Made by a program: the position numbers and the translations under genes. A stretch of DNA of 35,106 nucleotides from Clostridia bacterium. GTDB taxonomy: Bacteria > Bacillota > Clostridia > Peptostreptococcales > Acidaminobacteraceae. Below, piece after piece: positions 1-35,106 of the stretch. The notes below the pieces were generated by a model that saw nothing but the letters and a program-made list of their open reading frames with translations, searched no databases and was not told the DNA's origin. The DNA is taken from the NCBI GenBank assembly GCA_014859095.1, contig JACUUV010000029.1, positions 1-35,106 on the forward strand, given 5' to 3'. Position 1 is the first letter of the stretch, and the number at the start of each line of letters is the position of its first letter.

Positions 1-165
1 ATTTCCAGTTGCTTTTGGAGAAAACTATACTAGCCTCATGTGTCTATGTTCTATACAGTACATAAGGAAACTTATTAGCGTCTCAGTTGATATCTCGAGA
101 TGGAACTGAGGAAATATCTGCACTTGATTATTCGGAAGCTTTGCTGATGCACCCCTCCTTATTTT
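1..165. other. Non-coding flank downstream of bioY
   Basis: I see no convincing gene here. The stretch lies 3' of bioY, which is on the minus strand. It contains a structured repeat-like segment at 66-110, listed separately, and no clear intrinsic terminator. Read on the minus strand there is a strong Shine-Dalgarno-like AAGGAGG just past the bioY stop, but no properly spaced ATG follows it. Confidence 0.5.
66..110 (-). repeat. Diverged copy of the 103-bp repeat element
   Basis: Bases 66-88 are an exact 23-nt reverse complement of 31051-31073, inside the tandem repeat after phoR. Similarity continues past 88 without gaps but weaker. Both copies keep a small palindrome: ATCTCGAGAT here (92-101) and ATTTCGAAAT there (31038-31047). 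They differ at two paired positions, which is a compensatory change. Here the palindrome is enclosed by a 7-bp stem, CTCAGTT (82-88) with AACTGAG (104-110). In the other copy only CTCA/TGAG of that outer stem remains. Both elements lie 3' of a gene (bioY, phoR) and have the same sense as that gene's transcript. Confidence 0.75.
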
Positions 166-708
166 TTAGATCAGATTCAGTTGTTTTATGCGATTGTTAA
201 CCGGAATCGCCACCATCGTGACAACTACAGCCTTTACAATATCAAGTGGGATATAGGGCAATGTACCGATCAATAACGCTTTCTGGATCCCCAGCCCTGT
301 GACTAATGCCAGTTGGAGCGTTCCAGGGATATAGATGCTGAAAATGCCAAGGGTCATAGCAATGGCATATTTCGGAAGCGTCTTTCCCGGATAGATATGA
401 ATGAACCAACCGACAATGAATGCAGCTAGTACGAATCCGATGATGTATCCTCCAGTAGGTCCCACTATGATTCCGAATCCACCGTTTCCTCCTGCAAAAA
501 CAGGAAGTCCCATTGCACCTAAGAATACATAAACGAGTTGTGAAAGAAATCCAAGTTTCGGACCCAAAAGGGCACCTGCTATAAGAACTCCTATGACTTG
601 AAATGTGATTGGTACGGGTGAAAATGGTAATGGAATGGGTGGCAACCATGAGAGTACCACTGTGATGGCGGCAAACATGGCGACGAGTGTCAATTCTTTA
701 GTTTTCAT
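166..708 (-). CDS. bioY: Biotin ECF transporter S component BioY
   Basis: BioY is the membrane S component that binds biotin in ECF-type vitamin uptake. It normally works with a shared EcfA-EcfA'-EcfT energising module, which is not in this window. The 180-residue protein is hydrophobic with about six membrane segments. It has the family pattern PFSPVPITFQ near the N-terminus, followed by GALLGPKLGFLSQ and the glycine-rich GPTGGYIIGF. I chose the ATG at 708 because a well-placed AAAGGAG precedes it. The longer frame to 795 would start inside the promoter and operator. The gene stands alone, and the BirA operator at 761-798 predicts repression when biotin is plentiful. Length and motifs fit the family well. 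Confidence 0.95.
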   Translation of the reverse strand: MKTKELTLVAMFAAITVVLSWLPPIPLPFSPVPITFQVIGVLIAGALLGPKLGFLSQLVYVFLGAMGLPVFAGGNGGFGIIVGPTGGYIIGFVLAAFIVGWFIHIYPGKTLPKYAIAMTLGIFSIYIPGTLQLALVTGLGIQKALLIGTLPYIPLDIVKAVVVTMVAIPVNNRIKQLNLI

Positions 709-741
709 AAATTCATATGCTCCTTTGGATTTTCTATTTGT

Positions 742-798
742 AGTATAAATGCAACAGTACCTATTGTCAACCTCAAATTTATAATTGGTTAACAATAG
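742..798 (-). promoter_or_regulatory. bioY promoter overlapped by a BirA operator
   Basis: An inverted repeat of 12-base arms (761-772 and 787-798) with one mismatch surrounds a 14-base spacer. It matches the known BirA operator layout TTGTNAACC-N14-GGTTAACAA. On the minus strand the -35 TTGACA (765-770) lies inside the bioY-proximal arm. It is followed after 17 bases by the -10 TATACT (742-747). Biotinoyl-AMP-bound BirA would therefore block polymerase directly. Confidence 0.88.
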
Positions 799-880
799 CT
801 ATAAAAATATTATACTTTGATTAAATCAACTACAAACAGGATATATATATCATGATAAATAACCCAAAGGGGGGTACAGT

Positions 881-1306
881 ATGGACCGATTATATCAACA
901 AACCCTGGTCATCATCAAACCAGATGCGGTCAGGCGCGGTCTTGTTGGAGAAATTATAGGAAGATATGAACAAAAAGGACTTATGATCACGAAGATCAAG
1001 TCTTTAAAACCGTCGGTGGATATTTTACATGAGCATTATTCCGAACATATCCACCAACCGTTCTTTCAGAAGTTGTTGGACTTCATGAGTTCGGGTGAAG
1101 TGGTAATTTTGGTATTGGAAGGTGTGGACGCTGTGGATGTGGTCAGGTCCATCAATGGTGCGACACATTACAAGGATGCTCTCCCGGGAAGTATACGTGG
1201 TTCTTATGCCCTCGACGTCACTGAAAATCTTGTTCATGGATCGGACAGCAGTGAGAGTGCTCGTCGTGAGCTGGGCATTTGGTTTGGAAATGAGGCAATG
1301 TTATGA
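881..1306 (+). CDS. ndk: Nucleoside diphosphate kinase
   Basis: This enzyme transfers the gamma phosphate of ATP to nucleoside diphosphates through a phosphohistidine intermediate and balances cytoplasmic NTP and dNTP pools. The 141-residue length is typical. The N-terminal TLVIIKPDAVRRG carries the conserved Lys13. The C-terminal NLVHGSDS carries the catalytic His119. The loop usually written GATNP..A.PGTIRG is GATHY..ALPGSIRG here, so the usual Asn-Pro pair is replaced by His-Tyr. An AAAGGGGGG ribosome site precedes the ATG. The stop overlaps the start of trkH by 4 bases, so the gene is translationally coupled to the potassium uptake genes, an uncommon neighbourhood for ndk. No strong promoter is obvious; a poor candidate is TTGATT (817-822) with TATATA (842-847). 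Confidence 0.95.
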   Translation: MDRLYQQTLVIIKPDAVRRGLVGEIIGRYEQKGLMITKIKSLKPSVDILHEHYSEHIHQPFFQKLLDFMSSGEVVILVLEGVDAVDVVRSINGATHYKDALPGSIRGSYALDVTENLVHGSDSSESARRELGIWFGNEAML

Positions 1307-2781
1307 GCACAAAATTGATGCAATGGTTCAAAAATAATGGGGCCATATTGCTGATCTTGTCTGGATTTCAGATGATCCCCATTCTTTATTCCATAGTCAC
1401 CGGGGAAGCGATGAAAATCATCAACGGTCATTTGTGGAGTTTTATGATCACCATTATCATAGGGTCTGCGTTTGTATTCATTGGCAGAAAAACACAGATG
1501 AACGCCAGAAAACCCATCGGTATGGTGACAGCGGCAAGTGCTTTGGTTCTGCTTGTGCTTAGTGGCGCGACGACATATGTGTTGACGGTCGGAACGAGTC
1601 CCATAGATGCGTTTTTTGAGTCGGCGAGCGGGTTCACAACTACAGGCATATCTGTATTCACACAAATTGGTGAAATGCCAAAATCACTGCTGTTATGGCG
1701 TTCCATGACCCAGTGGATTGGGGGACTTTTTGCACTTGTGTTCTTTATTATGGTCACTTTCAGAAATGAGGACCAGTTATGGCGAGGCTATTCGACAGTG
1801 CTGAACAATGTGAGGTTGCCAAGACATATATCCAACATATATAAAGGTATTGCAATCTTTGCAGGTCTTTTCTCGGTGTTCACAATATTGCAGACTATTA
1901 TTTTGACTCTATCAGGAGTAACATTCTTTGATGCGGTCACTCACAGCATGAATACGATTTCTACGGGCGGCTTCTCCAATTTTGATGAAGGTGGATTGGG
2001 TGTTTTAAGAGGGAACAACCTTTTTGTGGACTATACTACAGTGGTTTTCATGTTTCTTGGCGGAATGAGTTACTTTTTCCATGCAAGATACGTTTTGGGG
2101 GATGCTCAAGGGGCTATGAAGAGTACGACATTCTATAACTATATCAAACTCATTCTAACGGTGTTTGTTACTTTTATGGTTATGACGTACCTTGGAGGAA
2201 ATCTTTCAAGAGACAGTTTTTTTAATACGCTTTTCATGTCGGTGTCCGCAGTTTCAACAACAGGTTACGGACTGAAGGCGCTTGATTTGAGCAACTTTAC
2301 CAATGGTATGGTAATCGTGTTGATTCCGATTATGATTATCGGTGGATCAATGGGTTCACCGGCCGGGGGAATCAAAGTGAATCGGATCACTTTGGTGATC
2401 AGAATGCTTAGAAGTGAATTCAACAAACTGGTTGCACCAAAGCAGGCAGTGATTCCAGTTCAATATGACATGAAAATTGTGGACAGGGATTTGCTCGTAC
2501 GGATATCAGTTTTGATCACTGCTTGGTTGGGCACTTTGTTCATAGGAACCTTGGTCCTATCACTCGTGACACAACTGGAGTTATCTGATCTGATTGTAGT
2601 TGCGACGAGTGCAGTAGGCAATTCTGGTGCTTTGCCGATAACATTTGAAGCACTATCGGAAATTGGTGTGTTTGGAAAGCTCACTCTAAGTGCAATGATG
2701 ATTGCTGGACGGGTTGAGATCATTCCTATTTTACTGCTTTTCAATTATAGAATTTTTAGTAAGCGGGGAGGGACCATATGA
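1303..2781 (+). CDS. trkH: TrkH-family potassium uptake membrane subunit
   Basis: This is the potassium-translocating membrane subunit of a Trk/Ktr system. The 492 residues contain the four pore-loop repeats of the superfamily, each with a selectivity-filter glycine: TTTGIS (about 112-117), STGGFS (220-225), STTGYG (318-323) and AVGNSG (437-442). The family signature GGSMGSPAGGIK is at about 347-358. The length fits TrkH rather than the shorter KtrB. The ATG overlaps the ndk stop (ATGA), and the 3' end overlaps trkA in the same way, so the channel and its regulatory subunit are made together. The NAD-binding partner encoded next supports the assignment. The remaining uncertainty is TrkH versus KtrB naming and ion preference. 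Confidence 0.93.
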   Translation: MSTKLMQWFKNNGAILLILSGFQMIPILYSIVTGEAMKIINGHLWSFMITIIIGSAFVFIGRKTQMNARKPIGMVTAASALVLLVLSGATTYVLTVGTSPIDAFFESASGFTTTGISVFTQIGEMPKSLLLWRSMTQWIGGLFALVFFIMVTFRNEDQLWRGYSTVLNNVRLPRHISNIYKGIAIFAGLFSVFTILQTIILTLSGVTFFDAVTHSMNTISTGGFSNFDEGGLGVLRGNNLFVDYTTVVFMFLGGMSYFFHARYVLGDAQGAMKSTTFYNYIKLILTVFVTFMVMTYLGGNLSRDSFFNTLFMSVSAVSTTGYGLKALDLSNFTNGMVIVLIPIMIIGGSMGSPAGGIKVNRITLVIRMLRSEFNKLVAPKQAVIPVQYDMKIVDRDLLVRISVLITAWLGTLFIGTLVLSLVTQLELSDLIVVATSAVGNSGALPITFEALSEIGVFGKLTLSAMMIAGRVEIIPILLLFNYRIFSKRGGTI

Positions 2782-3452
2782 AAATCATTATTGCAGGCGG
2801 AGGAATCATAGGTAAGAGCATGGTGGCGCATTTGACACAGAATTATGATGTGACTGTCATAGACATGGATTTGAAGAACTGTGAGGAAATCTATACCCAA
2901 TATTCAGCGACTGCTATTCACGGCGATCCTAAGGAAATCAGAAATCTCAAAGCCGCAGGAATTGAGAATGCCGATTATTGTATAGCTGTAGCCGATAACG
3001 ATTCCGATAATCTGACTATTGCCATATTGGCCAAAGGCTATAATGTGCCTTATATTTTTGTTAAAATGAATGATCCTGAATATGAGACCGCATTCAAATT
3101 GGCGGGAGCCAACAACATTGCATCGAGTGTGTCCATGTTGGTCAATAAATTCGTTTTGGATATTGAAAGACCGGAAATCAGGCGGGTGGCTTCTTTCGGT
3201 GAAGGCAAAGCTGAGATTTCAATTGTTGAGTTGCCAAAGGACAGTATGCATATTGGAAAGAACATCGCGACAATCGGTAAAGACATCCGTTTTCCAGAGG
3301 ATTGCATTATTGCCGGCATATACGACACAAAACTCGAGGAGTTGATCATCCCAAGAGGTCATAGAACCGTGGAATCGGGAAATCAACTTTTCCTGGTAGG
3401 ATCAGCGGAATCCGTAGCCCGTGCACATCATTATTTTTCTCAAAAGAAGTGA
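2778..3452 (+). CDS. trkA: Trk/Ktr potassium uptake regulatory subunit (RCK)
   Basis: This cytoplasmic RCK protein gates the TrkH channel in response to bound nucleotide (NAD(H) or ATP/ADP in the family). It has 224 residues and so one RCK_N plus one RCK_C module, as in KtrA, rather than the doubled form of Escherichia coli TrkA. The Rossmann motif GGGIIG is at about 7-12, and the acidic end of strand 2 (VIDMD) contacts ribose in the family. The RCK_C part runs from about 140 and contains IVELPKDS and the typical IIPRGHRTVESGNQLFLVG. The start overlaps the trkH stop by 4 bases. It is the last gene of ndk-trkH-trkA. No obvious terminator follows. Confidence 0.92.
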   Translation: MKIIIAGGGIIGKSMVAHLTQNYDVTVIDMDLKNCEEIYTQYSATAIHGDPKEIRNLKAAGIENADYCIAVADNDSDNLTIAILAKGYNVPYIFVKMNDPEYETAFKLAGANNIASSVSMLVNKFVLDIERPEIRRVASFGEGKAEISIVELPKDSMHIGKNIATIGKDIRFPEDCIIAGIYDTKLEELIIPRGHRTVESGNQLFLVGSAESVARAHHYFSQKK

Positions 3453-3494
3453 TTGAATAATGAATATTGTATACTTCCATTTGGAGGTTGAACC

Positions 3495-3542
3495 ATGGGA
3501 TTAAACGTGGTACGTTATTTGTGGAGACGTCTGAGTCAATGA
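3495..3542 (+). CDS. Possible 15-codon leader ORF before the aminotransferase
   Basis: A short frame (Met-Gly-Leu-Asn ... Leu-Ser-Gln, then stop) starts 7 bases after a strong TTTGGAGG site and ends 26 bases before the aminotransferase ATG. It is not in frame with that gene. No hairpin with a U-run lies between them, so classical attenuation is not supported. It may be a coupling leader peptide or chance; only the quality of the ribosome site argues for it. Confidence 0.25.
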   Translation: MGLNVVRYLWRRLSQ

Positions 3543-3568
3543 CGCCAATACGATTAGGGGGCAAAAAT

Positions 3569-4750
3569 ATGGAGCATCTTTTTTCTGAACGCGTAAAAAA
3601 ATTAAAGGCATCTGAAATTAGAGAAATACTTAAATTGACACAGAGACCTGAAATCATTTCTTTTGCCGGAGGATTGCCCGCACCTGAACTTTTTCCTGTT
3701 GAAGCCTATAAGCAAATGGCCATCAAAGTTCTTGATGAGATGGGAATGGAGGCGCTTCAATACAGCACTACTGAAGGGTATGATCCCCTTAGGGAAAAAA
3801 TCGCCGCTCGAATGGGCAAATGTGGAATCTCGGCTGAAAAACAGGACATACTGGTCACAAGCGGTTCACAGCAGGGACTTGACTTCACAGGCAAGATTTT
3901 TATCAATCCAGGTGACTATGTCCTTTGTGAGAGCCCGAGTTATTTGGGGGCGATCAACGCATTCAGGGCATATGAGTGCGAGTTCCAAGAAGTTGAGACG
4001 GATGCAGATGGCATGGTAATGGAAAGTCTCGAACTGGCGATTCAAGAACATCCAAAAGCGAAATTCATCTACGTGATTCCAGATTTTCAGAATCCATCAG
4101 GCCGTACATGGACAGAAAAGCGCAGAAGAGAAGTTGTGGAGATTGCCAACCGTTATAATCTGGTCATCATAGAAGACAATCCTTACGGTGAACTCAGATA
4201 TGAAGGTGAGGCGATTCCTGCCATTAAAGCCTTTGATACTGAAGGTAGAGTAGTCTATTTAGGGACATTTTCCAAGACGTTTTCACCTGGTCTTAGAATA
4301 GGTTGGGTATGTGCGTCACCATTGTTGCTGGGCAAATATATCACAGTCAAGCAAGGTGCCGATTTACAGTCAAGTTCAATCAGTCAGAGAGAACTGAACG
4401 CATATCTGGAAAATTATGATTTTGATGCTCATATTCAGACCATTATTGAAACGTATAAAAAAAGAAGAGATCTGATGCTTTCGGAAATGGATCAGCATTT
4501 TCCTAAGGTTGCAATTTATGAGGTTCCTAAGGGCGGTCTGTTTGCGTGGGTGATGCTACCTGAAGAAATTGATGCAAAAGAGATCATGGTCACTGCAGTG
4601 GAAAACAAAGTGGCATTCGTTCCAGGCGGGTCATTCTTCCCGAATGGAGGAAAAGAGAACTCCATGAGGCTGAATTTCTCAAACATGCCGGAAGAAAAAA
4701 TCATTGAAGGCATAAGGCGATTGGGAAAAATACTGAGTGAACTCATGTAA
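3569..4750 (+). CDS. PLP-dependent aminotransferase, LysN/2-aminoadipate type
   Basis: This is a fold-type I aminotransferase of the class I/II group that includes 2-aminoadipate transaminase (LysN) and the C-terminal domain of MocR regulators. In its 393 residues the substrate-side motif ISFAGGLPAPELFP is at about 30-43. PDFQNPSGRTW is at 171-181, the cofactor-ring aspartate is in IIEDNPYGELRY (about D203), and the Schiff-base lysine is K236 in GTFSKTFSPGLRIGW. The C-terminal arginine motif is SMRLNFSN. I chose the ATG at 3569 because AGGGGG lies 7 bases upstream; an upstream TTG at 3467 has no matching site. A Nudix hydrolase follows after 23 bases, probably in the same transcript. The amino-acid substrate cannot be read from the sequence. 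Confidence 0.9.
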   Translation: MEHLFSERVKKLKASEIREILKLTQRPEIISFAGGLPAPELFPVEAYKQMAIKVLDEMGMEALQYSTTEGYDPLREKIAARMGKCGISAEKQDILVTSGSQQGLDFTGKIFINPGDYVLCESPSYLGAINAFRAYECEFQEVETDADGMVMESLELAIQEHPKAKFIYVIPDFQNPSGRTWTEKRRREVVEIANRYNLVIIEDNPYGELRYEGEAIPAIKAFDTEGRVVYLGTFSKTFSPGLRIGWVCASPLLLGKYITVKQGADLQSSSISQRELNAYLENYDFDAHIQTIIETYKKRRDLMLSEMDQHFPKVAIYEVPKGGLFAWVMLPEEIDAKEIMVTAVENKVAFVPGGSFFPNGGKENSMRLNFSNMPEEKIIEGIRRLGKILSELM

Positions 4751-4773
4751 AATAAACGAACGGAGAGTGAAAC

Positions 4774-5214
4774 ATGTTTCAAAGAGTGCAGCATGTCGGT
4801 GTATATGGATTGATTGTTTCAGAAGGACAGGTCCTACTTGTGGAAAAATCAAGAGGACCTTACATTGGAAAATGGGATTTGCCCGGTGGGAAAATTGAAT
4901 TTGGAGAATCTCCAGATACGACTCTCGTAAGAGAAGTACTTGAAGAAACCGGACTTGAAGTCGAGTCTTTCAGTTTTTTCAAATCGGATGCTGTGGTTGT
5001 GAATTATGAAGATCCTGAACTCGGCAAAGTAACATTGCATCATGTAGGCTTGATTTACAAAGTAAAAATCAAAACCGGCAAGGCTATTGCTCCAAAAGAA
5101 GATGACGAGGATGTCATCAGCGCCAAATGGTGTGATTTGATCGAAATGGATCATGACGATTTTTCACCTTTTGTTCAGGAGCTATTGCTGGAGCACCCTG
5201 ATACCATACAATAG
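4774..5214 (+). CDS. Nudix hydrolase (146 aa)
   Basis: Nudix enzymes hydrolyse a nucleoside diphosphate linked to another moiety, using Mg2+ held by the Nudix box. The full box Gx5Ex7REUxEExGU is present from G39 to L61, with E45, R53, E54, E57 and E58 in place. The preceding GKWDLPGG is typical of MutT/ADP-ribose pyrophosphatase-like members. A GGAGAG ribosome site lies just upstream. It follows the aminotransferase by 23 bases. There is no extra domain, so the substrate (oxidised nucleotide, nucleotide sugar or other) cannot be assigned. Confidence 0.9.
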   Translation: MFQRVQHVGVYGLIVSEGQVLLVEKSRGPYIGKWDLPGGKIEFGESPDTTLVREVLEETGLEVESFSFFKSDAVVVNYEDPELGKVTLHHVGLIYKVKIKTGKAIAPKEDDEDVISAKWCDLIEMDHDDFSPFVQELLLEHPDTIQ

Positions 5215-5296
5215 TCAAGTCCCGGCCAGGAATCGGTTCATCCGAAACTGAGCTGGGATTTGCTTCGTTTCAGTGAGAAAGTTATAGGTGATAAAA

Positions 5297-5833
5297 ATGA
5301 AAACGGATATAAAGAAACTATTATCCCGTTATATTGCATATGATGAACATAATGCAGAGCAGTTCGAGAAATTCTGCGCATTTGTAGATGCTCATGAGAT
5401 CATATTCGGGAAAAAAAATCCCGATGGTCACATCACCGCATCCGCGTGGATAGTGGATCAGGAATTTAAACGTGTGCTTTTGACCCATCATGTCAAATTG
5501 AACCGTTGGCTACAGCTTGGTGGCCATACGGAGGAGCATGAAAGTATTGTTGATGGTGCGCTCAGGGAAGCTTTTGAGGAATCGGGTCTCAAGTCCATTG
5601 TATTGAAATCGGATGAGATCTTCGACCTCGATGTCCATGACATTCCCATGCATGGAAAAACCCAGAAACATGTTCACTATGATTTGAGATTTTTGATGGT
5701 CGCCTCAAGAGATGAAACGTTGTCGATATCAGAGGAGTCACATGATCTCAGATGGTTTGAGTTTGACGAGGTTTTACGATTTGCAGATGAGGCATCCATT
5801 GCAAGAATGGTTGAAAAATCAAGACGTCTTTAA
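5297..5833 (+). CDS. Nudix hydrolase (178 aa), second and unrelated copy
   Basis: The Nudix box runs from G76 to L98 (GHTEEHE, then REAFEESGL) with all metal-binding acidic residues present. An extra N-terminal region of about 45 residues, rich in charged residues, precedes the Nudix fold. The motif NRWLQLGGHTEEHE and the histidine-rich stretch around 115-128 resemble a clostridial/actinobacterial Nudix group of unknown substrate. It differs clearly from the gene just upstream, so this is not a recent duplication. I chose ATG 5297, preceded by AGGTGA at 5 bases, over a GTG at 5288. An 82-base gap separates the two Nudix genes, so co-transcription is possible but not certain. Confidence 0.85.
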   Translation: MKTDIKKLLSRYIAYDEHNAEQFEKFCAFVDAHEIIFGKKNPDGHITASAWIVDQEFKRVLLTHHVKLNRWLQLGGHTEEHESIVDGALREAFEESGLKSIVLKSDEIFDLDVHDIPMHGKTQKHVHYDLRFLMVASRDETLSISEESHDLRWFEFDEVLRFADEASIARMVEKSRRL

Positions 5834-5842
5834 ACACGCTAC

Positions 5843-5871
5843 TTGATAAACGAGTCCAATCGGTGTATCAT
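5843..5871 (+). promoter_or_regulatory. Promoter of the lacI-type regulator operon
   Basis: TTGATA (5843-5848), a 17-base spacer and TATCAT (5866-5871) form a good sigma-A-type promoter upstream of the regulator gene. Transcription would start near 5878, at the edge of the operator described next. Confidence 0.65.
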
Positions 5872-5877
5872 TAAATG

Positions 5878-7908
<2,031 letters not shown>

Positions 7909-7917
7909 AGGTTATTT

Positions 7918-9414
7918 ATGAGATCATGGTTATTTCAAAACACTTTGAAAAGAAAAGTTTTTTTATTTGTTCTTGTGATTCTCGTCTGTTTTTTGACGGG
8001 TTTTATTTACACGTTCTATGCGACGTACAAGGTCAATGAGCAAATCAATGAAATGTTCTCCACCAGTATCATGCTCAATGAGATGCAGGATAATATGAAT
8101 ACTCTTGAAATTCAACTCGAAAATTATTTGGCGACAAAAAATTCCGACAGCTTTGTCCAGTATCTGAATATGGCCAATGAGCTCAGCAGTTTGAGGAGCA
8201 ATTTCAATTATGGCAAATCCAATGATCCGTCACGTCTTCAACTCCACAATATCGGTATGCTATTGGATGCTTATTTGAAAAAGGCTGAACTCGCCATCGA
8301 ATATAAAAGAGCACGTAACACAGAACGCTATTTGGAATCCTATTCCGAGCTTTTGACAGTGGACAACTATATCGATCTTAAAGTCAAACAGCTTGAGGAG
8401 TGGGACTTCAAAAGCAATCTCGAAAATTACTTGTTGTTGACGGAAAAAGTGAAACTGGTCCAAAATGGATTGATTCTCATGGTTGGGCTTTTGATATCGC
8501 TCAGTATCTTGTTTGTATTCACCTTCTCGACCAATGTCACCCGTCCAATTGAGGAACTCAGCAAGAGGGCCAGAGCAATATCGGAGGGGCAATACACCTT
8601 CGGCAAGATAGAGGGTGAACACTTCAAGGAAGCTCAGGTACTCGAATCGGCTTTTGACAATATGGCCATGCACATCAAGAGTTATATTGAAGAATTACGG
8701 GATAAAGTGGAAATGGAAAACAAACTCAGACTTTCAGAAATTGAGAAACTCAGAATGCAGAATCTGCTCAACCAAGCTGAACTCATGGCTCTTCAAGCGC
8801 AAATCAATCCTCATTTTCTTTTCAATACATTGAATGCGGGAATGCAGCTGGCCATCATTGAGAATGCGGACAGAACCAGCTCGTTTTTAGAGGATCTCTC
8901 ACAGCTTTTCAGATATAATATCCAAAGTTTGCAAAACAAGGTGACACTCAAGGAAGAGCTTGTCAACGTCCACAATTATTGCTCACTTATGAAGGTCAGG
9001 TTCGGAGAACAGTTCATTTTTGATTTTGATATCGATGACGAGACGCTTTGGGTCCAAATGCCACCACTGATATTACAACCGATCATCGAGAACGCTTTGA
9101 TCCACGGATTCAAAAATCGTATCGGAACCGGGCGAATTCAAATTGTGAGTGAAATGGATCACGATAACGTCAGAATTGAAGTCAAAGACAATGGAGAGGG
9201 CATCGACCACGATGTTCTTAAGCAACTCAACAACAAGCAGTTTGAGAAGAATTCAGATAAAAAAGGGTATACAACCGGACTTGGACTCGGCAATGTCTAT
9301 GAGCGACTAAGGCATTTTTTCAATCGGGAAGGACTTTTTTTCATTGACAGCAAGAAAGATGAATACACCAGTATCATCCTTTGGATACCTCTTGAAGGGA
9401 GCGAAAACGAATGA
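7918..9414 (+). CDS. Sensor histidine kinase, YesM/LytS type
   Basis: This is a membrane sensor kinase of the His_kinase (PF06580) group. In its 498 residues TM1 is at about 12-32. An extracellular, mostly helical domain of about 150 residues follows, then TM2 at about 183-205 and HAMP at about 206-258 (starting VTRPIEEL). A coiled coil runs about 260-295. The phospho-acceptor is His299 in INPHFLFN. The ATP-binding domain has an N-box with N392 (ENALIHG), a G1 box DNGEGI (424-429) and a G2 box GLGLGNV (454-460). The extracellular domain has no sugar-binding fold of its own, which fits sensing through the neighbouring binding protein. The stop overlaps the response regulator start by 4 bases, so the pair is made together. 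Confidence 0.93.
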   Translation: MRSWLFQNTLKRKVFLFVLVILVCFLTGFIYTFYATYKVNEQINEMFSTSIMLNEMQDNMNTLEIQLENYLATKNSDSFVQYLNMANELSSLRSNFNYGKSNDPSRLQLHNIGMLLDAYLKKAELAIEYKRARNTERYLESYSELLTVDNYIDLKVKQLEEWDFKSNLENYLLLTEKVKLVQNGLILMVGLLISLSILFVFTFSTNVTRPIEELSKRARAISEGQYTFGKIEGEHFKEAQVLESAFDNMAMHIKSYIEELRDKVEMENKLRLSEIEKLRMQNLLNQAELMALQAQINPHFLFNTLNAGMQLAIIENADRTSSFLEDLSQLFRYNIQSLQNKVTLKEELVNVHNYCSLMKVRFGEQFIFDFDIDDETLWVQMPPLILQPIIENALIHGFKNRIGTGRIQIVSEMDHDNVRIEVKDNGEGIDHDVLKQLNNKQFEKNSDKKGYTTGLGLGNVYERLRHFFNREGLFFIDSKKDEYTSIILWIPLEGSENE

Positions 9415-10958
9415 TTAGAATACTCATAGTGGATGACGAGGCCATAGTGCTTGAATCCGTCTCAGGTGTCCTAGAAAAAGCTTTTGAAGTGATTATAGAG
9501 ACCGCTAGGAACAGCAGGGAAGGCTTGATCAAAATGGAACACTTCAGACCACATATCATAATGACGGATATTCGCATGCCAGGTATGAATGGACTCGAAT
9601 TCATCGAAAGGGTAAGAAAAGTGGACCGGATGGTAAAGATCATCATCGTCTCTGCCCATGACTATTTTGAATACGCAAAGGATGCGGTGAAATTTGGTGT
9701 GGAGGATTATCTTCTTAAGCCCCTTTCCAAAGGTAAAATGATCGAGACGGTTGAAAAAGTCATTGAAAAAGTGATTCGGGAGGAAACGGTCAGAAACAAA
9801 GAACTGGAACATATTGAAAAATATTATCAGTCCATTCAACTCGTTGAAAGCAATTTCTTTAATTCCATCATCCTTGGCAGAAATTATATGAAATATATCA
9901 ATCATTACAGGGAAATTTTGGAGATACCGATGCAAAGCGCCTACTTTGCAGTCATCGATTTCTCACATTTGTCTTCCAACACAGATTTTGAAGCACTGAA
10001 CAAGTTCAATCAAAAAATGAACGAAAGCAGTGAGTTTCTTCGGACATTGATCAAGTATCACGCAGATGCGCTCGTCAGCCATCCTTTCTTGAATCGCGTG
10101 TTCATTTACATTGAACGTGGGACCAGAAGAATCGATCAGGCATTTTGGAGCAGTTTGAGTGAGGAAATCATCGATCGTTTTCAATTGAATGTGCGTATTG
10201 GCATCGGAGGAGAAAAGACGATCGAGAAAATTTCGGAATCCTATGCTGAAGCCATACTGGCACTAAAACTTACCGATAAAAACTTGACAACGATTGGTGA
10301 TGTTCAATCCAGTGAAACCTCCTTCGATCATTTTGATGAACTCTCAAAAGTGCTCTATGACGATTTCATCTCCAGAAACAAAAGGTTTAAACAAACCCTT
10401 AAGCAGTATGAAGGGGAATACCTCAAAATGCTGGGGGATAAAAACACTCTCGAATATGCGGAAGCAAGATTGATTGAACTTATGGTGAAAATGCAATCGA
10501 AATGTGTTATCACAGCGGACTCGAAGGTTCATTACCTCACCGGTCTTCTCAACAAGTTGCCCGCTCAGAAAATTCAATTTTTTGAAAAAAATGTATTGGA
10601 TTGGTTTTCACTCTATGCAAAAATGCAAAGGGAAGCCTTCAATCCGATCACTATTGATGCAATCGATATTTTACAAAAAACATTTTCAGATGAAATTTCA
10701 CTTGAAAAAGTTTCTGAAAACGTCAATGTGACACCACAGTATCTGTCCAAGATATTCAAAGAAGACACAGGCGTCACATTCAAGGAATTTTTGACTGAAC
10801 TTCGTATTGAAGCCGCAAAGAAACTTCTGAGGAGCGGTGATGTCAGTCTGAGAGATGTGGGCCATAAAGTGGGTTACAATGATACGAGCTATTTTATCAG
10901 GGCGTTTAAAAAACATGAAGGCATTACGCCTAAGGACTATCAGAGGTTAAACAGATGA
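9411..10958 (+). CDS. Response regulator with AraC DNA-binding domain, YesN type
   Basis: The 515-residue protein has an N-terminal receiver domain (about 1-120) with the acidic pair D8/D9, phospho-acceptor D53 in MTDIRMPG and K103 in LLKPLS. A central region of about 280 residues, typical of YesN proteins, follows. A C-terminal AraC/XylS double helix-turn-helix runs from about 415 to 515 and contains ISLEKVSENVNVTPQYLSK-like and VGYNDTSYFIRAFKKHEGIT elements. It is the cognate regulator of the upstream kinase (4-base overlap) and overlaps the next binding-protein gene by 4 bases. AraC-type regulators bind direct repeats next to the -35 region; such repeats lie before mglB at 12081-12109. I therefore infer that it activates mglBAC. 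Confidence 0.93.
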   Translation: MIRILIVDDEAIVLESVSGVLEKAFEVIIETARNSREGLIKMEHFRPHIIMTDIRMPGMNGLEFIERVRKVDRMVKIIIVSAHDYFEYAKDAVKFGVEDYLLKPLSKGKMIETVEKVIEKVIREETVRNKELEHIEKYYQSIQLVESNFFNSIILGRNYMKYINHYREILEIPMQSAYFAVIDFSHLSSNTDFEALNKFNQKMNESSEFLRTLIKYHADALVSHPFLNRVFIYIERGTRRIDQAFWSSLSEEIIDRFQLNVRIGIGGEKTIEKISESYAEAILALKLTDKNLTTIGDVQSSETSFDHFDELSKVLYDDFISRNKRFKQTLKQYEGEYLKMLGDKNTLEYAEARLIELMVKMQSKCVITADSKVHYLTGLLNKLPAQKIQFFEKNVLDWFSLYAKMQREAFNPITIDAIDILQKTFSDEISLEKVSENVNVTPQYLSKIFKEDTGVTFKEFLTELRIEAAKKLLRSGDVSLRDVGHKVGYNDTSYFIRAFKKHEGITPKDYQRLNR

Positions 10959-11998
10959 AGAGCAAATGGGTATGGATGACTATACTGGTATTGACATTAA
11001 TGACCGGGTGCAACTCGGAGCAACCAGAGATTGTCGATGATGATGTGATCAAAATCGGAATTTCGTTTGACAGCTTTGTTGTTGAGCGTTGGCAACGGGA
11101 AATGGAAATTCTCGTCGCGACCGCCACCGAATTGGGAGCTGAGGTGGATGTGCAAATTGCGAATGAGGACATCGAAAAGCAGATCAAGCAGATCCGGAAC
11201 CTTATTGCTCAAGATGTCGATGTTTTGATTATTGTACCAAAGGATGCTGAAGCACTCTCTCCCGCAATTGATGAAGCTTATAAAAATGGGATTGGGATTA
11301 TTGCATATGATCGGCTGATCATCCATCCGGACTTGGATCTTTACATTTCGTTCGACAACGAAGCAATAGGTGAAAACATCTCAGAACGCTTGATCAAGTC
11401 AATGAAAATTGAAGAGGAAGCACCACCCAAACAGATTCTGGTCATCAATGGTGATCCGAGCGACAACAATTCGTCGCTTCTGAATACAGGTTTTCATAAA
11501 AAGTTGGATCCCTTGATAGAGGTTGGGGAAGTGGTCATTCTCGAGGAAATATGGGCACATGAATGGAGAGAACAATACGCAAAAGATGTTGTAGAAAAGC
11601 ATTTGTCTCTTGGCAATCGGATTGATGGTATAATTGCGGCAAATGATGTGCTTGCCACTGGAGCCATAGAAGTGCTCTCGAAATGGCAAATGGCTGGAGA
11701 TGTTTTTGTAGTCAGTCAGGATGCTGAGTTATCCGCATGTCAGAGAATCGTGGAAGGCACACAGCTTGCGACGGTCTTCAAGCCCATCAACGAGCTTGCC
11801 ATAATGACAGCCAAACTTGCGATTGAAATGGCAAAAGGGAATAAAATAGAAACAAAGGATACCATATTCAATCAATATAGGGAGATTCCATTTGTGAAAC
11901 TCAATGCTTTTGTTGTTGATGAGTCAAATATGGAAGAAATCATTATCAAGAGTGGTTTTCATAGAAAAGATGATGTTTATCTGAATAAAAACAAATAA
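10955..11998 (+). CDS. XylF-like sugar-binding lipoprotein
   Basis: This is an extracellular substrate-binding protein of the xylose/ribose type. The signal peptide ends in a lipobox LMTGC with Cys19 as the predicted lipidation site. The mature part has the binding fold with typical motifs: KIGISFDSFVVERWQRE, DVLIIVPKDAEAL, IIAYDRLI, ILVINGDPSDNNS, GIIAANDVLATGAIE and VSQDAELSACQRIV. These are close in pattern to XylF/ChvE, where the Arg, Asp and Asn contact the sugar. It is the fifth gene of the lacI-type operon and overlaps the response regulator stop by 4 bases. No permease of its own follows; a terminator and the mglB promoter come next. It could feed MglA/MglC, act as a second ligand presenter to the kinase, or be an orphan. 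Confidence 0.85.
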   Translation: MKSKWVWMTILVLTLMTGCNSEQPEIVDDDVIKIGISFDSFVVERWQREMEILVATATELGAEVDVQIANEDIEKQIKQIRNLIAQDVDVLIIVPKDAEALSPAIDEAYKNGIGIIAYDRLIIHPDLDLYISFDNEAIGENISERLIKSMKIEEEAPPKQILVINGDPSDNNSSLLNTGFHKKLDPLIEVGEVVILEEIWAHEWREQYAKDVVEKHLSLGNRIDGIIAANDVLATGAIEVLSKWQMAGDVFVVSQDAELSACQRIVEGTQLATVFKPINELAIMTAKLAIEMAKGNKIETKDTIFNQYREIPFVKLNAFVVDESNMEEIIIKSGFHRKDDVYLNKNK

Positions 11999-12006
11999 AA
12001 TTCATA

Positions 12007-12050
12007 AAGAGAGAAAAAAATTAACCTTAACTTTTTCTCTTTTTATTTTT
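12007..12050 (+). terminator. Intrinsic terminator after the XylF-like gene
   Basis: An A/G-rich arm (about 12007-12019) pairs imperfectly with TTTTTCTCTTT (12032-12042) across a short loop and is followed by a T-rich tract. It would end the regulatory operon before the separately promoted mglB. Confidence 0.55.
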
Positions 12051-12080
12051 GTATACATAATAAAGTGTAAAATAGATGAT

Positions 12081-12134
12081 AAAATTGTGAAACTGATTAA
12101 ATTTGTGAATTGACTTTCGTGTTAAATTTGTGTA
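12081..12134 (+). promoter_or_regulatory. Direct repeats upstream of mglB (putative YesN-type activator site)
   Basis: AAAATTGTGAA (12081-12091) and AAATTTGTGAA (12099-12109) differ at one of 11 positions, are 18 bases apart and end exactly at the -35 box (12110). A third, weaker copy, AAATTTGTGTA, lies at 12124-12134 within the promoter. Placement beside the -35 and head-to-tail orientation fit an AraC-type activator such as the YesN-type protein encoded upstream. Confidence 0.5.
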
Positions 12135-12138
12135 AAAT
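12110..12138 (+). promoter_or_regulatory. mglB promoter
   Basis: TTGACT (12110-12115), 17 bases, TAAAAT (12133-12138). Transcription would start near 12145, leaving a leader of about 65 bases before mglB. The region is very AT-rich. Confidence 0.7.
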
Positions 12139-12155
12139 TTTATTAAACAAATGTC

Positions 12156-12171
12156 GTAAATATTTACTAAA
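12156..12171 (+). promoter_or_regulatory. Putative LacI-family operator, copy 2 (mglB)
   Basis: The perfect 12-bp palindrome GTAAATATTTAC, followed by TAAA, lies about 11 bases into the predicted mglB transcript. Its arms and trailing bases match the site before the lacI-type gene (5878-5893). The position suits a repressor that blocks elongation or initiation. Confidence 0.65.
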
Positions 12172-12209
12172 CGCTATTTGTTTCAAAAAAGAATTGGGGA
12201 GATGAAAAA

Positions 12210-13232
12210 ATGAAAAAATTAGTAGCCGTTTTATTGATTATGATGATGCTTTTCTCATTGACTGCATGTGCAGCTGAGCCAAAAGAAGACGCATTACCGA
12301 CCATCGGGGTAACTATTTACAAGTATGACGACAACTTCATGTCATTTGTTAGAAGAGCTATTCAAACAGCTGCAGAAGGCAAAGCTGTTCTCGAAATGAA
12401 TGACTCACAAAATTCACAAGCTACTCAAAACGATCAAGTTGACACAATGATTTCAAAAGGCGCAAAAGCCCTCGCAATCAACTTGGTGGATCCTCAAGCC
12501 GCTGAAGCAATCATCGCTAAAGCAAAAGTTGCTGATCTTCCAGTAGTATTCTTCAACAAAGAGCCAGAAGCTACAGTGCTTGCAAGCTACGATAAAGCTT
12601 GGTATGTTGGAACAACTTCAGCAGAATCAGGAATCATTCAAGGCGAACTGGTAACAGATATGTGGAATGCAAATCCAGATTGGGATAGAAATGGCGATGG
12701 CGTCATGTCTTATGTTCTTTTAAAAGGCGAGCCAGGCCACCCAGATGCAGAAGCTAGAACAAAATATGTTATTGAAACTGTTGTCGCAAATGGAATTGAA
12801 GTTGAAGAACTTGAATTACAAACAGGTATGTGGGACAGCGTTAAAGGTAAAGAGTTGATGGATGCTTGGATTTCAAAGCATGGCGACTCAATTGAAATGG
12901 TAATCTGCAACAACGACGGTATGGCACTTGGTGCAATCCAATCACTCAATGCATCAGGTTATTTCGGAGCTGATAAATTCATGCCTGTAGTTGGCGTAGA
13001 TGCAATTCCAGACGCACTTGAAGAAATCAAAGCTGGTAGAATGGTAGGAACTGTACTCAATGATGCTAAAAACCAAGGTGGCGCTACACTTGATCTTGCA
13101 CTTAACGTAGCTCTTGGTAAAGATCCACTTGATGGAACTTCTTGGAAATTTGACGATAACAAAGCTGTACGTGTACCTTATGTTGGCGTAACGATTGACA
13201 ATATCGAATTTGCTGAAGATGCTTATAAATAA
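12210..13232 (+). CDS. mglB: Galactose/glucose-binding lipoprotein MglB
   Basis: This is the extracellular binding protein of the Mgl (methyl-galactoside) ABC importer. In 340 residues the signal peptide ends in a lipobox with Cys20. The MglB calcium loop is present (D159-R-N161-G-D163-G), followed by LLKGEPGHPDAEART, which is nearly diagnostic. Sugar-contact positions known from Escherichia coli MglB are visible: YKYDDNF (about 37-43), TGMWDS, CNNDGMALGA and VGVDAIPDAL. The start is ATG 12210, 9 bases after GGGGA; the ATG at 12202 stops after three codons. It has its own promoter with a putative activator site and repressor site. A terminator-like hairpin after the gene should make the binding protein more abundant than the ATPase and permease. 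D-galactose, D-glucose or small galactosides are the expected ligands. Confidence 0.95.
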   Translation: MKKLVAVLLIMMMLFSLTACAAEPKEDALPTIGVTIYKYDDNFMSFVRRAIQTAAEGKAVLEMNDSQNSQATQNDQVDTMISKGAKALAINLVDPQAAEAIIAKAKVADLPVVFFNKEPEATVLASYDKAWYVGTTSAESGIIQGELVTDMWNANPDWDRNGDGVMSYVLLKGEPGHPDAEARTKYVIETVVANGIEVEELELQTGMWDSVKGKELMDAWISKHGDSIEMVICNNDGMALGAIQSLNASGYFGADKFMPVVGVDAIPDALEEIKAGRMVGTVLNDAKNQGGATLDLALNVALGKDPLDGTSWKFDDNKAVRVPYVGVTIDNIEFAEDAYK

Positions 13233-13250
13233 GCTGTAATATTATAAAAT

Positions 13251-13281
13251 TCGGGATGCAGTCATGCATCTCGATTTTTTT
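13251..13281 (+). terminator. Hairpin with U-run between mglB and mglA
   Basis: TCGGGATGCA pairs with TGCATCTCGA (one G-U pair) across a 4-base loop and is followed by seven T. It is probably a leaky terminator that lowers mglA/mglC expression relative to mglB. I see no strong new promoter before mglA. Confidence 0.8.
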
Positions 13282-13340
13282 GAGAGTGAAAACTATACTT
13301 TAAGGGTATTTATCATAAAAATCGGAAGGGGGCGAAGTCC

Positions 13341-14846
13341 GTGCAAAACAGCAACGAACATTTTTTGCTCGAAATGATTGGAATTTCAAAGGAATTCCCC
13401 GGGGTAAAAGCACTTGACGGTGTCGATCTCAAAGTGAGAAAAGGCAGTGTTCATGCGCTTATGGGTGAGAATGGTGCCGGGAAATCCACATTGATGAAGT
13501 GCTTGTTCGGCATTTACAGGATGGACGAGGGGCATATCAGGTTTGACGGTGAAGATGTGAATTTCACTTCGTCAAAGCATGCTCTGGACAATGGCGTATC
13601 CATGGTGCACCAGGAGCTCAATCAAGTTAGAACCACTCGCATAATGGATAATATCTGGCTCGGAAGATTTCCAAAAAAAGGCCTGTTTGTAGATGAAGAT
13701 AAAATGTATCAGGATACACTGGCGATCTTCAAGGATTTGGACATCAATCTCAATCCTAGACAAAAAGTCAAAGAGCTTCAAGTTTCAGAAAGCCAAATGG
13801 TTGAAATCGCGAAAGCAGTTTCATACAATTCCAAATTAATCGTTATGGACGAACCTACATCTTCCCTCACAGAGAAAGAAGTCGGTCATCTGTTTAAAAT
13901 TATAAGAGCTCTAAAGAAAAAAGATGTATCGGTCATATATATCTCGCATAAAATGGAAGAAATCGAGCAGATTTGTGATGACGTCACTGTCATGCGTGAT
14001 GGAAAGTGGATCGCCACAAAACCCATTGATGTGATAACGACAGATGAGATCATTTCTCTGATGGTCGGTCGAGACCTCACCAATCGATTTCCACCAAAAA
14101 CCAACAAGCCCCAAGATATCATACTCAAAGTAGAGAATCTGACCGCAGTACATCAGCCTTCCATCAAAGACGTGTCATTTGACTTGAAAAAAGGAGAAAT
14201 ACTTGGTATCGCAGGACTTGTAGGAGCCAAAAGAACAGACCTGGTCGAAGCCATATTCTCAGAACGTCACGCGGAGGGGAAAATAGAGCTTCATGGTAAA
14301 GTGATGCATTTCAAGAGTCCTCAAGATGCCATTAAAAACGGATTTGCTCTTGTTACAGAAGAAAGACGTGCCACCGGAATTTTTCCGAATCAGAATATAT
14401 CGTTCAATTCAATCATTGCCAACATAGACCGATATGTGAAAAAAAACAAACTGCTCGATGACGTCAAAATCAAAAATGATACAAATTGGGTCATTGACAG
14501 CATGAGCGTCAAGACACCAAGTATGAAGACTCGAATCATGTCCCTTTCCGGTGGTAATCAACAGAAAGTGATCATCGGAAGGTGGTTGCTCACTGAACCG
14601 GAAGTATTTTTGATGGATGAACCAACCAGGGGGATTGATGTTGGTGCCAAGTATGACATTTATCAATTGATGATCGATCTTGCCGATAAGGGCAAAGGGA
14701 TCATCATGGTATCCTCTGAAATGCCTGAACTCCTAGGAATTACAGATAGGATTCTTGTTATGAGCAATGGACGAATGGCGGGCATCGTCAATACAAGTGA
14801 GACTACTCAAGAAGAAATTTTGAGATTGTCTGCGAAATATTTATAG
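13341..14846 (+). CDS. mglA: Galactose/methyl-galactoside ABC transporter ATP-binding protein MglA
   Basis: This double-ABC ATPase energises the Mgl importer. In 501 residues the first nucleotide-binding domain has Walker [10 protein letters not shown] (42-50), the divergent signature VSESQ and Walker B with [13 protein letters not shown]. In the second domain Walker A is degenerate (GLVGAKRTD), while LSGGNQQKV (about 400) and [15 protein letters not shown] are intact. This asymmetry is normal for RbsA/MglA/XylG proteins. The GTG start at 13341 is supported by AAGGGGG with an 8-base gap. mglC follows after 15 bases. The MglB and MglC neighbours fix the substrate class as galactose or glucose rather than ribose. 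Confidence 0.95.
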
Positions 14847-14861
14847 TGGGGAGATGGATTA

Positions 14862-15920
14862 ATGTCTGAAAACGCAACTAAAAATGGGAAGAAGCGATTT
14901 GATCTGTCCAAGGTCACTCGAAAAGATGTATTGCAATTTGCGATGGATAATGCAATTTTTCTAGTATTATTTGTACTCATGTTTGTGATCATCATAATAG
15001 ATCCAAGATTTGTTTCACTTAAAAACTTTACCAATATTTTGACTCAAGCCTCTACAAGAACTATTTTTGCGCTTGGTGTCGGTACGATTATCGTTGCTAA
15101 AGGTACTGACCTTTCTCTTGGTCGCCAAGTCGGAATCGCAGCGGTTATCTCAGCATCCCTGTTGCAAGGTGCGGATTATGCTTATAGAATGTATCCCGAT
15201 TTGCCTGTTTTACCAGTATTCGTACCAATATTGCTTGTTATGTTGGTTACAGCGACATTCAGTTTAATGAACGGGATCATCGTCGCAAAATTCAAAGTCG
15301 ATCCATTTATCGCAACTCTTGGTATGATGGTTATCGTTTATGGTGTCAACTCGATTTATTATGATAGACCTCCATACGGCGCTCAACCGATTGGTGGTCT
15401 AGATCCTAGATTTACCAAAGTGGCTCAGGGGTATTTCCAGTTTGGTGAAGTCCTGATACCATATCTGGTACTCTATGCCATCGCCGCTGTGGTGTTCATG
15501 TGGTTCCTTTGGAACAAGACAAGATTCGGAAAAAATTTATTTGCTGTCGGCGGCAACTCTGAAGCTGCTGCTGTATCAGGGGTAAATGTCAGTAAAATGT
15601 TGATTATGATCTATGTGCTTGCAGGTTTGCTCTATGGTCTTGGTGGTTCGCTTGAAGCGGCTCGTATAGGCTCTGCGACGAACAACACAGGTAATATGTA
15701 TGAACTGGATGCCATCGCAGCCTGTATCGTGGGTGGACTTTCCTTCTCAGGTGGTATAGGTAGTATTGCCGGTATAGTGACAGGAGTGCTCATATTCCAG
15801 GTCATCGCTTATGGACTTTCATTTATTGGAGTCAACCCGTATTTGCAGTTCATCATCAAAGGTTTGATCATTATCACAGCTGTTGCGATTGACAACAGAA
15901 AATATATCAAAAGAAAATAA
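14862..15920 (+). CDS. mglC: Galactose/methyl-galactoside ABC permease MglC
   Basis: This is the membrane channel subunit of the Mgl importer. The 352-residue protein has a charged cytoplasmic N-terminus and about eight to ten membrane segments starting near residue 31. The family motifs IIVAKGTDLSLGRQVG, NGIIVAKFKVDPFIATLGMM, GGNSEAAAVSGVNV and AIAACIVGGLSFSGGIGSI identify the BPD_transp_2 group and match MglC in particular. A good ribosome site (GTGGGGAGA) precedes the ATG. A 10-bp hairpin without a clear U-run separates it from the beta-galactosidase gene. Confidence 0.94.
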   Translation: MSENATKNGKKRFDLSKVTRKDVLQFAMDNAIFLVLFVLMFVIIIIDPRFVSLKNFTNILTQASTRTIFALGVGTIIVAKGTDLSLGRQVGIAAVISASLLQGADYAYRMYPDLPVLPVFVPILLVMLVTATFSLMNGIIVAKFKVDPFIATLGMMVIVYGVNSIYYDRPPYGAQPIGGLDPRFTKVAQGYFQFGEVLIPYLVLYAIAAVVFMWFLWNKTRFGKNLFAVGGNSEAAAVSGVNVSKMLIMIYVLAGLLYGLGGSLEAARIGSATNNTGNMYELDAIAACIVGGLSFSGGIGSIAGIVTGVLIFQVIAYGLSFIGVNPYLQFIIKGLIIITAVAIDNRKYIKRK

Positions 15921-15930
15921 TGAGGACAAC

Positions 15931-15954
15931 TGGGCACGAAGCGATTCGTGCCCA
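15931..15954 (+). terminator. Hairpin between mglC and the beta-galactosidase gene
   Basis: TGGGCACGAA pairs perfectly with TTCGTGCCCA across GCGA. The following TATTTAATAT is a poor U-run, so this is more likely a leaky terminator or an mRNA-processing or 3'-protecting hairpin than a full stop. Confidence 0.55.
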
Positions 15955-15982
15955 TATTTAATATACTTATCGAGGTGACAAT

Positions 15983-17923
15983 ATGTTATTTGGTGTGGAT
16001 TATTATCCTGAACACTGGCCGGAATCGAAAATGGAAGACGATTTGAAAAGAATTGTGGAACTGGGTGCCAATACTGTCAGAATCGGTGAATTCGCATGGC
16101 ATATGATGGAGCCGAGAGAAGGGGATTATGATTTTTCCTTTTTTGATAGGGCCATCGAACGCATCAAGTCGCATGGTCTTCAGATCATTTTTGGAACTCC
16201 GACAGCCACATTTCCGGCTTGGATCGCGAGCAAATACCCTGAGATCCTTTCAAAAGATGAATATGGACATCAGAGATCATTTGGAGGAAGAAGACAGTAC
16301 TGTTATAATTCGGATGTTTACAAAGATAAAACAGAGAAAATTGTGTCAGCACTCATGAAACATTATGCAAATGAGGAAGGCGTTGTCGCATGGCAGATCG
16401 ATAATGAGCTGGGACATGAAGGTTCAGATCAATGTTACTGTGATATTTGTGTGAGAGATTTCAGAAGATATTTGAACACAAAATACAAAACCATCGAGCA
16501 GCTCAATAGTCGCTACGGAACCATATTTTGGGGACAGACTTACAATGATTTTGGTGAAGTTCCAGCACCACTCCCCACTATAACCACCCATAATCCTTCG
16601 CTTCAACTCGATTGGGCAAGATTTAGGTCTGAATCTATCAATGCCTATGCAAAGCTTCAGATTGATATTGTCAGATCGTACAAAAAGGAACATCAAAAAG
16701 TAACACATAATTTGTTTGGTGGATTTTTCGACAGGGCTTATGACCAAAATGTTCTGGCTTCAAATTTGGACGTGGTATCCTATGACAATTATCCTGTGTG
16801 GGGTGGTCTGGAAAAGCCATTGTCACCAGCTCATATCGCAATGACACATGATTATATCAGAGGACTCAAAAAACAAAATTTCTGGATATTGGAAGAGCTC
16901 ATGGGGGCGCAAGGTCATACCGTAATCGGTTACCTGCCTAGACCTGGGGAAGCAAGGCTTTGGTCACATCAAGCCATGGCCAGGGGCTGTGAATCCCTTC
17001 TATATTTCAGATGGCGCGGGATGACCAAGGGAGCGGAACAGTTCTGTCAGGGCATTCTGGACGCGGATGATCGAATCAATGAGAAATATACCGAAGCACA
17101 AACATTTTTTAGTGATGTGAATGGGCTTGAAGCCATCTATAATTCTGAGATTCACTCAGACGTCGCAATCCTTTACGATTATGACAACAGATGGTCCTGG
17201 CACAATCAACCGCAGAGCCATGCTTTCAATTACACGGACGAAATCTTGAGATTTTATACGCCTTATCATGATCTGAATATCATGACTGATGTCATCAACC
17301 TCAAAAAATCTCTTGAGAAATATAAAGTGCTGATGGTCCCAACGATGCAGATTATGGATCAGGAAACCATCGAGAGATTGAGGACTTTCGCTTCAAATGG
17401 AGGTGCAGTGGTTTTAGGATTCAGAAGTGGCATAAAAGATCGGGACAACAATCTCTATTTTGGAGAGAGTCCTATAAAATCACTCATAGGTGCAGAAATA
17501 AAGAATTATGAGTCTCTTGGGCACGGAGTGGTCAAACCGCTTCTAAGTTTCGTGAAGACAAACCCAACCCAAAAGACATGCAGTGTATGGCGTGATCTGA
17601 TTGAGCCGATTGATGCTGAACCTTTGCTTAAATATGATGATGAATTTTATGGGCATTATGCCGCAGTCGTCAAAAATAAAGTTGGATTTGGAAGTGTTTA
17701 TTATGTAGGATGTGGTCTTTCTGAAAATGGAATGCATGACATCATTAATGACATCATTTTAGATCAAGGCATAAGTCCAAATTTGACCCCTGAGGGTGTT
17801 GAAAGCGTGATCAGAAATTCTGATGGACACGCCTTTGAAATTCTTCTCAATCACAATGGAACGCGCGTTGAACATAACGGGCTTAACCTGAAACCATATG
17901 ATTTCAAAATAATAAAAAAATAA
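15983..17923 (+). CDS. GH42 beta-galactosidase
   Basis: This intracellular glycoside hydrolase releases galactose from small beta-galactosides with retention of configuration. The 646 residues start directly with the TIM barrel (FGVDYYPEHWPE), with no signal peptide. The acid/base is E142 in IDNELGHE, and the nucleophile is most likely E304 in WILEELMG. Four cysteines, C107, C151, C153 and C156, match the zinc cluster of GH42 enzymes such as Thermus A4 beta-galactosidase. The trimerisation and C-terminal beta domains appear complete. A GAGGTGA ribosome site precedes the ATG. It is the last gene of mglBAC and ends in a strong terminator, which supports uptake followed by cytoplasmic hydrolysis of galactosides. 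Galactose catabolism genes (galK, galT) are not in the window. Confidence 0.94.
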   Translation: MLFGVDYYPEHWPESKMEDDLKRIVELGANTVRIGEFAWHMMEPREGDYDFSFFDRAIERIKSHGLQIIFGTPTATFPAWIASKYPEILSKDEYGHQRSFGGRRQYCYNSDVYKDKTEKIVSALMKHYANEEGVVAWQIDNELGHEGSDQCYCDICVRDFRRYLNTKYKTIEQLNSRYGTIFWGQTYNDFGEVPAPLPTITTHNPSLQLDWARFRSESINAYAKLQIDIVRSYKKEHQKVTHNLFGGFFDRAYDQNVLASNLDVVSYDNYPVWGGLEKPLSPAHIAMTHDYIRGLKKQNFWILEELMGAQGHTVIGYLPRPGEARLWSHQAMARGCESLLYFRWRGMTKGAEQFCQGILDADDRINEKYTEAQTFFSDVNGLEAIYNSEIHSDVAILYDYDNRWSWHNQPQSHAFNYTDEILRFYTPYHDLNIMTDVINLKKSLEKYKVLMVPTMQIMDQETIERLRTFASNGGAVVLGFRSGIKDRDNNLYFGESPIKSLIGAEIKNYESLGHGVVKPLLSFVKTNPTQKTCSVWRDLIEPIDAEPLLKYDDEFYGHYAAVVKNKVGFGSVYYVGCGLSENGMHDIINDIILDQGISPNLTPEGVESVIRNSDGHAFEILLNHNGTRVEHNGLNLKPYDFKIIKK

Positions 17924-17952
17924 GAGCATGCCTATGCACGCTCTTATTTTTT
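17915..17952. terminator. Bidirectional terminator between convergent genes
   Basis: A perfect 13-bp stem (AAAAAATAAGAGC with GCTCTTATTTTTT) around a 12-base loop. A-run and T-run on opposite sides serve both the beta-galactosidase (+) and the flavoprotein gene (-). Confidence 0.9.
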
Positions 17953-17971
17953 ATACCTGTATTCCCTGCCT

Positions 17972-19042
17972 TTAAATCTCTTCTGCTTCTGCAATCAGTT
18001 CCTCAAAAATCTCAGGTACAGTCTGCATCCCTTTAACTTTATACACATTTGACCCGGCAAAAATAAGTCCATCCTCGACATTACCTTCCACGGCATGAAC
18101 AAGTGCCTGTGAAATACAGTAAGGAGTCGTTCTGACATCACATGTCTTAAGGCAGTTTACGCAAACTTTGATCGGTGGTTTGTCACCAATGTCCAGTTTG
18201 TCCAAAAGTGGGTTTTGGATAGCTCGACCAGGCATGCCGACAGGACTGATGATGATTTTGACATCCTCTTCCTTTGCTGCGATGTAAGCTCTTTTGAATG
18301 ATTCTTCTGCGTCACATTCTGGAGTGGCCACAAAGCGTGTGGCCATTTGGACTCCGTCCGCACCGGCGGCGATCACTTTTGTGATATCCTCACCATCGAA
18401 GATGCCTCCAGCGACGATCAGCGGTATTTTCTTGTTGTATTTTTCCTCATAAGGTAGAATCACTTTTTTGATTTGATCGATGGTGGCAAAGACATCGTAG
18501 TTCTTTTCAAGTATGTCCTCTTTACTGAAACCGAGGTGGCCACCTGCTTCAATGCCTTCAAGTACTATTGCGTCGGGTGCTACAGCGTAGTTTCTGTCCC
18601 AGAGTTTTGCTATCAGAGCTGCAGCTTTGGAAGAGGATACTATCGGAGCGATTTTTGTGGACGAGCCTTTTACAAGTCCTGGCAGATCTGTTGGGATCCC
18701 TGCTCCGGACACTATGAAATCAATGCCTTCCTTGACGGCTTCCTTCACGTGTTCAGCATAGGAGTTCATTGCGACCATGAAGTTGATTCCTATATGTCCA
18801 CCACTTGACAGTGCTTTGGCCTTTTGGATTTCTCTTCTCATGGCTCTCAGATTTGCTTCAAGTCGATGGGTGAGAAAATCGGGTTCTTTGAATCCAAGGT
18901 TGACACCGGAGATTACTCCAAGACCACCTGCATTCGTGATGGCGGATGCGAGGCCGGATCGTGTCACACCGATACCCATGGCCCCAAGTATGATAGGGTA
19001 TTTTATTGTTAAATCCCCAATTTTAAGTTCGGGTAATTTCAT
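17972..19042 (-). CDS. Nitronate monooxygenase/FabK-like FMN oxidoreductase
   Basis: This TIM-barrel flavoprotein belongs to the 2-nitropropane dioxygenase family (PF03060), whose members oxidise alkyl nitronates or act as enoyl-ACP reductases (FabK). In 356 residues the FMN-site motifs are ILGAMGIGVTRSGLA (about 18-32), GHIGINFMV, VSGAG, EAGGHLG with the catalytic-type H169, AGGIFDG and ADGVQMATRF. Near the C-terminus four cysteines (C294, C297, C301, C309) form a CxxCxxxC plus C pattern that could bind a metal or an Fe-S centre. I chose ATG 19042 because AGGAGG precedes it; a further upstream start at 19063 has no such site. It stands alone. No fab genes are adjacent, so nitronate monooxygenase is somewhat favoured over FabK. 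Confidence 0.85.
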   Translation of the reverse strand: MKLPELKIGDLTIKYPIILGAMGIGVTRSGLASAITNAGGLGVISGVNLGFKEPDFLTHRLEANLRAMRREIQKAKALSSGGHIGINFMVAMNSYAEHVKEAVKEGIDFIVSGAGIPTDLPGLVKGSSTKIAPIVSSSKAAALIAKLWDRNYAVAPDAIVLEGIEAGGHLGFSKEDILEKNYDVFATIDQIKKVILPYEEKYNKKIPLIVAGGIFDGEDITKVIAAGADGVQMATRFVATPECDAEESFKRAYIAAKEEDVKIIISPVGMPGRAIQNPLLDKLDIGDKPPIKVCVNCLKTCDVRTTPYCISQALVHAVEGNVEDGLIFAGSNVYKVKGMQTVPEIFEELIAEAEEI

Positions 19043-19074
19043 ATTGCCTCCTGTAAAGTACATGCGTTATTCCA

Positions 19075-19104
19075 ATCATACATCAGTGAAACACTACCTA
19101 TCAA
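19075..19104 (-). promoter_or_regulatory. Promoter of the nitronate monooxygenase-like gene
   Basis: On the minus strand TTGATA (19099-19104), an 18-base spacer and TATGAT (19075-19080) lie 33 bases upstream of the ATG. Confidence 0.55.
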
Positions 19105-19150
19105 GGTGATTGCCGGAAATGCTATAAATCGTTTATAAAGAATTAATAAT

Positions 19151-19179
19151 TTGACAATCAAGAAAGCTTCGATTATGAT
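19151..19179 (+). promoter_or_regulatory. Distal promoter P1 upstream of ilvE
   Basis: TTGACA (19151-19156), 17 bases, TATGAT (19174-19179): near-consensus. A transcript from here would carry a leader of about 280 bases before ilvE. I looked for a T-box in it and found none. Confidence 0.6.
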
Positions 19180-19204
19180 TAATTTGGAAAAACTTCAAAT
19201 ATAA

Positions 19205-19378
19205 GCAAGAAAAGATGTATGGGATTATGGCACAAATTTTAATGCACTGGGATTCCCGAACCATGCACTCAGTAATTTTTTGCTTGATGAAGATGTGGAG
19301 CTGAAACTCAACAAAAGAGACAAACAATACGTAAAGTGCAATACGGAGAAGAAATATGCAAATGCCTATGAGAAATAG
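19205..19378 (+). pseudogene. Possible coding remnant in the ilvE leader
   Basis: One frame is open for 57 codons and reads like protein (for example NALGFPNHALSNFLLDEDVE and KCNTEKKYANAYEK at its end). It has no start codon with a ribosome site. The same frame continues upstream to ATG 19175 across a single TAA at 19202. That ATG overlaps the P1 -10 box, so it would not be translated from P1. I do not recognise the family. It could be a decayed gene tail or chance in a low-GC spacer. Confidence 0.2.
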
Positions 19379-19406
19379 TGACAAAGCACATCTTAATGGG
19401 TATAAT
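19378..19406 (+). promoter_or_regulatory. Proximal promoter P2 of ilvE
   Basis: GTGACA (19378-19383), 17 bases, TATAAT (19401-19406). It would give a leader of about 52 bases before the ilvE ATG. Confidence 0.6.
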
Positions 19407-19464
19407 GATGTTGGGTAACTTTTTCCAAGATTGGATTTTATGAAAATTGAAAGGGGCTTGGAAG

Positions 19465-20490
19465 ATGAGTAAAAATGTGTCAATTGATTGGAGCAAATTG
19501 GGCTTTGCTTATTACAACACGGATTTGCGTTATGTATCTATGTGGAAAGACGGAAAATGGGATGAAGGCAAGTTGGTTGAGGACAACATGATCTCAATCA
19601 GTGAATCATCAACAGCTATTCATTATGGTCAGCAGTGTTTTGAAGGCCTCAAGGCTTACAGAACGGCAAAAGGAGAAATCCAATTGTTCAGACCTGATGA
19701 AAATGCGAAACGTATGGGCAGAAGTTGCCGACGAATTTTGATGCCTGAATTTCCTGTCGACAGATTTATAGACGCATGTATGCAAGTGGTAAAAGCAAAC
19801 GAGCATTTTGTTCCACCGTACGGAACAGGCGCAACGCTTTACCTTCGCCCTTATTTAATCGGCGTAGGTCATAATTTGGGGGTTAGACCAGCACCAGAGT
19901 ATATGTTTGGTATCTTCTGTGTTCCGGTTGGCCCATACTTTAAAGGTGGTATGGCTCCTGTTAACTTCACAATTGCGGATATGGATCGTGCCGCACCACA
20001 TGGCACAGGAGCTGCAAAGGTTGGCGGTAACTACGCCGGCAGTTTGTTGCCACATGAAGAAGCAGTAAAAAGAGGTTTTGCTGACTGTATCTATCTGGAT
20101 CCTGCTACACATACCAAAATTGAAGAAGTAGGGGCAGCGAATTTCTTCGGAATCACCAAAGACGGAAAATTCGTGACACCTGTATCACCATCAATTTTAC
20201 CAAGTATAACGAAATACTCTTTGATGCATCTGGCAGAAAAGTACTTGGGATTGACCGTTGAAGAACGCGACTGTAGAGTGGATTCACTGGATGAGTTTGT
20301 TGAAGCGGGAGCGTGCGGTACTGCTGCTGTAATTACACCAATTGGCGGTATCGAGGTTGAGGGAAAACTACACGTATTCCATAGTGAAACAGAAGTAGGA
20401 CCTGTAACCAAAAAACTTTATGAAACACTTGTTGGTATTCAACTTGGGGAAGTTGAAGCACCAGAAGGATGGATCTACAAAGTCAAATAA
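19465..20490 (+). CDS. ilvE: Branched-chain amino acid aminotransferase
   Basis: This is a fold-type IV PLP enzyme that interconverts leucine, isoleucine and valine with their 2-oxo acids, using glutamate/2-oxoglutarate. The 341-residue length and motifs match the larger BCAT class. HYGQQCFEGLKAYR is at about 53-66, LYLRPYLIGVG at 125-135, and the cofactor lysine is K185 in GTGAAKVGGNYAGSL. The C-terminal GTAAVITPIGGI is also present. I chose ATG 19465, preceded by AAAGGGG, over an upstream TTG at 19447. It has two candidate promoters and its own terminator, so it is a single-gene unit. No other ilv or leu genes are present, so it may serve catabolism or only the last step of synthesis. Confidence 0.95.
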   Translation: MSKNVSIDWSKLGFAYYNTDLRYVSMWKDGKWDEGKLVEDNMISISESSTAIHYGQQCFEGLKAYRTAKGEIQLFRPDENAKRMGRSCRRILMPEFPVDRFIDACMQVVKANEHFVPPYGTGATLYLRPYLIGVGHNLGVRPAPEYMFGIFCVPVGPYFKGGMAPVNFTIADMDRAAPHGTGAAKVGGNYAGSLLPHEEAVKRGFADCIYLDPATHTKIEEVGAANFFGITKDGKFVTPVSPSILPSITKYSLMHLAEKYLGLTVEERDCRVDSLDEFVEAGACGTAAVITPIGGIEVEGKLHVFHSETEVGPVTKKLYETLVGIQLGEVEAPEGWIYKVK

Positions 20491-20497
20491 TTAAAAC

Positions 20498-20546
20498 AAT
20501 CAAGGCACCAGGGTCTAAAACCCAGGTGCCTTGATTTTATTTTTTG
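20498..20546. terminator. Bidirectional terminator between ilvE and the phosphodiesterase gene
   Basis: AATCAAGGCACC pairs with GGTGCCTTGATT, with an inner GGGT/ACCC stem beyond one A-A mismatch and a 5-base loop. A T-rich tract follows on the plus strand. It sits between convergent genes. Confidence 0.88.
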
Positions 20547-21280
20547 TAGGATTCAGAAGCACGTAATGCCAGCATTTTATCGGGCATATCAGTGATTATC
20601 GCGTATAGTCCTTGTGCCATCAGTTTTTTTGCTGTTTCCAGGTCATTGACCGTATAGGAAATGACTTTGAGATTATGTTCTCTAACTCTCTTAAGCTCCC
20701 GATCGGAGAGAGTCAGATAATGGGGATGGTAGAAGTCGGCTTTTAGATGGTCCACATAAAGCCATGGATCCACAATGGCAGATGCAGTCAGTATCCCAAG
20801 TCTTAACTCGGGAGATAAATTTCTGAGCATTTGTAGTGCATAATGGTCAAAAGAAGAAAAAATAAGTTGGTGTATTTTCAGAAATTTAAGACATAATTCA
20901 AGAGTTTTTTCTTCTATGCCTGGGTAATGATCGCTACCTGCCTTGAACTCCACATTCAGTAAAATTTCCTTGGTGCTTTTTTTCTGAAATTCGACAATCA
21001 ATACCAGTACTTCCTCCAGTGTCGGAATCACACCAGTTTTTCCATGCGATTTACATGCCATCGATTTGAGCTCTTCTAGAGTCTTTTCGAAAATAAATCC
21101 GTTATCGCCTGTCAATGATTTCAGATTGAAATCGTGGAAAACCACAATATGACCATCCGCAGAAAAATGGACGTCCAGTTCGAGTCCATCAGCACCTTGG
21201 TCAAGGGCTGCGCTAAATGCGGGTATGGTGTTTTCAACCTCATATGCTGAAGCACCTCTATGTCCAATAATTTTTGTCAT
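20537..21280 (-). CDS. Glycerophosphodiester phosphodiesterase
   Basis: This GDPD-family enzyme hydrolyses glycerophosphodiesters to glycerol-3-phosphate and an alcohol, a lipid turnover step. In 247 residues the TIM-barrel active-site pattern is complete: GHRGAS with H7 and R8, ENT at 16-18, ELDVH with E34 and D36, and VFHD with H49. VEFKAG lies later and TDMPDKM near the end. No signal peptide is visible, so it is probably cytoplasmic, like UgpQ. A TTTGGAGG ribosome site precedes the ATG. It lies 66 bases downstream of cobT on the same strand; I see only a weak hairpin between them, so read-through is possible. Confidence 0.93.
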   Translation of the reverse strand: MTKIIGHRGASAYEVENTIPAFSAALDQGADGLELDVHFSADGHIVVFHDFNLKSLTGDNGFIFEKTLEELKSMACKSHGKTGVIPTLEEVLVLIVEFQKKSTKEILLNVEFKAGSDHYPGIEEKTLELCLKFLKIHQLIFSSFDHYALQMLRNLSPELRLGILTASAIVDPWLYVDHLKADFYHPHYLTLSDRELKRVREHNLKVISYTVNDLETAKKLMAQGLYAIITDMPDKMLALRASESYKK

Positions 21281-21346
21281 TTTAATCCTCCAAAGGCATC
21301 TATACTTATAGTATTCGATGAAACTCTGAAAAACCCTTCAAAAAGG

Positions 21347-22390
21347 TTAAACGACTTCGATTCCAGACTCCTCAAAAGTGATCATATCGGAGTTCATGCG
21401 GCATGCGGCTTCAAGGATGTTGAAGGCAAGTGCTGCTCCGCTGCCTTCTCCAAGTCTCATTTCCAAATTAAGAAATGGTTCGAGTCCAAGTGTTTTCGAT
21501 GCCAATCTCGCGCCTTTTTCATGCGAAGCGTGTGAAGCAAACAAGTAGGATTTGACGCCTTCGTCAAGAGAGCATGCCACCAAGGCGGAAATGGTGGATA
21601 TAAATCCGTCGACTACAACGGGTACACGATTCGCAGCTCCGCCTATCATGACACCTGCCATCCCAGCGATATCTAGACCTCCTATTTTGGATAGAATATC
21701 CAGAGGATCATCCACATTTGGTGCATTGATCTTTATAGCACGTTCAATAACAGATGCTTTGTAATTCAGTTTTTCAACTGGATAATTTGCACCCACTCCG
21801 GTGATCTCATATGGAGATGCCCCTGTTAAAATGGAAAGTATTGCTGTTGAAGGGGTTGTGTTGCCTATGCCCATTTCGCCGGTTCCAAGGACTTTCGCAC
21901 CTTCTTTGATTGCGAGCTCCGCCATTTCAATACCGATTTCAATTGCTTTGATCGCATCGATTCGGGTCATCGCCGGTCCACGTGATATGTTTCCTGTTCC
22001 CATCATGACTTTACGTGAAATGATGGCTGGATCTTCAATTTCTGCGTTGACACCGATATCTACGGTGTATATTTTTGTTTTTAGAGGATCGGCCAGTGCT
22101 CCAACACCAGTAATGCGCTTTGATATATTTAGGGTTTGAAGCAAAGTCACAGCCTGTGGGGCTGACGCGATCCCTTCATCATAAACCCCATGATCTGCAC
22201 ACATGACAATGATGGCATGCCTGTCAAGAACAGGCATTGATTCTCCTGTGATGCCAGATAGTTTGATTGCAATCTCCTCAAGTTTACCGAGGGACCCTTG
22301 AGGTTTGATGAGCTGGTCCACTCGCTCTCTTGCAGCCTCCATTACTTCTTGTTCTGGTGATTTGATTTGTTTCAATTTTTCATAAAGCAT
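21347..22390 (-). CDS. cobT: Nicotinate-nucleotide--dimethylbenzimidazole phosphoribosyltransferase
   Basis: CobT makes alpha-ribazole phosphate from nicotinate mononucleotide and a lower-ligand base such as dimethylbenzimidazole, for the nucleotide loop of cobalamin. In 347 residues the family motifs are KPQGSLGKLEEIA, MCADHGVYDEG, GTGEMGIGNTTPS, DIAGMAGVMIGGA and the C-terminal RLGEGSGAAL. In the last, E315 corresponds to the catalytic glutamate (E317 in the Salmonella enzyme). I chose ATG 22390 because AGGAGG precedes it; a longer frame runs into the riboswitch terminator. A cobalamin riboswitch upstream predicts repression by the product. No other cob or cbi genes are in the window. Confidence 0.95.
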   Translation of the reverse strand: MLYEKLKQIKSPEQEVMEAARERVDQLIKPQGSLGKLEEIAIKLSGITGESMPVLDRHAIIVMCADHGVYDEGIASAPQAVTLLQTLNISKRITGVGALADPLKTKIYTVDIGVNAEIEDPAIISRKVMMGTGNISRGPAMTRIDAIKAIEIGIEMAELAIKEGAKVLGTGEMGIGNTTPSTAILSILTGASPYEITGVGANYPVEKLNYKASVIERAIKINAPNVDDPLDILSKIGGLDIAGMAGVMIGGAANRVPVVVDGFISTISALVACSLDEGVKSYLFASHASHEKGARLASKTLGLEPFLNLEMRLGEGSGAALAFNILEAACRMNSDMITFEESGIEVV

Positions 22391-22412
22391 GACAACCTCC
22401 TGAATTTTAAAT

Positions 22413-22443
22413 AAAAAAAAGCCCATTACCCCTTGGGGTAATG
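22413..22443 (-). terminator. Riboswitch expression-platform terminator (cobT)
   Basis: On the minus strand CATTACCCC/GGGGTAATG (22424-22443) forms a stem with a very short loop. It is followed by GGC and eight T (22413-22420). The upstream GGTAA can pair with the TTACC of the stem, giving a possible antiterminator. Confidence 0.88.
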
Positions 22444-22612
22444 AACTTTACCTTCGTTCACCAACAGTCATTAGGCAGGTCTCCTGGCTCTGCTTCAACG
22501 CGATTCGCACCTTCCCGGATATCCAGTGGCATTTGCTATCGCTCCACAATACAGTGATGGGTTCGCTTAGGCTTTCAACCTAATTCCCTATTCTCCATAA
22601 ATGGCACCTAAA
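22444..22612 (-). ncRNA. Cobalamin riboswitch aptamer
   Basis: Read on the minus strand, the stretch begins TAGGTGCCA and contains GGGAATTAGGT, AAGCCTAAGCGAACCC, GCCACTGG, CCGGGAAGGTGCGAA and the B12 box AGCCAGGAGACCTGCC (about 22474-22489). These are the conserved blocks of the AdoCbl riboswitch in the right order. It is followed directly by a terminator and then cobT. Binding of adenosylcobalamin should favour termination. Confidence 0.95.
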
Positions 22613-22621
22613 AACAATTTA

Positions 22622-22650
22622 ATTTTACTCAAAATATAGTGATGAGTCAA
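22622..22650 (-). promoter_or_regulatory. Promoter of the cobalamin riboswitch-cobT unit
   Basis: On the minus strand TTGACT (22645-22650), 17 bases, TAAAAT (22622-22627). The predicted start falls just before the aptamer. Confidence 0.7.
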
Positions 22651-22691
22651 GCTAAAAGAATTATTAAATTATTTTAATTGTTACAAAAAAA

Positions 22692-22719
22692 TTGCAACGC
22701 ATTTAATTCATGTTATAAT
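22692..22719 (+). promoter_or_regulatory. Promoter of the class I aminotransferase gene
   Basis: TTGCAA (22692-22697), 16 bases, TATAAT (22714-22719), with the start codon 36 bases further on. It is divergent from the riboswitch promoter. Confidence 0.6.
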
Positions 22720-22754
22720 AAATTGAAGGTTAAGAATTAAGGAGGAGGCGTGAC

Positions 22755-23939
22755 ATGATCTCAAAGGAAATTCAAGAGAATTTAAAAAATGCATCATGGA
22801 TTCGTAGAATGTTCGTTGAAGGGGCAAAAATGAAGGAAGAATTCGGTGATGACAAGGTATATGACTTCAGCCTTGGCAATCCCTATTTTGAACCACCAAA
22901 ATCAGTCATCGACAAGCTTAAAGAAGTAGTCAATTCAGACGAACCGGGTACACATAGATATATGGACAATTCCGGTTTCAAAGAAGTCAGACAAAAGGTG
23001 GCAAATTCAGTCAACAAAGACATCATCGATCCGATAGGATTCAATCATGTTTTGATGACAGTCGGTGCAGCAGGTGGTATCAATGTGGTGCTTAGAACAA
23101 TCCTTGATTTCGGACAGGAAGTCATCATCATCGCACCTTATTTTGCCGAATATATTTTCTATATAAAAAATCACAACGGTGTACCAGTGATAGTAAAATC
23201 AGATGAGAGCACATTCGAGCCGAATCTGGATGTATTTGAAAGTAAAATCACTGAAAAAACCCGTGCGATCATCATCAACTCACCAAATAACCCAACTGGG
23301 GTCATTTATTCGGAAGCCATACTCAAAGATATGGCAGAAATCATAGCCAGAAAAGAAGCCGAGTACGGACACAACATTTATGTTTTATCTGATGAACCGT
23401 ATAAGGCACTTGTTTATGATGGTATAAAAGTGCCTAATATTCACAACATCTTCAAGAACTCGATGATCATCAACTCCTACTCAAAATCCCTTGGATTAGC
23501 TGGGGAACGTATCGGGTACATTGCAGTAAACAGCAGAATTGAAGATTCTGAACTGCTCATGAGCGGACTTGCATTTGCCAACAGGACACTGGGTTTTGTC
23601 AATGCACCTGCGCTTTGGCAAAAGGTTACTGCGGATTCCATTGACGAAACTGTTGATATCAGTGAATATCAAAAACGTAGGGATGTACTTATAGCACATC
23701 TGGAAAAAATCGGTTTTGAAATGGTTAAACCAAACGGTGCTTTCTACTTATTCCCTAAAGCAATGATGGAAGATGATGTCGCTTTTGTCATGGAAGCAAA
23801 AAAATACAATCTGTTGCTTGTTCCTGGAAGCGGTTTCGGGTATCCTGGATATTTCAGAATTTCCTATTGTGTGGATATGGCGATGATTGAAAGATCATTA
23901 CCTGCGTTCACAAAATTCGCCGAGTCATTTAAAAAATAA
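22755..23939 (+). CDS. Class I aminotransferase, aspartate aminotransferase-like
   Basis: This is a fold-type I PLP aminotransferase of 394 residues. Visible landmarks are the N-terminal substrate loop SLGNPYFEPP (39-48), TVGAAGGINVVLRT, SPNNPTG (176-182), LSDEPYKALVYDG with the cofactor aspartate near 213, and the Schiff-base lysine K244 in NSYSKSLGLAGERIGY. The C-terminal arginine motif is YFRISYCV. The N-terminus lacks the RV..L..S start usual for plain aspartate aminotransferases. It resembles a clostridial group annotated only as pyridoxal phosphate-dependent aminotransferase. A strong GGAGGAGG site precedes the ATG. It is a single-gene unit ending in a strong terminator. The substrate is unknown. 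Confidence 0.9.
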   Translation: MISKEIQENLKNASWIRRMFVEGAKMKEEFGDDKVYDFSLGNPYFEPPKSVIDKLKEVVNSDEPGTHRYMDNSGFKEVRQKVANSVNKDIIDPIGFNHVLMTVGAAGGINVVLRTILDFGQEVIIIAPYFAEYIFYIKNHNGVPVIVKSDESTFEPNLDVFESKITEKTRAIIINSPNNPTGVIYSEAILKDMAEIIARKEAEYGHNIYVLSDEPYKALVYDGIKVPNIHNIFKNSMIINSYSKSLGLAGERIGYIAVNSRIEDSELLMSGLAFANRTLGFVNAPALWQKVTADSIDETVDISEYQKRRDVLIAHLEKIGFEMVKPNGAFYLFPKAMMEDDVAFVMEAKKYNLLLVPGSGFGYPGYFRISYCVDMAMIERSLPAFTKFAESFKK

Positions 23940-23943
23940 AATA

Positions 23944-23990
23944 AAGCCATAATATGGAACCGAGAGGTCGTCCATATTATGGCTTTTTTC
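23944..23990. terminator. Terminator after the class I aminotransferase
   Basis: A perfect 15-bp stem (AAGCCATAATATGGA with TCCATATTATGGCTT) around a 12-base loop, followed by a T-run. It lies between convergent genes and may also serve the ECF gene. Confidence 0.92.
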
Positions 23991-24004
23991 TAAGTTTAGG
24001 TCAT

Positions 24005-24754
24005 TTACCGGGTTTTATGGAGTGAATTATAATTGATATTCGCTTTGTCAAGTCCAGAACTGATTATGAAGGCCAAAATTGCACCTATGGCAAACTGAAC
24101 TATGTTCCAAGGGATACTGAAAATCGGTACCATGAAATTGCCGTAAATGATTCCCGCCGCCACATAGTAACCCAGTACCATCCAGATTCCAGCCACCATC
24201 ATGCCCACGAGTTGATTGAAGGAAACTCCGTACTTCTGCTTCAGTTTGAAAAGTAGGACTCCAAGGACCGGAAGTCCTATTGCGACAACAAGGAGTTGCC
24301 AATTGAGTTTCTCAGCCATTTCAGAAGCAACTTGAAGTGAGGAGACGTCTTCCACGGTTTCGAGAATTAAATTCAAATTTGTGTTTCTGATTGTGAATAT
24401 AAAACCAATCAGAGCCATAAACCAAACGCTCATTGTGGTCCAAAGGACGTGTTTTTGACTGCGGGCTTCGCTGGAGAAATAACCTATGAGAAAACCCATG
24501 GTGGATTTGATGATCAAAGTTGGAATGATCCAATGGGCATAACCGCCTAGAAAATCAGCTAATGCAGAACCCACACCTGCCGCGAACGCACCATACCATG
24601 GACCGAGTAGCATGCCTGCAAGAAAAATTGTCGTGTCACCTGCGTGGATATAGCCGTTTGTGAATGGCACAGGTATTTTAATTGCAGATGTCGTTATGAA
24701 TACAAATGCAGTCATAAGAGCTGTGTAAATCAGTATTTTTAAGTTGCCTTTCAT
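24005..24754 (-). CDS. ECF transporter S component, extended form (vitamin B6 candidate)
   Basis: This is a membrane S component of the ECF riboflavin-type/PF07155 group, which binds a vitamin and uses a shared EcfAA'T module (not in this window). The family patterns are clear: GYIHAGDTTIFLAGMLLGPWYGA (about 34-56), GSALADFLGGYAHWIIPTLIIK and, late, AGIWMVLGYYVAAGIIYGNF and IPWNIVQFAIGAILAF. The protein has 249 residues against roughly 165-190 usual for the family. The extra length is a block of about 70 residues (about 95-175) holding one or two more hydrophobic helices and a charged segment. ATG 24754 has GGGGG upstream. It is divergent from a MocR/PdxR-type regulator. In related bacteria PdxR-controlled S components (PdxU/PdxU2) are thought to import vitamin B6, so pyridoxine is my inference. 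Confidence 0.78.
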   Translation of the reverse strand: MKGNLKILIYTALMTAFVFITTSAIKIPVPFTNGYIHAGDTTIFLAGMLLGPWYGAFAAGVGSALADFLGGYAHWIIPTLIIKSTMGFLIGYFSSEARSQKHVLWTTMSVWFMALIGFIFTIRNTNLNLILETVEDVSSLQVASEMAEKLNWQLLVVAIGLPVLGVLLFKLKQKYGVSFNQLVGMMVAGIWMVLGYYVAAGIIYGNFMVPIFSIPWNIVQFAIGAILAFIISSGLDKANINYNSLHKTR

Positions 24755-24771
24755 TTTGAACCCCCGATTTA

Positions 24772-24803
24772 ATATTGTTTTCACTAACAATATAAGGTAT
24801 AAT
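24772..24803 (+). promoter_or_regulatory. Promoter of the MocR-type gene with internal inverted repeat
   Basis: TTGTTT (24775-24780), 17 bases, TATAAT (24798-24803). A perfect 8-bp inverted repeat, ATATTGTT (24772-24779) and AACAATAT (24786-24793) with a 6-base spacer, covers the -35 and the spacer. It lies 18 bases from the divergent S-component ATG, so a regulator bound here could affect both genes. Confidence 0.5.
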
Positions 24804-24859
24804 TGACATTATTAATAGAGGCAGTTATTCAAATAATGACCAGGACAGATGAGGGGATT

Positions 24860-26251
24860 ATGATTGGATTTGTTATAAATTTTGAAGGAAGCTCTGGCGT
24901 TCCAAAATATATTCAGCTGTATGAGTACATAAAGAAGGAAATCATGGAGGGTAACTTGACCGAGGGCGAGAAACTCCCTTCGGTGAGATCGGTATGTGAA
25001 GCCCTGAAAATCAGTAAGGCAACTGTGGAAAATGCCTATAGTCAACTTGTGGTTGAAGGGTATATTGAAAGTCGGGCCAAAAGCGGGTATTATGTAATCG
25101 CATTTGATGATTTCACCTTTACCCAACTGTCCAGTCAGGTGTTTTTTCATGAGGGTCAAAAGACACTAATAGAAGAGCCTTTGAAATTCGATCGGGCGGA
25201 GGAGGGCACTTTCAACTTCAATGAGTGGAAAAAAGCTGTCAATCGCGTCCTAGAGTACGATACTCAAACATTGCTCAGTTACGGGGATGTGCAGGGAGAG
25301 TATGCGCTCAGATATGAAATCGCTAAGTTCATTCATCAATCCAGAGGGGGCAGGTGTCATCCGGACCAAATTATTGTCGGTGCCGGTATTCAAGTGCTCT
25401 TTGGGCTGATCGCGACGCTTTTTAGAGGCGTCAAAGATCAAATCGGTTTTGAATACCCTGGATTCTCGAAGGGAATGTACATCTTTGAGGATTATGGCTA
25501 TCAAACCGTCAAAATACCTGTTGAAGTTGACGGAATAGATCTTAAAAGACTAGAGGCCTCACAGACAAAAATTGTCTATGTCTCTCCTTCACACCAGTAT
25601 CCAACAGGAAGTATCATGCCCATCAAAAAGAGAATCCAGCTTCTGAACTGGGCCAGTAAAAAAGGTGCATACATCATAGAGGATGATTACGACAGTATGC
25701 TCAGGTATGAGGGGTATCCAGTTCCTGCGCTTCAAGGACTCAATTATGGTAAAAATGTCATTTATGTGGGATCATTTTCGAAACTGCTCATTCCATCACT
25801 TAGAATTAGTTTTATGATTCTCCCTGAAAGGTTAATGGAAGATTTCAATCGAATAAAGGGGCGTTACTCACAGTCCGTTTCAAAAATCGAACAGCTGGCA
25901 CTTGCGGGATACATGTCAGAAGGATCATTTGAGCGACACATAAGAAGAATCAAGAAAATATACGGAAAAAAAAATCAGTTGTTGATTGAGGCTTTCAAAC
26001 GGTACCCCACAAATAACTTTAAGCTGATCGGTAAAGAGTCCGGTCTTCACGTGGTACTGGATTTTCATGCGGATGTGGCAATCGCCAAGGTCGTCACCAT
26101 GGCGAAAGCCATGGGCGTTTTACTTGAAGGCGTGGATGAATATCCGGACAACAGAATTTTGGTTTTTTCCTATAGTGGCATACCGGACGATTGGATTGAT
26201 TCGGTCGTAAAAGAAATAGTCGAAATATCAGATTCAGCAAGGAAAACATAG
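24860..26251 (+). CDS. MocR/PdxR-type regulator (GntR helix-turn-helix plus aminotransferase domain)
   Basis: These proteins join a winged GntR DNA-binding domain to a PLP-binding aminotransferase-like domain and sense PLP or an amino acid. In the 463 residues the winged helix covers about 12-80 (PKYIQLYEYIKKEI, LPSVRSVCEAL, KATVENAYSQL). The aminotransferase domain runs from about 115 to the end, with SPSHQYPTG (242-250), IIEDDYDSMLRYEG (272-285) and the PLP lysine K308 in GSFSKLLIPSLR. I chose ATG 24860, 5 bases after GAGG; the upstream TTG at 24803 lies in the promoter, and ATG 24836 lacks a ribosome site. The divergent ECF S component suggests PdxR-like control of vitamin B6 uptake. Other MocR members control GABA or taurine genes, none of which is seen here. 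Confidence 0.88.
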   Translation: MIGFVINFEGSSGVPKYIQLYEYIKKEIMEGNLTEGEKLPSVRSVCEALKISKATVENAYSQLVVEGYIESRAKSGYYVIAFDDFTFTQLSSQVFFHEGQKTLIEEPLKFDRAEEGTFNFNEWKKAVNRVLEYDTQTLLSYGDVQGEYALRYEIAKFIHQSRGGRCHPDQIIVGAGIQVLFGLIATLFRGVKDQIGFEYPGFSKGMYIFEDYGYQTVKIPVEVDGIDLKRLEASQTKIVYVSPSHQYPTGSIMPIKKRIQLLNWASKKGAYIIEDDYDSMLRYEGYPVPALQGLNYGKNVIYVGSFSKLLIPSLRISFMILPERLMEDFNRIKGRYSQSVSKIEQLALAGYMSEGSFERHIRRIKKIYGKKNQLLIEAFKRYPTNNFKLIGKESGLHVVLDFHADVAIAKVVTMAKAMGVLLEGVDEYPDNRILVFSYSGIPDDWIDSVVKEIVEISDSARKT

Positions 26252-26263
26252 GAGGAACGAATT

Positions 26264-27022
26264 ATGGGAGTGACTTATGTTCAGGAGTACGGACTTAACA
26301 CGTATGATTTTGATAAAAATGGAAAAATGAGATTGACCAGTCTTGTGAATTTTCTTCAAGACATTTCCACCAGACACTTTGAAAGTGCTGTAAGAGATCG
26401 TTTTGAGGGGGCACTCGGACTATGGGTGATCGTGGAGTGGAAAGTTGATATTTTAAAAATGCCAGAAACGGTGATGAACATCAAAGTGACAACGGAACCG
26501 ACTTATTTCAGAAAGTTCATAGCCTACAGAGGTTATAAAATTGAAGATGAGAATGGTGACTGTATAGGAACTGGTGTGAGCAAATGGGCATACCTGGATG
26601 TTAGCTCCAGAAGACAGGCCAATATTCCAAGTGCATTCAAAGAAATTTTTAAAGTTGAGGAAGGTGCGTACAAACCTGAACGCATGGTCATATCTACTCC
26701 TCAAAGCGAGAGCTCCCATAATGCTAAAATCGTGAGTTATGATTCGGATCTGGATGTCAACCAACACGTCAATAACGTCGTATACATCAGATGGGCACTT
26801 GATGCGCTTCAGATGTCCCCATTTGCCTTTGATGGGCAGTGGAATCCCATGACACTAAAAGTCAACTTCAAAAAGGAAATTTTTGCGTACACTGAAATTG
26901 AAATTGAGAGCTATGTTGATGAAATCAATTCAAATGAAAAACGCTCAATCCACCGTCTTAGAAACAATCAAGGTGAGTTGAGCGTCGATATGGAAATTGA
27001 ATGGATTAAGATCAGTGGCTAG
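26264..27022 (+). CDS. Acyl-ACP thioesterase (FatA/FatB-like)
   Basis: This cytoplasmic double-hotdog thioesterase releases fatty acids from acyl-carrier protein. In 252 residues the N-terminal hotdog contains VNFLQDISTRHFES and the characteristic LWVIVEWKVDI. The second carries the catalytic pattern DVNQHVNNVVYIRW (about 164-177), with N166 and H168 as expected active-site residues. AGGAGG precedes the ATG, 12 bases after the MocR-type gene, so the two are probably co-transcribed, although no functional link to vitamin B6 is obvious. Its 3' end overlaps the convergent MATE gene by 11 bases. Confidence 0.9.
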   Translation: MGVTYVQEYGLNTYDFDKNGKMRLTSLVNFLQDISTRHFESAVRDRFEGALGLWVIVEWKVDILKMPETVMNIKVTTEPTYFRKFIAYRGYKIEDENGDCIGTGVSKWAYLDVSSRRQANIPSAFKEIFKVEEGAYKPERMVISTPQSESSHNAKIVSYDSDLDVNQHVNNVVYIRWALDALQMSPFAFDGQWNPMTLKVNFKKEIFAYTEIEIESYVDEINSNEKRSIHRLRNNQGELSVDMEIEWIKISG

Positions 27023-28379
27023 AGACTATGTTTTTTGCCCACTTGTTGGACAAGACTCTAGGGAAGCCTAAAAACATTTTAGCGATTTCTTCTAGAGAGA
27101 CCAGAGCTACCACCCAGTAGACTGGCAAACCCCATACAAATGCTCCTATGAAAGCCAGTGGGACTCCAATCAGCCAGACTGAACCCATTTCCAGGAACAT
27201 GGAAAACATAGTATCGCCACCACTTCTCAGAGTTCCTATCACGACGATGGTGTTGTAAAACTTGAAAGGCATGAAGAACGCCATGATTTTTAGTGTCATC
27301 ATTGTGCTGTCATATGCGACTGGTCCCAAATTGTAAAGATTGGATACAATGATTGGTGAAAATACGAAAATCAATCCGCCAACTACGACACCGCCTAACA
27401 AACTTAGTGATAGAAATTTCTTGTTGTAATCGATTGCCTTATCGATTTCATCAGCTCCAAGAGTGTTGCCGAGCATGACTGCCGATGCGTTACCAAGACC
27501 AAAACTGATAACCATGAAGAGATTGTTCACCGTCGTGGAGATCATGACCGAGGCGGCCGCATCAGTGCCGATACGCGCATAAACAAGTGCATAAGTCGTC
27601 ATTCCCAGCGCCCAGAATGTTTCATTCAGTATGACCGGAAATGCCTTGTTGCCAATCCGTTTGAATTCACTTTTGCCGACAGATATCATGTCAGCGAGAC
27701 GTACGGATAATTCTGGGGTATTTCTGTATATATGAATCAGAATTATGGCCACTTCAATTGTTCTGGCAATCAGTGTCGCCACTGCGGCACCTTTGACACC
27801 GTAGGCAGGAAATCCGAGATGGCCGAAGATCAGGATGTAATTGAGAAGTGTGTTGACCAGAAGTGATATGGCACTTGCATACATGGGCAATTTAGGTTTT
27901 CCAATACTTCTGGAAGAAAATCCATATGCGAAACTGATGGCGGTCATAACATAACTGAGACTTACGATTTGTAGATACTCAACCCCTAATTTGACTACGA
28001 CCAGGTCTTTGGATAGGAATCCTATTATCAAATTTGGAAAGAAAAATCCAACAATGAAGAAAAATGTGGAAATCACCAAACTGAACCATAGCGCTACGGA
28101 CAGCACTTTTTTTATTTTATCGACTTCCCGTCTACCCCAGTACTGAGCAACGAATATACTTGTTCCGCTATTGGCTCCGAACAGGATCAATGTCATTAGA
28201 AAAAAGACTTGATTGGCAAGTCCCACTGATGTGATATGTGTTTCACCGAGCTGCCCAATCATGACATTGTCAACTAGGTTGAGAGACGACGAAATCAAGT
28301 TTTGTAGTGCAATTGGCAGCATGATGCCAAATAATATGCTGTAGAAGGTTTTGTTCTTTTTTAACCCGAGTGAAATCAT
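27012..28379 (-). CDS. MATE-family multidrug/cation exporter
   Basis: This integral membrane exporter of the MATE family uses a Na+ or H+ gradient to expel organic cations. In 455 residues there are about 12 hydrophobic helices in two homologous halves. The first half starts with ILFGIMLPIALQNLISSSLNLVDNVMIGQLG and the second with GNKAFPVILNETFWALGMTTYALVYARIG. ATG 28379 is preceded by TGGAGG; the upstream start at 28418 falls in the promoter region (TATAAT at 28410-28415 on the minus strand). It is a single gene. The substrate cannot be read from the sequence. There is no spacer or hairpin before the convergent thioesterase gene. Confidence 0.93.
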   Translation of the reverse strand: MISLGLKKNKTFYSILFGIMLPIALQNLISSSLNLVDNVMIGQLGETHITSVGLANQVFFLMTLILFGANSGTSIFVAQYWGRREVDKIKKVLSVALWFSLVISTFFFIVGFFFPNLIIGFLSKDLVVVKLGVEYLQIVSLSYVMTAISFAYGFSSRSIGKPKLPMYASAISLLVNTLLNYILIFGHLGFPAYGVKGAAVATLIARTIEVAIILIHIYRNTPELSVRLADMISVGKSEFKRIGNKAFPVILNETFWALGMTTYALVYARIGTDAAASVMISTTVNNLFMVISFGLGNASAVMLGNTLGADEIDKAIDYNKKFLSLSLLGGVVVGGLIFVFSPIIVSNLYNLGPVAYDSTMMTLKIMAFFMPFKFYNTIVVIGTLRSGGDTMFSMFLEMGSVWLIGVPLAFIGAFVWGLPVYWVVALVSLEEIAKMFLGFPRVLSNKWAKNIVSSH

Positions 28380-28423
28380 AATGCCTCCAAAATTTCGTGA
28401 CGCTAATTTATTATACACGAAAC

Positions 28424-28478
28424 TTTACAAAGATTGAACGCAAATTTAACTTGTTAAGAAATCGAAAACTATTATAGA
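28424..28478 (+). promoter_or_regulatory. phoP promoter with possible PhoP boxes
   Basis: TTGTTA (28451-28456), 16 bases, TATAGA (28473-28478). Just upstream, TTTACA (28424), TTGAAC (28434) and TTTAAC (28445) recur at 10-11-base intervals and resemble the TTAACA-like PhoP boxes of Bacillus. This would allow autoregulation. The boxes are imperfect. Confidence 0.4.
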
Positions 28479-28509
28479 ATGGAGATAAGAAGGAAGAAGA
28501 GGTGTCGTA

Positions 28510-29217
28510 ATGATCAAACAGAAAATTTTGATAGTCGATGACGAAATACATATACTCGAACTTTTGAGTTACAATCTGGAAACAAATGGTTTTGATGTGA
28601 TTCAGGTCGAAACTGGTGAAGAAGCTCTTGAACTGATTTCAAAGGAGTCGATAGATGGTATGATTCTCGACTTGATGCTTCCTGGTATCGATGGTATAGA
28701 GGTTCTCAGAAATGTCAGGAAATCAGATAGGGCGAATCTTCCAATTATCATGCTGACGGCGAAAAATGAGGAAATTGATGCGGTGATTGGCCTTGAGATG
28801 GGTGCTGACGACTATATCGGAAAACCATTCAGAACACGCGAGCTGATCTCCAGATTGAAATCGGTCATGAGGAGGGCAAATGCCAAAGTACAGGTGGAAC
28901 CCGATTCAGGAGGCGATTTTATCGTTGAGAAACAAGGCTTGACACTGAACATCCAAACGCATCAGATATTCAATAACGGGATAGAACTTTTCTTGACTTT
29001 GAAAGAGTTTGAACTGCTTGAAAAGCTCATGAAGTCACCTGGCCGTGTATTTACAAGAGATGAACTGCTGGAGTCCGTTTGGGGTTATGATTACATGGGT
29101 GAGACGAGGACGGTGGATGTCCACATCAGGCAGCTCAGAAAGAAAATCGAAAAGGATGATAAGAATCCTGAAGTCATATTGACAGTTAGAGGAATCGGTT
29201 ACAAGTTGAAATCATAA
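28510..29217 (+). CDS. phoP: Phosphate-regulon response regulator PhoP (OmpR family)
   Basis: This DNA-binding response regulator has 235 residues. The receiver domain (about 4-118) has D11/E12 acidic residues, phospho-acceptor D54 in MILDLMLPG and K105 in DDYIGKPF. The winged-helix OmpR domain (about 130-235) includes LTLKEFELLEKL, FTRDELLESVWGY, RTVDVHIRQLRKK and TVRGIGYKL. PhoR follows after 22 bases, and the pst phosphate importer lies 2 kb downstream. That context supports PhoP rather than another OmpR-type regulator. Phosphate starvation is the expected signal. Confidence 0.9.
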   Translation: MIKQKILIVDDEIHILELLSYNLETNGFDVIQVETGEEALELISKESIDGMILDLMLPGIDGIEVLRNVRKSDRANLPIIMLTAKNEEIDAVIGLEMGADDYIGKPFRTRELISRLKSVMRRANAKVQVEPDSGGDFIVEKQGLTLNIQTHQIFNNGIELFLTLKEFELLEKLMKSPGRVFTRDELLESVWGYDYMGETRTVDVHIRQLRKKIEKDDKNPEVILTVRGIGYKLKS

Positions 29218-29239
29218 TTTCGGAAACGAGGGATATGGA

Positions 29240-30988
29240 ATGAGGAAAAAAATAATAGGGTCTTATTTATTGCTTATAGTTTTACTGGCAGCCATTTTTT
29301 CATGGATTGTCAGAGACGCACTTCTGGATGCCATGTTGATACAGTTTGAACATAATCTGATCAACGAAGCTGAGCTTGTGAAAACTATGATTGAAAATGA
29401 AGGTAATGAGTATGTGGATTTTCAAAAGTTTTCAGACCTCATAAAGGAAAAGATCAATGTCAGAGTGACCATCGTCGATAAAACGGGTCAGGTTCTTTCG
29501 GATACGGATGAGAATTCCGAGAATATGATGAACCATATCAACAGAGACGAAATCAAGTCTGCATTTGAAACCGGAGCAACAAGTGTCAGGTTGAGATATA
29601 GCGACACCGTCAAGGCGGATTATCTGTATGCGGCGACAGTTTTCAAATTGGACGATTCTGAATATGTCATCAGGATTTCAAAGCCTCTGCTGGAACTCAA
29701 GGCATTCAATTACCAAATGCTGAATTTTGCTTTGGCCGCCATTATAATCTCATCTATATTGGCATCTTTAATGGCCATTTTGATGGTCAGAAAAATCACC
29801 AAACCGATCTACGAACTTACGAAAGCGGCAAACAGCATTGCCGAAGGGGACTATGGTAGAAAAATCTATACACAGTCAAAAGATCAGATTGGCGATTTGA
29901 CAGCTTCCTTCAATAAAATGAGTCTCAATTTGGAAGTTTCAATGAAGGAAGTGAAAAAAAGAAATATAGAACTCGAATCTATTTTAAACAGTATGATCAA
30001 CGGGATCATTGCAATCGATCAGGACAAGAATATTCTTATGATCAACAACATCAGTTTCGAAATCTTGGGGTTGCCTGATGAGTTTGTGACTGAAAATGAA
30101 TCCATGTACAAAATTATCAGAAATGATGAAGTGGCTGAAATGATTGAAAAGTCCATCAGCTATGGCGAATCACAAGTCAGAGAACTCAAATATCTGAGTT
30201 TGGACAAAGTGCTTAGAATCTACGTGAATCCGATCATGACCTCCACATCGGATATCATAGGAGGCATTGTCGTGATACAGGATGTCACACAAATCAGAAA
30301 GCTTGAAAAGATGAGAAGCGATTTCGTCTCGAATGTTTCTCATGAGCTTAAAACGCCGCTCACCTCCATTAAAGGTTTTGTGGACACACTAAAGGGTGGT
30401 GCCCTGGATAACAAGGAGACTGCACTTCGATTTCTTGAAATAATCGATATCGAATCCGATCGACTTTACAGATTGATCAATGACATCCTGCTCCTCTCTG
30501 AGATTGAAACCATGGAGCGGGAACCTGACAAGACGGAAGTCCATATCAACGAAATTGTGGATGAAGTGATTGAAATGCTTGCGCTTAAGGCCAGTGACAA
30601 AAACCTGATGCTTAAGAAAAGAATTGAAGGAGATTTCTATATCAATGCAAACGCAGATCGAATCAAGCAAATGTTCATCAATTTGGTAGACAACGCAATC
30701 AAATATACCGAATTCGGGGAAGTCGAAGTGAGCCTTGAAGCGGAAGGCTCATGGATCAAGACGATTGTTTCCGATACTGGAATCGGATTCGACGAAAAAT
30801 ACAAAGAAAGGTTGTTTGAACGATTTTACAGGGTGGATAAAGGAAGAAGCCGCTCATATGGTGGAACTGGACTTGGACTTTCCATAGTCAAACATATTGT
30901 TTTGCTCTACAAGGGCAAAATTTCGGTAGATAGCACACCCGGCAAGGGAACCCGCTTTGAAATCCTGTTGCCCAACAAGCGTTCATAG
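29240..30988 (+). CDS. phoR: Phosphate-regulon sensor histidine kinase PhoR
   Basis: This membrane sensor kinase is the partner of PhoP. In 582 residues TM1 is at about 5-25. An extracellular PAS-like domain (about 30-160) precedes TM2 (162-183), HAMP (184-236) and a cytoplasmic PAS domain (about 242-352). HisKA has H368 in NVSHELKTPLTSIKGF. HATPase_c carries NLVDNAIKYT, DTGIGF, ERFYRVDKGRSR and GGTGLGLSIVK. This is the full PhoR layout of Gram-positive bacteria. The stop codon touches the first copy of the 103-bp tandem repeat, and the transcript should end at the hairpin 31197-31248. Confidence 0.92.
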   Translation: MRKKIIGSYLLLIVLLAAIFSWIVRDALLDAMLIQFEHNLINEAELVKTMIENEGNEYVDFQKFSDLIKEKINVRVTIVDKTGQVLSDTDENSENMMNHINRDEIKSAFETGATSVRLRYSDTVKADYLYAATVFKLDDSEYVIRISKPLLELKAFNYQMLNFALAAIIISSILASLMAILMVRKITKPIYELTKAANSIAEGDYGRKIYTQSKDQIGDLTASFNKMSLNLEVSMKEVKKRNIELESILNSMINGIIAIDQDKNILMINNISFEILGLPDEFVTENESMYKIIRNDEVAEMIEKSISYGESQVRELKYLSLDKVLRIYVNPIMTSTSDIIGGIVVIQDVTQIRKLEKMRSDFVSNVSHELKTPLTSIKGFVDTLKGGALDNKETALRFLEIIDIESDRLYRLINDILLLSEIETMEREPDKTEVHINEIVDEVIEMLALKASDKNLMLKKRIEGDFYINANADRIKQMFINLVDNAIKYTEFGEVEVSLEAEGSWIKTIVSDTGIGFDEKYKERLFERFYRVDKGRSRSYGGTGLGLSIVKHIVLLYKGKISVDSTPGKGTRFEILLPNKRS

Positions 30989-31220
30989 CGAAAACTAATA
31001 GGACACCGCATCACCGCTGCGTAATGTTCTCATCAAAATTTCGAAATATAAACTGAGACGCTAATAAGTTTCCTCCGGAAACTTAACTACGCGAAAACTA
31101 ATAGGACACCGCATCACCGCTGCGTAATGTTCTCATCAAAATTTCGAAATATAAACTGAGACGCTAATAAGTTTCCTCCGGAAACTTAACTACGCGAAAA
31201 CTAATAGGACACCGCATCAC
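30988..31220 (+). repeat. 103-bp tandem repeat (2 full copies plus 27 bp)
   Basis: Copies lie at 30988-31090, 31091-31193 and 31194-31220 (partial); I see no difference between the copies. Each starts with GCG and the 24-base 5' arm of the phoR terminator (30991-31014, 31094-31117, 31197-31220). In full copies a 76-base body follows, holding the palindrome ATTTCGAAAT, the block shared with 66-88, and a 9-bp hairpin TAAGTTTCC-TCC-GGAAACTTA. The first copy begins at the last base of the phoR stop codon. Sequence identity implies recent duplication. Confidence 0.95.
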
Positions 31221-31248
31221 TATGTGATGCGGTGTCCTATTAGTTTTT
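31197..31248 (+). terminator. Terminator after phoR (24-bp perfect stem)
   Basis: The third 5' arm, AAAACTAATAGG...CATCAC (31197-31220), pairs perfectly with 31224-31247 across the 3-base loop TAT, and the 3' arm ends in a T-run. Identical 5' arms in the two upstream repeat copies could also pair with the single 3' arm. Confidence 0.92.
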
Positions 31249-31292
31249 AACACTTTACACGGATTTAACATAGAGCATATTTGCCTATAACA
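31247..31292 (+). promoter_or_regulatory. Candidate Pho boxes and promoter of pstS
   Basis: TTAACA (31247), TTTACA (31254), TTAACA (31265) and ATAACA (31287) resemble PhoP-binding repeats. The last three fall on an 11-base register, with one weak position at 31276. A -10-like TATAAC lies at 31286-31291 with no good -35, as expected for a PhoP-activated promoter. The leader to pstS is about 75 bases. Confidence 0.5.
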
Positions 31293-31371
31293 TGATGGTG
31301 TTAAAGTAACTTTGTAAGACAGATTGAAGCGGCACCTAAAAAAAGCAAACTATAATGGAGGAATTGTTAGA

Positions 31372-32406
31372 ATGAAGAATATGAAAATTTTTGGTTTGGT
31401 TATGTTGATGGCAATCATGGTATTTACGCTTGCCGCATGTGGTTCAAAAACAGAAGATTTGGCTCCGGTAGCGGCAACTCAGACACCTGGTGAAACATCG
31501 ACAGAAGCACCTGTAAATGAGAAAGTCGAACTCAAAGGTCAAGTCATAGTGGATGGTTCTGGAACAGTTTACCCGCTTATGGCACATATCGCTGAAGAAT
31601 ATATGGTCAATGAGCAAAACGGAGTCAGTGTACAGGTAGGAAGAGCGGGATCAAGTGCTGGTCTCAAGAAATTCATTCCTGGTGAACTTGATTTTGTAGA
31701 TTCATCCAGAGCAATCAAGGATGAAGAAATCGCTGGACTAAAGGAAAATGGCCTCGAATACGGCGTAGATGTGTATGAATTCAAATTGGCTCTCGACGGA
31801 CTTACAATGGTCATCAGCAAAGAAAACACTTGGGCGACTGAAATGACAAAAGAAGAAATTATAGATATGTACCTTTCAAAAACATACAGAGATGACGACA
31901 AAGTACTTTGGTCAGACATCAGATCTGAGTGGCCAAGTGAAGAAATCAAGTTTTATGGACCAAATGAGAACCATGGTACTTACGAATTCTTCTACGAGGT
32001 GATTTTGAAGAAACGAGACATGGTAACTACAGCAAACTTGCAACAAGAGTATTCAACACTTGTGGACCTTGTGTCCAAAGACAAGAATGCAATCGCTTTC
32101 TTCGGATTCGGTTACTATGTGAACAACCAAGACAAATTGCAAGCGGTCAAAATCGATTTTGGTAACGGACCAGTAGCACCTGAGCTTGCGACAATCGGTG
32201 AAGATCTTGCTTACGCGGGATTCACAAGACCGGTATTCACATACCTCAATGTGAAATATGCAAAAGAAAAACCACAAGTACTTGACTATGCAATGTATGC
32301 AGTATCACAAGAAGGCGCTGCCAGACTTGCAGGAGAAAATGGATTCGCTCCACTTCCTGCAGCAACATATGAAACATATGCCAAGCAGCTTGAAGCTTTA
32401 AAATAA
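31372..32406 (+). CDS. pstS: Phosphate-binding lipoprotein PstS
   Basis: This is the extracellular phosphate-binding subunit of the high-affinity Pst importer. In 344 residues the signal peptide ends in a lipobox LAAC with Cys23, followed by a short Thr/Pro/Glu-rich linker. Phosphate-site motifs DGSGTVYPLM, GSSAGLKKFIPGELDFVDSSR and NENHGTYEFFYE are visible. Late motifs YAGFTRPVFTYLNVKY and AQEGAARLA-like are typical of the family. I chose ATG 31372 because GGAGG lies 10 bases upstream; the upstream TTG at 31324 has no site. A strong hairpin without a U-run follows, likely to favour PstS over the permease genes. pstC, pstA and pstB follow in order. Confidence 0.94.
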   Translation: MKNMKIFGLVMLMAIMVFTLAACGSKTEDLAPVAATQTPGETSTEAPVNEKVELKGQVIVDGSGTVYPLMAHIAEEYMVNEQNGVSVQVGRAGSSAGLKKFIPGELDFVDSSRAIKDEEIAGLKENGLEYGVDVYEFKLALDGLTMVISKENTWATEMTKEEIIDMYLSKTYRDDDKVLWSDIRSEWPSEEIKFYGPNENHGTYEFFYEVILKKRDMVTTANLQQEYSTLVDLVSKDKNAIAFFGFGYYVNNQDKLQAVKIDFGNGPVAPELATIGEDLAYAGFTRPVFTYLNVKYAKEKPQVLDYAMYAVSQEGAARLAGENGFAPLPAATYETYAKQLEALK

Positions 32407-32416
32407 AAAAAGGTGT

Positions 32417-32454
32417 CATCAAGGTGAGAAACGAATTCGTTTCTCATTTTGATG
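32417..32454 (+). terminator. Stable hairpin between pstS and pstC
   Basis: A 17-bp stem with two G-U pairs and an AATT loop; the central 22 bases are a perfect palindrome. No U-run follows. It probably protects the pstS 3' end or causes partial termination. Confidence 0.75.
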
Positions 32455-32483
32455 CTGTCTAAAAATTGAAGGGGATGAAACCA

Positions 32484-33416
32484 TTGGAACACAAAAAATC
32501 ATTAGATATCAGAGAAACCATACAGAGCAATATGAAAAAAAGAAGAAACACAACCGATCAGATCATGCCGATATTTTTTTTGCTGACAGCATCCATTTCA
32601 ATTTTTACGACAGCCGGCATCATACTGATTTTAATCACTGACAGCATCAAATTTTTCAGTGAGGTGTCATTTGCTCAGTTTTTCAGCACAAAACTCGCTC
32701 CGCTTAATGCAAATAATCCTTCATTTGGCATATTGCCGCTGATCAACGGAACCGTATTGACTTCACTTATAGCCATGTCGGTTGCGATTCCGGTCGGACT
32801 CACTGCGGCCATATTCCTGAGTGAATTCGCATCTGATAGGATGCGAAAGACACTCAAACCCATGATGGAGGTGTTGGCCGGCATACCGACGATAGTGTAC
32901 GGTTTCTTTGCATATTCTTTCGTAACACCGTTATTGATGAAAATTATACCTACGCTTGGAGCTAAAAACGTCATAAGTCCCGGTATTGTCATGGGAATTA
33001 TGATTATCCCCATGGTGGCTTCCCTTTCTGAAGACGCAATGAATGCGGTTCCCAAAACCATGAGGGAAGGCGCATTTGGACTAGGATCAACTAAGCTTGA
33101 AGTAACACTCAAAGTTGTACTTCCAGCAGCTGTATCCGGAATCATGTCCTCTTTTGTCCTAGCAATTTCCAGAGCGATTGGTGAAACCATGATTGTCGCC
33201 ATTGCCAGTGGTAGCTCAAAAGCGTTCTCATTTGATATCACGCAATCGATGCAGACCATGACAGCATACATTGTCGAGTTTACCAGTGGTGATGCCGGTA
33301 GTGGAACAACGGGTTATTACAGCCTTTATGCGGTGGGTTTGCTATTATTTGGTTTTACAATGATCATGAACTTGATCGCACAGTACATTTCCCATAAATA
33401 TAGGGAGGAATATTAA
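32484..33416 (+). CDS. pstC: Phosphate ABC transporter permease PstC
   Basis: This is a membrane subunit of the Pst importer. The 310-residue protein has a charged cytoplasmic N-terminus of about 25 residues and six membrane segments. The binding-protein-dependent transport signature sits around PKTMREGAFGLGSTKLEVTLKVVLP, with AIGETMIVAIASG typical of PstC. A start at TTG 32484 fits the AAGGGG 9 bases upstream. A TTG at 32466 has no site, ATG 32475 touches the AAGGGG, and ATG 32532 has only a weak site. The exact start is therefore uncertain by up to 16 residues. pstA begins 1 base after the stop. Confidence 0.92.
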   Translation: MEHKKSLDIRETIQSNMKKRRNTTDQIMPIFFLLTASISIFTTAGIILILITDSIKFFSEVSFAQFFSTKLAPLNANNPSFGILPLINGTVLTSLIAMSVAIPVGLTAAIFLSEFASDRMRKTLKPMMEVLAGIPTIVYGFFAYSFVTPLLMKIIPTLGAKNVISPGIVMGIMIIPMVASLSEDAMNAVPKTMREGAFGLGSTKLEVTLKVVLPAAVSGIMSSFVLAISRAIGETMIVAIASGSSKAFSFDITQSMQTMTAYIVEFTSGDAGSGTTGYYSLYAVGLLLFGFTMIMNLIAQYISHKYREEY

Positions 33417-33417
33417 A

Positions 33418-34305
33418 ATGAACACATCCATCAAATTTGAAATAGATAAAAAAAGAATCAAGAGACGCATCAGTTTGAATAACGCATCGAAGTATGTGTT
33501 TTCACTTTCTACGATATTCGCTCTGATCGTACTCGCCATCTTATTATATAGAATCGGGGTTCAAAGCATTGGTTGGCTCGATTGGGATTTCTTAACCGGT
33601 AATTTGTCCATTTTCCCAGAAAAAGCGGGGATCAAAGGTGCTATAATAGGTTCAGTCGGACTTATGTTTGTAGTAATCCCGGTGACACTCATGCTTGGAG
33701 TCTCTACAGCGATATATCTTGAAGAGTACGCAAAAAAAGGAAAAATACAAAGGTTTATTCAAATCAACATATCCAATCTTGCCAGTGTGCCATCAGTCAT
33801 TTTCGGATTGCTTGGTCTTGCGGTCTTTGGAAGATTTTTCAATCTGGGATCCAGTATTCTTGCGGGCGGTTTGACACTTTCTCTTCTTGTGCTACCTGTA
33901 GTTGTAGTTGCAAGTCAAGAAGCATTAAAGGCAGTTCCCGGTTTTCTGCGAGAAGCCTCCTATGCGATGGGCGCAAATAGGTGGACCACCATCAGAAAGG
34001 TTGTAATTCCAGTTGCACTTCCAGGTATACTTACTGGAACCATTCTTGCCATATCCAGGGCAATAGGGGAAACCGCGCCACTTGTTGTTCTAGGGATTCC
34101 AACTCTTATACTCAGAGTGCCGACATCTATCATGGACGATTTTACAGCGTTGCCGATACAAATCTATTATTGGACACTCGATACAGTACTGACTGCTGAA
34201 TACGCCAATCTGGCGTCTGCGACAATTATCGTTTTGCTGTTCACTCTCTTCGCCATGAACTCATTGGCGATAGTGATCAGAAACAAGTACCAAAGAAATT
34301 TCTAG
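33418..34305 (+). CDS. pstA: Phosphate ABC transporter permease PstA
   Basis: This is the second membrane subunit of the Pst importer. It has 295 residues and about six membrane segments. NLASVPSVIFGLLGLAVFG and the EAA-like loop FLREASYAMGANRWTTIRKVVIPVALPGILTG are typical, followed by SRAIGETAPLVVLG. A GGAGG site within the end of pstC precedes the ATG, so the two permease subunits are probably translationally coupled. pstB follows after 17 bases. Confidence 0.94.
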   Translation: MNTSIKFEIDKKRIKRRISLNNASKYVFSLSTIFALIVLAILLYRIGVQSIGWLDWDFLTGNLSIFPEKAGIKGAIIGSVGLMFVVIPVTLMLGVSTAIYLEEYAKKGKIQRFIQINISNLASVPSVIFGLLGLAVFGRFFNLGSSILAGGLTLSLLVLPVVVVASQEALKAVPGFLREASYAMGANRWTTIRKVVIPVALPGILTGTILAISRAIGETAPLVVLGIPTLILRVPTSIMDDFTALPIQIYYWTLDTVLTAEYANLASATIIVLLFTLFAMNSLAIVIRNKYQRNF

Positions 34306-34322
34306 AAGGAGGATCACTATAA

Positions 34323-35105
34323 ATGAAAGAGAACGAAAGTATGACTCCGGATGGCATCGTGTATGATGTCAAAGGGCTTAATCTATGGTATGGAAATGTT
34401 CAAGCACTTCAGGATATACATCTGAAAATCGCTAAAAATGAAGTCACAGCAATCATAGGTCCTTCCGGATGTGGAAAGTCCACATTCATAAAAACACTCA
34501 ATAGAATGATCGAAAACATTCCAAGTGTAAGAACAACAGGAGAAATCCTTTATCATGGAGAGAATATCTTCGATAAAAATGTAAGAGTAGAAGAACTTAG
34601 AACCAAAGTCGGAATGGTATTTCAAAAACCCAATCCGTTTCCGAAGTCCATTTATGAGAATGTCGTGTATGGCCCCAAAATTCATGGCATCAAAGACAAG
34701 AACCTGTTGATGGAGATCGCTGAAACCAGCCTCAGAAGCGCAGCCCTCTGGGATGAGGTAAAAGATCGACTCAACACCAATGCTTACGGTCTTTCAGGAG
34801 GACAGCAACAACGTCTTTGTATTGCGAGAGCTCTTGCGGTACAACCTGATGTGATTTTGATGGATGAGCCCACTTCAGCACTGGACCCGATTGCAACTGC
34901 AAAAATAGAAGAGCTGATTGACAGACTAAAAAAAGATTATACGATTGCCATCGTCACCCACTCCATGCAACAAGCCGGTCGAATTTCAGACAAGACAGCA
35001 TTTTTTCTCATGGGAGATTTGATTGAGTTCGATCGAACTGAGGTCCTTTTTTCAAATCCAAGAGATAAGAGAACTGAAGACTACATCACTGGAAGATTCG
35101 GTTGA
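34323..35105 (+). CDS. pstB: Phosphate ABC transporter ATP-binding protein PstB
   Basis: This is the ATPase of the Pst importer, 260 residues and complete. Walker [10 protein letters not shown] is followed by the PstB-typical [26 protein letters not shown] contains the Q-loop, [16 protein letters not shown] is the signature and [21 protein letters not shown] is Walker B with the D-loop. [13 protein letters not shown] carries the switch histidine. AAGGAGG precedes the ATG. The stop codon is at 35103-35105, one base before the window ends. A phoU gene, usual after pstB, would lie outside the window. Confidence 0.96.
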
Positions 35106-35106
35106 T

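Follow-up and report, generated by a model that had tools for sequence, protein, structure and literature searches.

A probable REP-like palindromic repeat at the foot of the phoR terminator in a Clostridia bacterium

Introduction

The described systems closest to the repeat reported here are REP/BIME and REPIN (with RAYT), which are short extragenic palindromes that occur in many copies, carry GTAG at the foot of the hairpin, and form composite arrays of several hairpins. According to PMC8266576, the GTAG at the hairpin foot is used by TnpA-REP for binding and cleavage, and REPs are usually present in more than 100 copies (PMC2817692). Group IIC introns target intrinsic terminators (PMC4424553). 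In pneumococcus, SPRITE, BOX, and RUP are small interspersed repeats that are over-represented between convergent genes, and SPRITE resembles a terminator (PMC3049150). The insertion sequences ISPa11, ISPpu9, ISPpu10, and ISRm22 target REP palindromes, ISRm22 at the axis, and their direct repeats are absent or amount to 2 bp or 6 bp (PMC1525189).

The element that we found between phoR and pstS in a Clostridia bacterium appears to share the above features with REP/BIME and REPIN, but its tail abuts terminators of which one arm is duplicated, an arrangement absent from the available parts of the REP papers compared; it also has no established cognate RAYT, and its copies are counted in tens (at least 27–31 matches per genome). 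With group IIC introns it shares the terminator as a target, as 44 of the 74 element tails analyzed directly abut a terminator-type hairpin. Those introns, however, are retroelements inserted after the terminator, whereas the present element is approximately 58 bp long, non-coding, and accompanied by a duplicated terminator arm. SPRITE is itself terminator-like, whereas in the present family the terminator differs from locus to locus. The REP-targeting insertion sequences likewise have a palindrome as their target, but the duplication seen here instead extends 13–41 nt into the hairpin and follows hairpin size. The element is a terminator-seated variant of the small palindromic repeats. None of the titles and abstract beginnings surveyed described this combination of a repeat with a duplicated arm, which is not proof of its absence from the literature. 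We propose, with a probability of roughly 0.7, that the 103-bp unit at the phoR locus represents a REP-like palindrome, non-autonomous and belonging to this genus, which entered at the foot of the phoR terminator.

Structure of the phoR–pst locus

The window (the whole 35,106-nt stretch of DNA analyzed) contains on its plus strand a sensor kinase gene of the Pho regulon, of PhoR/PnpS type (29240–30988 in the ORF list, the final three bases being the stop codon; NCBIfam PnpS NF046044, 410 bits with a cut-off of 400), and pstS (31372–32406), followed by pstC, pstA, and pstB (NCBIfam TIGR02136, TIGR02138, TIGR00974, and TIGR00972, all above cut-off). A tandem array with a period of 103, 2.3 copies, and a 100% match (TRF score 466) occupies 30988–31220. 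It consists of two identical 103-bp units and a third copy of their first 27 bases, followed by a loop and a single 3′ arm; the three 27-nt copies are identical and have their first bases at 30988, 31091, and 31194.

On the plus strand, the first of the orphan 5′ arms of the terminator (30991–31014; the identity between copies starts at 30988 and includes the preceding GCG) is followed by a stretch of 21 nt (31015–31035, its length measured on the identical unit 2) that separates the duplicated arm from the 58-nt element. Element copy 1 (31036–31093) comprises a head, GAGACGC, hairpin A (31065–31085), and the tail CTACGCG; GTAG precedes hairpin A on the minus strand and corresponds to the plus-strand CTAC at 31087–31090. 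The second orphan arm (31094–31117) and element copy 2 (31139–31196), identical to copy 1, lead into the working terminator (31197–31248), with its 5′ arm at 31197–31220, loop at 31221–31223, 3′ arm at 31224–31247, and a T run. Its stem is perfect over 24 bp, and the sole 3′ arm is 100% complementary to each of the three 24-nt 5′ arms. The exact match between the units spans 130 bp at an offset of 103 and does not extend 5′ of 30988. The 268-nt array RNA had a folding energy of −88.5 kcal/mol and a z value of −10.45 in relation to 200 shuffles, and the fold is therefore not due to chance. The layout read in the initial annotation was thus borne out, with three identical 5′ arms for one 3′ arm and two identical 103-bp units between a phoR/pnpS-type gene and pstSCAB. 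A stretch similar to the 21-nt sequence at 31015–31035 was also seen at the phoR locus of a second genome of the genus (G001).

An Rfam search of 30700–31500 at E ≤ 5 returned eight rows, none of which reached the gathering score or represented a group II intron. A group IIC intron was rejected as a candidate, as the ribozyme fold was not found, the element has only approximately 58 nt, and these Rfam rows included no such intron.

The window genome (G000) is a draft of 134 contigs and 2.98 Mb, and short-read assembly can miscount an exact repeat of 130 bp; the tandem doubling could in principle have been assembled falsely from one terminator plus one element. We consider this improbable, since an arm copy also precedes the element elsewhere, both at further loci and in further assemblies, and diverged copies (L094, L100) are hard to explain in this way. 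Such an error would leave only the exact unit count in the window in doubt: the existence of the 103-bp unit is backed independently by homologous loci, and the copy number of exactly two is without such backing.

Copies, distribution, and anatomy of the element

A genome-wide search showed that the body of the array is not unique and belongs to a dispersed repeat. When positions 30988–31247 were searched against the whole window genome, 43 matches were obtained at E ≤ 10 and 37 at E ≤ 0.06. Of the latter, four fall within the array and one repeats another place in the reverse reading, which leaves 32 further matches elsewhere in the same genome. A fragment of the family lies near the left end of the window (65–101, minus strand; C104:65-101; E 3e-8). 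With a 68-nt query, at least 27 matches were found in G000, at least 27 in G001, and at least 31 in G002, all members of one genus; these counts are lower bounds because the candidates were only partly scored. With similarly part-scored candidates, the same query produced no match in G003, the fourth member of the genus, and a single weak one (E 0.009) across 37 genomes at greater distance. A 62-nt consensus was found at E ≤ 1e-4 in 3 of 198 genomes of the order, again G000, G001, and G002, and the element was undetected in G003 and the 194 other genomes. All three element-bearing genomes are fragmented. In G000, 13 contig ends (including that at window positions 65–101) lie within 250 nt of an element match, so that the family seems to break the assembly and the real copy numbers are probably higher.

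The conserved part of the element is 58 bp long and ends with CTACGCG. The core common to the copies is CTGAGACGCTAATAAGTTTCC, a 3-nt loop, and GGAAACTTA(A/C)CTACGCG; some copies are, by eye, longer composites in which extra hairpins are spaced by CTACGC. CTAC is located directly 3′ of hairpin A in 74 of 74 tails, a figure of little weight because these columns lay in the search pattern (two substitutions allowed). In seven loci with a short head (L016, L017, L019, L020, L100, L117, and L118), the duplicated arm ends 0–1 nt 5′ of the 58-nt element, which is 19–20 nt before GAGACGC. In the other loci, 2–115 nt (21 in the window) separate the upstream arm from the element, and its left end is therefore not fixed in every copy. 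Two or more tails on one strand were present in 7 of 61 loci. As judged by a crude rule based on the longest open frames, the copies sit between genes.

Hairpins beside the element tail

To define the surroundings of the tail, we used 74 distinct tails, drawn from 61 loci, for which the downstream sequence was long enough. In 58 of these tails, a stem of ≥9 bp began 0–1 nt after the GCG, compared with 41 of 1480 random positions (2.8%) in the same loci, a comparison that may be mildly biased, as the loci were retrieved by similarity to queries containing some terminator sequence. The abutting hairpins were of the terminator type in 44 cases and of another class in 14, and the hairpin offset was 0 in 60 of the 62 tails for which the scan found a hairpin. 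Reading of the rows for the remaining 16 tails gave seven truncated arms between tandem copies (two in L009, and one each in L092, L100, L111, L118, and the window), four shorter perfect hairpins (L025, L120, L121, and L127), four bulged or mismatched hairpins of a kind that the scan disallows (L099, L104, L110, and L124), and one tail at a contig end (L032). Altogether, 19 of the 74 tails adjoin the different hairpin class. This class is part of another repeat and not a terminator, and in several copies it continues into GGGGACAGG-type repeats.

The gene context of 48 terminator-type tails was assigned by a crude rule, namely the longest open frames of the flanking sequence, with 14 tails of either class having short flanks. 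It was convergent in 23 cases, co-directional in seven, divergent in three, and unclear in three; in 12, a gene end was present on the terminator side only, which places the element beyond that gene's terminator. These 12 contexts fit a target that would be a DNA hairpin rather than a transcript.

A separate terminator scan covered 400 kb of G000 and 100 kb of G003. The G000 sequence contained 45 terminator-like hairpins, two of them with CTACGC at the foot, and the stems of these two were not longer (p = 0.40). Element-free stems of G000 did not differ significantly from those of G003 (nine hairpins in 100 kb; p = 0.12). The scan thus showed no difference between the terminator stems beside the elements and other stems. 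The scanner misses most of the known element terminators in those stretches, and its output therefore provides no usable rate of occupancy.

A nearly identical terminator hairpin (AAAGCCAAGAGTGC..GCACTCTTGGCTTT), with a 2-nt loop in both orientations (GA or TC), was observed at unrelated genes with and without the element (L019, L100, L102, L117, L118, L156, L158, L163, and L164), and orthologous genes can have quite different terminators. At L167 and L181 (G001:C24:11800-13400), a long inverted duplication is centred in the terminator hairpin beside the element, such that the gene end, element, and terminator run on as their own reverse complement; this could reflect either a genuine fold-back event or a turn-around in the assembly. 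In the window, a long-stem terminator at 17915–17952 has the foot common to many element loci (AAAAATAAGAGC..GCTCTTATTTTT) and no adjoining element.

Duplication of the terminator arm

Copies of the terminator arm upstream of the element were counted at a score of at least 12 for 54 terminator-type tails, i.e., the 74 tails less the 19 with the other hairpin class and less L012, which has too little upstream sequence. A stretch of the element's own terminator was found upstream of 32 of the 54 tails, whereas pairing with unrelated terminators gave such a stretch in 80 of 2718 control pairings. Counted per locus, the upstream repeat was present in 27 of 45; no arm copy reached the threshold in the remaining 22 tails (18 loci).

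The copy starts at terminator base 0–2, that is, at the hairpin foot, in 30 of the 32 cases. In the 24 rows with a complete hairpin, it ends a median of 4 nt beyond the loop (from −8 to +12), having reached 13–41 nt into the hairpin, and its end correlates with the size of stem plus loop (Spearman 0.67, p = 0.0003), although these rows are not independent because tandem and orthologous copies are included. A MITE-type target-site duplication of fixed length was rejected, given this spread of end points and their correlation with hairpin size. At L011, L018, L114, and L116, the upstream copy is the whole terminator or nearly so, which makes duplication of the whole terminator and subsequent decay of the 3′ arm another possible route. 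At L099 (G001:C82), the final codons of the gene upstream fall within the duplicated stretch, and the stem of the new terminator pairs over these codons.

Orthologous sites that lack the element were then compared with occupied ones. The flanks of L019 (G000) match G002:C59 up to query position 484 and again from 544, with an overlap of 21 bases and a plain terminator in G002. For L118 (G002), which has two units, the first of them internally deleted, the overlap with G001:C110 is 22 bases; the site in G000 also has a plain terminator, at a contig break (G000:C45/C41). By these alignments, the two loci with element-free orthologues show a duplication of 21–22 bp. The orthologues of L018 and L117 lack the element and have a different terminator hairpin, and hence there is turnover of the terminators themselves; since orthologous terminators can differ strongly, arms and elements may sometimes move together.

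At the phoR locus, a long composite element in G001 is, by eye, followed by a single arm copy, then by a short element and the terminator. By eye, no element is present in the phoR–pstS interval of G003 (L081), G011 (L082), or three Fusibacter-type genomes (L054, L055, and L056), and G002, the genome of which is 77% complete, gave no PhoR match at the threshold used. The named sequence nearest to PhoR was from the Clostridiales MAG JAIOSU (88%), followed by Fusibacter-type genomes (60–61%). The locus thus varies between relatives, in which the element is absent or, in G001, present in a two-element arrangement different from that of the window. The proposal of the initial annotation that an insertion duplicated terminator sequence and was then amplified in tandem gained support, as the body recurs with a like duplication, orthologues without the element were found for two loci, and relatives differ at phoR.

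Pairing of the 3′ arm and transcription of pst

It had also been proposed that the 3′ arm could pair with any of the three 5′ arms and that the alternatives might tune read-through from phoPR into pstSCAB. Forcing the 3′ arm onto arm 1, 2, or 3 gave minimum energies of −87.4, −80.7, and −88.5 kcal/mol, respectively, and in an equilibrium model the mean ensemble pairing of the 3′ arm was 0.16 with arm 1, approximately 0 with arm 2, and 0.84 with arm 3. By equilibrium energy alone, arm 1 is predicted to be a real competitor, a point that speaks against our interpretation; the order of transcription would favor arm 3.

A regulatory role, in which the extra 5′ arms compete for the 3′ arm and set the read-through, is favored by the finding that pairing with arm 1 lies only 1.1 kcal/mol above that with arm 3 and takes up 16% of the ensemble, and by four loci (L016, L100, L117, and L118) at which, as judged by eye, conservation of the upstream 5′ arm exceeds that of its own 3′ arm. 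Against it, arm 2 is negligible in the model, 84% of the pairing is with the adjacent arm, the equilibrium calculation takes no account of the transcription of arm 3 immediately ahead of the 3′ arm, and 18 of 45 loci have no arm copy at the score used. Three positions of the true phoR terminator stem, all of them compensated, distinguish G000 from G001, and the stem is perfect in both genomes, whereas the spare upstream arm of G001 has two uncompensated mismatches in relation to its own stem; this indicates that the real hairpin is kept and the spare arm drifts. Furthermore, a stretch on the plus strand 5′ of pstS (31254–31306; TTTACA, TTTAACA, and similar, by eye), which we take to be Pho-box-like, lies between the terminator and pstS in the window and in element-free relatives alike (by eye), and pst need not, therefore, depend on read-through. 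Thus, given the drift of the spare arm, the compensated changes in the true stem, and what seems to be a separate control region upstream of pst, tuning of read-through by the arms is very improbable; the pairing model and the comparison of the G000 and G001 arms both disfavor it. Most likely, the element is a tolerated selfish repeat with little effect on phoR–pst transcription.

Possible mechanisms of insertion

For a REP-like repeat at the phoR terminator, we propose that the conserved 58 bp (head, hairpin A, and tail CTACGCG) would insert at the foot of the terminator hairpin and that the arm copy would be produced at insertion. A complete terminator would stay downstream, and the host gene would be little disturbed. 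The 27-bp arms could then act as direct repeats, at which slippage or unequal exchange would yield two units and three arms. We prefer a hairpin-dependent, single-strand or replication-fork process, for which both an enzyme and template switching are possible, because the duplication tracks the hairpin and not a fixed length and because the 12 of 48 copies with a gene end on the terminator side only ill suit a transcript-based process.

More tentatively, and at less than even odds, the family may have a target-site duplication whose extent is set by the hairpin entered, running from its foot to a little beyond the apex, with each insertion rebuilding the full terminator downstream. If this is the case, the terminator would be a self-repairing, safe insertion site, and the mechanism would match none that we know of. 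The insertion route would read DNA structure and not sequence, and the host gene would be spared by restoration of its terminator, a logic comparable to that of elements restoring a tRNA gene. The family would also represent a natural record of the joint turnover of terminators and small repeats, and a test case for the spread of REP-like repeats without a proven transposase.

As for an enzyme, Y1_Tnp matches numbered six in G000, two in G001, two in G002, and three in G003 (one of these below cut-off). The six matches in the element's own genome, the GTAG at the hairpin foot on its minus strand, and a RAYT-like gene of G000 (265 aa, L039), which begins approximately 0.12 kb downstream of an element fragment located at the end of a contig, speak for a true REP mobilized by a RAYT (TnpA-REP, Y1/HUH) transposase with a preference for hairpin targets. 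However, G003 lacks the element despite its three matches, and the G001 orthologue of the gene (80% identical) lies between GGGGACAGG-type repeats, with no element core or tail motif in 3.3 kb by an exact-motif scan; the one 10-nt match to hairpin B there is probably due to chance. A further point against such an origin is that target duplication is not known for the IS200/IS605 mechanism. Although RAYT-like transposases are present, their link to the element is not convincing, and we regard mobilization by RAYT as possible but rather unlikely.

It is also possible, if again unlikely, that replication stalls just past the apex of the terminator hairpin, takes an element from another place as its template, and resumes at that terminator's A-rich foot. 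Such template switching would agree with arm copies that run from the foot to a median of 4 nt past the loop, with the offset of 0 in 60 of 62 tails with a hairpin, and with the L099 copy, in which the new stem pairs over the copied final codons of the gene upstream. In contrast, the constant 3′ end of the element (though required by the search pattern) and its near-constant 5′ end, 19–20 nt before GAGACGC in the seven short-head loci, point to an enzyme.

A second repeat family (GGGGACAGGT..GGTACC; L036, L039, and L131) borders the RAYT-like gene in G001 and is also found just 3′ of the G000 orthologue. Several of its copies hold the present element beside a ATTTTTTGCTTCGCAAAAAAT hairpin.
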